From NCBI RefSeq assembly GCF_006542335.1, contig NZ_CP032485.1:2339001-2403000 (forward strand): DNA of 64,000 nucleotides, read 5' to 3'. A program made the position numbers and the translations under genes. Under the pieces are notes generated by a model. That model was not told where the DNA came from. It was given only the letters and a program-made list of their open reading frames with translations, and searched no databases. This DNA comes from Neokomagataea tanensis. Its GTDB lineage: Bacteria > Pseudomonadota > Alphaproteobacteria > Acetobacterales > Acetobacteraceae. This document shows positions 1 through 64,000 of this stretch, one piece after another; position 1 is the first letter of the stretch; each line of letters starts with the position of its first letter.

Positions 1-112
1 GTACTTTCGTTTCTTGAAGGCAGATAACGTCCGGGCGCTCGTCCAGCGTCAATTGCGCCAGTAAGGGCAGGCGCAGACGTAATGAATTGATATTCCAAGT
101 AACCAAACGCAT
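1..112 (-). CDS. xth: Exodeoxyribonuclease III, N-terminal part (cut by window edge)
   Basis: The 37 codons visible on the minus strand begin [12 protein letters not shown] and reach LQETK. In the exonuclease III (AP endonuclease, EEP fold) family the Asn of WNIN and the Glu of LQETK are active-site and metal ligands, and here they fall at residues 7 and 34, as in E. coli Xth. The enzyme works in base excision repair, incising DNA at abasic sites and digesting 3' ends. Only the start of the gene is in the window; the rest lies to the left. It is divergent from the dipeptidase gene, sharing a spacer of about 90 bases. Confidence 0.9.
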
Positions 113-202
113 AAGCGCTATGACCTTTTTATAAGATTTAAGTGCATCAAAAGGCGGCGGCCCCTTGCGGAAACACAAACAATCCCCACACTAAGAAACA
201 CT

Positions 203-1228
203 ATGACAGCACCGACCAGCCCATTTCTGACCTTCGATACGCATATTGATATCCCTTGGCCAGACCAAGCCGATATGATGGCTCTTCAAACGCCGCGCAA
301 AGTGGATTACCACAAATCGCGCAAGGGTGGGCTAACGACCCTATGTCTCGCCGCGTATATTCCGCAAGGCCCAATCACTGAGGCCGGACACGCCGAGGCT
401 TTTGAGCGCGCACGTGCAATGCTCACAAGCATTACCGAACTTGAAAAACGCTCCACTCCTGAAACCCCACTCTCCATTTGCCGTACAGCAGAAAGCATCA
501 TCGAGGCCCGTAAAAGCAACGCTCTAGCCATCGTCCCAGTCATCGAAAACGGCTACGCTTTGGGAACTAACGTTGAAAATGTAGGGTTTTTCGCGCGAAA
601 TTTCGGTATTCGCTACATTACGCTCACGCATAATGGGCATAATGCAATCGCTGACGCCGCCATCGCGCGAGAGGATCTGGGAGACACGGACAGCCGCCAC
701 GGAGGCCTGTCATCACTCGGCCGCGAGATGATACAGGCAATGAATGATCACGGCGTTCTAATTGATGTCTCACACGCTGCACGCTCAACAATGATGCAAG
801 CAGCTGAAGCTTCTTCAACGCCAATCGTGGCAAGCCATTCCTGTGCACGCGCTCTATGCGACCACCCGCGAAATCTAGACGATGAACAGTTACTGAAGCT
901 GAGAGATACCGGCGGCGTGATACAGATTACTGCTATGGGTAGCTTTTTGCGCAAAGGTGGGGGAGGAACCCTTGAGGACCTCGTGAGCCACGTTCGATAC
1001 GTCGCAGATAAGATCGGGGTCAGCCACGTTGGCGTCTCGTCGGATTTCGACGGTGGCGGCGGGATTGAGGGCTGGAACGACGCGTCGCAAACCGCGCATG
1101 TGACTCATGCACTACAAAGAGCTGGCTTTCATGGCGATGAGCTAAACGCTGTATGGGGCGGCAACATGCTCCGCCTCTTACACACCGCTGAAACCAAAGC
1201 ACAATCTTTTGTGCCTCACGCTTCTTAA
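203..1228 (+). CDS. Membrane dipeptidase-like metallopeptidase (family M19)
   Basis: This 341-residue protein opens with FDTHIDIP; the His14-x-Asp16 pair is the first metal-binding motif of renal-dipeptidase (M19) enzymes. Further family motifs follow in order: VIENGYALG (bridging Glu), THNGHN, IDVSH, ASHSCARAL (metal His) and GVSSDFDGGG. The family hydrolyses dipeptides, including some with D-amino acids, using two zinc ions. No signal peptide is seen, so a cytoplasmic location is likely. The length is normal for the family. The exact substrate cannot be told. It stands alone, between xth and uvrC. Confidence 0.9.
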   Translation: MTAPTSPFLTFDTHIDIPWPDQADMMALQTPRKVDYHKSRKGGLTTLCLAAYIPQGPITEAGHAEAFERARAMLTSITELEKRSTPETPLSICRTAESIIEARKSNALAIVPVIENGYALGTNVENVGFFARNFGIRYITLTHNGHNAIADAAIAREDLGDTDSRHGGLSSLGREMIQAMNDHGVLIDVSHAARSTMMQAAEASSTPIVASHSCARALCDHPRNLDDEQLLKLRDTGGVIQITAMGSFLRKGGGGTLEDLVSHVRYVADKIGVSHVGVSSDFDGGGGIEGWNDASQTAHVTHALQRAGFHGDELNAVWGGNMLRLLHTAETKAQSFVPHAS

Positions 1229-1541
1229 GCGATAGTGACGTCGATGAAAATCGGCGTCTATTGCCACAAACGCGGGTACTTGTCCACGGGCGTTTCTACC
1301 AATATGCGCTTTTTGTGCTCTTTCCAGCTTTACGGCCAACTTAGAAGAGAACGAAAGCAAAACTCGTTTAATATCAATAGCTTATCTTTTATGCCTAAAA
1401 AATAGGCAATCTAAGAGCAAGTCTGGAAGATCAAGGGCTTCATGATTCTGTCATGCCTCCACCCACAGACTTGTCCACAGGAACAGTGGATGATTAAAAC
1501 GACGCCATGAATACCCGCCCGAAAGGTAAAATTCAGACCAA
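1229..1541. other. Intergenic stretch between dipeptidase and uvrC
   Basis: These 313 bases carry no convincing gene. A GNRA-type hairpin (arms 1237-1245 and 1250-1258, loop GAAA) sits just after the dipeptidase stop but lacks a T-tract. A second small hairpin, TGCCTA/TAGGCA around an A-run, lies near 1391-1407. A DnaA-box-like word, TTGTCCACA, lies at 1471-1479. The uvrC promoter should lie in the right half; no clear -35/-10 pair is visible. Confidence 0.5.
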
Positions 1542-3404
1542 ATGATAGAAAACACCCCCCTCGAAACGGCCGATACCCCTGTGGGAGTCGATGCTATACG
1601 CAATGCCCTCAAGACTATACCGCAGAACCCGGGCGTATACCGTATGTTGGGGAGTAAAGGTGAAGTCTTGTATGTGGGAAAAGCGCTAAACCTCAAAAAT
1701 CGCGTCACGTCCTATTTGCGCATACAGCAACTCCCTGAACGTTTGCGGCGGATGGTGTCCCTGACAAGCAGCATGGAGATTGTTATCACCAATAGCGAAG
1801 CTGATGCTTTACTGTTGGAAGCCAACTACATTAAGCGCATGAAACCGCGCTTCAATATCTTATTGCGCGATGACAAAAGCCTGCCATGGCTAGTACTGAC
1901 CGAAAGTCACGATTTTCCGCAAATTACAAAACAGCGCGGGAAACCCGTTAAGGGCGCCAGTTACTGGGGACCGTTCGCTTCGGCCTGGGCCGTTAACCAA
2001 ACCTTGAACCTCATTCAGCGCAACTTCTTGTTGAGAACCTGCTCCGACGCAATGTTGAGCAGTCGCACAAGACCGTGCCTGCTCTACCAAATTAAACGCT
2101 GTTCAGCCCCATGCGTCGATCGTATTTCGGCCGCGGATTACGCTGGCCTTGTAGAGCAAGCAAGGCTTTTCCTATCAGGGAAAAGCACCGAACTGCACGA
2201 GCAACTTATTGCCGAAATGGAAGAAGCTTCAGCCTCTCTGGAGTTTGAAAGGGCTGCCTCTATCCGTGACCGGATTAGAGGGTTCACCGGGCTGCAACAG
2301 TCTGGCGTGATCAACCCGACATCACTTCCCGACACAGACGTCGTGACAATTTGGCAGACAGCCGGACAGAGCTGCATTCAAGTCTTTTTCATAAGAGGAG
2401 GACGCAACAATGGTAACCGTGCTTTTTACCCCTCTCATGACCCGGAAGAATCAGAAAGCGCAGTACTAAGCGCCTTCCTGCTCCAGTTTTACGAAAACAA
2501 AACTCCGCCAACATCGCTGCTGATCAATCATAACCTTGATGAGCAGAGCCTTGTCGTAGATGCGCTATCCCTTACTAAAGGGCAAAAAATTAGCATTACC
2601 GTCCCACAGCGCGGACAGAAAAAAGATATTTTGGAACATGCCGCCCTCAATGCGCGTGAAGCACTCGAGCGCAAACTTGCCGAAAGTGCCGGACAAAAGC
2701 AGTTGCTTGAGGGTGTCGCAAAAATCTTTGATCTACCAAACACTCCTCAACGAATAGAAACTTACGATAACTCTCACATAATGGGGCAAGCGCCGTACGG
2801 AGTGATGGTAGTCGGCGGTCCAGAGGGTTTTGAAAAACGCGCCTACCGAAAATATTCAATCAAGGGGAACGTTACCCCTGGAGATGATTTTGGAATGATG
2901 CGTGAGGTTATGGAACGTAGATTTAAAAATCACCAGTCCGCATCTCCCGAATCATTGCCTGACTTACTCTTAATTGACGGTGGGCAAGGGCAATTTAATG
3001 CTGTGCGCGACATACTCAGCGCACTCGGGGTGAACGTCCCAATAGCAGCAATGGCAAAAGGGCCAGACCGAGATGCTGGACGGGAATGGTTTTTCACACA
3101 GCACAAAGCCCCCTTCCAATTACCCGAACGAGACCCTGTACTGTATTATCTACAGAGGTTGCGTGATGAGGCCCACCGGTTTGCAATCACAACCCACCGC
3201 ACAGGGCGCTCCAAAAAACTAAAATCGTCTGCGCTGGATAGTATTCCCAATATCGGTCCGGCCCGTAAGAAGCTTCTTTTAAACCATTTTGGATCCAGCA
3301 AGGGCGTGCAACAGGCATCCCTAGACACATTGCTTGCAGTGCCCGGAATTAACCATTCAATGGCAGAAACCATCTATGGTCATTTCCACCCTGAAGGGTC
3401 CTGA
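1542..3404 (+). CDS. uvrC: Excinuclease ABC subunit C (UvrC)
   Basis: UvrC makes the two incisions beside a bulky DNA lesion after UvrB loading. The 620-residue protein shows the whole family layout: an N-terminal GIY-YIG nuclease (GVYRML ... [13 protein letters not shown], about residues 30-60), a UVR helical motif near residues 215-245 ([14 protein letters not shown]), the RNase H-like 5' nuclease domain ([10 protein letters not shown], then [12 protein letters not shown]), and a C-terminal tandem helix-hairpin-helix ([19 protein letters not shown]). Length is typical. No LexA-type GTTC-N7-GTTC box lies upstream, so SOS control is not evident. The stop codon sits inside the loop of a terminator hairpin. 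Confidence 0.97.
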
Positions 3405-3428
3405 GGAGCCCTTCAGATATTTTCTTTT
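3391..3428 (+). terminator. Intrinsic terminator overlapping the uvrC stop codon
   Basis: Arms CTGAAGGG (3391-3398) and CCCTTCAG (3409-3416) form an 8-bp stem, followed by a T-rich tail (ATATTTTCTTTT). The uvrC stop (TGA, 3402-3404) lies in the loop, so translating ribosomes would have to clear before the stem can form. Confidence 0.75.
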
Positions 3429-3519
3429 CACAAACACAAACAAAAAATAGTGTAAATTTCATACGCTTGTCGCAGTATCGCGTATCCTACGGCTAAAAAT
3501 TTCTCTACAGTCCCAGACG

Positions 3520-4098
3520 ATGCTGACCGATTTGCCAAATGTTCTTACGCTTTTGCGTATTGCCCTAATTCCCGCCTTGGTTGCGCTGCTTGTGCTAGGC
3601 ACTGCGATTGGCCATTTAGCTGCACTCGCGGTGTACACTTTTGCATGTATTACAGACTACCTGGATGGTGCGCTCGCACGCCGTTGGCAGCAGCATTCAG
3701 AGCTGGGCAGAATGATGGATCCCATTGCAGACAAATTGCTGGTCGGCGCCCTTCTGTTAACCCTAGCAGGCACAAACTCTTTACCTTACCACGCCCTTTT
3801 TGCAGCAATCATTATTCTTATCCGGGAAATAATGGTCAGCGGTTTGCGTGAATACGTTGCCTCACAAGGCGGAAAACTGCCTTCCACACGTCTGGCTAAG
3901 TGGAAAACCGGCTTGCAGATGGTCTCTATTGGCTTTCTGGTTGCGGGGAACTCTATTGTCCCACTCTTGGGCTTAAAGCCCTTCAATGCCAGTGGTCTGG
4001 GGAGTATTCTACTATGGCTTTCCGTTATCCCGACCGTACTAAGCGGCTATGGTTACGCGAAAGCGGCATTAAAACACATGCAGAAAAAGATCATTTAA
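3520..4098 (+). CDS. pgsA: CDP-diacylglycerol--glycerol-3-phosphate 3-phosphatidyltransferase
   Basis: PgsA makes phosphatidylglycerol phosphate, the first step of anionic phospholipid synthesis. The 192-residue protein carries the CDP-alcohol phosphotransferase signature (D-G-x2-A-R-x8-G-x3-D-x3-D) in DGALARR ... GRMMDPIADK, about residues 50-71, plus several hydrophobic membrane segments. It starts with the usual LPNVLTLLRIALIP. It lies 115 bases after uvrC; uvrC-pgsA adjacency is common in proteobacteria, but a terminator separates them here. Confidence 0.95.
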   Translation: MLTDLPNVLTLLRIALIPALVALLVLGTAIGHLAALAVYTFACITDYLDGALARRWQQHSELGRMMDPIADKLLVGALLLTLAGTNSLPYHALFAAIIILIREIMVSGLREYVASQGGKLPSTRLAKWKTGLQMVSIGFLVAGNSIVPLLGLKPFNASGLGSILLWLSVIPTVLSGYGYAKAALKHMQKKII

Positions 4099-4194
4099 TA
4101 CATCAACCACTATTCTTTACATTCGGGCAGCATGAGATATAAAAATGTATCGAGCAAGACGTTAGACAAATAACTTGTCGCTTAGGAGTAGAAC

Positions 4195-4773
4195 ATGCGT
4201 AGAGCTGCTTTACTAGCAGTCCCTCTGGTCCTGAGTGGATGCTCTGGTCTTGGAAAATATTTCCACGACACTGTATTTTGGCCCGGTTACAACCCTAATC
4301 AGCCAGAAGGTACTAGCGAAAATCTTGCTAAAATTCGCGGAGAAAATATTTCCTCAGCGGCTCTTCTCCCAGCATCGGGCAATATCTGGCCAGCAGCGCC
4401 TCAGCCTCTACCCACACTAAAAGATGCCGCCAACCCCAACAGCCCATTTAATCAGTTGTTGAAAAATCCTGCTACATCGTTTGGAGCAGCTGAAGCTGGA
4501 TCCACTAGCGCCGCCTCGTACCTAGGTGGCGGAGCAGAAATGCCTTCAGGAGGGTCACTCTCAATAGGTGAGAATGCCTACGTACATGGTGGCGTCACAG
4601 GCGACCAAACGCATGTTCAGGCCCTACCAACGAGCGTCCCTGATGCTGCCGGCAAATACCTGCAAAAAGGGCAGGGCAAAGCGATCATTATTCCCAACGG
4701 CGACGGAACCAGCACAATCGTAAACAGCGATGGCTCCACAAGGACCGTTAAAGATTCAAAAATAAACAACTAG
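4195..4773 (+). CDS. Putative outer-membrane lipoprotein, function unknown
   Basis: A 192-residue protein with an N-terminal lipoprotein signal: MRRAAL, a short hydrophobic run, then the lipobox LSGC with the acylated Cys at residue 16. The residue after Cys is Ser, which favours outer-membrane sorting. The mature part is rich in Gly, Ser, Ala and Pro and low in predicted structure; the C-terminal third (GKAIIIPNGDGTSTI, then GSTRTVK) looks like a short beta repeat. I recognise no enzymatic domain. A good ribosome site (AGGAG at about 4184) precedes the ATG. A hairpin ends the gene. Confidence 0.8.
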   Translation: MRRAALLAVPLVLSGCSGLGKYFHDTVFWPGYNPNQPEGTSENLAKIRGENISSAALLPASGNIWPAAPQPLPTLKDAANPNSPFNQLLKNPATSFGAAEAGSTSAASYLGGGAEMPSGGSLSIGENAYVHGGVTGDQTHVQALPTSVPDAAGKYLQKGQGKAIIIPNGDGTSTIVNSDGSTRTVKDSKINN

Positions 4774-4783
4774 CAACGACTAA

Positions 4784-4809
4784 TTGGAGAGTATTTTTAT
4801 ACTCTCCAA
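4784..4809. terminator. Perfect 11-bp hairpin between convergent lipoprotein and lexA genes
   Basis: TTGGAGAGTAT (4784-4794) and its exact reverse complement (4799-4809) flank a TTTT loop. The two genes converge here, so it probably serves as a shared terminator. On the plus strand it is followed by an A-run rather than a T-run, so classic Rho-independent function is uncertain. Confidence 0.6.
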
Positions 4810-4822
4810 AAAATATGCTCAT

Positions 4823-5518
4823 TCAAACATAGTGCCGCATAATAGTTTTCAAGCGGCCTTGAATGCGAACTCTATCCGCCGAAAAAATTTGCGTTTCGTA
4901 AGCTGAATTAGCTGGCTCAAGAGCTACAGAGCGCCCATGACGGCGGAAAGTCTTAAGTGTCACCTCATGCTGATCAACTAAAGCAACGACTATTTGGCCA
5001 TTATCAGCAGATTGGCACTCTTGAATGATTGCCGTATCGCCGTCGTGTATTCCGATATCGACCATCGAATCGCCAGAGACGACTAAGGCGTAATGCTTGC
5101 CTGCGGCCAACATAGAGATGGGTACATCCACGCTATTATCAGGCTGCTCAACGGCTTCTATAGGAAGTCCCGCAGCGATACGCCCCAAAAGCGGAACAGA
5201 CACCATAGCGGGCATTTCATGCGCGCGCTGAGGCTCAGAAAAAACACCCTGAAGCACATTCTCCGGCAATACACTTTTCTGCTTTTCAGGTACGCTTTGC
5301 TCTAGGGCCGGAATTTTCAGTACTTCGAGGGCCCTAGCGCGATGATGATGACGGCGCAGGAAGCCCCTATCCTCAAGGGCCGATATTAAACGATGAATGC
5401 CTGATTTGGAGCGTAAAGACAGAGCATCTTTCATTTCATCGAAAGAAGGCGAGTACCCCGTCTGCTTAAGGTGCTTATCAATATATAAAAGAAGCTGATA
5501 TTGCTTTTGGGTAAGCAT
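4823..5518 (-). CDS. lexA: LexA repressor, SOS regulator
   Basis: LexA represses DNA-damage genes and is inactivated by RecA-stimulated self-cleavage. The 231-residue protein has the N-terminal winged helix (SPSFDEMKDALSLRSKSGIH, about residues 23-42), the Ala116-Gly117 cleavage site (GRIAAGLP), the catalytic Ser151 (SGDSM) and the Lys189 of VTLKTF. The hinge (about 70-105) is longer than in E. coli. An exact GTTC-N7-GTTC box lies about 40 bases upstream, so the gene should be autoregulated. It is divergent from rpmG. Confidence 0.97.
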   Translation of the reverse strand: MLTQKQYQLLLYIDKHLKQTGYSPSFDEMKDALSLRSKSGIHRLISALEDRGFLRRHHHRARALEVLKIPALEQSVPEKQKSVLPENVLQGVFSEPQRAHEMPAMVSVPLLGRIAAGLPIEAVEQPDNSVDVPISMLAAGKHYALVVSGDSMVDIGIHDGDTAIIQECQSADNGQIVVALVDQHEVTLKTFRRHGRSVALEPANSAYETQIFSADRVRIQGRLKTIMRHYV

Positions 5519-5555
5519 CTTAGAGTGGTTCCAAACAGGGGCGGGGATATAAGAT

Positions 5556-5580
5556 GTTCATTATAAGTTCTCAAATGTTC
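5556..5580. promoter_or_regulatory. Alphaproteobacterial LexA (SOS) box upstream of lexA
   Basis: GTTC at 5556-5559 and GTTC at 5567-5570 are separated by exactly seven bases, which is the known alphaproteobacterial LexA operator. A third GTTC follows at 5577-5580 with a six-base spacer, making a head-to-tail trio. The site is 38-62 bases upstream of the lexA start codon, well placed for autorepression. Confidence 0.85.
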
Positions 5581-5786
5581 CTCGACAAGCACAGAAAGCG
5601 CTTTCAAAAGTGGGTTTTCGTGTTGTGATTGAGGAGTTTGTGCCTGTCTGGACGCATATTTTGGGAATAAATTGTAGGAAAGTCTTGACCTACACGCCCG
5701 AAATCCGCATGTTGCGCGGAATTCTGCTGAATCGTCGTTCCACTTTCGGCGGGCGACACTAAAAGCGGCTTTTGTCCGAGGGTAAC

Positions 5787-5954
5787 ATGGCAAAGACTAA
5801 CGTCATTCAAATTCGTCTCGTCTCTTCCGCAGAAACGGGCTACTTCTACGTCACGAAGAAAAATGCTCGTTCCGCAACGGGCAAGATGGAAGTGCGCAAG
5901 TACGACCCAGTCGTTCGCAAGCACGTCACATTCCGTGAAGCTAAGATCAAGTAA
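5787..5954 (+). CDS. rpmG: 50S ribosomal protein L33
   Basis: A 55-residue basic protein, [18 protein letters not shown] ... then [10 protein letters not shown], the typical bacterial L33 sequence. It lacks the CxxC zinc pairs of some L33 forms, so it is the zinc-independent (C-minus) type. The ATG at 5787 was chosen over an in-frame TTG at 5772 because MAK is the conserved N-terminus and GAGGG sits just upstream. A strong terminator follows at once. Confidence 0.97.
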
Positions 5955-5973
5955 TCTTCAGCTTTATAGCGAT

Positions 5974-6006
5974 AAAAAAAGCGGCCCCCAGTGGCCGCTT
6001 TTTTTA
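5974..6006. terminator. Bidirectional intrinsic terminator between rpmG and ftsB-like gene
   Basis: A run of A, GCGGCC, a six-base loop, GGCCGC and a run of T form a symmetric hairpin with T-tracts in both directions. It ends both the plus-strand rpmG and the minus-strand FtsB-like gene, whose stop lies at 6007. Confidence 0.9.
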
Positions 6007-6336
6007 TTAGAAGAGCTTGTCGTGGGGGCCGTAAGGAATAACGATTTCCCCATTCTTCGTTAAGTTAAGCATAGCCCTAGAACGCTCATCCAGCATATCC
6101 GCATCTAAAGCCCGCTCTTTAAGGGCCGTGACACGCCGCTTCCACATAATCTGCTCGTCTTGGGCATTTTTCTCTGCCAGTAGCGCTTCTCGTTTCAGTT
6201 GTGTTTGATCTTGGAAAGCACGAATTCCGTGTTCGCCGTGCAATGCATTCCAGCCAAAATAAGCAGTAAGGCCAATAAACAGGGTAGGGGCAGCTATAGC
6301 CCTCAAGCCTCTTTTTAATGCTTTTACCGCTCTCAC
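6007..6336 (-). CDS. Septum formation initiator (FtsB/DivIC family)
   Basis: A 109-residue bitopic protein: short basic N-terminus, one membrane segment (about residues 14-30), then a heptad-like helix (about 40-80) and a short C-terminal tail. This is the layout of FtsB/DivIC, which bridges FtsL and FtsQ in the divisome. Translation starts at GTG (6334-6336). In many alphaproteobacteria this gene lies between eno and pdhA; here it still follows eno but pdhA is 12 kb away. Confidence 0.8.
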   Translation of the reverse strand: MRAVKALKRGLRAIAAPTLFIGLTAYFGWNALHGEHGIRAFQDQTQLKREALLAEKNAQDEQIMWKRRVTALKERALDADMLDERSRAMLNLTKNGEIVIPYGPHDKLF

Positions 6337-6403
6337 CTAGCGTGCCCTCATACGTCAAAGTGTTGGTGGTAGGCCGACTATAACAAACTACGCCTTAACA
6401 ACA

Positions 6404-6437
6404 AACAAAAACGCCTACCGCAAAGTTGCGATAGGCG
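6404..6437 (-). terminator. Intrinsic terminator after eno
   Basis: Read on the minus strand, CGCCTATCGCA (6437-6427) pairs with TGCGGTAGGCG (6422-6412, one G-T pair) around a four-base loop and is followed by TTTTTGTTT. It is a well-formed Rho-independent terminator about 50 bases after the eno stop, which implies that the FtsB-like gene has its own promoter. Confidence 0.85.
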
Positions 6438-6485
6438 CGTTTGAAAAAGCAACACTTTGCAAGCAGGCTTAAGCCTGTGGCAAAA

Positions 6486-7832
<1,347 letters not shown>

Positions 7833-7863
7833 TCAAAATCAAGGCCGGAGGTCAATCTCGTAG

Positions 7864-8331
7864 ATGCGTTTACCCTTTCTAATCTTCCTTTTAGGAATCG
7901 CAGGTTTGGTGCCATTTGTGTTTCTGGGAGGAAGCATTTTTATAGGTCACCTCTTTGCACCACAGCCCCGTCTCATGCTGGCACTGCTTGCTTACGGCGC
8001 GTGCATACTCTCATTTTTAGGGGCTGTTCACTGGGGGCTAGCCATGGAGCGCCCTGACATTATCAACGATAGAACAACCTCAGACCTAGATCGCTGGCGC
8101 CTAATATTTGGCGTATGCCCTGCTGTTTTAGCATGGCTGGCGCTCTACATAGGCATGGTTGCGAACCCCCGTACTGGTCTCTCGTTAGAGATATTGGGAT
8201 TCGTCGCTGTTTATATTTTTGAAAAATCAGGGTGGAAAAAAGGCGCTATACCACAAGGGTACATAAGACTTCGGCTCGCACTCACTATCGGTGTTGTGAT
8301 TAGTCTTCTGCTCGCCATATTGGGAACCTGA
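7864..8331 (+). CDS. DUF3429 family integral membrane protein
   Basis: A 155-residue protein with about five hydrophobic segments. FLGAVHWGLAME in the middle and the hydrophilic loop with DRWRLIFGVCPAVLAW are typical of the DUF3429 family, whose function is not known. It is transcribed divergently from eno and convergently with kdsA. Its last codons form half of a terminator hairpin. Confidence 0.75.
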   Translation: MRLPFLIFLLGIAGLVPFVFLGGSIFIGHLFAPQPRLMLALLAYGACILSFLGAVHWGLAMERPDIINDRTTSDLDRWRLIFGVCPAVLAWLALYIGMVANPRTGLSLEILGFVAVYIFEKSGWKKGAIPQGYIRLRLALTIGVVISLLLAILGT

Positions 8332-8356
8332 TCAGTACAGATTCCCAATATTTTGT
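8317..8356 (+). terminator. Terminator overlapping the end of the DUF3429 gene
   Basis: ATATTGGGAA (8317-8326) and TTCCCAATAT (8342-8351) form a perfect 10-bp stem with a 15-base loop, followed by TTTTGTT. It also lies just past the kdsA stop on the other strand. Confidence 0.65.
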
Positions 8357-8360
8357 TACT

Positions 8361-10816
<2,456 letters not shown>

Positions 10817-10842
10817 TCATACACTGAAGATGGGGGGGAGGG

Positions 10843-10872
10843 GAAGCGTCCATTGAACCTCTTGGACGCTTC
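10843..10872. repeat. Stem-loop between secG and pyrG
   Basis: GAAGCGTCCA (10843-10852) and TGGACGCTTC (10863-10872) are exact complements with a 10-base loop. A T-run follows only on the plus strand, whereas the flanking genes run on the minus strand, so it may process or stabilise mRNA rather than terminate it. Confidence 0.5.
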
Positions 10873-10887
10873 AGCCACCTTTTTTTA

Positions 10888-11208
10888 TTAGTGTGTTCCG
10901 GAAGTACCAGTTGTTGGGGCTTGTGGCGCAGATTGTGCAGGAGGTTGAGCTAAAATATCATGCCCACCAACGCCAGAAGATGCGCCGCGGTTCAGCAGAG
11001 CCAACACGAGGCACAGCACCATAAATATAGCTGCCAAAACAGATGTAGCACGGGTGAGGAGGGTTGCTGTCCCGCGGCCAGTCATGAAAGAGCCCATGCC
11101 TTGGCTGCTACCAATCCCAAGCCCGCCGCCTTCGCTGCGCTGAATCAAAATTGTACCAATCAAGGCCAATGCGACCAGCAGGTTAATAACGAGAAGAGCA
11201 GTGGTCAT
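10888..11208 (-). CDS. secG: Preprotein translocase subunit SecG
   Basis: A 106-residue inner-membrane protein with two hydrophobic helices (about residues 2-22 and 50-72) separated by the family loop IQRSEGGGLG and the Gly-rich GMGSFMTGRG. SecG assists SecYE during protein export. The C-terminal tail is a low-complexity Pro/Ala/Gln stretch, common in alphaproteobacteria. Its start overlaps the tpiA stop by four bases. Confidence 0.93.
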   Translation of the reverse strand: MTTALLVINLLVALALIGTILIQRSEGGGLGIGSSQGMGSFMTGRGTATLLTRATSVLAAIFMVLCLVLALLNRGASSGVGGHDILAQPPAQSAPQAPTTGTSGTH

Positions 11209-12005
11209 GAGCTGTAAGGTCCGGAGAGTGGTTGAGAAGAAAGATGCGAAGACGCTGCCTCAGCGATTTGCATGAAACGCTGCGCGTCGAGACTGGCATT
11301 GCCAACCAAGACACCACCTATTGATCGGATCGACAAAATGGCGTGCGCCTGATCAGGAGTTACGGAACCGCCATACAGGATTGGCACGCGAATGTCATCT
11401 TTCTTCAAGCGCGAACGTAGAAGTCCGCCCAAGAGATAGAGTGTTCTCTCAAGTTCATCGCGTGATGGCGTAACCCCGCTGCCAATTGCCCAAATAGGCT
11501 CGTAAGCAAGGATGCCATCAAAATCACTTGTAAGAGACCCGTCAATTTGGCTGGCGAGGACAGACGCTGCACGTCCCTCTTGCCGTTCGTGCATCGTTTC
11601 ACCAATACAAACTACAGGTACGAGCCCTACTGACATTGCTGCGCGCACTTTCAAGCGAATGAGGGCGTCCGTTTCACCATGAGCTTGCCTGCGTTCAGAG
11701 TGGCCTAAAACAACGTAGCGAGCCCCAACATCCGCCAACATTTCCGCCGAAATATCGCCTGTATGCGCCCCGCAGGCTGACATGTGGCAGTCTTGACCGC
11801 CTACAACTATGCTTTGCCCGACACCTCGGGCACGCAAAATTCGTCCGGCACGCTCAATTTGCGTGAATGGGGGACATACTACCAAGCGCACATCCGCCGG
11901 TAAGCCCCGCGCGCGCTGTACGATCTCACACATGAGCTGGTGTGTGCCAGCTCGTAGCCCATTCATCTTCCAATTGCCGATTATGAGCTTCGGCGATTCG
12001 TTCAT
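11205..12005 (-). CDS. tpiA: Triosephosphate isomerase
   Basis: TpiA interconverts dihydroxyacetone phosphate and glyceraldehyde 3-phosphate. The 266-residue protein has the catalytic Lys in GNWKMNG, the electrophilic His in VVLGHSERR, the catalytic Glu in AYEPIWAIGSG, and the phosphate-binding LYGGSVTPD and GVLVGNASLD. It is slightly longer than the norm because of a C-terminal tail. It heads the tpiA-secG unit and is divergent from the PpiD-like gene, as in many alphaproteobacteria. Confidence 0.97.
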   Translation of the reverse strand: MNESPKLIIGNWKMNGLRAGTHQLMCEIVQRARGLPADVRLVVCPPFTQIERAGRILRARGVGQSIVVGGQDCHMSACGAHTGDISAEMLADVGARYVVLGHSERRQAHGETDALIRLKVRAAMSVGLVPVVCIGETMHERQEGRAASVLASQIDGSLTSDFDGILAYEPIWAIGSGVTPSRDELERTLYLLGGLLRSRLKKDDIRVPILYGGSVTPDQAHAILSIRSIGGVLVGNASLDAQRFMQIAEAASSHLSSQPLSGPYSS

Positions 12006-12183
12006 GCCTTCTCCGCGTCAGAACTCTGACTTTGGCCAATATCAAAATACTAGAACTAACGTCGGACCTACGCTTGTTCTGGTCAAGCCGGGTTCTCGAC
12101 ATTATGGTGCCCGCTGGTTCTTTAACGGCAGCTTTGCCAACATACCATCCCGACGTTACGACAGCCGGATCCATTCTGACCCC

Positions 12184-14112
12184 ATGATTACCAAACTTCG
12201 CCACCTCTTTGTTGATTCTTGGGCCGGCCGCGCAGCCGCCTTCCTCATTTTCCTCGCCTTCATTGGCTGGGGGATAGGAGACATATTTAACAGCAGCGGC
12301 TCGACCTCTCCCAACACAATCGCCAAGGTCGGAGATCGTGAGATTTCTGCCGAAACTTTTGCTAGAGCTTTACAAACGCAGCTCCCAGCAGCTGCGCAAC
12401 GCCTTGGCTACCAAGACGCTGCGCACCTGCCCGCGGTAGCTAAGCAACAAATTGCGCGTGAAGTTCTTCGTAGCCTAGTGATTCAACAAGAGACACAACT
12501 TGCTGCGTCCCATGCAGGCATCTCCGTGCCGGATAATTTGGTCAGAGACGAAGTTTTCAGCATCCCGGCTTTTCATGACGCATCAGGTCAATTTGACCGT
12601 TCGCTCATGAACCAACGACTCGCACGGATGGGTCTGACGGAAAAAAGTCTTATCGCTCTTGTAAGGGAAGACATCGTCAGTCGCTCGCTTGTGCAGGGAC
12701 TGGGCGCAGCCGCACATGCTTCACCCATTCTCACAAATCTTCTCGTGAACTTTGAGAGCGACACTCTGCGCGTTACGGCGCTACGAATTGCCTTTGATGC
12801 CCACAAAACATCAGAAGCACCTACGGACGCTCAGCTACACCGTTTTTACGACAATCACCCAGATCTGTTCAAAACGCCTGAGTTCCGTCACATTAAAGCT
12901 GTCGTTATGACAGCAGACAGCGTCGCCAAAACCATCGAAGTTTCTGACGACATCCTGCACAAGCTTTATGATATGCAGGAACGTACATACAACGTCCCTG
13001 AAACGCGGTCATTGCAAGTTCTGTCTTTCACTGACCAGAACAAAGCCCAAGCGGCAGCCGATCAGTGGCAGAAGGGCGATAGCTGGGACATGCTCGTTAA
13101 AGCATACCCAAACGCCATTCCTGCGACCCCCGAAAAAGCGCGGAAGAGCGATCTTCCCAACACAGATCTAGCGCAGGCTGCTTTTGCGGCTACAGCCCAA
13201 TCTGTCCAAGGCCCAGTGAAAACTGCTTTCGGGTGGGTGGTCTTTAAAGTAACCGAAGTTGTTGCTCCCCATCATACCGACTTCGCTCAGGTTCGTGATC
13301 AACTGCGCAACGACGTTCAACAACAACAGGCACAAGAAGCGCTACAAGCGCGCATGAGCCGCTTTCAAGACGCCGTTGCAGGCTCAACAAGCCTTGATAA
13401 AGTTCCAACCGATTTGGGCGCACTTCCGATCTCTGGTACGCTTGATGCGCAAGGCATGACAGCTGACGGGGTGCCCGCACCAATCCCTGGTGGGGCTCAA
13501 CTGCGACAAGCAATTATCCAGCAGGCTTTTGCTCAAAAAGCTATGGCTCCCCCGCATGTCATTTCCGGCCCAGATAACGCCGCTTACGCGATACTGGTTG
13601 ACACAGTACACCCCGGAACAGTCCAGCCATTTGATCAGGTTAAAACAGCTGTCATTGCAGCCTGGACTGACGAGCAGGCAAAGCATCAAGCGGACCTGCG
13701 AGCTACTGAGCTTTACACCGCGGCAAAGAAAAGCGGCTTATCAGTGGCTGTTGCCGGTCAACCTGAAGCGGGTGACCTTCTACAGAACGTTTTGATTTCT
13801 CGTGTAAAACCAGACACACGGCTGCCTAATGTTGTCACACGCAACATCTTTAATCTTAAGGCCCACAACAGCGCGATGTACCAAAGCGGTGACGCTTTTT
13901 GGCTTGTCACACTGGAAGGAACAGAAGCAGCTCCTCAATCAGACCGGTTAACGATAAGCCGTGGCGTGGAAGGTCAGTATAACCAATCCCTCCACATGGA
14001 TATTCCAGACGCCATCAGCGCATCACTTGAGAAGCAGTGGCCAATGACTCACCTCAACATGCCTCTTTTCAACCAAGTGGTAACCTCAGCACAAAGCAAC
14101 GCCGCACAATGA
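12184..14112 (+). CDS. PpiD/SurA-type periplasmic peptidyl-prolyl isomerase
   Basis: A 642-residue protein with a short cytoplasmic start (MITKLRHLFVDSWAG), one membrane anchor (about residues 17-38) and a long periplasmic part. A SurA_N-like chaperone region (about 55-220) is followed by a parvulin-type PPIase region starting near FRHIKAVVMTADS and ending GWVVFKVTEVV, then a C-terminal chaperone lobe. PpiD helps newly exported outer-membrane proteins fold at the Sec exit. I chose ATG 12184 because the open frame upstream runs over tpiA and codes for nothing recognisable. Its stop overlaps the trpE start. Confidence 0.9.
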   Translation: MITKLRHLFVDSWAGRAAAFLIFLAFIGWGIGDIFNSSGSTSPNTIAKVGDREISAETFARALQTQLPAAAQRLGYQDAAHLPAVAKQQIAREVLRSLVIQQETQLAASHAGISVPDNLVRDEVFSIPAFHDASGQFDRSLMNQRLARMGLTEKSLIALVREDIVSRSLVQGLGAAAHASPILTNLLVNFESDTLRVTALRIAFDAHKTSEAPTDAQLHRFYDNHPDLFKTPEFRHIKAVVMTADSVAKTIEVSDDILHKLYDMQERTYNVPETRSLQVLSFTDQNKAQAAADQWQKGDSWDMLVKAYPNAIPATPEKARKSDLPNTDLAQAAFAATAQSVQGPVKTAFGWVVFKVTEVVAPHHTDFAQVRDQLRNDVQQQQAQEALQARMSRFQDAVAGSTSLDKVPTDLGALPISGTLDAQGMTADGVPAPIPGGAQLRQAIIQQAFAQKAMAPPHVISGPDNAAYAILVDTVHPGTVQPFDQVKTAVIAAWTDEQAKHQADLRATELYTAAKKSGLSVAVAGQPEAGDLLQNVLISRVKPDTRLPNVVTRNIFNLKAHNSAMYQSGDAFWLVTLEGTEAAPQSDRLTISRGVEGQYNQSLHMDIPDAISASLEKQWPMTHLNMPLFNQVVTSAQSNAAQ

Positions 14113-15536
14113 GCACAGCCGTGAACGTCCTCTACACCATCGAGGCAGCCGATCTTCTCACGCCAGTTTCAGCGTTTTTGAAACTGGCTCCTCTCTCAAA
14201 CAGTCCTTTCCGGATGTTGTTTGAAAGCGTTGAAGGAGGGGCATCTCGTGGACGTTACACGGTCATTGCTTTGCGTCCAGATTGGGTCTGGCGATGCCGT
14301 AATGGGCACGCCACACTCGACGGCAACCCTATAGATGGCAACCCACTCAACACTCTAAACACTTTGGTTGAACAGAGCGCTTTGGCTCTTCCGCCAGAAC
14401 TTCCGCCAATGATTGGTGGAGTTTTTGGTGTTCTAGGTTACGATATGGTGCGCCAAATGGAGCATCTTCCTAACGCTCCGCACGACGATTTAGGCCTCTC
14501 TGAAGGCATCATGATACGTCCCAGCTTATTCGCTGTATTTGATGCTGTACGAGATGAACTGACACTTGCAGTGCCTATCCGTGAGGGTATGACGCAGGCC
14601 AATGCGAAAGTGCTTCTGGACGAAGCACGCGCAGCATTAAATGCACCATTAGACTACACACCACCGCGCCTGCCCGCAGGGGCGCAATTGCGCGAACCTG
14701 TCAGCAATATTAGCCAGCAAGACTTTGAAAACGGCGTTCGCAGAGCACAAGAATATATTGCCGCAGGCGATGCCTTTCAAATAGTCCCCAGTCAGCGTTT
14801 TACTACAGAGTTTCCACTACCAGCATTAGAGCTATACCGCAGCCTCAGACGCGTTAACCCCGCGCCTTTCTTGTTTCTTTTAGAGATGGACGAATACGCA
14901 CTCATCGGTTCTTCTCCCGAAATTTTAGTGCGCTTGCGCGATCAGACAGTGACCGTTCGCCCCCTTGCCGGAACACGCCCGAGAGGTAACTCTCGCGCTG
15001 AGGACATTGCCCTCGAGGAAGAGTTACTCGCCGACCAAAAAGAACGTGCTGAACACCTGATGCTAATCGATCTTGGCCGGAACGATGTTGGCCGCGTAGC
15101 ACAGCACGGCTCCGTACGTGTCCCCGATCAATTTGTGGTCGAACGCTACAGTCACGTCATGCATATTTCTTCGACAGTGACAGGGACTATTGCCAAAGGC
15201 AAAACAGCCAAAGATGCTTTGATCGCAGCATTCCCCGCTGGGACGTTGACCGGCGCCCCCAAAATACGCGCAATGGAAATCATAGACGAATTAGAACCGA
15301 CTCGCCGCGGCCCCTATGCCGGATGCATTGGTTATTTTGGCGCTGACGGACAAATGGACACATGCATCGGCCTCCGCATGGGCCTGTTACACAACGGGAA
15401 GCTACATGTCCAAGCTGGCTGTGGCGTCGTTGCTGACAGCGACCCTCATGCTGAATTTTTGGAGACAAAAGCGAAGGCGAGGGCGGTACTCACTGCCGCT
15501 GAAAACGCCATAAAAAATGCATCTCAGCAATCTTGA
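14109..15536 (+). CDS. trpE: Anthranilate synthase component I
   Basis: TrpE converts chorismate to anthranilate using ammonia from TrpG. The 475-residue protein has the TrpE N-terminal lobe and the chorismate-binding domain (IAAGDAFQIVPSQRF, PAPFLFLLEM, IGSSPEILVR, RPLAGTRPRG, ERAEHLMLIDLGRNDVGRV, TGAPKIRAMEIIDELE, GCGVVADSDP). The start at 14109 overlaps the ppiD-like stop as ATGA, so expression is coupled to that gene and there is no room for a leader-peptide attenuator. The MSTAVNVLYTIEAADLLTPVSA start fits the family. Confidence 0.97.
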   Translation: MSTAVNVLYTIEAADLLTPVSAFLKLAPLSNSPFRMLFESVEGGASRGRYTVIALRPDWVWRCRNGHATLDGNPIDGNPLNTLNTLVEQSALALPPELPPMIGGVFGVLGYDMVRQMEHLPNAPHDDLGLSEGIMIRPSLFAVFDAVRDELTLAVPIREGMTQANAKVLLDEARAALNAPLDYTPPRLPAGAQLREPVSNISQQDFENGVRRAQEYIAAGDAFQIVPSQRFTTEFPLPALELYRSLRRVNPAPFLFLLEMDEYALIGSSPEILVRLRDQTVTVRPLAGTRPRGNSRAEDIALEEELLADQKERAEHLMLIDLGRNDVGRVAQHGSVRVPDQFVVERYSHVMHISSTVTGTIAKGKTAKDALIAAFPAGTLTGAPKIRAMEIIDELEPTRRGPYAGCIGYFGADGQMDTCIGLRMGLLHNGKLHVQAGCGVVADSDPHAEFLETKAKARAVLTAAENAIKNASQQS

Positions 15537-15604
15537 CACAAGAAATTGATGTATAATTTAAAGTTAGATTTGACGTGAAGGCAAGTGAGGGCCATCTTCA
15601 AGCC

Positions 15605-16195
15605 ATGATCCTCTTGATCGACAATTATGACAGCTTCACTTTCAACATAGTGCACCACTTGGGTGCTCTAGGGGTGGAGTGCGATGTCCGCCGTAATGAC
15701 GCGCTTACCGTTGAGGAAGCGCTCGCGCTAAACCCAAAAGCCATCGTCCTGTCACCCGGCCCGTGCGCGCCGGACGACGCAGGCATATGCTGTGACCTCA
15801 TCAAGGCCGCCGCAGGCCGCATTCCTGTCCTTGGTGTGTGCTTGGGGCACCAAGCTATCGGACAGGTCTTCGGTGCGGATGTCGTGCGTGCGCCTACACC
15901 GATGCATGGGAAAATTAGTCCCGTCGACCACGATGCAACGGGCGTTTTCGCGGGGCTACCCAACCCGGTTGACGTTGTCCGCTACCATAGCCTGACGTTG
16001 GCGCCGTCGAGCGTTCCCGATACTTTAATCGTAAACGCACGGACTGCTGACGGAGTCATCATGGGCGTAAGGCACCGTGATTACGAAATTCATGGCGTGC
16101 AATTCCACCCCGAAAGTATTGCCTCAGTCGGCGGCAAAGATCTCTTTGCAAACTTCTTGGAACTGGCAGGCATTTCTGTCCCCGAAATAGCATGA
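15605..16195 (+). CDS. trpG: Anthranilate synthase component II (glutamine amidotransferase)
   Basis: A 196-residue class I amidotransferase that feeds ammonia to TrpE. It shows LIDNYDSFTFN, LSPGPCAPDD, the nucleophile Cys in GVCLGHQAIG and the His-x-Glu pair in GVQFHPESI. I take ATG 15605, which gives the canonical MILLIDNYDSF start; an in-frame GTG at 15575 is possible. Its stop overlaps trpD by four bases. It may also serve para-aminobenzoate synthesis, as TrpG/PabA proteins often do. Confidence 0.96.
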   Translation: MILLIDNYDSFTFNIVHHLGALGVECDVRRNDALTVEEALALNPKAIVLSPGPCAPDDAGICCDLIKAAAGRIPVLGVCLGHQAIGQVFGADVVRAPTPMHGKISPVDHDATGVFAGLPNPVDVVRYHSLTLAPSSVPDTLIVNARTADGVIMGVRHRDYEIHGVQFHPESIASVGGKDLFANFLELAGISVPEIA

Positions 16196-17274
16196 CGCAA
16201 CTCGCAGGTAGCTTGCAAAAACTCATTTCAGGACGACAACTCACCTCGGAAGATGCCGAAGGTGCCTTGACTGACGTGATGCAAGGCGGGGCCGATCCGC
16301 TACAGCTTTCGGCTTTTCTAACTGCCCTGAACCTTCGCGGAGAAACACAAGACACGCTTGTCGGTGCGGTACGCGCGGTGCGAAGCCACATGCGTCCCGT
16401 CCTTGGTGCCCCCAAGGGCACAATTGATGTCTGTGGCACTGGCGGAGATGGCCTTAAAACACTCAATGTTTCCACGGCTGTTGCGTTTGTCTTAGCAGGA
16501 CTGGACGTGCCCGTGGCCAAGCATGGCAATCGGGCACTGTCATCGCGCTCTGGCGCGACAGACGTGCTTGAACAGCTTGGGATCGGTATCCACCAAGACG
16601 AACAATATCTGGAAAATTGCCTGCAAGAAGATGGGCTCGTCTTTCTCGCCGCCCCTTACCATCACCCTGCGCTTAGACATGCAGCCCCAATTCGAAAAGC
16701 TTTGGGCTTCCGCACCTTGTTTAATCTGGTCGGCCCTTTGTGCAATCCTGCCAACGTAAAGCATCAACTCTTAGGGGTTTTTGATGAACGCTGGCTTGAA
16801 ACGCTTGCCGATGTTCTGCATGAACTTGGAACTGAATCCGTCTGGACCGTGCATAGCAAGACCGATGAGGGTGGGAGCGACGAGCTTACCCTCTCAGGTG
16901 AAAATAGTGTTGTAAGCCAATCTGCTGAAGGTCGCACGCGCTTTACGTTTAAAGCGGCTGAAGTAGGACTTGCAGCACGCCCAATCGCTGACCTGCGGGG
17001 TGGCTCTCCATCCGAAAACGCACGCGCACTGAAAGCAGTGCTTAAAGGGGAAGCGGGGGCGTACCGTGATACGGTTTTGCTGAATACTGCCGCAGCGCTA
17101 CATGTCGCTGGACATGGCTCGGTTTTGGACGGTACACGCTTTGACACACGGGCTTTTGCTAACAATATTGCACGCGCGGCTCAAGCCATTGACGACGGCT
17201 TAGCGAACGCAGCGTTGGAGCGCAGCATTGCACGCTCGGACGCACATCTTATGAAGAATGTGGAACTATCATGA
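16192..17274 (+). CDS. trpD: Anthranilate phosphoribosyltransferase
   Basis: TrpD attaches phosphoribose to anthranilate in tryptophan synthesis. The 360-residue protein has the PRPP-binding glycine-rich loop CGTGGDGLKTLNVST, the KHGNRALSSRSGATDVLE motif, the anthranilate-site PLRHAAPIRKALGFRTLFNLVGPLCNP (split here by plain text as ALRHAAPIRKALG, then RTLFNLVGPLCNP) and a C-terminal NTAAALHVAG helix. It overlaps trpG and trpC by ATGA at both ends. Confidence 0.97.
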   Translation: MTQLAGSLQKLISGRQLTSEDAEGALTDVMQGGADPLQLSAFLTALNLRGETQDTLVGAVRAVRSHMRPVLGAPKGTIDVCGTGGDGLKTLNVSTAVAFVLAGLDVPVAKHGNRALSSRSGATDVLEQLGIGIHQDEQYLENCLQEDGLVFLAAPYHHPALRHAAPIRKALGFRTLFNLVGPLCNPANVKHQLLGVFDERWLETLADVLHELGTESVWTVHSKTDEGGSDELTLSGENSVVSQSAEGRTRFTFKAAEVGLAARPIADLRGGSPSENARALKAVLKGEAGAYRDTVLLNTAAALHVAGHGSVLDGTRFDTRAFANNIARAAQAIDDGLANAALERSIARSDAHLMKNVELS

Positions 17275-18194
17275 CGTTCACCTTGAGCCGCATGGCAAAA
17301 ACATACGCTCCAGAAGGTCCGGATCAGTTCCCAGATCCTGACCTGCCATCAACAATGATGCAGCCCATTCAGAACCCTAAGGTGGAAACGCCGGAGAAGG
17401 GTGATGTCTTAAACCGTATCTGCGCCCGCACACGGCTCGACGTTGAGCAACGCTCGCAAATTATGTCTCTTAAAGAGATAACGGCCCGCGCGCGCGAAGT
17501 CTCAACACCCACACGGGGTTTTGGCCAAGCATTGCAGCATCTGACCGCTGACAAAAATGTGGGCCTCATCGCAGAAATCAAAAAAGCATCTCCCTCAGCG
17601 GGCATTTTGCGCCCCAACTACGATCCAGCTGGCATTGCCCGCTCATACGCGAATGCCGGCGCAACGTGCCTTTCAGTGCTGACCGAAGGGTCGTGCTTTC
17701 ATGGCAGCACTGAAGACATCCGCGTGGTGAGAGAGGCTTGCAGCCTACCTATTTTACGCAAAGACTTCATTCTTGTGCCTTGGCAGGTTCATGAAAGCCG
17801 CCTGATTGGCGCGGACTGCATTTTGCTCATTCTTGCAGCGCTGACCGAAAACGAAGCGGTTGAACTTATTGAGACAGCCCGTGGCCTCGACATGGACGTT
17901 TTGGTGGAAGTGCATGATGAAGAGGAACTAAACCGAGCATTAGCTCTGGATACCTCTTTGATTGGCATCAACAACCGTAACCTGCGCACGTTAAAGACCG
18001 ATATCGAAACCACGCGCCAGCTGGCACCGCTTGTTCCGCCTGACCGCCTGGTTGTTTCTGAAAGCGGCATTCGCACTCAGGACGATGTGTTACGTGTGGG
18101 CGCGGTTGGGGCCAGCGCGGTGCTGGTTGGCGAAAGCCTCCTGCGGGAAGAAGACCCCGGTGTCGCTGCACGCCGCCTGCTTGGCTACGCGTAA
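17271..18194 (+). CDS. trpC: Indole-3-glycerol phosphate synthase with N-terminal extension
   Basis: TrpC closes the indole ring in tryptophan synthesis. The barrel is intact: IAEIKKASPSAG, LRKDFI, LLILAALTE, VEVHDEEEL, IGINNRNL, VSESGI and VLVGESLL. The 307-residue product is about 40 residues longer than usual; the normal TrpC start aligns near DVLNRICARTRLDV. The extra part is Pro/Asp-rich and looks unstructured. The ATG overlapping the trpD stop supports the long form, but internal ATGs at MAKTYAPEG and MMQPIQN could be used instead. Confidence 0.95.
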   Translation: MTFTLSRMAKTYAPEGPDQFPDPDLPSTMMQPIQNPKVETPEKGDVLNRICARTRLDVEQRSQIMSLKEITARAREVSTPTRGFGQALQHLTADKNVGLIAEIKKASPSAGILRPNYDPAGIARSYANAGATCLSVLTEGSCFHGSTEDIRVVREACSLPILRKDFILVPWQVHESRLIGADCILLILAALTENEAVELIETARGLDMDVLVEVHDEEELNRALALDTSLIGINNRNLRTLKTDIETTRQLAPLVPPDRLVVSESGIRTQDDVLRVGAVGASAVLVGESLLREEDPGVAARRLLGYA

Positions 18195-18354
18195 ACCTGC
18201 TAAAAATTACCCAGTTTTACGCCACCCGGAGGCGAAACAGTCTCTGATAATGCTTCCGGCGCTGGCGTTCTGGGCAAACTCCCGGTAATAACACCCTCAA
18301 TTACTGTTATGAGCACAGGCTCGTAACGAGATCTTATTTTTTCAGGAGACCGCC

Positions 18355-19359
18355 ATGGACGAAACGGCGTCCGTTCCTGTCAAAGGGAATGGTCCGGCGC
18401 TTCCGCCGGAGACGATGAAGCGGGCTTACAAGGACATGCTCCTTGTGCGCCGTTTTGAAGAAAAGGCTGGTCAGCTATACGGAATGGGCCTGATCGGTGG
18501 TTTTTGCCATCTGTATATTGGCCAAGAAGCCGTAGTGGTTGGTTTGGGCCTGCACATGAAGCAGGGTGACAAATCCATCACGTCCTACCGTGACCATGGC
18601 CAGATGCTTGTTGCTGGCATGACGCCACGCGGTGTTATGGCTGAGCTTACGGGGCGCGAAGGCGGCTATTCCCGCGGAAAGGGCGGCTCCATGCACATGT
18701 TCTCCCGTGAAAAGGAGTTCTATGGCGGGCATGGCATCGTCGGCGCTCAGGTAGCACTCGGTACAGGTCTGGCCTTTGCCAACAAGTATCGTGGCACTGA
18801 TGAAGTCGCTATTGTTTATTTCGGCGAAGGTGCCTCATCTCAGGGACAGGTTTTCGAGAGCTTTAACCTAGCGGCCCTCCACAAACTGCCTTGCGTTTAT
18901 GTCATTGAAAATAACCGCTACGGCATGGGCACTTCCATCGAACGCTCATCAGCGTCCAAAGACTTGTCTCAAAACGGGGCTGCTTGGGGTATTCCAGGTC
19001 GGAAAGTCGATGGAATGGACGTCTTAGCCGTGCATCAAGCCGCGCAAGAAGCCATCGCACATTGCCGCGCAGGCAAGGGGCCTTACCTCCTTGAAATGGA
19101 AACATATCGCTACCGCGGTCACTCCATGTCTGACCCAGCAAAGTATCGTGCTCGTGACGAAGTCGAAGAAATGCGCCGCACACGCGACCCGATTGAGAGC
19201 CTGAAAGCAGAAATGGCGAAGTGGGGCATGGACCCAGCGGAGCTGAAAAGCATTGATGATGACGTTAAAGCCGTTGTCGCTGACGCTGTTGAATACGCAA
19301 AAACTTGCCCAGAGCCGGACCCGTCCGAACTTTGGACCGATATTCTGGTGGAGGGCTGA
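18355..19359 (+). CDS. pdhA: Pyruvate dehydrogenase E1 component, alpha subunit
   Basis: With PdhB it decarboxylates pyruvate and loads the lipoyl arm. The 334-residue protein shows the E1-alpha motifs MLLVRRFEEKAGQLYGMG, GGFCHLYIGQEA, SYRDHGQML, the thiamine-diphosphate motif GEGASSQGQVFE ... IENN, and YRGHSMSDPAKYR. A strong AGGAGA ribosome site precedes the ATG at 18355. It begins a six-gene run (pdhA-pdhB-pdhC-lpd-lipA-ratA) with gaps of only a few bases. Confidence 0.97.
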   Translation: MDETASVPVKGNGPALPPETMKRAYKDMLLVRRFEEKAGQLYGMGLIGGFCHLYIGQEAVVVGLGLHMKQGDKSITSYRDHGQMLVAGMTPRGVMAELTGREGGYSRGKGGSMHMFSREKEFYGGHGIVGAQVALGTGLAFANKYRGTDEVAIVYFGEGASSQGQVFESFNLAALHKLPCVYVIENNRYGMGTSIERSSASKDLSQNGAAWGIPGRKVDGMDVLAVHQAAQEAIAHCRAGKGPYLLEMETYRYRGHSMSDPAKYRARDEVEEMRRTRDPIESLKAEMAKWGMDPAELKSIDDDVKAVVADAVEYAKTCPEPDPSELWTDILVEG

Positions 19360-19362
19360 TCA

Positions 19363-20730
19363 ATGGCATCTCTCGTTTTGATGCCGGCTCTGTCTCCCAC
19401 GATGACAGAAGGCACCATCGCACGGTGGACGCGCCAACCGGGGGACAGCGTCCAATCTGGTGACGTGATTGCTGAGATCGAAACCGATAAAGCAACCATG
19501 GAAGTCGAAGCCACGGAAGACGGCATTTTCGGCAAAATCCTCGTTGAAGCAGGCACCGAAAATGTGGCTGTGAACACAGCAATTGCTGTTTTGCTTGAAG
19601 CTGGCGAAGATATCTCTGCCGCAGAGGCTCTGTTAGCACCTGCAGCACCAGCCTCAACGCCATCAGAGTCCAGCACACCTGCAGCTGTAGACGCACCCGT
19701 AACAGCTCCTGTTTCCAAAACGGTTGAAGCTGAAAAAGACTGGGGCGTGACACGCGACATAACAGTGCGTGAGGCGTTGCGTGACGCCATGGCAGCTGAA
19801 CTGCGCCGTGACGAAGACGTTTTCCTCTTGGGCGAGGAAGTAGCCCAGTACCAAGGCGCCTATAAGGTCAGCCAAGGTCTTTTAGACGAGTTTGGTGAAA
19901 AGCGCGTTATCGACACACCTATTACCGAACACGGTTTCGCCGGCATGGCTGTTGGCGCTGCGCTGACGGGTCTGAAGCCAATCGTAGAATTCATGACAAT
20001 GAATTTTGCGCTTCAAGCTGTTGACCACATCATCAATTCCGCCGCCAAAACGCTTTATATGTCCGGTGGACAAATGGGGTGTCCAATCGTGTTCCGCGGC
20101 CCAAATGGCGCAGCAGCGCGTGTTGGTGCGCAGCACTCCCAGTGCTTCGCGAGTTGGTATGCACATATTCCCGGCCTAAAGGTTGTGGCACCATGGTCTT
20201 CGGCAGATGCAAAAGGTTTGCTTCGCGCCGCTATCCGTGACCCGAACCCGGTTGTCGTTCTTGAGAATGAAATTCTCTACGGGCAGAAATTTCCGTGCCC
20301 TGAAGACGAAGATTTTATCCTTCCAATCGGTAAGGCAAAGATCGAACGCGAAGGTAAAGACGTTACGCTTGTTGCGTTTTCTATCATGGTCGGCGTTGCT
20401 CTTGATGCGGCGGCAAAACTGGCTGAAGAAGGCATTGACGCAGAAGTTATCAACCTGCGTACAATCCGTCCGCTAGATACAGAAACAATCGTTAAGAGCC
20501 TGAAAAAAACGAACCGTATTGTGTCCGTTGAAGAAGGCTGGCCGGTAGCGGGTATCGGATCTGAAATCTGTGCCGTTGCTGTCGAGCAGGCTTTTGACTG
20601 GCTTGACGCACCCCCAGCACGGGTATGTGGACTCGATATTCCGCTGCCTTATGCAGCAAACCTTGAAAAACTGGCACTTCCAAAACCTGATTGGGTCGTG
20701 GATGCTGTTCGCAAGCTATTCCGGGATTGA
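19363..20730 (+). CDS. pdhB: Pyruvate dehydrogenase E1 beta subunit with N-terminal lipoyl domain
   Basis: The 455-residue protein joins a lipoyl domain (residues 1-80, lipoylated Lys43 in [10 protein letters not shown]), an Ala/Pro-rich linker (about 85-122) and a full E1-beta domain ([50 protein letters not shown]). Lipoyl-bearing E1-beta subunits are known from alphaproteobacteria including acetic acid bacteria and rhizobia. The domain is nearly identical to that of the next gene, and part of the DNA is almost the same too. Confidence 0.97.
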
Positions 20731-20736
20731 TCGACA

Positions 20737-21978
20737 ATGGCCATTGAAATTCTGATGCCGGCCCTCTCGCCGACCATGACCGAAGGCAAGCTTGCTCGTT
20801 GGCTGAAAGCCGAAGGTGATACTGTTACATCTGGCGAAGTGATTGCTGAAATCGAAACCGATAAGGCAACCATGGAAGTCGAAGCGGTGGATGAAGGCAT
20901 TTTGGGCCGCATTTACGTCGCTGAAGGCCAAGAAAATGTTGCTGTGAACACGGCGATCGCTGTTCTGGTTGAAGAAGGTGAGAGTGTTCCTGCGTCTCCT
21001 TCCGAGGCACCCAAGGAAGCAGGCGTCAGCGCAAAACCATCTGAGCCAGCCCAAACGGCACAAGCGATCAAGCAACCCGGTGAACAGGCAAGCGACGTCT
21101 CCGGTGAGCGTATTTTCGTTTCTCCACTGGCTCGCCGCATGGCACGCGAACAAGGGATTGCACTGGATACATTGAAGGGAACGGGACCAAACGGCCGTAT
21201 TCTCAAGCGTGATGTCCAGAAAAATGCTGTTCAACCAGCAGCGCCCAAAGTCGCCCCGACAGCGCCGCAACAGTCGGTCTCTCCGAGCGACACGGTCCAA
21301 CGCGTGCCCAACTCGACCATGCGTAAAGTCATTGCGCGCCGTCTGACGGAATCCAAAACGCAGGTTCCTCATTTCTACGTATCCGTCGATATCGAATTGG
21401 ATGCTCTGTTAGCACTGCGCTCCAAACTTAATGGTGCCGCTCAGGATGGTGCTTTCAAAATCTCGGTTAACGACATGATGATCAAGGCTGTTGCCCTTGC
21501 TCTGAAGAAAACGCCTGGTGTGAATGTTCAGTTCACAGAAGCTGAGACGCTACATTTTGAGAATGTTGATATCTCAATGGCCGTCTCCATACCCGATGGT
21601 TTGATTACGCCGATTATACGCAATGCTGACACCAAGAGCTTGCGTGACATCAGCGCTGAAGCGAAAGACCTAGCCAAGCGTGCACGCGCCAACAAGTTGA
21701 AGCCTGAAGAGTTTCAAGGTGGTACTTTCTCAATCTCGAACATGGGTATGTTCGGGGTGCGGGATTTCAGCGCGATCATTAACCCGCCTCAAGCCGCAAT
21801 CCTTGCCATTGCATCTGGTGAAAAGCGCCCCGTCGTCCGCGATGGTCAACTGGCAATTGCAACAGTCATGACCGCGACATTATCCGTCGATCACCGCGCT
21901 ATTGACGGTGCTCTGGGTGCTCAATGGCTTAACAGCTTGCGCGATATCGTTCAAAATCCTTACACTCTGGTGATCTGA
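20737..21978 (+). CDS. pdhC: Dihydrolipoamide acetyltransferase (PDH E2)
   Basis: The core of the pyruvate dehydrogenase complex, which moves acetyl groups to CoA. In 413 residues it has one lipoyl domain (Lys43 in [10 protein letters not shown]), a linker, a peripheral-subunit-binding domain (VSPLARRMAREQGI ... GTGPNGRILKRDV, about 126-160) and the acetyltransferase domain ending in the catalytic SVDHRAIDGALGA. It follows pdhB by six bases. Confidence 0.97.
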   Translation: MAIEILMPALSPTMTEGKLARWLKAEGDTVTSGEVIAEIETDKATMEVEAVDEGILGRIYVAEGQENVAVNTAIAVLVEEGESVPASPSEAPKEAGVSAKPSEPAQTAQAIKQPGEQASDVSGERIFVSPLARRMAREQGIALDTLKGTGPNGRILKRDVQKNAVQPAAPKVAPTAPQQSVSPSDTVQRVPNSTMRKVIARRLTESKTQVPHFYVSVDIELDALLALRSKLNGAAQDGAFKISVNDMMIKAVALALKKTPGVNVQFTEAETLHFENVDISMAVSIPDGLITPIIRNADTKSLRDISAEAKDLAKRARANKLKPEEFQGGTFSISNMGMFGVRDFSAIINPPQAAILAIASGEKRPVVRDGQLAIATVMTATLSVDHRAIDGALGAQWLNSLRDIVQNPYTLVI

Positions 21979-21981
21979 CCC

Positions 21982-23388
21982 ATGTCTGAACTCTTTGATC
22001 TGATTGTGATCGGCGGCGGTCCGGGCGGATATGTTGCTGCGTTGCGTGCTAGCCAGTTGGGTCTGCGCGTTGCTGTTGTAGAGAGCACGCATTTAGGCGG
22101 GATTTGCCTGAACTGGGGCTGTATCCCAACCAAAGCACTTCTTCGTTCTTCTGAAATCCATCATCAACTGCACAATTTGAGTGCTTTTGGTTTTTCAGCC
22201 GGCAATGTTTCTTTCGACCTTGAAAAAATCGTAGGGCGCTCACGCGCTATCGCACGCCAAATGGGCCGCGGCATTGGACACTTGCTTAAAAAAGCTAAAG
22301 TCCCAACCTATGACGGGTTTGCTAAGTTGAATGGCCGTGAAGGGGAGGCGCATCGCGTCGACATCTCCAAAGATGGTCAAGCAGTAGTAACGCTCAAAGC
22401 GCCACATGTCATTTTTGCGACCGGCGCTCGCGCTCGTCAGCTTCCAGGGCTTGAAACAGATGGCAAGCTTGTGTGGAGCGCACGCGAGGCAATGACGCCA
22501 AAAGAGCTGCCAAAGCGCCTACTGGTCATCGGCTCTGGCGCGATTGGCATTGAATTTGCTTCGTTCTACCGCAACATGGGGTCAGAGGTCACGATCGCTG
22601 AAGTCGCTGACCGCATCCTCATCGCGGAAGATCCTGAAATTAGTGCTGCAGCCCGCAAGTCCTTTGAAAAACAAGGAATGCAAATCATTACCGGCGCTAA
22701 AGTTGGCCCGCTAAACAAGGGTGAAAACGAAGTTTCAACCACGATTGAAAGCGCCGCAGGGAAAGTTGACCTGACTGTCGACCGCGTCATCTGTGCCGTT
22801 GGTATTGTTGGAAACGTGGAAAACCTCGGCCTTGAAGGTACCAAAGTTCAGGTAGACCGCACACACATCATCACGGACGAATTCTGCCGTACGGGTGAAA
22901 CGGGTATCTATGCAATTGGCGATGTGGCTGGCGCACCTTGGTTGGCGCATAAAGCATCCCATGAAGGTATCATTTGCGTAGAGAAAATTGCTGGGCGTTC
23001 TCCTGAGCCACTGCATGCACTCAACGTACCAGGCTGCACGTATTCTCGTCCTCAAATCGCATCGGTAGGTCTGAGCGAAGAGAAGGCGATTGCGGCCGGG
23101 CACAAAGTAAAAGTTGGGCGTTTCCCTTTCATCGGCAACGGAAAAGCCGTCGCTATGGGTGAAACCGAAGGCATGGTGAAAACTGTTTTCGATGCTAAAA
23201 CAGGCGAACTTCTCGGCGCTCACATGATCGGTGCAGAAGTTACGGAAATGATCCAAGGCTACGTCATCGCCCGCACAGGCGAATTGACCGAGGCAGAGTT
23301 GATGGAAACGGTTTTCCCGCATCCAACAATCTCAGAAACGATGCATGAAGCAACCTTGTCTGCCTTCGACGGCGCATTACATATCTAA
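21982..23388 (+). CDS. lpd: Dihydrolipoamide dehydrogenase (E3)
   Basis: The flavoprotein that reoxidises the lipoyl arms with NAD+. The 468-residue protein has the FAD motif VIGGGPGGYVAALRA, the redox disulfide in GGICLNWGCIPTKAL, the NAD motif VIGSGAIGIEFA, the second FAD motif GIYAIGDVAG and the C-terminal His-Glu in FPHPTISETMHEA. It is the last enzyme subunit of this PDH operon, three bases after pdhC. Confidence 0.97.
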   Translation: MSELFDLIVIGGGPGGYVAALRASQLGLRVAVVESTHLGGICLNWGCIPTKALLRSSEIHHQLHNLSAFGFSAGNVSFDLEKIVGRSRAIARQMGRGIGHLLKKAKVPTYDGFAKLNGREGEAHRVDISKDGQAVVTLKAPHVIFATGARARQLPGLETDGKLVWSAREAMTPKELPKRLLVIGSGAIGIEFASFYRNMGSEVTIAEVADRILIAEDPEISAAARKSFEKQGMQIITGAKVGPLNKGENEVSTTIESAAGKVDLTVDRVICAVGIVGNVENLGLEGTKVQVDRTHIITDEFCRTGETGIYAIGDVAGAPWLAHKASHEGIICVEKIAGRSPEPLHALNVPGCTYSRPQIASVGLSEEKAIAAGHKVKVGRFPFIGNGKAVAMGETEGMVKTVFDAKTGELLGAHMIGAEVTEMIQGYVIARTGELTEAELMETVFPHPTISETMHEATLSAFDGALHI

Positions 23389-23391
23389 CAC

Positions 23392-24393
23392 ATGTCACAA
23401 CGCATCACGATCGATCACCGCCAGTCTTTAGGTATTGCGCCGCCGGTAGTGGAGCCCAAAATAGGGCTCCGCCACCCGGAAAAAGCGCACCGGCCCGATA
23501 ACCCAATCCAGCGAAAACCAGCTTGGATACGGGTTAAAGCGCCGAACCACCCCGTGTACCATGAGACACGGAAACTGATGCGCGATAGCAACCTCGTTAC
23601 GGTTTGCGAAGAAGCCGCTTGCCCCAATATCGGAGAGTGCTGGTCCCAGCGGCATGCGACCATGATGATCATGGGCGAAATCTGTACTAGGGCCTGTGCC
23701 TTCTGCAACGTGACGACTGGTTTGCCAAAAGCCCTCGACGCTGACGAACCGCGACGCGTTGCGGAAGCCGTAGCCAAATTAGGCTTAAGGCACGTTGTTA
23801 TAACATCCGTTGACCGCGATGATTTGCCTGATGGCGGCGCAAGACACTTTGCGCGTGTCATCAACGCTATCAGGGACGCATCTCCCACCACAACGATCGA
23901 AATCCTTACGCCTGACTTCATGCGCAAAGATGGCGCTTTGGAGATTGTCGTTGAAGCTCGCCCCGATGTTTTTAATCACAATATCGAGACTGTTCCGCGC
24001 CTGTACCCAACCATTCGGCCCGGGGCTAGGTATTACCAGTCTCTTCGTCTCTTAGACGGGGTAAAACGCCTCGACCCAACGATTTTCACAAAATCCGGGC
24101 TTATGTTAGGATTAGGCGAAGAACGCTTGGAGGTGTGGCAGGTCATGGATGATTTTCGTATTGCGGACGTCGATTTCTTGACGTTGGGACAATATCTTCA
24201 ACCGACCCCCAAACATGCCGCCGTAGCTGATTTTGTAACGCCTGAAGCCTTTGAAAGTTACGCTAAGACAGCGCGCGTCAAGGGCTTCCTGCAGGTCAGT
24301 GCGTCACCTCTTACACGCTCATCTTACCATGCGGACAGCGATTTTGCTCAACTGCGCGCCGCCCGAAACAGCCGACTGAAAGACATCGCCTGA
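23392..24393 (+). CDS. lipA: Lipoyl synthase
   Basis: A radical SAM enzyme that inserts two sulfurs into octanoyl-protein to form the lipoyl group used by PdhB and PdhC. The 333-residue protein carries both clusters: the auxiliary cluster C-x4-C-x5-C ([12 protein letters not shown]) and the radical SAM C-x3-C-x2-C (CTRACAFC). The C-terminal RSSYHAD gives the Ser that ligates the auxiliary cluster. It lies three bases after lpd, so lipoate maturation is made together with its targets. Confidence 0.97.
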
Positions 24394-24845
24394 TGCCTAC
24401 CCATGCCGAACAGCGCCTCATTGCTTATACGCCTGAGCAGCTTTTCGATCTTGTCGCGGATGTAGGCAAGTACCCACAATTCCTGCCTTGGTGTGTTAAA
24501 GCCGTTGTCAAAAGCCACACCGAAAAGGAACTTGTTGCTGATCTTACGGTCGGTTTTGGTCCATTCCGGGAGAGTTTTACCAGCCGCGTGACCCTTGAGC
24601 GCCCGACGCGTATCCACGTGCGCTACGAAAAAGGCCCTTTTAGATACCTGAACAACGTTTGGACTTTCACCCCCGATCCACGCGGGTGTCTTGTAGATTT
24701 TTTTGTAGATTTTGAGTTCAAATCTCGGCTTTTGCAAAATGCAATGGGTGTTGTTTTCAATGAGGGTGTGCGCCTCATGGTATCTGCTTTTATCAAACGT
24801 GCTAGAGACATTTATGGTGTAAGTCTCGCAGAAAAAGCGAAGTGA
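24393..24845 (+). CDS. RatA/COQ10 family START-domain protein
   Basis: A 150-residue START/polyketide-cyclase-like protein: PTHAEQRLIAYTPEQLFDLV, KYPQFLPWCVKAV and the C-terminal helix FNEGVRLMVSAFIKRARDIYG. Bacterial members are called RatA or COQ10-like; the eukaryotic proteins bind ubiquinone. The position after lipA is standard in alphaproteobacteria and does not prove a toxin role. The start codon shares one base with the lipA stop (TGATG). Confidence 0.88.
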   Translation: MPTHAEQRLIAYTPEQLFDLVADVGKYPQFLPWCVKAVVKSHTEKELVADLTVGFGPFRESFTSRVTLERPTRIHVRYEKGPFRYLNNVWTFTPDPRGCLVDFFVDFEFKSRLLQNAMGVVFNEGVRLMVSAFIKRARDIYGVSLAEKAK

Positions 24846-24916
24846 TTTAAAACCGCGTTATCTGGAGAGCGTTAAAGAAGAGGAACAAGGATCATCTTAC
24901 GACAAAGGATAATGTC

Positions 24917-25165
24917 ATGATGAAAAAAGCTCTCCTCGCAGTAGTCGCTCTCACAGCAGCAGCTTCAGTTTCATCGCCTGCACTGGCAAAGCACCACGGC
25001 CATCACCACAAGAAGACAACCAAGACAGTCTCCAAGAAGGCTGTTTCGGACCCAGCAACGGACGCTCTCAACAGTGGTTCGCTGCAAAAGGCACAAACGC
25101 CAGTTGTCCCTGCGACACCTGCTCCAGCAGCGCCCGCACCAGCACCGGCTTCAAGCGGTCAGTAA
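24917..25165 (+). CDS. Small secreted His/Lys/Pro/Ala-rich protein
   Basis: An 82-residue protein with a clear signal peptide (MMKKALLAVVALTAAASV, cleavage likely after SPALA). The mature part starts KHHGHHHKKTTKTVSKK and ends in a Pro-Ala repeat. No domain is recognised. Small proteins of this type are common in acetic acid bacteria; the His cluster could bind metal, which is only a guess. AAGGA precedes the ATG by eight bases and a strong terminator follows, so it is probably a single-gene unit. Confidence 0.75.
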   Translation: MMKKALLAVVALTAAASVSSPALAKHHGHHHKKTTKTVSKKAVSDPATDALNSGSLQKAQTPVVPATPAPAAPAPAPASSGQ

Positions 25166-25187
25166 TTTCTAAAGCTGCAACGCAGTT

Positions 25188-25225
25188 CACCCGCTTTGGA
25201 CAAAGCTCCAAAGCGGGTGTTTTAT
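25188..25225 (+). terminator. Strong intrinsic terminator after the small secreted protein gene
   Basis: CACCCGCTTTGGA (25188-25200) and TCCAAAGCGGGTG (25207-25219) form a perfect 13-bp stem with a six-base loop followed by TTTTATT. It also marks the convergent end of the metI gene. Confidence 0.92.
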
Positions 25226-25887
25226 TATGCACCTCTTTGAGGTGAAGTTCGTTTGGCTGCCCAATTACCAAGAGCTTGAATTAATCCCACTAGGGCAATC
25301 AATACGAAGACAACAGCTATCATCACTTGGGTATTAAAACGCTGATAGCCGTAGCGAATAGCTAAGTCCCCCAAGCCACCGGCGCCAATAGCCCCTGCCA
25401 TTGCGGATGCGCCAGTTAGAGTAATCAATGTAACAGTCAAACCGCTAATGAGGCTGGGCAGAGCTTCAGGGATAACTCCGTAGCAAATCACCATCCACCG
25501 GGAGCCGCCCATTACTTGCACGGCCTCGATCAGACCCGTGTCAACGCCTCTTAAAGCGATCTCAGCAATACGTGCATAATACGGAATTGCAGCAATTGAT
25601 AAAGGAACAATTGCCGCAGCGGTACCCAAAGACGTACCCACGACCCAGCGCGTTACAGGCAACAAAATCACCAATAATATGATGAATGGCACCGCACGAA
25701 GTGCATCAATAAGTAAGCTAATAGGTTTTGCTATGAAAGGATTACCATATAATTCTTTCCGACTTGCCGAGAACACAATAACAGCGAGCGGCAAACCCAC
25801 TAGAACTGAAATTAATCCTGCGGCGAGGACCATCACAAGTGTCTGTTCCGTGGCTTGCCAGACCAGATTAATAATGAGCCGGGACAT
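25225..25887 (-). CDS. metI: Methionine ABC transporter permease
   Basis: A 220-residue permease with five or six membrane helices and the EAA loop EAVQVMGGSRW ... IPEALPSLISG that contacts the ATPase. It matches MetI, the inner-membrane part of the D/L-methionine importer. It overlaps metN by 20 bases and ends the metQ-metN-metI unit, in which the solute-binding gene is first instead of the ATPase as in E. coli. Confidence 0.93.
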   Translation of the reverse strand: MSRLIINLVWQATEQTLVMVLAAGLISVLVGLPLAVIVFSASRKELYGNPFIAKPISLLIDALRAVPFIILLVILLPVTRWVVGTSLGTAAAIVPLSIAAIPYYARIAEIALRGVDTGLIEAVQVMGGSRWMVICYGVIPEALPSLISGLTVTLITLTGASAMAGAIGAGGLGDLAIRYGYQRFNTQVMIAVVFVLIALVGLIQALGNWAAKRTSPQRGA

Positions 25888-26905
25888 AACCCAAAACCTC
25901 CATGAGTTGTGTCCTATCGGAAAGATACGCGGTCATCTCTTCCGACAAAGGCTTATCAAGGGTGAACACCATATCAACCGTCGGTACGCCGGCATACAAA
26001 CTTGCTCCCCCTGAAATGAGCACCAGTCTGAGGTCAAAGCGGATCGAAATATCCGAAATGAACGCCGTCGATGCTTCATCCCCTACGAGCAGCGCTCTTA
26101 CCACACTTAAATGCTTCTCAAGGGGCTTGTTCGTTAGATTGCTTTGTAGGGTGTGGGGCAGAGCAGGGCGGGTTTCGTTCAATAGGGCCTGAACAGCGGG
26201 CGGGTTGTTGGAGCGCGTTAAGAGATCAAGTATCGCGCCGTTGTGAACGAGTTCTCCCTGATCTAGCACCAATACTCTTTGAGCAAAGCGGCGAATGACG
26301 TCCATCTCGTGCGTAATGAGGATAATGGTCAAACCCAGTTTGCGATTTATATCGCTCAGAAGGTCCAGTACCGCCGTCGTGCTCTGCGGGTCCAGTGCTG
26401 AAGTAGCTTCGTCACACAAAAGCAGGGACGGCGCGTTCGCTAGCGCCCTCGCTATACCGACCCGCTGCTTTTGCCCTCCCGATAATTGTGCGGGATATTT
26501 TTCGCTGTGCTCGCCAAGACCAACCAGTTCCAGCAGTTCTTTAACGCGGGCTTTTATGTCGTTTGACGACCAACCCGCTATTTTTAGGGGTAGGGCTACA
26601 TTTTGAGCTACGGTCTTTGTTTGCAGCAAATTAAAATGCTGAAAGACCAAACCTATATTCTGTCTAGCCTTCCGCAAATCCCGCTCTGCCAGCGTTGTAA
26701 TGTCTTGACCTTGGAGTACTACGCTCCCTTGGTCAGGCTTTTCCAAGCCACACAAGGCACGCAGTAATGTCGATTTTCCTGCGCCAGATGGGCCAATAAG
26801 ACCAACAATCTCGCCTTTTTCGACCTCAAACGAAATATCTTTTAAAACAGGGCTTTTCGCAAAACTATGCCAAAGCCCCGCAACACTAAGAACACTCATG
26901 GCCAT
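25868..26905 (-). CDS. metN: Methionine ABC transporter ATP-binding protein
   Basis: A 345-residue ATPase with Walker A GPSGAGKSTLLRAL, Q-loop VFQHFNLL, signature LSGGQKQRVGIARAL, Walker B LLCDEATSALDP and the switch His in LITHEMDV. The C-terminal 80 residues (ISGGASLYAGVPTVDMVF and following) form the NIL regulatory domain, which binds methionine and shuts off uptake. It overlaps metQ by about ten bases. An internal ATG two codons in (26899) may be the real start. Confidence 0.95.
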   Translation of the reverse strand: MAMSVLSVAGLWHSFAKSPVLKDISFEVEKGEIVGLIGPSGAGKSTLLRALCGLEKPDQGSVVLQGQDITTLAERDLRKARQNIGLVFQHFNLLQTKTVAQNVALPLKIAGWSSNDIKARVKELLELVGLGEHSEKYPAQLSGGQKQRVGIARALANAPSLLLCDEATSALDPQSTTAVLDLLSDINRKLGLTIILITHEMDVIRRFAQRVLVLDQGELVHNGAILDLLTRSNNPPAVQALLNETRPALPHTLQSNLTNKPLEKHLSVVRALLVGDEASTAFISDISIRFDLRLVLISGGASLYAGVPTVDMVFTLDKPLSEEMTAYLSDRTQLMEVLGYVPAHY

Positions 26906-27708
26906 GCTGGCAGTGTCGAGCCATGGTAGACATCTAGCAGAACTTTTTTAACATTTGGCTGCTGATAGGCATCGACTAGCTTTTTGACCCAAGGAGCCTT
27001 CGCGTCTTCTTCGTTAACAGCGATGAAGTTCGTGTACGGATTATTTTGCAGAGCTTCTTGTGCAATGCGCTGATGCACAACATCAATTCCTGACTTATGT
27101 GCCCAATCCGTATTAACCACTGCCGCGTCAAGATCGGACAATGCGCGACCCACAACCCCAGCGTCTAACTCTTTCACGTTTAAATTGCGTGGATTATCGG
27201 TAATATCTAGTACAGTTGGCAAAAGGCCCGCGCTGTCCGAGACTTTTATCAAACCTTGAGTTTGTAAAAGTAACAATGCACGACCTTCATTGCTTGGGTC
27301 GTTTGGCACACCAATACTTGCACCTTTAGGTAACTCGGAGACACTGTGCCACTTGGTGGAATATAGCCCAATCGGTGAAACATACATGTTTCCGACCGGC
27401 ACAATATGGAAACCATGGGCTGCAATTTGCGCCTTCAAAAAAGGCCCATGCTGGAAGGCATTTGCCTGGACGTCGTGCTCTGCCAGTGCCTCATCAGGCA
27501 GATTGTACTCTGAGAAGGTAACAACCTCCACCTTCAAGCCATTTTTAAGAGCATTCTGTGACACAACACGCCAGACGTCCTCATCCTCGCCAGACATGAT
27601 GCCGACACGTAGAGGAGTAGGGGTGCCTTCTTCAGCGTTGATGTGTCCAAAGGATGCGGCCCCCATGAACGCCGCAAAGGCCAAAAGAGTATGACGACGA
27701 GAAAGCAT
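26896..27708 (-). CDS. metQ: Methionine-binding protein of the Met importer (NlpA/MetQ family)
   Basis: The 270-residue periplasmic binding protein has a signal peptide (MLSRRHTLLAFAAFMGAAS, cleavage near INA-EEG) without a lipobox Cys, so it seems to be soluble, unlike E. coli MetQ. Family motifs are FSEYNLPDEALAEHDVQANAFQH, shown here as ALAEHDVQANAFQH, and IGVPNDPSNEGRALLLL. The ATG at 27708 fits the signal peptide and has AAGGA eight bases upstream; an in-frame ATG at 27741 has neither. No SAM riboswitch is apparent in the 100 bases before it. Confidence 0.92.
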   Translation of the reverse strand: MLSRRHTLLAFAAFMGAASFGHINAEEGTPTPLRVGIMSGEDEDVWRVVSQNALKNGLKVEVVTFSEYNLPDEALAEHDVQANAFQHGPFLKAQIAAHGFHIVPVGNMYVSPIGLYSTKWHSVSELPKGASIGVPNDPSNEGRALLLLQTQGLIKVSDSAGLLPTVLDITDNPRNLNVKELDAGVVGRALSDLDAAVVNTDWAHKSGIDVVHQRIAQEALQNNPYTNFIAVNEEDAKAPWVKKLVDAYQQPNVKKVLLDVYHGSTLPAWP

Positions 27709-27805
27709 GCAAGCATCCTTTAACACAAAACAAGACCACAAAATAAACGATTTGACGAACAGATAATGTCATTAACGACAAAAGTCTATCCGAAACACCG
27801 ATTTA

Positions 27806-28291
27806 TCAACGTGACAAGATAAGATCCAACGCACGAAGAGCGCTAGCTTGCCTTATTGTGTGCCTGTCACCTTTGAAGAAACAACTTTCCGACTGGGTCT
27901 CAAGCCCTCGTCGAGCAATGGAAAAACAGACGGTTCCTACAGGCTTATAGGCAGACCCTCCACTTGGCCCAGCTATACCCGTAACCGCGACAGACACCGT
28001 TGCACTTTGCGTCCGTGTCAAAGCACCTTCCGCCATTTGTCTGGCTGTCTGCTCGCTTACGGCTCCATGGGCTTCCAGCGTTTCAAGGCTTACATCTGTC
28101 AGTTGGCGTTTGAGAAGATTGGAGTATGTGACAAGTCCGCCTTCAACCACATCTGACGACCCCGGCACTTCGGTCAAGGATGCAACAATCAAGCCGCCTG
28201 TGCAGCTTTCCACGGTGACGAGTTTTTCATCGTAGCTTCTTAAAAATTCAAGAACCTCTTCTGCTTTGGCAATGAGGGGGTCAGTTATCAT
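27806..28291 (-). CDS. CinA-type nicotinamide-nucleotide amidohydrolase (PncC domain)
   Basis: A 161-residue (166 if ATG 28306 is used) stand-alone CinA C-terminal domain: TVESCTGGLIVASLTEVPGSS, then VVEGGLVTYSNLLKRQL, AVSEQTARQMAEGAL and VTGIAGPSGGS. The family deamidates NMN to nicotinate mononucleotide in the pyridine nucleotide salvage cycle. The N-terminal COG1058 half of full CinA is absent. It overlaps the lytic transglycosylase gene by about ten bases. Confidence 0.9.
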   Translation of the reverse strand: MITDPLIAKAEEVLEFLRSYDEKLVTVESCTGGLIVASLTEVPGSSDVVEGGLVTYSNLLKRQLTDVSLETLEAHGAVSEQTARQMAEGALTRTQSATVSVAVTGIAGPSGGSAYKPVGTVCFSIARRGLETQSESCFFKGDRHTIRQASALRALDLILSR

Positions 28292-30146
28292 GAAAAGCGC
28301 TTTCAACGGCGTAAAGCGTAATATTCGCTTCGATATTTAAAACATAAGACCGCGTCTCCCTGTAGGGCAGACGCTCTATCCAATCGAGCAATGTTTCATC
28401 GTTGATATCTGCGACAGGCGGGTTCGCCTTTAACCATGTATCCACCCTGTGCGGGCCAGCATTATAAGAGGCTAAAGCGTACGGAATTACGTGGTCAAAA
28501 CGCTCCAGAAGCTGGCGAATATAAGCACTGCCGACTGTCAGGTTTGTCTGCGGATCTTTCAATCCCTCCGCTGAAACATTGAAACCTTTGAGGTGAGCGC
28601 GCCGCACAACGTCTCGTGCTGCACCCGGTAAAAGTTGCAGCAAACCGACAGCATGCGCTGCGCTCAATGCGTCAGGATTAAATGCACTTTCTTGCCGGGC
28701 AACGCCTAGTATAATGCCTTCAGGCAAATCTGCATCGACTGGCCATGGGTTTGGGTAACCTTGCGGATACAAACTGTACCCCAACCGCGCGAGGCTATGT
28801 GACGCAGCCACAGCACCCGCGGGGACGTTCAACTGTAAGGACAAATCCGCAACAGCCTTCTGCCCTGATGGGGAGGGATTTACCGTTTGCAGCAGCAACA
28901 AGAAAAGCCGCGAATGATCATAATCTCCGCTGTTGGCCAAGCTTCGTGCAGCATCAACCAGGTCTAGGCGCTGCAAAGGTTGTGTTTGGGGCTGGACCTG
29001 CTGGGTGAGCAGCTTATGCATTTCTGCCAGAAACGCATCGCTTTTGGTTTCGCCATTCAGTAGCGCTGTCTTATCCGTTAATTCAGCAAGGGCAAGCTGA
29101 CCATGAATCATGGTTGGGTAGTATGATGCTTCTTTAAACGCCTCTTGAGCGCGATCGTCATCTTCCAGCAGAGCATAGCCCCGGCCAGCCCAATACCAAC
29201 CCGCAGCACGGAAGCGAAGCGGCTGAGCCTGCTGCAAGGCTGCAAAATGCGGCAATGCCATTTCCGCATTTTTAAGGGCTCTGAGTGCTATGTATCCAGT
29301 TAATTCTTCAGCTTCTAAGCGTGCCGTAGTGTCTAGGGAAAGCGTTTGATCGTCTGAGAATTTCAACGCATCTTCGATGCGGTTGAATAGTAAAAAAGTC
29401 CGCGCCAATGTAAGGCGCTCGTTAGTCCATGCAGTCGTAGGACTTTGTTTTTGAAGAGCGAATATCCGCTCATTCCATAGCGCTTGAAGATCATCCAAAC
29501 GATCAGCCCGTTTTAGATATCGGGAATAATACCGCAAAATGATCGGATCATTTTTCTGCGCCTCAGATAAAGACAAGAATGCACTTTCCGCATCAGGTAA
29601 TGCGTAGTGCATGGATAAGCGCGCCGAGGCCAAGGCAGCATCTTGTGGCGCCAAACGGGAGATTTGCCTACGTGCCGAGGTAAGCTTGCCTGCGCCATCT
29701 AAAGTCTCAAAGCGCTGCCATTGATCCTTGGAGGTAAAGCCCGAGCCAAAACGCTGCTCAAAAGCAGCCTCTTGAGCACCATCAACCGCACCACTTATCC
29801 ATAAGCTACGCGCTCCAGCGATGGCGTGCGGCAGATAAGCCACGCATCTCAAGAAAGCCTCGGGCAAGCTGAGCGGTAACGCTGGACAAAGCGCTTGCAG
29901 TTGGCCCGGGTCATTTTCCTGCGAAAGTGCCTTCTGGTAACGCCACATTATGCGGCTCTGCTCAGGCCAGACCGGCCCACTTGTCAAGAAACTCCCGTAC
30001 CGTGAGGCGCTAAATCCGGCCCCGTCGGCACTTGTCAGAAGCAGCCATTCTTGCAGGCGCGCAGATAGCGGCGCCGCCTGAGCGGTGTCTAGGGCAGTGG
30101 CCCCTATGATGATGGAGGCAATGACAGACTTTGCACGTAACCGCAT
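28281..30146 (-). CDS. Soluble lytic murein transglycosylase
   Basis: A 621-residue periplasmic enzyme that cleaves peptidoglycan glycan strands to 1,6-anhydromuropeptides. It has a signal peptide (MRLRAKSVIASIIIGATAL, cleavage near TAQA-APL), a long superhelical alpha region (about 40-450) and a C-terminal SLT domain with the catalytic Glu in GVARQESAFNPDA, then AVGLLQLLPGAA and YALASYNAGPHRV. ATG 30146 gives the cleanest signal peptide; an upstream ATG at 30176 would overlap the TerC gene. It lies between terC and the CinA gene in a three-gene unit. Confidence 0.92.
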   Translation of the reverse strand: MRLRAKSVIASIIIGATALDTAQAAPLSARLQEWLLLTSADGAGFSASRYGSFLTSGPVWPEQSRIMWRYQKALSQENDPGQLQALCPALPLSLPEAFLRCVAYLPHAIAGARSLWISGAVDGAQEAAFEQRFGSGFTSKDQWQRFETLDGAGKLTSARRQISRLAPQDAALASARLSMHYALPDAESAFLSLSEAQKNDPIILRYYSRYLKRADRLDDLQALWNERIFALQKQSPTTAWTNERLTLARTFLLFNRIEDALKFSDDQTLSLDTTARLEAEELTGYIALRALKNAEMALPHFAALQQAQPLRFRAAGWYWAGRGYALLEDDDRAQEAFKEASYYPTMIHGQLALAELTDKTALLNGETKSDAFLAEMHKLLTQQVQPQTQPLQRLDLVDAARSLANSGDYDHSRLFLLLLQTVNPSPSGQKAVADLSLQLNVPAGAVAASHSLARLGYSLYPQGYPNPWPVDADLPEGIILGVARQESAFNPDALSAAHAVGLLQLLPGAARDVVRRAHLKGFNVSAEGLKDPQTNLTVGSAYIRQLLERFDHVIPYALASYNAGPHRVDTWLKANPPVADINDETLLDWIERLPYRETRSYVLNIEANITLYAVESAFHDN

Positions 30147-30162
30147 AGGAACTGCTCTATGA

Positions 30163-30744
30163 TTAATAAACAACATGCTGCCAGACTTCACCGCCACCTT
30201 TGACGATAAGCTCCACAGCGACGAATAGAACAATCGCAAGGCCGACCCAGGCAATCCACTTATAACGCTCAAGGAGTCGGGCAATAAACGAGGCAGCAAG
30301 CGCCATCATCAAAACAGAAGCTACGAGGCCAAAAACCAGAACCCAAGGGTGGCCAACCGCGGCGCCGGCAACAGCCAGCACATTATCGACGCTCATAGAC
30401 AGATCAGCTGCAATGATCCTGACAATGGCTGTCTTTAAGCTGGAAGGCGCATCTATTGTTGGGCCGCTCTGCTCATGCCGAAACTCGTGGAACATACGGG
30501 CACAAACCCATAGCAGCAGCAATCCGCCAGCCAAGGTCAAGCCGACGATAGATAATAGCTGCACCGCTACCAGAGCCAAAACTATACGCAGAACTGCGGA
30601 TAAAAGTGTGCCTGCAAAAATCGCTCTTGTCCGGTCCCGACCAGTCAACTGGCGTACTGCGAGGCCGATTACGACGGCATTGTCTCCCGCAAGAGTGACG
30701 TCAATCAACGTGACTTGTGCGAGAGCAAAAAGGGTATGAATCAT
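30163..30744 (-). CDS. TerC family integral membrane protein (YjbE-like)
   Basis: A 193-residue membrane protein with about six helices and the TerC hallmarks LAGDNAVVIGLAV and AADLSMSVDNVLAVAGAA, in which two Asp-Asn pairs lie within membrane segments. TerC proteins are implicated in metal (often Mn2+) export or metal loading of secreted enzymes; which applies here is unknown. ATG 30744 is preferred over the TTG at 30759. It is divergent from purB. Confidence 0.88.
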   Translation of the reverse strand: MIHTLFALAQVTLIDVTLAGDNAVVIGLAVRQLTGRDRTRAIFAGTLLSAVLRIVLALVAVQLLSIVGLTLAGGLLLLWVCARMFHEFRHEQSGPTIDAPSSLKTAIVRIIAADLSMSVDNVLAVAGAAVGHPWVLVFGLVASVLMMALAASFIARLLERYKWIAWVGLAIVLFVAVELIVKGGGEVWQHVVY

Positions 30745-30864
30745 AGAATCGGGTGACAAAGGTTGTGCTTTCCTAAAAGCGATCCGTGCAATGTTCTCGT
30801 ATTTGGTCTAAGCAACCCCCGTAAAGACCTTAAGGTCGTGACCCACACGCTTTTCGGAGTTCGC

Positions 30865-32196
30865 ATGGTCCCCCGCTATAGCCGCCCCCAGATGACCGCA
30901 ATCTGGTCCCCCGCCAATCGCTACCGCATCTGGTTCGAAATCGAAGCCCTCGCATGCGAAGCTATGGCTGAGCAAGGCGCCATTCCCGTCGAAGCCGCCC
31001 GCATCATCCGCGAAAAAGGCGACATCGCACTTGCTGCCTTCTCCGATGCTGATCTGGCACGCATTGATGAAATCGAGGCTGAAACGCGCCATGACGTCAT
31101 TGCGTTCCTTACATGGCTAGCAGAAAAAGTCGGCCCTGAAAGCCGCTTTGTTCACTTGGGCATGACGTCTTCGGACGTTCTGGACACATGCCTTTCTGTC
31201 CAATTAACACAAGCAGCAGACCTTCTGCTTGAAGATATGGACCGAGCTTTGGAAGCGCTAAAAACACGCGCTTACGAGCACAAAAACACTGTTACCATTG
31301 GTCGTAGCCACGCTATCCATGCTGAGCCGACCAGCTTTGGCCTAAAGCTTGCAGGGCACTACGCAGAGTTTGCCCGCGGTCGTGAGCGGCTGGTTCAAGC
31401 GCGTAAAGAAATTGCGGTATGTGCAATTTCTGGTGCGGTTGGCACCTACGCACATATTGACCCGGCTATTGAGGAATACGTCGCAGCCAAGCTCGGCCTC
31501 GAAGTCGAGAGCGTATCAACGCAGGTCATCCCACGTGACCGCCATGCTGCATTTTTCTGTGCGCTCGGCGTCATTTCCAGCGGTATTGAGCGTTTGGCTG
31601 TAGAAGTCCGTCATCTGCAACGCTCAGAAGTGCGCGAAGCTGAAGAGTTCTTCCATAAGGGGCAAAAAGGCAGCTCTGCCATGCCGCACAAGCGTAACCC
31701 AGTTCTGTCTGAAAACCTGACAGGTCTGGCACGTTTGATTCGCTCACACGTTGTTCCCGCGCTTGAGAACGTCGCTTTGTGGCACGAGCGGGATATCAGC
31801 CACTCCGCTGTTGAGCGCAACATCTGCCCTGACGCGACGATCGGCCTTGATTTCGCACTGATCCGCATGGCCAGCATGATGGAAAAGCTGGTTGTCTATC
31901 CAGATCAAATGATCGCAAACATGGAAAGCCTTGGTGGCGTCGTCCATTCTGGCGAGGTTCTGCTGGCATTAGCTCGCGCCGGTATCTCCCGCGAAGACGC
32001 TTACAAGATTGTTCAGCGCAATGCGATGGCAACTTGGACACGCTTGGGCCAACCCGATGGCCGTAGCTTCCGCGAAAATCTGGACGCTGATCCAGACGTC
32101 AAAGACCGCATTGATGCATCCGTGCTCGACAAAGCCTTTGACCCTGCACAGCACCTTGCCAAAGTTGACCGTATTTTCACGCGCGTTTTCGGCTAA
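30865..32196 (+). CDS. purB: Adenylosuccinate lyase
   Basis: PurB acts twice in purine synthesis, on SAICAR and on adenylosuccinate. The 443-residue protein has HLGMTSSDVLDTCLS, IGRSHAIHAEPTSFG, and the superfamily signature KGQKGSSAMPHKRNPVLSEN with the catalytic Ser loop. The start MVPRYSRPQM is the family N-terminus and has CGGAG five bases upstream; the frame stays open 34 codons further but without similarity. A 9-bp hairpin (32206-32230) follows the stop. Confidence 0.97.
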   Translation: MVPRYSRPQMTAIWSPANRYRIWFEIEALACEAMAEQGAIPVEAARIIREKGDIALAAFSDADLARIDEIEAETRHDVIAFLTWLAEKVGPESRFVHLGMTSSDVLDTCLSVQLTQAADLLLEDMDRALEALKTRAYEHKNTVTIGRSHAIHAEPTSFGLKLAGHYAEFARGRERLVQARKEIAVCAISGAVGTYAHIDPAIEEYVAAKLGLEVESVSTQVIPRDRHAAFFCALGVISSGIERLAVEVRHLQRSEVREAEEFFHKGQKGSSAMPHKRNPVLSENLTGLARLIRSHVVPALENVALWHERDISHSAVERNICPDATIGLDFALIRMASMMEKLVVYPDQMIANMESLGGVVHSGEVLLALARAGISREDAYKIVQRNAMATWTRLGQPDGRSFRENLDADPDVKDRIDASVLDKAFDPAQHLAKVDRIFTRVFG

Positions 32197-32205
32197 AAAA
32201 CCACA

Positions 32206-32230
32206 GGGCGGATGCTTCTATCATCCGCCC
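32206..32230 (+). terminator. Hairpin after purB, possible terminator or attenuator
   Basis: GGGCGGATG and CATCCGCCC are exact complements with a seven-base loop, just after the purB stop. There is no T-tract, so a Rho-independent role is doubtful. Confidence 0.4.
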
Positions 32231-32347
32231 CTCGCAGTTCACGCGCTGTAATGCTATGGGAGCGGAATACTCCGCTTGACACATCAGAGGCTGCTTCGTT
32301 CGTCAAGACTGTTTGCAGCCCTTGATACATTGCAACAAGGATAGCCA

Positions 32348-33112
32348 ATGGCCCGCCGCCGCCAGATCTACGAAGGCAAAGCCAAGGTCCTGTTCGAAGG
32401 CCCCGAACCGGGTACACTCGTCCAGTATTTTAAAGATGACGTCACCGCCGGAAACGGTGAGAAGAACGGCATCATTACGGGCAAAGGTGTGCTTAACAAC
32501 CGCATCAGCGAATATCTGATGCAACACCTGCACGACATCAACATCCCGACTCACTTTTTGCGCCGCCTCAATATGCGTGAGCAGTTGATCCGCGAAGTGG
32601 AAATTATTCCACTCGAAGTCGTCGTGCGCAACGTCGCAGCAGGCTCTATCGCCAAGCGCCTGGGCCTTGAAGAAGGTACGCGCCTGCCGCGGACCATCAT
32701 TGAGTACTACTACAAAAACGACTCACTCAATGATCCGATGGTCTCAGAAGAACACATTGCCGCGTTCAATTGGGCAGCTCCACAAGACCTTGACGAAATG
32801 AATGCGCTTGCACTGCGCACAAACGATTTTCTGATGGGGATGTTTGCCGCCGCCGGGATCACATTGGTTGATTTTAAGCTGGAATTTGGGCGCGTTTGGG
32901 AAGGCGAGGAAATGCGCATCATCCTCGCTGATGAAATTTCCCCCGACAATTGCCGTCTTTGGGACACAAAGACCAGTGAGCGCATGGACAAAGACCGCTT
33001 CCGCCGTGACCTCGGCAAAGTAGAAGAAGCGTATCAAGAAGTAGCACGTCGCCTCGGCATTCTGCCTGAGGCTGGTAACGGTGACCTCAAGGGTCCGGAG
33101 GCAGTTCAATGA
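32348..33112 (+). CDS. purC: SAICAR synthase
   Basis: PurC joins aspartate to CAIR in purine synthesis. The 254-residue protein has the family start [26 protein letters not shown], the N-terminal lobe [14 protein letters not shown] and the signature [22 protein letters not shown]. It opens a tightly packed run: purC-purS-(Rap1a-like)-purQ-purL, each overlapping the next by four bases. CAAGGA lies just before the ATG. Confidence 0.97.
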
Positions 33113-33351
33113 AAATCCGTGTTTTCGTATCCCTGAAGGAAGGCGTTTTGGACCCACAGGGCAAAGCCATTGGCCACGCCCTAGACACGTTGGGCTTCAA
33201 AGGCCTCGGCGAAGTCCGCGTAAGCCGCGTTGTTGATCTTGACGTTCCTGCGACCGACAAGGAAACAGCTCTGGAGCAGGGCGCTGCGATGGCTAAGGCA
33301 CTGCTGGCAAATGAAGTTATCGAAGACTTCTTTGTAGAGGTGGCTGCATGA
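33109..33351 (+). CDS. purS: FGAM synthase subunit PurS
   Basis: An 80-residue protein with the PurS beta-alpha-beta pattern ([20 protein letters not shown], then [17 protein letters not shown]). PurS bridges the amidotransferase PurQ and the synthase PurL in the three-part formylglycinamidine synthase. Its presence agrees with the short PurL downstream. It overlaps purC and the next gene by ATGA. Confidence 0.95.
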
Positions 33352-33734
33352 AGAAGCTGCTGGCACTCACTGTAGCAGCATCGCTCGCAGCATCTGGCTC
33401 GGTTGCACACGCACAGCGCGTATCAAAAGTAAGCGGGCGCATGATCGGCTCTATGTGCAGTAATGCACGTTCAGCTGGCTTGTGCGACGCATACATCGCA
33501 GGCGTAACAGACAGCGAAGTCTGGTCGAAAAAATTCGACGAGATCTCCAACGATGCGAACGCCCCGGTTGCATTCTGCGTCCCCGCAAGCGAGACAACTG
33601 CACGCCTGCGTGAGAGCGTTGTGTCCTGGCTGCACCGCCATGATGATGCCCTAACACAGCCCGCTGCGAAGGGTATCTATCGAGCCCTGCACGAAGCTTA
33701 TCCTTGTCACAGCGCGACGGAGGACAAAAAATGA
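33348..33734 (+). CDS. Secreted Rap1a/Tai-like small protein inside the purine operon
   Basis: A 128-residue protein with a clear signal peptide (cleavage near AHA-QRV, residue 22) and four Cys (37, 46, 77, 120) suited to two disulfides. The pattern C-x8-C-x2-YIAGV, then [13 protein letters not shown] and a final AYPC fits the Rap1a/Tai fold, which includes immunity proteins against peptidoglycan-amidase effectors and many proteins of unknown role. It is fused by ATGA overlaps to purS upstream and purQ downstream, so it must be made along with them, although its product should be periplasmic. No effector gene is nearby. The family call is from pattern only. Confidence 0.7.
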
Positions 33735-34432
33735 AAGCGGGTATCGTCGTATTCCCCGGTACAAACCGGGAGCGCGACATGGCACAGGCTCTCAAGCTGA
33801 TTTCTGGCCATGCTCCGCGTATGATCTGGCACCATGAAACGTCCCTTGGTGACCTTGACCTCGTAGTCCTACCCGGTGGGTTCAGCTTCGGTGACTACCT
33901 CCGCAGTGGTGCTATGGCAGCACACTCACCAATCATGAGCGCTGTGAAAGCTTTTGCTGAGCGCGGCGGCCACGTTTTGGGTGTCTGTAACGGCTTCCAG
34001 ATTTTGACAGAATCGCATCTTTTGCCGGGCGCCTTACTTCGCAATGCTGGCCTGCGCTTTCTGTCGCAAGACTGCCACTTGAAAGTTGAAAACGCCTCCT
34101 CACCATTTACCCGCGGCTGGAAAACGGGAGATGTATTCCGCTCTCCCATGGCGCATGGTGACGGCAACTACACTGCGTCCCCTGAAACGCTAGATCGGCT
34201 CGAAGGTGAAGGCCGCGTCGCTTTCCGCTATTCCACAGCAAATGGAACAGTGGCTGCAGATGACGTTACAGCCAACCCTAACGGTAGCGATCGCGCAATT
34301 GCCGGTATCCTTAGCGAAAATGGTCGCGTTTGCGGCCTAATGCCGCACCCTGAAAACCTGACTGACCCTGCAATCGGTGGTACGGATGGCGTGCCCCTGT
34401 TCCGTGGTCTTGTGGAGGCACTTGTCGGATGA
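33731..34432 (+). CDS. purQ: FGAM synthase glutaminase subunit PurQ
   Basis: A 233-residue class I amidotransferase that delivers ammonia to PurL. It shows [29 protein letters not shown], the nucleophile Cys in [11 protein letters not shown] and the His-x-Glu of [11 protein letters not shown] 33731 overlaps the stop of the Rap1a-like gene and gives the conserved start [10 protein letters not shown]. Confidence 0.97.
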
Positions 34433-36633
34433 GCGTGAAGGTTGATGCCACTCTCGCCCAGTCCTTCGGGCTGACCAGCGTAGAATACGATAAAGTTCTC
34501 ACCATTATGGGCCGTACGCCGAGCTTTACAGAGCTCGGTGTGTTCTCGGTCATGTGGTCCGAGCACTGCTCTTACAAATCATCGCGTCTTCACCTGAAGA
34601 CACTGCCGACTAAAGCACCTTGGGTCATTCATGGCCCCGGTGAGAATGCTGGTGTGGTAGATATTGGTGAAGGCCTGGCGGCCGTCTTCAAGATGGAAAG
34701 CCATAACCATCCATCCTTTATCGAGCCTTACCAAGGTGCGGCTACGGGCGTTGGCGGCATTTTGCGTGACGTCTTCACCATGGGCGCGCGTCCTGTTGCC
34801 AACCTGAACGCGCTGCGTTTTGGTGACCCAAAGAACGCTGGCACGCGCCGCATTGTTGATGGCGTCGTACGCGGCATCGGTGGCTATGGTAACTGCGTTG
34901 GCGTTCCAACCGTTGGCGGCGAAGTCAACTTCCATAAAGCATATGACGGCAACCCACTCGTCAATGCGATGACAGTCGGTATCGCTAAAAAAGACAAGAT
35001 ATTCCTGTCTGCGGCAGCTGGCGTCGGTAACCCGGTTGTTTATGTCGGCTCAAAAACCGGACGCGATGGCATCCATGGTGCTACCATGTCTTCCGCTGAG
35101 TTTGACGATGAAGCTGCATCAAAGCGTCCAACCGTCCAAGTCGGTGACCCGTTCATCGAAAAGCTTCTCATCGAAGCCTGCCTTGAACTTATGGCGACAG
35201 ACGCAATTGTTGCTATTCAGGACATGGGCGCTGCGGGTCTCACGTCTTCCTCAGTCGAAATGGCCGGGAAGGGCGGAGTTGGCATTGAGTTGAACCTTGA
35301 TGCCGTACCTCAGCGCGAGCCTAACATGACAGCGTATGAAATGATGCTGTCTGAGAGCCAAGAGCGTATGCTCATGGTGCTCAAGCCAGAGCGCACCGAA
35401 GAGGCACGTGCTATCTTCGAAAAGTGGGAGCTGGACTTTGCTGTTATTGGTCACCTGACCGATACGGGCAACATTACAGTTAAGCACAACGGCGCTGTAG
35501 AGGCCGATATTCCGCTAGCGCCGCTGGCTGAAGAAGCACCAATCTACGACCGCCCGCGCGCCCCGCTGGAAGCACCTCGCCACATTCAGCCGCCAGCTGA
35601 CCCGGTTGGTATTGAACACGCGCTGCTTACCCTCATTGCATCGCCAGATCTTGCTTCACGTGCATGGATCTGGAACCAGTATGACAGCCTCGTTGGCGGT
35701 CAAACGGTTCAGCGCCCCGGTGGCGCAGATGCTGCTATCGTACGCGTAGAAGACACCAAGTTAGGCTTGGCACTTACGACCGATTGTACGCCGCGTTATT
35801 GCCAAGCTGACCCACATGCAGGTGGTGCACAGGCCGTTGTCGAGGCATGGCGTAATATTACGGCAACGGGTGCAACACCTCTCGCCGTGACGGACAACCT
35901 AAATTTCGGCAACCCAGAACGCCCCGAAATCATGGCTCAGTTCGCTGAAGCGATTAAGGGCATGGGTGAAGCATGCCGCGCGCTCGACTTCCCCGTCGTG
36001 AGCGGCAACGTGTCTCTGTATAACGAAACACGTTCCCCAACCGGCTTACCACAAGCGATTTTACCGACTCCTGCTATTGGTGGCTTGGGCGTGTTCCAAG
36101 ACGTTTCCAAGTCTGTCGGTCTAGCCATGCCTGAAAAGCAAGAGCTGGTGCTGGTGGGTGAAATTCGTGGTGAGCTTGGTCAATCACTGTGGCTGCGTGA
36201 AATTTGCCACCGTGAGGAAGGTGCTCCGCCGCGTATCGATTTGGTCGCCGAGCGCCGCAACGGCGACTTTGTTCGCAGCCAGATTCAAAGCGGCACAGTT
36301 TCTGCTTGCCATGACATCGCTGATGGCGGCTTGCTCATCACGCTAGCAGAAATGGTCATGGCAAGCGGTGTAGGCTGCTCCTTGTTAGAGCATCCAGCTT
36401 CCCTGCCACATCACGCATTCTGGTTCGGTGAAGATCAAGCGTGCTATGTCGTGGCAACGACAGATGCTTCATCCTTCATCGCGGCGGCTGAAAAAGCAGG
36501 TGTACACGCCCGCAATCTCGGCCGTACGGGTGGAACCGCATTGAAAATGGCAGACGGCATCAGCGTAGAAGCGTCGCGTCTACGTGACATTAACGCAGCA
36601 TTCTTGCCGGCACTTATGGGGCAGGATTCGTAA
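34429..36633 (+). CDS. purL: FGAM synthase subunit PurL (small form)
   Basis: The ATP-dependent synthase subunit of formylglycinamidine synthase. At 734 residues it is the small PurL that needs PurS and PurQ. Motifs: [47 protein letters not shown] (here as [18 protein letters not shown]), [13 protein letters not shown] and [15 protein letters not shown]. It overlaps purQ by four bases and ends three bases before bolA. Confidence 0.97.
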
Positions 36634-36635
36634 CC

Positions 36636-36869
36636 ATGCCTATGACCGCTCAAGAAATTGAACGTACGATTCTGGCAGCACTGCCTGACGCGAAGGTAGA
36701 AATTGAAGACTTAGCAGGGGATGGTGACCATTACGCATGCGCCGTAACCAGCGAAGCTTTCCGTGGCCTATCCCGCGTCCGTCAACACAAGCTTGTATAT
36801 GATGCTTTTGGTACCCGTATGGGTACCGAATTGCACGCCATGGCGCTGCGGACAATTACACCTGCTTAA
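36636..36869 (+). CDS. BolA/IbaG family protein
   Basis: A 77-residue protein of the BolA fold: IERTILAALPDAKVEIEDLAGDGDHY, of which the loop DLAGDGDHYA, the helix FRGLSRVRQHKLVYDAFG and the conserved His residues are seen. BolA proteins pair with monothiol glutaredoxins to bind a 2Fe-2S cluster, and a monothiol glutaredoxin follows 108 bases downstream. The lack of the Cys seen in some BolA types makes the IbaG-like subgroup more likely. Confidence 0.9.
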   Translation: MPMTAQEIERTILAALPDAKVEIEDLAGDGDHYACAVTSEAFRGLSRVRQHKLVYDAFGTRMGTELHAMALRTITPA

Positions 36870-36977
36870 ATGAGGATTGATTTTGTCCTCTTGAAGTTTA
36901 GGCTTCCAACACCTTAGTGATGGAAAGCCAAATGTGGGGCGGAAGTTGTTTTCGTCCCACCTAAAAAGGAAGACCCC

Positions 36978-37313
36978 ATGCCTGAGACCGTGTTTCAGCA
37001 CCTCCAAAACCTGATCGACGCTAACCCAGTCATGCTGTTCATGAAGGGCGACAAGCTTTTCCCACAATGCGGTTTCTCTGCCCGCGTGGTGCAAATCCTG
37101 TCTCACCTTGGTGTCACGTTCGAGACCTGTAATGTTCTGGAAAGCCCAGAGATCCGTCAGGGGATCAAGGACTTTTCGCAATGGCCAACGGTGCCTCAGC
37201 TTTATGTCAAAGGTGAATTCATTGGCGGCTGCGATATTGTAACTGACATGTACCAGAACGGCGAACTAGAGACCCTGATGTCCGAGAAGGGCATTGCTAT
37301 TGCAAACGCCTAA
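36978..37313 (+). CDS. grxD: Monothiol glutaredoxin
   Basis: A 111-residue CGFS-type glutaredoxin. It has VMLFMKGDKLFPQCGFSARVV with the active-site Cys, SQWPTVPQLYVKGEFIGGCDI for glutathione binding. Grx4-type proteins carry 2Fe-2S clusters to targets together with BolA, encoded just before. AAAAAGGAAG gives a strong ribosome site. The gap after bolA (108 bases) could hold a promoter. Confidence 0.96.
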   Translation: MPETVFQHLQNLIDANPVMLFMKGDKLFPQCGFSARVVQILSHLGVTFETCNVLESPEIRQGIKDFSQWPTVPQLYVKGEFIGGCDIVTDMYQNGELETLMSEKGIAIANA

Positions 37314-37315
37314 AG

Positions 37316-37351
37316 TGGTAAAAACCAGATAATTTCTGGTTACTTTTACCA
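37316..37351 (+). terminator. Hairpin after grxD, probable terminator
   Basis: TGGTAAAA-ACCAGA and TCTGGT-TTTTACCA form a nested stem with a short bulge (TAC) and a TAATT loop immediately after the grxD stop. The T-run is inside the stem, so strength is uncertain. Confidence 0.55.
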
Positions 37352-37504
37352 TTGTTTGACCATAAGTTGCATTCGCCACATTCCTGCCATGTTGTTACCA
37401 ATCATGGCAGGATCTTGATTTTTTTTGAATTAAGCACTAACGGGCTTGCCGTCAGCGCCTTTTCCAGCCTACGGTCGTTTTATCAGCAGGTACGGATTTT
37501 TGTA

Positions 37505-37816
37505 ATGGCGCGACGACTTTTAAAGGCCATGGTCGGTGGCTTATCAGGTGTGGTTGTTACTTTCGGAGCAGGGCACGCAATCGCCCGTCCAGCAATCACT
37601 GATTACGAGGCAAGCCGCCTCACACTCGATGCTTTAACGGCTGTGCCCGTCTACCATCGCCCTGTCATGCGCGTGATCCATCACCGCCATGAAACACATG
37701 CCGTCGCCTTGGCAATGAACTCACATCGCCCCTCTGCCGTGGTCCGTTCAGTATCTTATAGAACACATGCTGCGGCACCAGCTCACCACCACGCTGTCAA
37801 ACACCGCCGCACGTAA
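37505..37816 (+). CDS. Small exported His-rich basic protein
   Basis: A 103-residue protein with a likely signal peptide (MARRLLKAMVGGLSGVVVTF, cleavage near HAIA-RP). The mature chain is rich in His, Arg, Val and Ala (VYHRPVMRVIHHRHETH; APAHHHAVKHRRT) with no Cys and no known domain. The open frame extends upstream to 37352, but that part crosses a hairpin and has no signal features, so ATG 37505 is favoured. Function unknown; the His clusters suggest metal or acid-stress roles only as speculation. Confidence 0.6.
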   Translation: MARRLLKAMVGGLSGVVVTFGAGHAIARPAITDYEASRLTLDALTAVPVYHRPVMRVIHHRHETHAVALAMNSHRPSAVVRSVSYRTHAAAPAHHHAVKHRRT

Positions 37817-37832
37817 TCTTACGCGTTTAACT

Positions 37833-37864
37833 GGCGGGATTATATATCCCGCCGCGCTCTTTTA

Positions 37865-37869
<5 letters not shown>
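37833..37869 (+). terminator. Intrinsic terminator after the His-rich protein gene
   Basis: GGCGGGAT and ATCCCGCC form an 8-bp stem with a TATAT loop, followed six bases later by TTTTATTATT. It lies between convergent genes. Confidence 0.75.
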
Positions 37870-39255
<1,386 letters not shown>

Positions 39256-40698
39256 TTATTTTTCGCCTAGGGAAAGAGCACTGTGCTTCTTGCCATAAAA
39301 CGCATACACCACGAGGCCAAAAACAAGCCAAATCAGCAGTCTAATCCACGTCATCTTGTCTAATGAGGCCATAGAAACGCCGCAAAATACCGTTCCCAGA
39401 ATCGGCACAATCATTCCACCCGGAACTCTGAAACGCCGCTCAGCATCCGGTGCGCGTAAGCGTAGAACTGGCACACCGATACAGACCAAGACGAAGGCAA
39501 AAATTGTTCCGATAGACGTCATGCTGCCCAACTCACCAATGGGTAAAACGGCAGCAAAAATACTGGTAATGACAAAGAACATCAGATGTGATGTCCAAGG
39601 TGTATGCGTCTTGTGGTGTAGTTTGCTGAAGATGTGAGGCAGTAAACCATCCCGTGACATCACGAGGAAAACTCGAGCCTGTCCCAAAAGCAAGCCAAAA
39701 ATAACAGAAATATACCCTGCGGATATACCCATTTTAACAAAATTATTCAGCCATCCAGCGTGTGCAATATTCACCACCGTGGCCACAGGGCTGGGGTCAT
39801 TTGCTAATTTTTGGTAGTTTACAACGCCGGTCAAAACCAGAGAAAATCCAGCATAGACAACGGCACAAATCAGCAATGTGGCAATCATCGCCACCGGTAA
39901 ATCTTTCGAAGGATTTTTACTATCCTGCGCGGTCGTGGAGATAATATCAAATCCGATATAAGCGAAAAACGCCATACCAGCGGCGCGCATGACGCCTGAA
40001 AATCCAAACTGGCCGAAATCCCCCTGATTATGCGGAATAAAGGGGTGATAGTTAGCCGTGTTAATGTATTTGGCGCACATAGCGACCACGAGGACGATGA
40101 CTGCCACTTTCACAAAGACCAACACATTGTTGATCTTTGTTGATTCACTCATCCCACGCATTAAAAGCGCAGTTACAACGAGAAGAATAAACACTGCGGG
40201 GGCGTTGAACCACGCCGGGACTACATCCCCATTCGCAAGATGGACGGGCGTCATGGGTGGGGCAAGGAGGCGAGGGTCGATATATAACCCCCAATCGTTT
40301 AGCAGGGATGTTACATATCCTGACCAACTGGACGCAACCGCAGCGGCCCCAATCGTGTACTCAAGCACCAAATCCCAGCCGATCATCCACGCGATGATCT
40401 CACCGAAAGCTGCGTACGAATATGTGTACGCTGAGCCGCCCGATGGCATCATGCTTGCAAGCTCACCGTAGCATAGGCCGGCAAAACCGCATGTGATTGC
40501 GGCAATGATATATGAAAGCGTTACACCCGGGCCAGCGTTTTGCCCCGCGGCAACCCCGGTGAGTGAGAATAAACCCGCGCCAATCGTAACCCCAACTCCA
40601 AGGGCAATAAGCTGCCACCGACCTAAAACCCGCTTCAAACCGGAATTAGAGGAGGGATCAGACTGAATTGGCTTTTTCCGCCACAGCGGAGAGGACAT
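39256..40698 (-). CDS. APC-superfamily amino acid permease
   Basis: A 480-residue transporter with about 12-14 membrane helices. The first is preceded by LGRWQLIALGVGVTIGAGLFSLTG (here LGVGVTIGAGLF), the substrate-binding unwound helix of APC carriers, and FFAYIGFDIISTTAQDSKNP marks the sixth region. It resembles bacterial cationic amino acid/polyamine carriers; the substrate is unknown. ATG 40698 has AGGAA eight bases before it; longer open frame to 40803 would run into the glyA promoter. It is upstream of hemB on the same strand and divergent from glyA. Confidence 0.88.
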   Translation of the reverse strand: MSSPLWRKKPIQSDPSSNSGLKRVLGRWQLIALGVGVTIGAGLFSLTGVAAGQNAGPGVTLSYIIAAITCGFAGLCYGELASMMPSGGSAYTYSYAAFGEIIAWMIGWDLVLEYTIGAAAVASSWSGYVTSLLNDWGLYIDPRLLAPPMTPVHLANGDVVPAWFNAPAVFILLVVTALLMRGMSESTKINNVLVFVKVAVIVLVVAMCAKYINTANYHPFIPHNQGDFGQFGFSGVMRAAGMAFFAYIGFDIISTTAQDSKNPSKDLPVAMIATLLICAVVYAGFSLVLTGVVNYQKLANDPSPVATVVNIAHAGWLNNFVKMGISAGYISVIFGLLLGQARVFLVMSRDGLLPHIFSKLHHKTHTPWTSHLMFFVITSIFAAVLPIGELGSMTSIGTIFAFVLVCIGVPVLRLRAPDAERRFRVPGGMIVPILGTVFCGVSMASLDKMTWIRLLIWLVFGLVVYAFYGKKHSALSLGEK

Positions 40699-40824
40699 AA
40701 CTGTGTTTCCTGACGACAATAAGAGAGAAAAAGAACGAATATTTCTTTCATCTAGCGAATATTTTTGCGGCTTCGTCCATTCTGCGATACGACGAGCCAT
40801 CATCTTTCAGGAGAATGGACCACC

Positions 40825-42129
40825 ATGTCAGAACATGCCAGCCAGTCTGCACATAATTCCTTCTTTCAGGCACCGCTGAAGAACATTGACCCCGATGTTG
40901 CGGCCATTTTGAACGATGAGCTCGTACGTCAACAAGACGGTATCGAGCTTATTGCGTCAGAAAACATGACGTCCTTCGCGGTTATGGAGGCGCAGGGTTC
41001 AGTCCTGACCAACAAATATGCAGAAGGTCTGCCCGGTAAGCGTTACTATGGTGGATGCGTTGACGTAGACCGCGTCGAACGCCTCGCGATTGAACGCCTC
41101 ACAAAGATCTTCGGAGCGGAATTCGCGAACGTCCAGCCGCACTCTGGCGCAAACGCGAATCAGGCTGCGTTCATGGCAATGGCTGCACCGGGAGATACAA
41201 TCCTTGGCATGAGCCTTGCGGCGGGTGGCCATCTCACACACGGTGCCGCACCAAATTATTCTGGTAAATGGTTCAACGCCGTACAATATGGCGTACGCGC
41301 TGAGGACGGCCTCATCGATTATGAGGAAATGGAAACGCTTGCACGCGACCATAAGCCTAAAATCATTGTTGCAGGCAGCTCCGCCTATCCTCGCGTTATT
41401 GATTTTGCACGCTTCCGCAAAATTGCTGACGAAGTCGGTGCCTACTTGATGGTCGATATGGCTCATTTTGCAGGTTTGGTCGCTGCGGGCCTTTATCCAA
41501 ACCCTGTCCCGTACGCTGATATTGTTACGTCAACGACGCATAAAACACTGCGTGGCCCACGTGGCGGTATTATTTTGACCAGCAATCCAGAGCTGGCAAA
41601 AAAAGTAAACTCAGCAGTATTCCCAGGTCTGCAGGGTGGCCCGCTGATGCATGTCATCGCCGGTAAAGCTGTTGCATTTGGAGAAGCTCTGAGCGAGTCC
41701 TTCAAGGAATACCAAACACGCGTTTTGGCGAATGCCCGAGCCCTTGCCGATGAACTGAAAAAGCGTGGTTTTGATATCGTTACAGGCGGTACTGACAGCC
41801 ACTTGGTCCTCGTGGATCTGCGCCCAAAGAAAGTCACTGGCAAGCTCGCTGAGAACATCCTTGAAAAGGCTGGTATCACCGCCAACAAGAACTCAATCCC
41901 GTTTGACCCAGAGAAGCCATTCGTTACATCAGGCATTCGTTTGGGTAGCCCTGCAGCAACAACGCGCGGCTTCGGCGAAGAAGAGTTCCGCACTGTTGCC
42001 CGTATGATCGACGAGGTCCTGACAGCGGCTCTGGAAGAAGATAATGCTGATGCAGTCGCTCAGCGCGTACACGAAGAAGTAAAGGCTCTGTGCCGCCGCT
42101 TCCCAATCTACACGCAAGCATCAGCCTAA
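40825..42129 (+). CDS. glyA: Serine hydroxymethyltransferase
   Basis: GlyA converts serine and tetrahydrofolate to glycine and methylene-THF. The 434-residue PLP enzyme shows [52 protein letters not shown] and the PLP lysine in [14 protein letters not shown]. Start ATG 40825 has CAGGAGAATGG upstream. It supplies one-carbon units to the purine genes elsewhere in this window. Confidence 0.97.
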
Positions 42130-42131
42130 AT

Positions 42132-42176
42132 AAAAAATCAGCTTGCGGTCCGGCGTCCTAGCCGGACTGCAAGCTG
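42132..42176 (-). terminator. Terminator built from the 3' end of the AstE-like gene
   Basis: The last 12 sense codons of the AstE-like gene form a 16-bp stem (42139-42154 with 42161-42176, one G-T pair, six-base loop). On the minus strand the stop codon TGA is followed directly by TTTTTTATTT. The coding sequence therefore doubles as a Rho-independent terminator. Confidence 0.85.
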
Positions 42177-43181
42177 CCCGATACGCGGCCTATGATTAGG
42201 GACGACTAAGATGCAGTCATCATAAGGCGTATAAATCAAATCTCGTCCGTCACGCGCAATAAGTGTCCCCGCCCGCGATATGCATGAGTGTCCTCTCCAG
42301 CATTGGGTGAAGGCAAACTCTGCGCTACGCGCAACAACATTATCCGTGACAGAAACACACTGCACCGCTTGAGACGCAACGTGATGATTTAGATGCAGTG
42401 CTTCTGCATGCTCTAAAAAAGCCTGAACAGTGTGGTTCATCACCGTCAAAGTCTCTTGGTGCCAATGCTGTCCAGCCTCAAGCAAACACCCACGACCAGC
42501 ACCAACTGTTGCAGCAAAACGATCGTAATCAATCAGGCGCGCACCGCTTTGATGCCCAAGATCCGTCACAACGCAGGAAGGCACATCTTTAATCGTCGCT
42601 AAATTACGCGCGAAATCTGCCGAACGTTTCGCATAAGGCGCGATAAAAAAGGGGTCTGAACTCCATAAAGTTGAGTGCAGATCGAGCAACAAATCAGCAC
42701 GGCGGATAAACGGCTCTATTTCCCGCGCTCGCGATAGTTCGAGACTGCTTTCGTTGCCCCGCAGCCTCTGCATTGACCAGACACGGTTCATGTCCTCTTC
42801 GAGATAGCGCGCGGCAAGGGGGTTTTGACTTTGGAAGAAACCAAATGCTTTGAGATTGGCTAAAATCAGAGTTAGCCGCCCAGCTGCTGGTGCTGACTGG
42901 GTTACTCTCAAACGCTCTAATGCATGACCACCTGCAAATTCGTTGCCATGCATCAAAGCAATTATCACACATTCGGGGCCTGAGCGCCCAGTATCATGGG
43001 TGATAACGCCCGGTATGCCTGTGTTTGTATTACGCCATGCGTCTAGGTTTGGTAGGGGAAGGTTGATTGGAGGCAAACTGACAGGGCTGTGCCGAACGAA
43101 CAGTGTCTCACTAAGTTCGGACTTGCGGATGCGAATTGGATAATGCCTCTGACCAGCCTTACAACTCATGCCCCTTTGCAC
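42138..43181 (-). CDS. Succinylglutamate desuccinylase/aspartoacylase family protein
   Basis: A 347-residue zinc deacylase: the zinc ligands lie in ALMHGNEFAGG (His-x2-Glu) and LDLHSTLW (His), with DMNRVWS between them. Family members remove acyl groups from amino acids. Because it follows an ArgE-like deacetylase with a 23-base overlap (11 if the internal ATG at 43169 is the start), a role in acyl-amino-acid breakdown is likely, but the substrate cannot be read from sequence. Confidence 0.87.
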   Translation of the reverse strand: MQRGMSCKAGQRHYPIRIRKSELSETLFVRHSPVSLPPINLPLPNLDAWRNTNTGIPGVITHDTGRSGPECVIIALMHGNEFAGGHALERLRVTQSAPAAGRLTLILANLKAFGFFQSQNPLAARYLEEDMNRVWSMQRLRGNESSLELSRAREIEPFIRRADLLLDLHSTLWSSDPFFIAPYAKRSADFARNLATIKDVPSCVVTDLGHQSGARLIDYDRFAATVGAGRGCLLEAGQHWHQETLTVMNHTVQAFLEHAEALHLNHHVASQAVQCVSVTDNVVARSAEFAFTQCWRGHSCISRAGTLIARDGRDLIYTPYDDCILVVPNHRPRIGQLAVRLGRRTAS

Positions 43182-44346
43182 CTCGTTTAACGAAATCGCG
43201 TATCATGCGATCACAACGCGCTAACTGATCACGCGTTACAAATTCATCTGGTTTATGCGCCTGTGCTATGTCTCCTGGGCCACAGACGATACTTGCCATT
43301 CCTGCACGTTGGTAAATTCCGCCTTCTGTGCCGTAGGACACATGCCCAGCGGAATTACGTCCCGTGATTTGCTGAGTGAGCAATGTCAACGAATGGTCAA
43401 CGGGTAGGGCTAATGGCGGCAGATTGCATAGGGCCTCGAAGCGGATACCACCTTGTGCACTCTGCGTTTTAAGAGACTGTTCCAAGGGAGCTAGCTTGGC
43501 CTTCAAGCTTTCAAACATTGCTTGGCCTTCATCACCCGGCACGTTACGCCACTCTACGTCAAAAAACGCATATTCAGGGATGATATTTAAGATAGATCCA
43601 CCTGATGCGACCCCCACTTGCATCGTCGTATAAGGCGGCTCAAACCCCGCAACACGCTGCCCTTCCAGCGCCAAGCGTTCTGCTTCGTCTGCGCAAAGAG
43701 CAATTGCACGTCCCATCGCGTGCAAAGCGTTGCTCCCGGCTTCCGGGTTGGACGAATGGCCCGGCGTACCATGAAAATGAATTCTGACTGCAAAGCGCCC
43801 TTTATGCGCAACGATTGGCGCCAAAAGACTAGGCTCACCAACAATACAGCGTTCGGGAAGCAGTCCGTCCGCTGCGAGGTCGGACATGATCTGGCGTGCA
43901 CCATCGCAGGTAATTTCTTCGTCGCACGTAAAAAGCAGATGCACCGGTTCATCATTGGTGAGCTCTTTAATATCCGGCACCGCTGCAAGCATGCAGGCTA
44001 CGAAGCCTTTCATGTCTGCCGCTCCGCGCCCGTAGAGCCTGCCATTTTCTTCCCTGAGCGCAAATGGGTCAGATGACCAATCCTGCCCGTCTACCGGTAC
44101 ACAGTCTACATGGCCTGAAAAAGCTAAACCGCCAGATCGGACTGGGCCAATAACCGCATGCAGATTCCATTTCTCGGCCCCTCCGTCGGGGCCAGGGTAA
44201 CGCTTAAACGTTACACCATGAGCAGAGAGATATGCCTCAATCCATGAGATGATATCCGTGTTGCTTTTAGCGCTCGTCGTATCGAATGAGACGAGGGCTG
44301 CCAGAATCGCCTCTGCTTCGGCGGGAACATTATGCGGATCAATCAT
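43159..44346 (-). CDS. argE: Acetylornithine deacetylase (ArgE/M20 family)
   Basis: A 395-residue M20 zinc hydrolase. Metal ligands: SGHVDCVPVDG, YGRGAADMKGF, TCDEEITCDG, CIVGEPS; the dimerisation lobe has HFHGTPGHSSNPE. ArgE releases ornithine from N-acetylornithine in arginine synthesis. Length and motif spacing match ArgE better than DapE, but other N-acyl substrates are possible given the AstE-like neighbour. Confidence 0.88.
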   Translation of the reverse strand: MIDPHNVPAEAEAILAALVSFDTTSAKSNTDIISWIEAYLSAHGVTFKRYPGPDGGAEKWNLHAVIGPVRSGGLAFSGHVDCVPVDGQDWSSDPFALREENGRLYGRGAADMKGFVACMLAAVPDIKELTNDEPVHLLFTCDEEITCDGARQIMSDLAADGLLPERCIVGEPSLLAPIVAHKGRFAVRIHFHGTPGHSSNPEAGSNALHAMGRAIALCADEAERLALEGQRVAGFEPPYTTMQVGVASGGSILNIIPEYAFFDVEWRNVPGDEGQAMFESLKAKLAPLEQSLKTQSAQGGIRFEALCNLPPLALPVDHSLTLLTQQITGRNSAGHVSYGTEGGIYQRAGMASIVCGPGDIAQAHKPDEFVTRDQLARCDRMIRDFVKRGAKGHEL

Positions 44347-44393
44347 GGCTTCATTCTCAGCACATTTAGATTAATCCGCATACCCAACGTTCC

Positions 44394-45569
44394 TTATCGG
44401 TCTGGCGCGTCTTCCGTCACAATCCGTACGCGCTGTCCTGTTTCTTTCTCAACGTCTCTCAGCAAATGCCGCTCTTGTGGGTCAAGCAGCGTCAGAGCAA
44501 TACCGCGCTTGCCTGCTCGTGCTGTACGACCAATACGGTGAATATAGGCTGGTACGCTAGTCGGCATATCAGCGTTAATCACGCACTCCACGTCAGGGAT
44601 ATCAATACCACGTGCGGCGATATCCGTCGTTACCAAAACCTGCACTTGCCCTTCACGAAAGCGCGTCAGAGCACGAGCGCGTGCTCCCTGCGTGCGGTCG
44701 CCGTGCAAGGTTTCAACGGACAGACCGCTACGGGCCAGAGACCGGCCAAGTGTTTCTGCACCCTGCTTCGTTTGCACGAACACCATGGTACGCCCCGTAA
44801 AATGCCCCAAAAGCTTTTTCGTAACAGCAACCTTGTCGTCTTTCGTCACGAACAACGCACGCTGCCGAATGCGTTGCGGCGTTGCGTCTTCCGTCTCGAC
44901 TTCAATTCTTACAGGGTCCTGCGTAACGCGCTTTGCCAATGCCATAACGGGCTCGGGCAATGTAGCAGAGCAGAAAACCGTTTGAGGCTGAATGTCTGGA
45001 AAATGTGTGCTGAGCGCCGTCATGGACTCGGTAAATTCGTCGTCTAACAAGCGGTCAGCTTCATCAAGCACGAGGTAGCCGATCTGGTCGATCACCAGGT
45101 CACCTTGCACCACAAGATCCAGCAAACGTCCATGTGTCGCCACGATAATATCAACGCCATCTTCCAACCCGCGTAATTGCTGCTCACGGGGAGTGCCCCC
45201 ACAAATGACGCGAGTTTTGATGGGTAAACGCCGCCCTAATTGGCGGCAAACAGCGGCAGCCTGTGCTGCAAGCTCACGAGTTGGCTCCAATATCAGAGCC
45301 CATGGACCCTGCGTTTCGAGCCCTTGTTCTTTCCGGCGCGCCAAGGCCTCAAGCATTGGGAGCACGAATGCAGCTGTCTTGCCACTTCCAGTCTGCGAAG
45401 CAATGAGGACGTCTTTTCCCCTCAGTAACGGAGGAATAGCTCGCGTTTGAATAAGACTTGGTTTTTTAAGCCCTGCAGATTCAACCGCAGCGAGCAGGGC
45501 CTCATTTAAGCCGAGCGCCTCGAAAGAAACAGATGGAGTGGGTACATTAGAGATTGTCATGGCGTGCAT
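44394..45569 (-). CDS. DEAD-box RNA helicase (RhlE/DbpA-like, minimal core)
   Basis: A 391-residue ATP-dependent RNA helicase. All core motifs are visible: Q motif (SFEALGL ... SLIQTRAIPPLL), I (ASQTGSGKTAAF), Ia (PTRELAAQ), II (DEAD), III (SAT), IV-V (VFVQTKQGAE, TDIAARGIDIPD) and VI (HRIGRTARAGKRG). It stops soon after motif VI and lacks the basic or RNA-binding tail of most bacterial DEAD-box proteins. The start is ATG 45569 or 45560. Confidence 0.93.
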   Translation of the reverse strand: MHAMTISNVPTPSVSFEALGLNEALLAAVESAGLKKPSLIQTRAIPPLLRGKDVLIASQTGSGKTAAFVLPMLEALARRKEQGLETQGPWALILEPTRELAAQAAAVCRQLGRRLPIKTRVICGGTPREQQLRGLEDGVDIIVATHGRLLDLVVQGDLVIDQIGYLVLDEADRLLDDEFTESMTALSTHFPDIQPQTVFCSATLPEPVMALAKRVTQDPVRIEVETEDATPQRIRQRALFVTKDDKVAVTKKLLGHFTGRTMVFVQTKQGAETLGRSLARSGLSVETLHGDRTQGARARALTRFREGQVQVLVTTDIAARGIDIPDVECVINADMPTSVPAYIHRIGRTARAGKRGIALTLLDPQERHLLRDVEKETGQRVRIVTEDAPDR

Positions 45570-45639
45570 CTTGCCAAATTACATCCCTTCGAGGCAATTC
45601 GACACTGACTATGATTGAAAGAAAATTCTTGGAGCGTAC

Positions 45640-46572
45640 ATGTTAGCCACCATTATCGCGGAAGATTTCGCTGGAATGCGTACGCAAGGGGTTGGTTTGG
45701 CGGAAACAGCCGGGTGGCAATGGCAGTTTAGCCCGGTTAAAGCACGCCCTCTATGGTCCAAGTGCTCATCACGTTTTTGGCCGAGGCCTCTGAATTGCAT
45801 TGAACCCATCCACATTGCCCCCGAAAGTCGAGTGATTATCGGCGTTGGTGGAACCGGCGGCATTGTCGGGCGAACGCTGGCTCAAAAATATAAATTACCT
45901 ATCGTTCAAATCCAAAACCCTCGACGCAAATTTAATGCTTTCGATGTGATTATTGCCAACCCCCATGATGGCATTGAGGGTGAAAATGTTTTGATCTCGC
46001 GCAATGCGCTTCACCCTGCCACACCCCAAAAATTGGCGCATGCCCGAGAGAGATGGTACAAATTCCTTAAACCGGATGAGCGTCCCTTACTGGCTGTCTT
46101 GATCGGCGGTGCTAACGGGCGTTTCTTATTAGGCGCTCGTGAAGCCGCGCAGTTAGCGGATGATATTATTGCTTACACCCACCAGCACGCCATGCAGACT
46201 GTTCTCACACCATCTCGCAGGACCAGCCCTGAGGCCCTTTCTGTTCTGCGTGAACGCCTTACACCTCACAACATACGCATTGAGACAGGTGAGGGAGACA
46301 AGAACCCTTATATGGGAATGCTAGCCTGTGCTGATATGATTGCTGTCACTACAGACAGCGTATCCATGATATCAGAAGCCGTGGCTACACCCGCGCCGGT
46401 CCTCATTTTGCCGCTCCCAGGTCGTTCAAACCGTATTGGTCAATTTATACGAGCACTTGAAAAAGACGACCGTATCCGCCCATTTGCACTTGAACACACG
46501 TCATGGGCGGTTCACCCGCTTGACGACACACCGGACATTGCGAAAGAAATGTGCCGGCGTTTGAAGCTCTGA
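45640..46572 (+). CDS. ELM1/GtrOC1-like putative glycosyltransferase (DUF1022)
   Basis: A 310-residue protein of the mitochondrial-fission ELM1 family, which has a GT-B-like fold in bacteria and plants. Motifs: VIIGVGGTGGIVG, IVQIQNPRRKFNAFDVIIANPHDG (here QNPRRKFNAFD), LAVLIGGANGRF, TPSRRTSPEAL and VTTDSVSMISEAVATPAPV. Bacterial members are suspected to act on cell-envelope sugars, without firm proof. It overlaps the upstream part of the next open frame, so the pair is probably one unit. Confidence 0.85.
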   Translation: MLATIIAEDFAGMRTQGVGLAETAGWQWQFSPVKARPLWSKCSSRFWPRPLNCIEPIHIAPESRVIIGVGGTGGIVGRTLAQKYKLPIVQIQNPRRKFNAFDVIIANPHDGIEGENVLISRNALHPATPQKLAHARERWYKFLKPDERPLLAVLIGGANGRFLLGAREAAQLADDIIAYTHQHAMQTVLTPSRRTSPEALSVLRERLTPHNIRIETGEGDKNPYMGMLACADMIAVTTDSVSMISEAVATPAPVLILPLPGRSNRIGQFIRALEKDDRIRPFALEHTSWAVHPLDDTPDIAKEMCRRLKL

Positions 46573-46586
46573 AAGGCCCATCCTTC

Positions 46587-48461
46587 ATGCTCGATATCCG
46601 TACATTTGGCCCCAATGGCGGTAACGTTCTTTATAAAGCCTTGGCTCACCCTGTTGCAGCCGAGGCACTGAGCGCGATGGAGAAACGCCTTTCAGGGTCA
46701 AAAATCGTTATCTATGACCCTGATGACGCTGTGCGCACATTTATCGCACTTTACCCGGGTTTGAAGCCCCACACCGTTTTGACGCATGATACTGAGCGGG
46801 TCGGTAAAGATGATGGCTATGGCGGCTGTTACCGTGCCCTCTTGGACCTGCCCAGTATCGACGCCGATATTGTGCTAGCTCTCTCATTTGACGATGCCAA
46901 AATTCGGGGACGTCTTGCCAAGCTGCTTGGCAGCAAAACGTTGGAGACACTTGCTCCGGCTCGCTTACCAGACACAATGGTTGTACGGGGGCGGCCATAT
47001 CTCGACAAACTCAATTTTGCGACCAATTTTGCATTTTTCCGCGATGACGATGCTTTTTCTACGCGGATCGTAACCGCGAATTATTGGTCCAACTACCAAA
47101 GCCAAAATTTGCGTTACTGGATGCGGCTTTTCGACCAGTCAGGCGCTGTCATCGCCGAATGGGAAATGCCCGTAGAGCGCGCTAACGCAGGCATCGTTAT
47201 CGATAGTTCTGACGTTAGGGAGCGCTTCAAACTGCCGCCCTTTACCGGACAGCTTTTCATCCATGTTCTTGGCGCGCGTGGACATGACGTCGTAAAATAT
47301 GCTCTGGACATATTCGGCAAAGCAGGCAACCCGAGCCTTTCGGTAACGCATGATGCGAATGCTTGGCCGTCTGTCCGTTTTGCTACTCTTCCCGCTCCGG
47401 CACCAGATGAGACCATTACCGTTTGGGTGCAAAACAGCCACGGCACGACCATTCCAGCGGGCGAAATTACCTTTAATACTATGGGTAAAGAGGACCATCG
47501 CGCCGTCGACCGTGCTATAGGGCCCTTTGAAACGGTAGCCGTCGACATCGGTAGCCTTTTTCCTGACGTTCAATGGCCATCTCAGCTGGAGATGCGGCCG
47601 AAACGACATCTGGTACGTCCGCGCTATGAAATACGGGAAGGGGGACGGACACGCATTGCACATCTCAATGTTGAAAGAGATAATATAAAGCCTGATCCGG
47701 CTATCCGCGCTTTATCTCCTTCTTTAGGACGTGGCTTTTTACTCCCGTTTCCAATTTTAGACCCAAAACGCTACACCAGCTTCGTACAGCCCACCCCGAT
47801 GTCCGAAGAACTCCAATCTCAACCGGTACGTCTGGACATCTTCGATGAAAAGGGGACGCTTGTTGGCTCGCATTTTCTAGGGAACTTGCCGCGAGACCAT
47901 AAGACATCCATTGCCCTGCATGAACTCACGGACAAGCCCGGTCACGCCGACCTCGTCTATGACTTCCGCGACGGCGGTGACGGCGATGGTTGGCTGCATG
48001 CGCTGATGCGTTACCGCGATACCACATCACAGCACTCGGCCGAGACTAGTTTTGGTGCTCACATCTTTAACACTTTGATGACTTGGCGCTCTGAGCCACA
48101 ATCATACGCCGGCCCCCCACCGGGCCTGACCACTCGCCTGTTTCTGAAGCTGGGCCACGATGCTTTCAAGAGCTTCTGTTGTCTTATCCACCCCGCCTCA
48201 GTTGAAGGTACGGACGCGTCACAAACAACGCTGCTGTTGCACAGTGCGGACGGTACGCTCCTCGCTGAAACTACGCTCCACATTGAGCCTTCAGGCTCAT
48301 ACATGGTGAGACCGCACTTGCTATTTGATGGTGCCCACCTCGATAAGGCCGGTGTTGGTGGATACGTTCTTATCCGCGATTTAACATGCCGTTTGTTTGG
48401 CTATCATGGGCTCGAAAATCCAGACGGAGGTTTTTCTTTGGACCACATGTTTGGATTTTAA
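46587..48461 (+). CDS. Large unrecognised protein paired with the ELM1-family gene
   Basis: A 624-residue protein I cannot assign. There is no signal peptide or membrane segment. Residues 1-110 (MLDIRTFGPNGGNVLYKAL; VIYDPDDAVRTF; THDTERVGKDDGYGG) look like an alpha/beta domain. The rest is beta-rich with repeated short segments (NYWSNYQSQNLRYWMRLFD; TISGxx-like strands; RFATLPAPAPDETITVWVQN), possibly several immunoglobulin- or jelly-roll-like modules. ATG 46587 lies 14 bases after the ELM1 stop; an earlier ATG at 46551 overlaps it. A function linked to surface glycans is a guess from the neighbours (ELM1, acyltransferase). Confidence 0.7.
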   Translation: MLDIRTFGPNGGNVLYKALAHPVAAEALSAMEKRLSGSKIVIYDPDDAVRTFIALYPGLKPHTVLTHDTERVGKDDGYGGCYRALLDLPSIDADIVLALSFDDAKIRGRLAKLLGSKTLETLAPARLPDTMVVRGRPYLDKLNFATNFAFFRDDDAFSTRIVTANYWSNYQSQNLRYWMRLFDQSGAVIAEWEMPVERANAGIVIDSSDVRERFKLPPFTGQLFIHVLGARGHDVVKYALDIFGKAGNPSLSVTHDANAWPSVRFATLPAPAPDETITVWVQNSHGTTIPAGEITFNTMGKEDHRAVDRAIGPFETVAVDIGSLFPDVQWPSQLEMRPKRHLVRPRYEIREGGRTRIAHLNVERDNIKPDPAIRALSPSLGRGFLLPFPILDPKRYTSFVQPTPMSEELQSQPVRLDIFDEKGTLVGSHFLGNLPRDHKTSIALHELTDKPGHADLVYDFRDGGDGDGWLHALMRYRDTTSQHSAETSFGAHIFNTLMTWRSEPQSYAGPPPGLTTRLFLKLGHDAFKSFCCLIHPASVEGTDASQTTLLLHSADGTLLAETTLHIEPSGSYMVRPHLLFDGAHLDKAGVGGYVLIRDLTCRLFGYHGLENPDGGFSLDHMFGF

Positions 48462-48466
48462 ACCAC

Positions 48467-49540
48467 TCACCTTGGCAACTGGCTGAATAGTCGGTTGTCA
48501 AGGCGGCGCATGCTCCAGAAGACTGCTTCCCCCAATGCCCATGCACACGTTACGATCACTGGATAAAGCACCCAACTATAAGCTTCAGTCCCACGCCAGA
48601 CCGCCAATACACTGAGCACGATGAACATGTGAAAGAGGTAAATTTCGTAGGAGAGTTGCCCTATCCTTCGAAGAAAATAAGTACTTTTCGACGGACGGCC
48701 GCCTCTGAGAGCACAAAACACCACGATTAAAGCTGTGCCCAAGACGAAACAAACAACCAAACAACGGCCAAATCTGTCCCACAGGAAGCGGCCGAAAAAT
48801 AAATCGGGCACCATCAAGAACAAGGCTATGATGGGGAAAAATACAACTATTTTTGTCTGATATTTTAAATGCGGGGCGAGCAAGGAACACACCACACCAA
48901 GTGCAATGCAGCCCATCCCTGCGTATGTATTTTGGTCTTGCCAAATGTCGTTTTGGAAATTGTGAGCAATTGCGGCTAAGCCTACAAAAGCAACGCCTAT
49001 AAGCAAAGGCCAAAACACATACTTCCCAGCACGACATATAAACGGAAAAACGAGGTAAAAAAGCTCTTCAATGGAAAGAGACCATAGGACCGTCCAACTC
49101 GCGACGCTCCATCCATGCCGTGCCTGCCAGACGTTAAAATACAGACCCAAAGCCGCCAAGCAGGCTCCTGTTGCTGTCTGGCCTGCTTTATCAAAGCGGT
49201 AATCGCCAATATTCAAAGCATTTAGTAGAAGTAAGATTATTATTAAAAGCAAAAGGGGAGGTATAATTCTACGCGCGCGACTGACCAGAAAAGTAATCGG
49301 TTTTACAGCGTCGAGAGAGCCGTATCTATCACGCATCCTACTCGAAATCAAAAAACCGGATAGTACGAAGAAAACATATACGGCTTCCGTACCGTTATAG
49401 TTCAAGCCAGTTAAAAACCAACGGGGTAGTATGTTGGTGAGGTTACTGTGTGTGAGCGGTATACGAATACCGATGTGATTGCTAAGAACAGCCAGAATGG
49501 CCGCCCCTCGCATGCAATCAAGCCTTGCATTACGCTCCAC
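48467..49540 (-). CDS. Acyltransferase 3 family membrane protein (OafA-like)
   Basis: A 357-residue multi-pass protein with the acyltransferase-3 marks: RLDCMRGAAILAVLSNH (catalytic His), VYVFFVLSGFLISSRMRDR, SRARRIIPP and SWTVLWSLSIEELFYLVFP. Such enzymes O-acylate surface polysaccharides or other periplasmic sugars. Start is GTG at 49540; family members begin this close to the RLD-LRG motif. It converges with the unrecognised 624-residue protein, only five bases apart, with no visible terminator. Confidence 0.9.
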   Translation of the reverse strand: MERNARLDCMRGAAILAVLSNHIGIRIPLTHSNLTNILPRWFLTGLNYNGTEAVYVFFVLSGFLISSRMRDRYGSLDAVKPITFLVSRARRIIPPLLLLIIILLLLNALNIGDYRFDKAGQTATGACLAALGLYFNVWQARHGWSVASWTVLWSLSIEELFYLVFPFICRAGKYVFWPLLIGVAFVGLAAIAHNFQNDIWQDQNTYAGMGCIALGVVCSLLAPHLKYQTKIVVFFPIIALFLMVPDLFFGRFLWDRFGRCLVVCFVLGTALIVVFCALRGGRPSKSTYFLRRIGQLSYEIYLFHMFIVLSVLAVWRGTEAYSWVLYPVIVTCAWALGEAVFWSMRRLDNRLFSQLPR

Positions 49541-49667
49541 TTTATCCCTCGATACATCATGTTATTTCGAATATCTTCAGGAACTTAGTGACCATAATAA
49601 GGCTGTAGCAGGGCAAAAAAGCCACTTGTCACACATAGGACACACTGATAGAACGCCTCCTATGAAT

Positions 49668-49742
49668 GGGCGCATAGCTCAGCGGTAGAGCACTGCCTTC
49701 ACACGGCAGGGGTCACAGGTTCAATCCCTGTTGCGCCCACCA
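49668..49742 (+). tRNA. tRNA-Val (anticodon CAC), CCA encoded
   Basis: Acceptor GGGCGCA pairs with TGCGCCC; D stem GCTC/GAGC; anticodon stem CTGCC/GGCAG around loop TTCACAC, giving anticodon CAC (49700-49702); T arm ACAGG-TTCAATC-CCTGT. The discriminator A and CCA end are encoded (49739-49742). It reads GUG valine codons. It separates the dense core region from an AT-rich accessory stretch and could be an integration site, but no repeated tRNA end was seen further right. Confidence 0.97.
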
Positions 49743-49863
49743 TTCTAAGCAAGAAATTTTTAGAATTAGTACGCCTTTAAGAATTATATTTTCTGGGGCC
49801 CTAAGCGGGAAGATTGACGCTTATTCCCTATTTTGAAATAAAGAGTTACATTTCGGAGAATTT

Positions 49864-50232
49864 ATGGTGAAGAAATATTCATTATTTTTCTTATTTTGTG
49901 CGCTTCTTTATTCAAAGAATGCTTATTCTGAAACAGATTCGAGTGTTCAATATGGAACATTCGGTACGGGTGTTATGCTTTGCGAGGAATGGATCGAAAA
50001 TAGCGATAAACAAACGGACATCATAACCAAAGCTTGGGTAGCTGGAGCATTTACAGGGTATGAGAATGCCTGTCGTCTGATGAAGGGGAACTGCGCATAT
50101 GGAAAGATAACCAGTATGAAGCAGTTATACTTGAGAGCAAAGGCATACTGCCGGATGCACCCAGATAAAAGGGTAGGTGATTCCGCACTCAATGCGTGGA
50201 TACAAATAGTTCGCGATCCAAATTCTTTTTAA
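49864..50232 (+). CDS. Small secreted Cys-containing protein, possibly Rap1a-like
   Basis: A 122-residue protein with a signal peptide (MVKKYSLFFLFCALLYS, cleavage near AYS-ETD) and four Cys in the mature part (40, 70, 77, 96). The pattern LCEEWIEN, AWVAGAFTGY and YCRMHPDKRVGDSA weakly recalls the Rap1a/Tai fold, also seen in the purine operon gene at 33348. Codon use is AT-rich compared with the core genes, suggesting recent gain. GGAG lies eight bases before the ATG. Confidence 0.65.
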   Translation: MVKKYSLFFLFCALLYSKNAYSETDSSVQYGTFGTGVMLCEEWIENSDKQTDIITKAWVAGAFTGYENACRLMKGNCAYGKITSMKQLYLRAKAYCRMHPDKRVGDSALNAWIQIVRDPNSF

Positions 50233-50368
50233 GTTTATATTTTTAATAATTAATTATAATATTATTATTTGACAATATATTGCACATTAATATTTTTGCA
50301 AAACTGTTTGCATATTAAATTAAAATGGAGCACAGTCTCGGCTGACGGGTGATTTTGCTTAGGAATGC

Positions 50369-50392
50369 AAGCGCATGTGGCGCTTTTATTTT
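50369..50392 (+). terminator. Terminator-like hairpin in the cold-shock gene leader
   Basis: AAGCGC (50369-50374) and GCGCTT (50380-50385) with loop ATGTG, followed by TTATTTTCC. It may end transcription of the preceding small gene, or act as a conditional element in the long cspA-type leader. It is 68 bases before the next start codon. Confidence 0.6.
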
Positions 50393-50459
50393 CCTGTATT
50401 TGTTATGTTACACACAAAAGTCTTGTGCGTGTCCGTCATATGATTGAAGGAGCCTTGTT

Positions 50460-50666
50460 ATGACAACAGGCACCGTGAAATGGTACAATTCTACCAAGGG
50501 TTATGGCTTTATTCAGCCAGACACCTCGGGCGATGATGTTTTCGTACATGCAACCGCTCTTGAGGCTGCCCGCATTACAGGACTCAGCGAAGGCCAACAA
50601 GTGCACTACGAAACCGAGATCGGTCGTAACGGCAAAACCTCCGCTATAAACCTTCGAGCAGCGTAA
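50460..50666 (+). CDS. Cold-shock domain protein (CspA family)
   Basis: A 68-residue OB-fold RNA chaperone with both RNA-binding motifs: KGYGFIQPD (RNP1) and DVFVHATAL (RNP2). Members melt mRNA structure during cold or stationary phase. GAAGGAG precedes the ATG. The leader is long and AT-rich with TTGACA at 50269-50274, a TATTTT 16 bases later, and a terminator-like hairpin, so post-transcriptional control is plausible. A terminator follows. Confidence 0.95.
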   Translation: MTTGTVKWYNSTKGYGFIQPDTSGDDVFVHATALEAARITGLSEGQQVHYETEIGRNGKTSAINLRAA

Positions 50667-50695
50667 TTTCTGCTTAAAGTGTTTGTATATAGAAG

Positions 50696-50718
50696 GCCGC
50701 TCTTCGGGGCGACTTTTT
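50696..50718 (+). terminator. Intrinsic terminator after the cold-shock gene
   Basis: GCCGCTC and GGGCGAC form a stem with one mismatch and a G-T pair around a TTCG tetraloop, followed by TTTTT. Confidence 0.7.
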
Positions 50719-50743
50719 CGTATGAAAACCGCCATAGACAGAG

Positions 50744-50758
50744 CTTACGGCTCGTAAG
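50744..50758. repeat. Short palindrome CTTACG-GCT-CGTAAG
   Basis: A perfect six-base hairpin with a three-base loop. Its core ACGGCTCGT also occurs inverted about 65 bases on (near 50816-50824, ACGAGCCGT). The 296-base spacer between the cold-shock and Sel1 genes holds no gene that I can support. Confidence 0.45.
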
Positions 50759-50962
50759 TAACGCACGCTTTCAGCCTTGCCGTGATCCCCCTAGTCGTCA
50801 GGCCTGTTCACGTAACGAGCCGTCAGTAAGCGTCTTACAAGCTTGTTGTTGAGGCTTATCTCTCGAATAAAGTTATAAGGTCCAACAGATCACTTCATAA
50901 GGGAGGCGGCGCCACTTATAAAACATTGAAAATAAAATATTTTTTGGAAAACCTCAATAAGG

Positions 50963-51712
50963 TTATACTTCTATATTCATATCAGTCAAACGCATGCAAA
51001 CTAGCTTTTCTAAGGCATGGTCGCGACGGTCGCCTAATAAAAGCAGCTTCTGTCGCATGGCCAGAAGAATATCAGATGTAGCGTCGACCACTGCTTTATG
51101 CCACCAAGCAAGAGCCTCGTCTTGCTGGCCATTTTCCAGCAATAACGTCGCGTAATTGTGCTGACCGCGGTAGTCTCCGCTTTCTGCAGACAATTTATAC
51201 CATTTTGCAGCCGCCGCCCGATCTTGGGCTACAATCCAGCCTTCTTCTAGAAAGCGCGCATATAAATTTATGGATTTGGCATGCCCTTTATGTGCAGCCT
51301 CTTGAAATAATGCACATGCTTTAGCCAAATTGCGTGGCTGACCTATACCCCGCATTACCATAATGCCAAGATTATAACGCCCCCATTCATCACCAGCATG
51401 TGCCGCAGCTGCGTAGCATCGCGCAGCTTCCGTCAAATTCTGGGTACAACCCCACCCAAATTGGTAGCAGCGCCCGCGCATATTATAACCCGGGCCAAAA
51501 CCAGCATTGGCAGCACTGGTAAACCACTCAAGTGCCGCCGCAGGGTCTTTAGGAACGTATATGCTTTCAAGAAGCACCTGCCCCCACTGCACGATTTCCA
51601 GATGGTGGCCTTTCAGCGCCTTCTGACGAATAGCTTCAATATGTGCAGGAAGGGGAGCGGGGGCCGCACGTTTTTCAGGGCGAGCAAACGCTCTTTTGAA
51701 AGCAGACTTCAC
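50963..51712 (-). CDS. Sel1-repeat protein
   Basis: A 249-residue solenoid of about four Sel1/TPR-like repeats: AAALEWFTSAANAGFGPG, EAARCYAAAAHAGDEWG, KACALFQEAAHKGHAKS and AAAKWYKLSAESGDYRG, each with the A-x2-W/L/Y-x2-AA-x-G pattern. No signal peptide; a basic N-terminus. Start is GTG 51712, with a poor ribosome site. Sel1 proteins often adjoin TonB-dependent iron receptors (with PiuC-type dioxygenases) in other bacteria; here the receptor lies just upstream on the same strand but no dioxygenase gene is present. Confidence 0.85.
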   Translation of the reverse strand: MKSAFKRAFARPEKRAAPAPLPAHIEAIRQKALKGHHLEIVQWGQVLLESIYVPKDPAAALEWFTSAANAGFGPGYNMRGRCYQFGWGCTQNLTEAARCYAAAAHAGDEWGRYNLGIMVMRGIGQPRNLAKACALFQEAAHKGHAKSINLYARFLEEGWIVAQDRAAAAKWYKLSAESGDYRGQHNYATLLLENGQQDEALAWWHKAVVDATSDILLAMRQKLLLLGDRRDHALEKLVCMRLTDMNIEV

Positions 51713-51824
51713 GTTAAAGAGCCGTATGAAAAAGCCAACACAGGCGCGCGCATATTATAAAGTCACCTGAAAAATATGTACCTAACAGCAGGCTAGGCCG
51801 CTTTTACACGACCTAGCCCCGGGC

Positions 51825-54227
51825 TCAGTAAGTAGCCGAAATATTAGCCAAGAAGGAGCGGCCAACAGAAGGCGTTGCCCGATCCGAGAATAGATTGCTG
51901 TAATTTAGGCGGTTATCAAGGTTATAACCGTTAAGAGCGATGCGCCAATTCTTCCCGAAATTATGGGAAATAACAGCGTCCCATTCAACCGTAGCAGGGA
52001 CACGGGCTGTATTGGCAGCATTCAACCAAACACCGTCGCGCCACGTTAATCCACCGCCAAAAGTGACATTCCACGGACGGTTAGGTGCAATGGTGTATGT
52101 TGACCAAATGGTTGCTGAATTCTTCGGGGCGTATTGGATACGCTTACCAACATTCGCAGCCGTGAGCGAGCTGACAGTCGTTGCGTCGTAGTATGCGTAC
52201 GTACCGATCATCGTCCAGTTTTTCAGGATTTCTCCAGAAGCACTCAACTCAACACCTTGGTTACGCTGACGATCACTCGACGACGAAACTGTACCGGTTG
52301 ACGCGTCCGTCATAAGAGCATTGCCCTTTTCCAAACGGAATACTGATGCTGTAAAGCCCATACGCCCGTGGAAGGCGTTATACTTTGCGCCCAACTCGTA
52401 AAGACTGCTGCGTTCCGGGCTGAAACCCTGCGTAGAAGACTTTAAAGGCTCGGAGCTGTTGGTCACATACAAACCCAATGGCGTGGTCGACTGAGCCCAG
52501 TTGAAATACACCATCACATCGCTGGTCGGCGTATACATCAGGCTAACCGTTGGGTTAAACGTGCTCTGCATCTGACCGTAAGATACTCCGGCTCCCGTCG
52601 TACCTTCATTAGCAGAATAGTGGCTATCCCAATGATCCCATCGGAAACCACCGCGCACGGAGAACCACGGCGCAAGCCAGATTTGATCCGAGAAAAACGC
52701 ACCAACATCCGTTGCATCCCCGGTTTTATAAAGAGCATGCCCAACACCGGAAATATTAACGAGATTTTTGCTGTATTGACCTACAGTCCCCAAAAGAAGA
52801 CCAGGCTGCGTTGAGGACGGATTAATCAGACTTGTAGTATCCGATTGCGTACCATTCAAACCATTGAAATTATAGGCATAATTTGTACGTCTGTCGTAGA
52901 CGTGCGCAATATCAACACCGGCAATAACCTCATGACGCAAGCGGCCCGTTGAGAATTTAGCTACGCCAGAGAAGACGTCCTGCACAGACCAGTCATTTTG
53001 CTGGTACGGCTCTGGACCGCCCAGATGCCCACGTCGATTAATGCGCGCTGCAGATGGGTTAGTGAAGAACTCTGCTGCACAGGTCGTATCACACCCCGGC
53101 TGTGACGCAGAGAAATAACGACTATACATCCCGCCACGCAGATCGTTGTACAAAGTGATGTATTTGCTCAAATCGAACTTAAGCCGTCCCGTCAGCATAT
53201 CAACGTTCGAGACATCTTGGTCGTAGGTCGTACCGTACCAATTATTGCGGTTCAGTCCGAACTCCGTTGCGGGCTTTGCAATTGCAGTGCCCGGCTTAGT
53301 GATAACTGGCACACCATAATCGGGAATGCGATTATCCGTTTGGTGGAAATATTCGAGTGTAAATGTTGTGCGCTTGCCAAGACCAAACGCAATAGAGGGC
53401 GCTATACCCCAGCGATGTGAATACACATCGTTTCGACCGACTGTATTGTTCTCATTACCCATTCCAGTAATACGGACAGCCGTTGATTCACCAATTTGCT
53501 TATTAAAATCGAGAGTGCCGCGTGCATAATCACCTGAGCCACCCGACAGGCTGGCTCCGTAACTGTCTCCCAAATGGGCAACCTTGGTCGTGATATTAAT
53601 GGCACCACCAGTCGTACCGTTTCCGAATACTTCGGACGAGGGGCCTTTAATAACAGTTACATGGTCGTAATCGAAGCTATCACGAGTATAGACACCAAAG
53701 TCCCTAAGGCCGTTTTCATAAATATCGTTTTGTGCTTGAAAACCGCGGATCAAAAACTGATCGCCAGCCATCCCGCCTTCACCCTCACCAACGGAGGCCG
53801 TGATGCCCGGAACGTTACGGAGGGCTTCATCCAAAGACTTTACGTTCTGCTGCTCCATAAGAGCTTTCGGCACGACGTTAATTGTCTGAGGCGTATGCAA
53901 TACATCTTGCGGCATACGGCTGATACCCATAGGGGCCTGCAAAATGTTCATCGGAGAGGCCACAACGTGCAGATACTCTGTCTCTGCTGCGGTGGCTTCC
54001 ATACTGTTTGGCACAGCAGTCGGGGTTGCTGGTACTGCCGGCGCTACTTTCTGCGGCACTGCTTTCGTCGCTGCAGTGCTGTTCAAAAGTTGAGCGCGCT
54101 TAGTCGATGGATGCCGCACTTTATGATGGTGAACAGCTGCTTGAGCGTTAACACCAGAACACACCAATGTCAGACCAGCTGCTAAGGACAACGAGCCCAA
54201 AGGTCGCATGGAAGATTTTAAATGCAT
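51825..54227 (-). CDS. TonB-dependent siderophore receptor
   Basis: An 800-residue outer-membrane receptor. Signal peptide (MHLKSSMRPLGSLSLAAGL, cleavage near VNAQA), a His/Pro/Ala-rich linker, a TonB-box-like EYLHVVASP, the plug domain (TPQTINVVPKALMEQQN; LRNVPGITASVGEGEGG; FLIRGF; VTVIKGPSSEVFG; GGAINITTK) and a 22-strand barrel ending NISATY. It imports ferric siderophores; the ligand is unknown. ATG 54227 is preferred because an upstream ATG (54275) lies over the Fur-like box. Followed by the Sel1 gene. Confidence 0.93.
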   Translation of the reverse strand: MHLKSSMRPLGSLSLAAGLTLVCSGVNAQAAVHHHKVRHPSTKRAQLLNSTAATKAVPQKVAPAVPATPTAVPNSMEATAAETEYLHVVASPMNILQAPMGISRMPQDVLHTPQTINVVPKALMEQQNVKSLDEALRNVPGITASVGEGEGGMAGDQFLIRGFQAQNDIYENGLRDFGVYTRDSFDYDHVTVIKGPSSEVFGNGTTGGAINITTKVAHLGDSYGASLSGGSGDYARGTLDFNKQIGESTAVRITGMGNENNTVGRNDVYSHRWGIAPSIAFGLGKRTTFTLEYFHQTDNRIPDYGVPVITKPGTAIAKPATEFGLNRNNWYGTTYDQDVSNVDMLTGRLKFDLSKYITLYNDLRGGMYSRYFSASQPGCDTTCAAEFFTNPSAARINRRGHLGGPEPYQQNDWSVQDVFSGVAKFSTGRLRHEVIAGVDIAHVYDRRTNYAYNFNGLNGTQSDTTSLINPSSTQPGLLLGTVGQYSKNLVNISGVGHALYKTGDATDVGAFFSDQIWLAPWFSVRGGFRWDHWDSHYSANEGTTGAGVSYGQMQSTFNPTVSLMYTPTSDVMVYFNWAQSTTPLGLYVTNSSEPLKSSTQGFSPERSSLYELGAKYNAFHGRMGFTASVFRLEKGNALMTDASTGTVSSSSDRQRNQGVELSASGEILKNWTMIGTYAYYDATTVSSLTAANVGKRIQYAPKNSATIWSTYTIAPNRPWNVTFGGGLTWRDGVWLNAANTARVPATVEWDAVISHNFGKNWRIALNGYNLDNRLNYSNLFSDRATPSVGRSFLANISATY

Positions 54228-54277
54228 TTCACTGAGATCCTGCAAAAAAAATAAAGCTGGGTCTTTAAAACTCAAGT

Positions 54278-54296
54278 GATAATGATTCTCAATGTT
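54278..54296. promoter_or_regulatory. Fur-box-like site upstream of the siderophore receptor
   Basis: GATAATGATTCTCAATGTT matches the classical 19-base Fur consensus at 14 of 19 positions, with the left half exact. It lies about 50 bases before the receptor start. Iron repression is expected. Beyond it, the spacer to 54522 is very AT-rich and has no gene. Confidence 0.7.
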
Positions 54297-54522
54297 GAGA
54301 TGGGGTATTTTTACATTTTAAGAAATAAATTAGACATAATGTGACATATTAGGCGCAGATAAAATTTAGAAATAAATTTAAAATAAATACCCACCACTTA
54401 ATAAAAAAACTTTTATAATAAAGAAAATAATAATATATTTTTATTATTATATATTTAAATTAATTTTAATAATTAGTTATTTGTTTGTATTTTTATTAAA
54501 AATTACTGGTTTTTATATTTTT

Positions 54523-55655
54523 CTACCAAGATTTTGCTTTTATTATTTCAGATATACATGTCGTATATCGACCAGAGCGGAATGCAGATCGTGGAATCCA
54601 GTTCTGTTTTATACCGATAGAGGAGGCTCGAAGAGTCCCGGTGCCGAACCGGGCGTTAATATGATCCATTATTTTCATAGCCATCTTCGACGTTTCAGGC
54701 TGTCGCTTCATGAACAATTCACTTTGCATGCCCATGGGTCGTAGGTCCGTTAGGATAACCCCCGCTTTGAAATAACGATAATGAGGCAACCACGCGGCTT
54801 TACCAAAAACTGCCGCATGTTGGATCAGGTCGCGCGTATCCGACGTAGGTTCGATATTCCCACCAATATGCTTGTAATATTTAGGGTCGCTACTGTTTGG
54901 GTTCGTTTGAAGAAAGACCGATATATGCGCAGCCTCCAGATTTTCAGACCTTAGCTTTTCAGCTGCGCGCGTTGCGTAGCATGCAAGGGCTTCACGGATC
55001 TCGTTCCATTCCGTCAAAAGCCGCCCGAATGTTCTGGTCGATGCGATGCTCTTCCGCGCGGATGCAACATCCGACAGCGCAAGACATGATTGTCCCTTAA
55101 GCTCAGCCTGCACACGCGCACCAACGACCGTAAGTAATTTTCGCGCTACCTTGGGATCAAGCTCGACGAAATCGGCAATGGTTTGAACGCCCATCATTTG
55201 GAGCTTTTTAACGGTTTTACGCCCGATACCCCAAACTTCTTCGATACTTGTAACGGCGTACCATTCCTGACGGATTTGCACGTTCGTCAGGTCGCAAAGT
55301 CCACCAAAACGCATGCTGCTCTTAGCAAGGCCATTGGCGAGTTTGGCAATAGTTTTAGTGGGCCCCCAACCTATACAAGTAGGGATTTTAGCGTGGCACC
55401 ACACAGCATCACGTATTTCTGCGCAGCGCTCATGCAAATCGCCTGGCAAAGCATCAAGGTCCAAGAACATTTCATCGATAGAGTAGGGCTCTACCGTAGG
55501 AACATGATCTTGCAGCACCTCGTACATCCGGCGCGACATATCTGCATACAAAGCATAATTTGATGAGTACCACGCTACCGACCGTACTTCGGGCCTTTGA
55601 CGAGCAATATGCCAAGGCTCCCCCATTTTAACCCCGAGGACTTTGGCTTCGCTGT
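54523..55655 (-). pseudogene. umuC: UmuC-type error-prone DNA polymerase, 5' end lost
   Basis: The minus-strand frame from NSEAKVLGVKMGEPWHIAR (start at about 55655) to the end is a good UmuC: SSNYALYADMSRRMYEVL, EPYSIDEMFLDLD, GWGPTKTIAKLANGLAK, VWGIGRKTVKKL, then the little-finger and DUF4113 parts (NARFGTGTLR, SRRYTT-like GRYTT end). The first ~45 residues, including the catalytic Asp of the FALVDxNNFY motif, are gone; upstream the frame runs antisense through the recombinase gene without similarity. The polymerase should be dead. No missing 5' piece is found elsewhere in the window. Confidence 0.88.
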
Positions 55656-55683
55656 TATGCGGAATTGGGAGGACGATACACAC

Positions 55684-55712
55684 ACCTCCTGCTAGCATGC
55701 CAACGTGGAGGT
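55684..55712 (+). promoter_or_regulatory. Possible hairpin hiding the recombinase ribosome site
   Basis: ACCTCC (55684-55689) is the exact complement of GGAGGT (55707-55712), which holds the ribosome site for the ATG at 55720. Pairing would block translation initiation. The stem is only six base pairs with a 17-base loop, so this is tentative. Confidence 0.4.
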
Positions 55713-55719
55713 CGCAGTC

Positions 55720-56760
55720 ATGTCGCAGAAAACAGTGCACCAAGCGGAAGCTCAGATTGAAAGCTGGATCGCATTGCAGCGCGATCTCGGTAAAGCACCC
55801 AATACTGTTATTGCTTATGGAAGAGGGGTGCGCGATTTTGCCGCATTCTGCTGCATGGAAAGTTTCGACCTCCTTGAAGCGCGGAAAGGGACCATCGCTG
55901 CGTATTTGCATCACCTGCGTTCCCGCCCCCCGAGGGGCGGGAACGCAGGTGATGCAGGTCATGCATGCGCCACGTCTCCTATAATGGCAAACGCCTCATT
56001 GCGACACAGACTAACGATTATCCGACTGTTCTATGACCACCTTGTAGAAGAGGGGCTGCGCGGCACAAACCCCGTACCTCGCGGCCTCCGAGGAGCTATT
56101 GATGGATCCCGCCATCAGGGCGCACGTGGCCTAGTACCAGTCCACCGATCCCTTCCATGGATTCCTTCTGAAGAGCAGTGGCTAACAATCTTAGAGGCAG
56201 CACGAAGCGAGCCGATCCGCAACCGTCTCATGTTAGCATTCGCCTATGACTGCGCACTAAGGCGTGAGGAGCTATGTGCGTTAGAAACTTCAGACATAGA
56301 TCCTGCGCAGAAATTGATAACGATCCGCGCTGAAACAACAAAAACAAAAGCTGGCCGCGTCGTCCCTTACTCTGCTGTTACAGGGGAGTTACTTACCGTA
56401 TACCTTCGCGAACGTCGTGCCCTGAGTCGATCAAGAGGGCCACTCTTCCTATCGACCTCTCCACGAAATCTAACGATGCCAATCACCAAATGGACTTGGT
56501 CGAAAGTCGTGCGTGCCTTGGGAGTGAGGGCCGGCGAGCCGAAGCTCAGCACCCACACGATGCGGCATCTGTGTCTGACGGATCTGGCTCGGGTAGGATG
56601 GGACATACATGAGATCGCTCGATTTGCTGGCCATAGAAGTGTACAGACCACACTGCTTTATATTCACCTCAGCGCGCGCGACCTTTCGGCTAAGTTTGCT
56701 GCAACCGCTGCGGAACTACACGAAGCGCGACTTGCCTCAATCATGGAGGTACCACAATGA
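55720..56760 (+). CDS. Tyrosine recombinase, Tn554 TnpA-like
   Basis: A 346-residue site-specific recombinase. An N-terminal SAM-like core-binding domain (VIAYGRGVRDFAAFC; ANASLRHRLTIIRLFYDHL) precedes the catalytic domain with the full set: Arg in YDCALRREEL, Lys in TKTKAGRVV, HTMRH, GHRSVQTT and the Tyr of LLYIHLS. Size and its overlap (ATGA) with a second, larger recombinase match the TnpA-TnpB pair of Tn554-family elements. GTG 55705 is in frame, but GGAGG is correctly spaced for ATG 55720. A perfect 50-base palindrome lies within codons 63-79. Confidence 0.88.
   Translation: MSQKTVHQAEAQIESWIALQRDLGKAPNTVIAYGRGVRDFAAFCCMESFDLLEARKGTIAAYLHHLRSRPPRGGNAGDAGHACATSPIMANASLRHRLTIIRLFYDHLVEEGLRGTNPVPRGLRGAIDGSRHQGARGLVPVHRSLPWIPSEEQWLTILEAARSEPIRNRLMLAFAYDCALRREELCALETSDIDPAQKLITIRAETTKTKAGRVVPYSAVTGELLTVYLRERRALSRSRGPLFLSTSPRNLTMPITKWTWSKVVRALGVRAGEPKLSTHTMRHLCLTDLARVGWDIHEIARFAGHRSVQTTLLYIHLSARDLSAKFAATAAELHEARLASIMEVPQ
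55907..55956. repeat. Perfect palindrome, 23-bp arms with CCGA loop, inside recombinase gene
   Basis: Bases 55907-55929 and 55934-55956 are exact reverse complements; the loop is 55930-55933. The arms are GC-rich in the centre (CCCGCCCC/GGGGCGGG). It is in frame and encodes roughly HHLRSRPPRGGNAGDAG. Such a stem would be very stable in mRNA and can extrude as a cruciform in DNA. Confidence 0.95.
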
Positions 56761-59015
56761 GTATGTGCACTGATAAGTCCGCACCGTCTAGCAACGACTT
56801 CTGGGAAGCTACGCTCCCAACTGAACGATCGCCTGATCTGTCAATGCCTGAACACAATGCTTTGACCATTCTGGAGGAGCTGTTTGCTAAGCACCACACT
56901 CAACGACCGAAGAAGATCGCCTCCGATCTACAGCGACTTTTATTCCCTCTTGAAGCCGCCCTTGACCGCATAAAGACCGCAGCCGCTCCTAGAAACTCTG
57001 CATTGCGGGTAATGATGCAAGAGCTCATCATACGGCGGCGGGCATACTGGGCATGGTCTCAAAATGATTGGAAGGACGTGTTGGGCGCAACCGAAGGCGC
57101 GTTTCATAAGCGCAATGGCTGCCACGGTAATTGCCGACAGTATGTTATGATGATCGCCTATCGCCTAGGAGGCTTCGACCGCCTAGAAGACGTTGGAACC
57201 TTTTTCCAGTATCGATTAGCTTTGAAGGTGTTCGGTCGCAAAGATGTCGATGCGGTAGACGAGCGAGTACGGAATGAGATGCGTTCAATGGGCTTTCAGT
57301 CCAAAACGCCTCGTGGTCTGAGGTCTGCACTTTACTCCGCGTTGCTTTATCAAAGGTCGAGCCGTCTAGAGGATGTAACGCTCAAAACTTTGCGTCGCGT
57401 AGCGTCAAGCGATGTAAAAAGTATTCGCACGGGTGCGGCCTCTCTTTCGCGAGTATTGGAACGGCTAGGAACGATCGAACGAGGTTTTTGTCTTCGACAG
57501 GAAGAACGCCGACGCCCACCAGACGAACGTAAAGCCATCGAGGGCGTCCCTGACGAATGGCTGAGCTGGTGTGATCGATGGCGTGTAACTACTACCGCTG
57601 CTCCATCTTCGGTTACGAGTATTTATTATGGCATTCTCAAATGTGGTCGATGGCTTGGAGATCAGCATCCGGATATCCAATCACCAGCGCAATGGGATCG
57701 AGCACTTGCGCTCGAATATGCTGCCGTCGTCATGAAAATGCGGATAGGTGATTGGGCGACGCCGGCCGGTGGCTCTACGTGCAGAATCGGTGAGCCTATG
57801 AAACCATCAGCAATTGCCGCCAACCTCCGTTGCATAAGAGCCTTCTTTAACGACTTGCAGGGATGGGAATGGATTGCGCGCCGCTTCACTCCAGCACAAA
57901 CGCTTGTGCCGTCTCGCAGCATATTGGCAAAAATTGGTCCGGCGCCTCGGGTTATTGCCGATGATGTCTGGGCAAAACTGATATGGGCTGCTTTGAACTT
58001 AACGAAAACGGATCTTCAAGATCGGTCAAAGCGTGTGGGATGGGCAGACCAGCCACCTCGTTATCCTCTCGCCATGGTACGTGCAGTGGCAACTTTATGG
58101 CTGTTCGGCGGTCTAAGGCGCGACGAGATCTACCGCATGCGAGTGGGTGGAATACGATGGTCACCCTCTGCGGACGGCGAGAAGACTTCTCAGACCTGTC
58201 TCTTAGATGTGCCAGTCAACAAAACTAGCCGTGCCTTCACCAAACCCGTGGACCCTATCGTCGGAACGGCAATCGAGAAATGGGAGGCCGAACGACTACC
58301 GCACCCATACTCTGTCGATGATAAAACCGGCGAGCGGGTCAACTGGCTTTTCGTTTATAAAGGACGCCGTATGGGTGCCGCCTACATCAATCGTGCCCTC
58401 ATTCCACTCTTGTGCGCCAAGGGTGGTGTGCCTGAAAGAGACGCTCGCGGACGGATCACCAGCCACCGGGCTCGGGCAACAATCGCAACGCAACTCTTTA
58501 ATGCGAAAGAGCCGCTGTCGCTATTCGAGCTCCAAGCTTGGCTCGGCCACACCTCGCCGCAAGCAACGCAGTATTACGCGGCCGTTACGCCTACGAAGCT
58601 AGCCCGGTCGTTCGAACAAGCTGGTTACTTCGAGCGCAACATACGCACGATCGAAGTGCTTATCGATCCGGCGGCGCGACAGACGAGCCCCGAAGGCTCT
58701 GCAGAACCTTGGCAGTATTATGACCTAGGGCACGGCTATTGCACTTATGATTTCTTTGATCAGTGCGCGCACCGTATGGCGTGTGCCAAATGCTCATTTT
58801 ACGAACCAAAAGAGTCGGCGCGCATGCAGGCTCTGGAAGCGCAAGGTAACCTCAAAAAAATGTCTCAGAATATCCCCATGACCCCAACGGAACTAGAAGC
58901 TGTGAATGAGGGCGAGCGGTTGATGGCAGCCTTGGTCGCTGGCCTGGAACATGTGCAAACCCCAGACGGAAGGACGCGTCAGCAGATCGAAGCAAAGAAC
59001 TCAGGAGTGCCCTGA
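56757..59015 (+). CDS. Large tyrosine recombinase, Tn554 TnpB-like
   Basis: A 752-residue recombinase. After a long N-terminal region (about 1-420) comes the catalytic domain: Arg in LFGGLRRDEIYRM, Lys in VPVNKTSRAF, TSHRARAT, GHTSPQATQ and Tyr in QYYAAV. A C-terminal Cys-rich cluster (GYCTYDFFDQCAHRMACAKCSFYEPKES, quoted in pieces: CTYDFFDQCAHRMAC, then AKCSFY) followed by a helical tail is typical of TnpB-like members and probably binds zinc. It overlaps the TnpA-like gene by four bases. The third partner (tnpC) of Tn554 is absent. Confidence 0.87.
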   Translation: MSMCTDKSAPSSNDFWEATLPTERSPDLSMPEHNALTILEELFAKHHTQRPKKIASDLQRLLFPLEAALDRIKTAAAPRNSALRVMMQELIIRRRAYWAWSQNDWKDVLGATEGAFHKRNGCHGNCRQYVMMIAYRLGGFDRLEDVGTFFQYRLALKVFGRKDVDAVDERVRNEMRSMGFQSKTPRGLRSALYSALLYQRSSRLEDVTLKTLRRVASSDVKSIRTGAASLSRVLERLGTIERGFCLRQEERRRPPDERKAIEGVPDEWLSWCDRWRVTTTAAPSSVTSIYYGILKCGRWLGDQHPDIQSPAQWDRALALEYAAVVMKMRIGDWATPAGGSTCRIGEPMKPSAIAANLRCIRAFFNDLQGWEWIARRFTPAQTLVPSRSILAKIGPAPRVIADDVWAKLIWAALNLTKTDLQDRSKRVGWADQPPRYPLAMVRAVATLWLFGGLRRDEIYRMRVGGIRWSPSADGEKTSQTCLLDVPVNKTSRAFTKPVDPIVGTAIEKWEAERLPHPYSVDDKTGERVNWLFVYKGRRMGAAYINRALIPLLCAKGGVPERDARGRITSHRARATIATQLFNAKEPLSLFELQAWLGHTSPQATQYYAAVTPTKLARSFEQAGYFERNIRTIEVLIDPAARQTSPEGSAEPWQYYDLGHGYCTYDFFDQCAHRMACAKCSFYEPKESARMQALEAQGNLKKMSQNIPMTPTELEAVNEGERLMAALVAGLEHVQTPDGRTRQQIEAKNSGVP

Positions 59016-59086
59016 GACGAAGACTCAATATGGACCCCTATTACAAAGTTAGGTTCAGGGCGGAAATATCCCAGTTGATTGATGTT

Positions 59087-59345
59087 TCAGACGTTATAAA
59101 TTCCGAATTGTCTTTCGATTAAACGCACGTCCCCCATGATGCCGCCTTGGAACAAGAAGAATTTGGCCTGTCTTTTTTTAGGGCTCGCATGACCTCGAAA
59201 CCTTTCACGGTCGCATAAGCAGTTTTCAGGCTTTTGAAGCCCCGAACCGGTTTGATCAGTTGTTAAGTCTGCCGCGATTAGCTTCGATCACGCTGTTTAG
59301 ATATTTTGAACTGCCCCGGGCCTTCTGGAGACGTTTTTATCGGAA
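59087..59345 (-). pseudogene. IS6-family transposase, C-terminal remnant A
   Basis: On the minus strand, segments KYLNSVIEANRGRL, LIKPVRGFKSLKTAYATVKG, GFEVMRALKK and GGIMGDVRLIERQFG are recognisable as the C-terminus of an IS6 (IS26/IS240-type) DDE transposase, but they fall in different frames, so at least two single-base deletions are present. Near 59038-59060 the sequence TTACAAAGTTAGGTTCAGG resembles the terminal repeat seen at 60631. Confidence 0.8.
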
Positions 59346-59372
59346 TTAAGCGGCTAAAGCATGCGTTAAATT

Positions 59373-60110
59373 CTATTGGTAGAGGCGTGCTTCAGCCTCT
59401 GCGGGTGTGATATTACCGATGGACGAGAGAATACGGCGATTATTGAACCAATCGACCCATTTGAGGGTTGCAAGTTCAACGTCGCGTTTTCCTTTCCATG
59501 GCCCTTGCCGATAGATCAGCTCGGTTTTGTAGAGACCGTTAATCGTCTCTGCGAGCGCATTGTCATAGGAATCCCCGACACTGCCTACGGATGCGACAAG
59601 CCCTGCTTCGGCAAGGCGTTGTGTGTAGCGCAGACTGGCATATTGACTGCCGCGATCGGAGTGATAGGTGATTGAGAACCTACGGGATTTCGCGTGGCTA
59701 ATACTTGTTCCAAAGCATCAAGAACAAACGCGGTTTCAGCACTGGACGAGACGCGCCAGCCAACGATCACACGGGCAAACACATCAATGATAACAGCAAC
59801 ATAAACAAAGTCTTGCCGTGTAGAGACGTAGGCAAAGTTAGACACCCATAATTGGTTTGGGGCAGGAGCCCAAAACTGGCGGTGTACCAGATCCTCTGGG
59901 CAGAGGTCATGCGGCGTCAGGCCGCGTGGTTTTGAACTATTTTCCGCGCACAGCCCCCTTGAGGTCCATGCGCTTCATTAAACAACGTGCCACCGTGATT
60001 TTCTCACGTTTGAGTTGATGCCAGACTTTACGAGCCCCATACACACAGAAATTCTCGGTCCAAATTTGTCGAATATGCGTGCACAGTGTTTCATCCCTTT
60101 GAGCGGTGTG
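59373..60110 (-). pseudogene. IS3-family OrfB transposase, broken
   Basis: On the minus strand the integrase core is readable in pieces: ENFCVYGARKVWHQLKREKI, ending at a stop after VRGK; then KPRGLTPHDLCPEDL, WVSNFAYVSTRQDFVYVAV, IDVFARVIVGWRVS; then YHSDRGSQYASLRYTQRLAE, GSVGDSYDNALAETINGLYK and WFNNRRILSSIGNITPAEAE, ending at stop 59373. Two frameshifts split it, and the N-terminus plus OrfA are missing at the junction near 60105. It is an inactive relic of an IS3-type element. Confidence 0.88.
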
Positions 60111-60570
60111 TTGTTATTGCCGTTACGAGATCAGCGATCGCGACCTTGAAAGCATGTTAGCTGAGCGCGGCGTGAGTGTTGATCATTCAAGGATTTACCG
60201 CCGGGTCCAGCGCTATGCGCCGGAGATGGAAAAGCGCCTTCAGTGGTATTGGAAACGTTCAGGATTTTCCAGCAACTGGCGGATGGATGAGACTTACATC
60301 AAGGTCAAAGGACAATGGGCGTATCTATCCCGTGCTGTCGGTAAAAACGATGATACGATTGATTTCTTATTCTCACCAACCCAAAACGCCAAGGCGGCCA
60401 AACGCTTTTCGGGCAAAGCTTTGAACGGTCTGAGGGGGGATAAAAGCCCGAAAACCGCTTATGCAACCATTAAAGACTTCGAGGTCATGAAAACTCTGAA
60501 AAAGGGACAAGCTAAACTCTTCCAGTTCCAAGAGGCTATCATGGGAGAAGTGCGTCTCATCGAGAGCTAA
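60106..60570 (+). pseudogene. IS6-family transposase, remnant B with internal deletion
   Basis: Starts abruptly at CYCRYEISDRDLESMLAERG and continues SVDHSRIYRRVQRYAPEMEK, WRMDETYIKVKGQWAYLSRA, DTIDFLFSPTQNAKAAKRF. It then jumps from GLRGDKSP straight to KTAYATIKDFEVMKTLKKGQ, so about 55-60 residues with the last catalytic Glu region are deleted in frame. About 30 N-terminal residues are also missing. It cannot be active. The frame is open for 154 codons and may be mis-called as a gene. Confidence 0.88.
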
Positions 60571-60630
60571 TTCAGCTTCTAAAACGTTTTAATATCAAAA
60601 CAAATGAGATTCACTCAACCCAAACCCAAC

Positions 60631-60650
60631 TTTGCAACAAAGTCCTCTGA
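60631..60650. mobile_element. IS6-type terminal inverted repeat (right end of remnant B)
   Basis: TTTGCAACAAAGTCC is the reverse of GGACTTTGTTGCAAA; TGTTGCAAA is the core of IS6-family ends. It lies 60 bases after the transposase stop, as expected. A similar, decayed end is near 59038-59060, in opposite orientation. Confidence 0.65.
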
Positions 60651-60651
60651 C

Positions 60652-60895
60652 ATGCTGGACCGCAGGCCGCAGTCGCTTTTCTTCAGACGGGCATAAGAAC
60701 TCTTTCGTCTCCCTAAAGAGAACGACATCGCTCAATTACTTAGTATACAGCCTAGATTAGTGCGTCGATCTCTGAGAGCCGGAAAACTCGAATCACGGTG
60801 GGAGACGATGACACAAAGCAACTTCACGAAAAGATGACCGTTCTCTTGCTGTAAGTCCCGCGTGTAGTAAGGCGGCGCTGTAAGAGGAGAAACCT
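60652..60895. other. Spacer between IS remnant and UvrA-like gene
   Basis: No intact gene. A short frame on the plus strand (ELFRLPKENDIAQLL, then RLVRRSLRAGKLESRW) looks like a helix-turn-helix fragment but has no clear start and cannot be assigned. GTTC-N7-GTAA at 60840-60854 misses the LexA box by one base. AGGAG at 60885-60889 is the ribosome site of the next gene. Confidence 0.4.
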
Positions 60896-63178
60896 TTGGG
60901 AACGATCGACGTCTCAAACGCTACGCAGAATAATCTGCGCGGGGTCTCGATTTCCATTCCTGTAGGAAAAATCACGGCATTCACGGGCGTCTCGGGTTCG
61001 GGAAAATCCTCACTCGTTTTTGGCGTGCTGGCTGCCGAATCCCAGCGGCAGCTGAATTTCACTTATCCCACTTATGTCCGAAATCGGCTGCCCCATGGAG
61101 GCACACCTCAGGTCGATCATATCTCTGGCCTGTCGACCGCCATCATTATCGACCAAAAACCTCTTGGCACGAACCGTCGCTCGACCGTCGGTACCGCGAC
61201 GGACGCGGCACCGCTGCTGCGCCTAATCGTTTCGCGCATGGGGTCACCGTTCGTCGGCTATTCCCACGTCTTTTCCTTCAACGACAAGGCCGGAATGTGC
61301 CCACGATGTGAGGGGTTAGGTGAGACAATTGATCTGGACGAAAGCGAACTAATCGATTTTAACAAGTCGATCAATGAGGGTGCGTTTACTTTCAGCGGCT
61401 ATGCAGTCGGCACTTGGTACTGGAAATGGTACAAACGCACAGGCTTGTTTGATGCCGATCGTAAGTTATGCGACTATGCCGCGGAAGATCTCGACCTGCT
61501 GCTGTATGCCGAGCCAAAGCCACTGAAAAACCCGCCTCCTGACTGGTATGCGACCGCCAAATATGAAGGCGTGGTGCATCGTTTCCGTCGCATGTATCTT
61601 GGTAGTAGGCAAACCACGCATAAAGGTCAGATCGCTCGCGATCTGGAACGCATTATTCATCGCACGACATGTCCGGTGTGCAAGGGCGCTAGGCTAAACG
61701 CGGCGGCGCTGAGTTGCAAGATCGATGGGCGGAATATCGACGATCTCAGTCGCTTGCCGATTTCGGAGCTGTTGGAGATCGTGGAGGCTTGGCGGGTGCC
61801 CGAACTATCGCCCGCCATCGAAAACCTGATCAGTCAGCTGCGCACTCTGGTGGAACTAGGCTTAGGATACCTACAGCTTGGCCGTACGACGCCGACCATC
61901 TCGGGCGGAGAAGGGCAGCGGATCAAGATGGTCCGCCATCTCGGTAGCTCGCTGACACGATTTACCTATATTCTCGACGAACCGTCAACCGGTCTGCATC
62001 CGCGCGACGTGCGGCACCTTGCTATGATTATTCGCCGCCTACGCGACAAGGGCAATACGGTTTTACTGGTCGAACATGATCCCGACCTGATCGATATCGC
62101 CGACTTTATCGTGGACATGGGGCCCGGTCCAGGCGACGAGGGTGGTAACGTGCTGTTCGCCGGGAGACTTGAGGACCTAAAAGCCTCCACGACGCCAACC
62201 GGTCTGTATCTGCGCGCATCCCGGAAATTCTCTGCCCCACGCAGACCGCATGGCGACCTGATCCGGGTGCGCAACGCGCGCCGCCATAATTTATGTGGCG
62301 TCGATGTGGATATTCCTCGTGGCCTGCTGACAGCCCTGACCGGTGTCGCGGGTTCGGGAAAGAGCTCGCTGGTACATGAGATTTTGGCAGCAGCGCCATC
62401 CGCTCAGCTGATCGATCAAAGCCCTCTCCGCGGGAGCATTGCGTCAAGTATCGCGACATACACGGCTGCCATGGATCGTATCCGTGATCTCATGGCGCGG
62501 GCCAATCGGGTATCGCGGGGTTGGTTCACCAGTGCTGGTAAAGGGGCGTGCCCGGTGTGCAAGGGGCGCGGCGTGATCGTTACCGAACTTGCATTTCTCG
62601 ATAGTACCGAGACCGATTGCGAGGCCTGTAGCGGCAGTGGTTTCAACCAGACGGCACTTGGCTTTCACTTTGGGGGCTATAACATAGCCGATATTCTAAG
62701 CATGTCAGCCAAGCGAGCGGCTGACTTTCTTGCTCCGCACGCTCCTGATGCTGCAATAGTCCTCGGCCGATTGACGCGAGTAGGCCTCGGACATCTTGCA
62801 ATCGGACGCTCGACGGCGAGCCTTTCGGGAGGCGAGAGACAGCGGCTGAAACTTTCTTCCTTACTTGATGACGACATCGACACACTTATTCTAGACGAAC
62901 CAACGACCGGGCTGCATGGTTCGGACGTCACACGTTTACTGGCTCTGTTCCAGGGCCTCGTGGGGCAGGGAAAAACGGTGGTGATGGTTGAACATAATTT
63001 GGATGCTATGCTTGCCGCAGACTGGATCGTGGATTTAGGGCCAGAGGCCGGCAGCGGTGGTGGTCAGGTTATGTATACAGGCCCTGCGTCAAAAATATTG
63101 AAAGCAAAGCGCACCGCCACCGGAGATGAGCTGCGCCGTTATATCGACATTGATGCGCAGCGCAGGAAAACCGCTTAA
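60896..63178 (+). CDS. Short UvrA-like ABC ATPase lacking the UvrB-interaction region
   Basis: A 760-residue protein with two UvrA-type ABC modules. First: GVSGSGKSSL (31-40), CPRCEGLG, CPVCKGARLN, signature TISGGEGQRIK near residue 335, ILDEPSTGLHPRD. Second: GVAGSGKSSLVHE, the zinc module CPVCKGRG ... CEACSGSGF, SLSGGERQRLKL, ILDEPTTGLHGSD. UvrA is about 940 residues; here the part between the first Walker A and signature is about 150 residues shorter, where the UvrB-binding domain normally lies. Similar short forms include UvrA2/UvrA3 and DrrC-type drug-resistance proteins. TTG start with strong AGGAG six bases before. Confidence 0.9.
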   Translation: MGTIDVSNATQNNLRGVSISIPVGKITAFTGVSGSGKSSLVFGVLAAESQRQLNFTYPTYVRNRLPHGGTPQVDHISGLSTAIIIDQKPLGTNRRSTVGTATDAAPLLRLIVSRMGSPFVGYSHVFSFNDKAGMCPRCEGLGETIDLDESELIDFNKSINEGAFTFSGYAVGTWYWKWYKRTGLFDADRKLCDYAAEDLDLLLYAEPKPLKNPPPDWYATAKYEGVVHRFRRMYLGSRQTTHKGQIARDLERIIHRTTCPVCKGARLNAAALSCKIDGRNIDDLSRLPISELLEIVEAWRVPELSPAIENLISQLRTLVELGLGYLQLGRTTPTISGGEGQRIKMVRHLGSSLTRFTYILDEPSTGLHPRDVRHLAMIIRRLRDKGNTVLLVEHDPDLIDIADFIVDMGPGPGDEGGNVLFAGRLEDLKASTTPTGLYLRASRKFSAPRRPHGDLIRVRNARRHNLCGVDVDIPRGLLTALTGVAGSGKSSLVHEILAAAPSAQLIDQSPLRGSIASSIATYTAAMDRIRDLMARANRVSRGWFTSAGKGACPVCKGRGVIVTELAFLDSTETDCEACSGSGFNQTALGFHFGGYNIADILSMSAKRAADFLAPHAPDAAIVLGRLTRVGLGHLAIGRSTASLSGGERQRLKLSSLLDDDIDTLILDEPTTGLHGSDVTRLLALFQGLVGQGKTVVMVEHNLDAMLAADWIVDLGPEAGSGGGQVMYTGPASKILKAKRTATGDELRRYIDIDAQRRKTA

Positions 63179-63271
63179 AAAAAAGCAGCCAGATTTATTT
63201 GAAATCGCGGGGCAACGGCACGCGCACGTCTGTGTCATCGAAGAGCAGTACAGATACTGCCCCCCCAAACC

Positions 63272-63679
63272 TTAGCGTGCGTTTTCGAACGAAATCTCAC
63301 CGTTCCCCCAAATGGCCTGCCGCTCGATTTCGCGCAACACAGAACGCAGATTATACGGCTTGCTGACAAAAAAGGCCCGTTCCGGGAGCGATGAATCGTC
63401 AGGCTTTAGCATCCCAGAGGCAATCACTAGGACTGTCAGAGGACAGCAATTGCGGACGTGATGGGCAAGCCTAATTCCATCCATCGGGCCAGGCAAATGT
63501 ACGTCAGTCAAGACCGCTTGAATGATCCCATTGGTCGCTAGTATCTGGATGGCCTCGTCGGCGTTTTCAGCTTCGAAAACGTGAAAACCGCGATCCCTAA
63601 AAAAGTCTACAAGGTCGAAGCGAATAAACGGTTCGTCTTCGACGATGAGAATCGTGCGTAATGTCAACGTCGGTATCAT
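63272..63679 (-). CDS. Single-domain response regulator (receiver only)
   Basis: A 135-residue CheY-like receiver: acidic pair in LIVEDEPFIR, phosphorylated Asp in VLTDVHLPGPMDG, Thr/Ser position VLVIASG and the Lys of FFVSKPYN. There is no output domain. It starts one base after the stop of the upstream HWE-type kinase gene, so the two are coupled and the kinase is its likely partner. Such pairs are common in rhizobia and sphingomonads. Confidence 0.93.
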   Translation of the reverse strand: MIPTLTLRTILIVEDEPFIRFDLVDFFRDRGFHVFEAENADEAIQILATNGIIQAVLTDVHLPGPMDGIRLAHHVRNCCPLTVLVIASGMLKPDDSSLPERAFFVSKPYNLRSVLREIERQAIWGNGEISFENAR

Positions 63680-63680
63680 T

Positions 63681-64000
63681 TCAACTGGAAGTTACTGCGC
63701 CGGCATCGCCAAGTGGCGCGTCGAGGCGGAATTCAACGCCGCTAGGCGGATAGATCAGCTCCACCTTACCACGAAAATAGGACCGCAATGCGCGTTCGAT
63801 CATGCGAGAGCCGAACCCTTTCCGCGTCGGGGGCGACACAACTGGTCCATTCAGCTCGCGCCATAGCAGCGAAAAGTGATAACCGCCCTCTGAGTCCGTC
63901 AACTGCCAGTTTAATATCACCGAGCCTATCTCCTGACTTAATGCTCCGTATTTGTAGGCATTCGTCGTCAATTCATGAAGCGCAAGTGTTAACGCCATCG
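63681..64000 (-). CDS. HWE-type histidine kinase, C-terminal part (cut by window edge)
   Basis: The visible 106 residues are an HATPase domain of the HWE/HisKA_2 type: LALHELTTNAYKYGALS (N box), LLWRELNGPVV (the W-x-E variant that names the family) and GFGSRMIERALRSYF. The sensor and phospho-acceptor parts lie beyond the right edge. The Met at 63998 is internal and not the true start. It phosphorylates, presumably, the adjacent response regulator. Confidence 0.88.
   Translation of the reverse strand, partial: MALTLALHELTTNAYKYGALSQEIGSVILNWQLTDSEGGYHFSLLWRELNGPVVSPPTRKGFGSRMIERALRSYFRGKVELIYPPSGVEFRLDAPLGDAGAVTSS

Follow-up and report, generated by a model that had tools for sequence, protein, structure and literature searches.

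The window, a stretch of 64,000 nucleotides from the genome of Neokomagataea tanensis, contains a tyrosine recombinase gene (55705-56760, + strand) that harbours a long DNA palindrome. The open reading frame spans 351 codons, 346 of them from the ATG at 55720, and its product carries a Phage_integrase domain (PF00589) and matches the XerC and XerD models of NCBIfam below their cut-offs. The stop of this gene is overlapped by the start of a second, large tyrosine recombinase gene (56757-59015, + strand; 752 aa, PF00589), and to its left lies a fragment of the Y-family polymerase gene umuC (54523-55666, - strand) that is without about its first 37 codons and matches positions 38-422 of the 422-position UmuC profile. 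The left end of the element joins umuC near position 55660 (an approximate placing), where umuC sequence resumes at ...NSEAK..., and the palindrome is situated some 240-265 bp inside this end. A Y-family polymerase is also annotated beside the recombinase in three related loci (L005, L006 and L024) and was recognised by eye from an open reading frame in a fourth (L008), while by-eye reading recovered only a remnant from L007 and, from L009, no more than a few residues. Taken together, the umuC fragment at the left end and the polymerase neighbours in relatives indicate that the element inserts in umuC, and the palindrome-bearing gene is part of a two-recombinase, umuC-inserting element. In a Klebsiella locus (L025) the left end abuts the UmuC N-terminus instead (3255-3500, + strand). 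As the window's element borders at its left end on the C-terminal portion of umuC, whereas in L025 the N-terminal portion is the neighbour, both orientations of insertion in umuC seem to occur among related elements.

In L009, from Paracoccus sediminis, the open reading frames to the left of the pair (around 3000-5000) resemble ABC-transporter genes by eye, not umuC. Downstream of the second recombinase in the window, open reading frames resembling transposase fragments by eye lie at 59376-60570, followed by a 760-aa frame (60896-63178, + strand) with the look of a UvrA-type ABC protein; an IS6 transposase is annotated downstream of the second recombinase in L005. Tn554, to which the sequence-only reading had likened the gene, carries tnpA-tnpB-tnpC and inserts at att554.

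The palindrome itself (55907-55956) consists of a 23-nt left arm (55907-55929, + strand), a four-nucleotide loop of sequence CCGA (55930-55933, + strand) and a 23-nt right arm (55934-55956, + strand) that is the reverse complement of the left, the two arms being 100% complementary. It lies in frame and covers codons 63-79 of the recombinase, so that the arm match and the reading frame together confirm the earlier description of a perfect, in-frame 50-base palindrome with 23-base arms. No other perfect inverted repeat with a loop of up to 12 nt in the 64-kb window is as long, the next independent one being 15 bp; the number of 23-bp repeats expected in the window from base composition is 1.2e-8, which rules out a chance origin. 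The host genome contains a single copy at up to three mismatches. A GC-rich hairpin followed by a T run, as in an intrinsic terminator, was looked for and not found, and a search of RNA families returned nothing at the gathering score and five miRNA-precursor matches below it. The argument that the mere survival of so long a palindrome proves a function is unsupported as it was stated.

The placing of the arms within the protein also agrees with the original assignment to the core-binding domain. In a structure model (mean pLDDT 81.3) the left arm encodes residues 63-70, the end of the helix formed by residues 56-67 plus RP, and the right arm encodes residues 72-79, which open a loop (residues 72-90) that is predicted to be disordered (pLDDT <50). 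It is not the case, then, that both arms encode conserved protein, the right arm coding for the start of this low-pLDDT loop; other homologues differ at the right-arm segment, and deletions are tolerated in the loop. Pairing between the arms is in codon phase 1 to 1, which is presented in the relevant part of one study as the least constraining arrangement (PMC6649704).

A search of plasmids found 513 records with a relative, the closest full-length ones being three Pseudochrobactrum records (84%), one of which was compared, and a Paracoccus marcusii record (76%). A scan of genomes gave nine loci, of which two belong to the clade of the window's gene, and with L007 added six DNA loci were comparable. 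All six have a palindrome at the same codons, with arms of differing sequence; homologues with the same protein segment and no base pairing, named at the outset as the contrary case, were thus not seen in the clade's DNA. The perfect arms measure 23 bp in the window, 26 in L005, 20 in L006, 26 in L008 and 21 in L009, and the palindromes of the last four loci have no unpaired centre. L005 and L008 are perfect 52-mers without a loop, and a perfect 40-mer and a perfect 42-mer also occur among the relatives, matching in L006 and L009 ending after 20 and 21 pairs. L007 has 22-bp arms with one G·T, and strictly perfect arms in its gene reach 7 bp at most, but several genes in this record are broken, and sequencing errors may account for the G·T and the shorter centre.

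None of the 16 distant loci measured (among them L013, L015, L016, L018 and L030, as well as L010 and L011, which come from one genome) has a perfect arm of more than 8 bp, the longest being 6 to 8 bp with loops of up to 12 nt, and there is no palindrome in L024 or L025, the relatives found beside or inside umuC. Searches for further clade DNA in 150 genomes (E 1e-40) and in sets of 394, 385, 125, 397 and 94 partly overlapping genomes (E 1e-90) returned none beyond the window and two Paracoccus loci. Phage and viral collections held no relative at E 1e-20, nor any that was found with six exact peptide patterns.

The arms of the six loci have changed together. In the alignment of the six loci, pairing holds in 92.2% of 154 cells, compared with 80.5% in shuffled alignments and at most 50.7% in slid structures; both sides have changed in 12 of 26 pairs (5.5 when shuffled), and the covariation score is 0.397 (0.177 when shuffled). 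Each of these three values was reached by 0 of 500 shuffles, although cells count sequences rather than events, and the shuffles, like the permutations described below, ignore relatedness. A measure of further pair types showed no excess (279 of 500 shuffles). Of the 118 cells that make up the inner 20 pairs (columns 7-46), 116 show Watson-Crick pairing, the exceptions being the G·T of L007 and a mismatch at the window's own centre, and 17 cells have changed on both sides. Joint changes extend to the outer pairs (column 3 of 26, in L008). With L007 set aside, pairing within a locus covers 20-26 of 26 positions and pairing between arms of different loci 15-23, the left arm of L006 pairing equally well (20) with the right arm of L009 and with its own. 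Across the same five loci, identity between loci is 72.3% for the left arm, 72.3% for the right arm and 73.7% for the left flank; it is 45.9% for the next 27 nt of the loop that the right arm opens.

The same signal is found in proteins. For each protein we counted the pairs, out of the 19 innermost, that the best synonymous codon choice would allow, scoring 55 of the first 60 of 120 listed proteins; P0021, P0022, P0026, P0035 and P0037 were left out because they had a gap in the centre column or lacked the segment. The clade (P0001-P0016, picked from the alignment) allows 16-19 pairs, with a mean of 18.5 that falls to 17.7 when the right arm is taken from another member, and 0 of 20,000 permutations reached the clade's own-arm sum. 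For the 39 other homologues the values are 14.4 with their own arms and 14.3 with swapped ones. As to the contrary case of a shared segment without pairing, one of the 16 clade proteins, P0006, stood out with a fit of no more than 16 of 19 pairs. In a midpoint-rooted tree of 42 rows the 16 proteins form one side of a branch (support 100/99), with members down to 64% identity to the window's protein, and among the best 120 of 3,940 matches to an 11-member clade alignment a second search recovered the same 16 full-length members plus the fragments P0022 and P0035. Two proteins from Delftia and its kin, P0028 and P0029, are not among the 16 clade members and could form 18 of 19 pairs by codon choice, as calculated from the proteins alone. 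Since P0028 falls outside the clade in the tree (from which P0029 was absent) and the related locus L024 has no palindrome, their fit is probably due to chance. Joint change in DNA and the codon-constraint test both show pairing beyond what the protein needs, the point on which an alignment of homologues had been proposed as a check. The finding is genuine and stronger than it first appeared, in that the palindrome stays near-perfect throughout the clade while its sequence turns over.

We consider, with a probability of a little over one half (roughly 0.55) and on a sample of 6 DNA loci and 16 protein clusters, that this is a coding palindrome under concerted evolution which is kept near-perfect mainly through hairpin-templated copying between its arms. 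In the ancestor of the clade a single fold-back (template-switch) event would have copied the end of the core-binding helix, in reverse, into the disordered loop that follows it. After mutation of one arm, a hairpin would form in the strand as it is replicated, and copying of one arm from the other would restore the pairing, and selection would remove those changes that spoil the helix encoded by the left arm. Such selection on the helix would mean that the disordered right arm mostly follows the left, which it may be free to do because, in the model, the left arm lies at a helix end and the right where a loop of low confidence (pLDDT <50) begins. A comparison of L005 with L008 illustrates this direction: silent changes in the left arm (CTG to CTA and CTG to CTT) are mirrored on the right as Thr to Ile and Ala to Glu. 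When ten locus pairs are summed over the inner six codons, silent and replacement changes number 4 and 23 on the left and 4 and 19 on the right, and the similarity of these counts indicates that, in a set of this small size, the right arm does not follow the left as a general rule. Copying is favoured by the near absence of half-way states (116 of 118 Watson-Crick cells against the 17 that changed on both sides) and by a divergence of the arms that resembles that of the left flank. The idea that template switching gave rise to the palindrome, which had been put forward from the first, is the one that fits best, with the difference that the process would account for its upkeep as well as its origin. 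A function of the hairpin is not needed for this explanation, although an effect on translation is plausible.

Several observations count against copying. Selection on a hairpin would also yield joint changes; all 16 clade proteins keep 16-19 of 19 pairs, when a useless, deletion-prone palindrome might sometimes lose its pairing; and function could underlie persistence across the clade. The alternative that these points suggest, which we regard as doubtful but deserving of attention, is that pairing is under selection because the palindrome forms a functional hairpin in the mRNA, approximately 200 nt into the gene, that tunes or lowers the output of both overlapping recombinases. The conserved place in the gene, the joint arm changes and the retention of at least 16 of 19 pairs in all 16 clade proteins would be expected on this basis, and all six loci give a stable predicted RNA fold (-45 to -60 kcal/mol, z -5.9 to -12.3). 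However, a single mismatch costs on average only 6-7% of the energy (for hairpins of -43 to -56 kcal/mol), and yet only one G·U is found among the inner cells. Because outer pairs also change jointly at so small a cost, selection on stability would need great fineness. Counting in the other direction, whole-arm swaps are far costlier than single mismatches (in the worst case leaving -24.7 kcal/mol). The arms are, on the other hand, no better conserved than the left flank, the searches for terminators and RNA families gave no support, and distant homologues do without the palindrome.

Rather improbable, in our estimation, is a DNA-level site, in which an extruded or single-stranded hairpin serves as a target for the element's recombinases or for host replication; here both strands would need pairing and G·T would not be tolerated. 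The near absence of wobble pairs is as such a need would give, two recombinases are encoded beside the palindrome, and single-strand DNA folds were predicted in the two loci tested (-34.3 and -36.4 kcal/mol). Nevertheless, the palindrome lies well inside the element and away from the umuC junction, the related elements of L024 and L025 do without it, and arm sequence varies as widely as the flanking coding sequence, which rules out a binding site of fixed sequence. An inserted mobile palindrome of the Rickettsia palindromic element type would suit an in-frame position in a tolerant loop in a single clade, but we think it very improbable: there is one exact copy in each of four genomes or records, the window's own genome has a single copy, the other matches (four in G150 and three in G151) have three mismatches and are close in number to a reversed-pattern control (2 and 3), and the arms remain matched without decay. 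Finally, an assembly or amplification fold-back, to which we give practically no credence and for which no support was found, is refuted by palindromes of differing sequence at the same codons in six separate records.

The closest parallel to copying between coding arms is provided by the mitochondrial palindromes of Nematomorpha, which are described as perfect inverted repeats in protein-coding genes with few imperfect ones among them (PMC6649704). The window's palindrome resembles these in combining a long perfect inverted repeat in a predicted coding gene with arm identity that is kept despite sequence change, and the two also share phase-1 codon pairing and a proposed role for template switching in upkeep (PMC6649704). 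The lack of imperfect repeats is argued there to be a sign that a conversion mechanism may keep the perfect ones, and Lavi et al. 2018 is cited for the view that inverted repeats are actively maintained in bacterial genomes (PMC6649704). The Nematomorpha palindromes, as portrayed in that account, differ in being many, up to 284 bp long, and gained and lost over time, whereas here a single palindrome (40-52 bp in the clade) in a bacterial mobile-element gene has been kept at one place, and only its left arm codes for a segment that is ordered in the model. Template switching has been reported to make imperfect palindromes (quasipalindromes) perfect in Escherichia coli (PMC7202029), although in laboratory reporter constructs, while the present case would be its long-term effect on a natural gene. 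It has also been proposed to maintain RNA hairpins (PMC8794818), where both arms likewise change jointly, but in RNA genes with short stems. Homogenisation of arms in yeast similarly alters amino acids by arm copying; the events presented are at the strain level, with no single long palindrome kept through a clade in the portion of that report relevant here (PMC8604942). Rickettsia palindromic elements are likewise palindromes in bacterial coding sequence, but can transpose, and their arms become less alike over time, according to the same source that describes Nematomorpha (PMC6649704), and the window palindrome has no dispersed genomic copies of that type. PARCELs are bacterial coding palindromes too, but imperfect and tandemly repeated in the description available (PMC2996958). 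In the best-matching open-licence titles and abstract openings of PubMed Central no bacterial coding palindrome kept in this way is mentioned, though Lavi et al. 2018, on Proteobacteria, may bear on the question.

The element itself is reminiscent of the integron-like elements found in rulB/umuC-type genes (PMC4542609) and of GInts (PMC5385486), which also have tyrosine recombinases at one end; with the former it shares insertion in a umuC-type gene, as seen at its left junction. Both kinds are described with three recombinases, GInts also with ginD (PMC4542609, PMC5385486), whereas two tyrosine recombinases, and no ginABCD operon, were found at the mapped left end in the window. A GAT direct repeat is given for the insertion point of the integron-like elements (PMC4542609). 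The string 'palindrom' does not occur in the main texts of PMC4542609 and PMC5385486.

It is an even call whether the palindrome has preserved itself through hairpin-templated copying since the ancestor of the clade, with a loop of the recombinase forced to mirror a helix in its DNA. A bolder idea still would be that the hairpin acts as a folded-DNA or RNA switch that gates the recombinases. When two arms change in step, this is commonly taken to prove selection on RNA structure. In the present case the joint changes fall within a coding gene, half-way states are almost lacking and the arms diverge as their flank does, as would be predicted if one arm were copied from the other. Since the locus is small and portable, mutation bias and selection would be separable by experiment.
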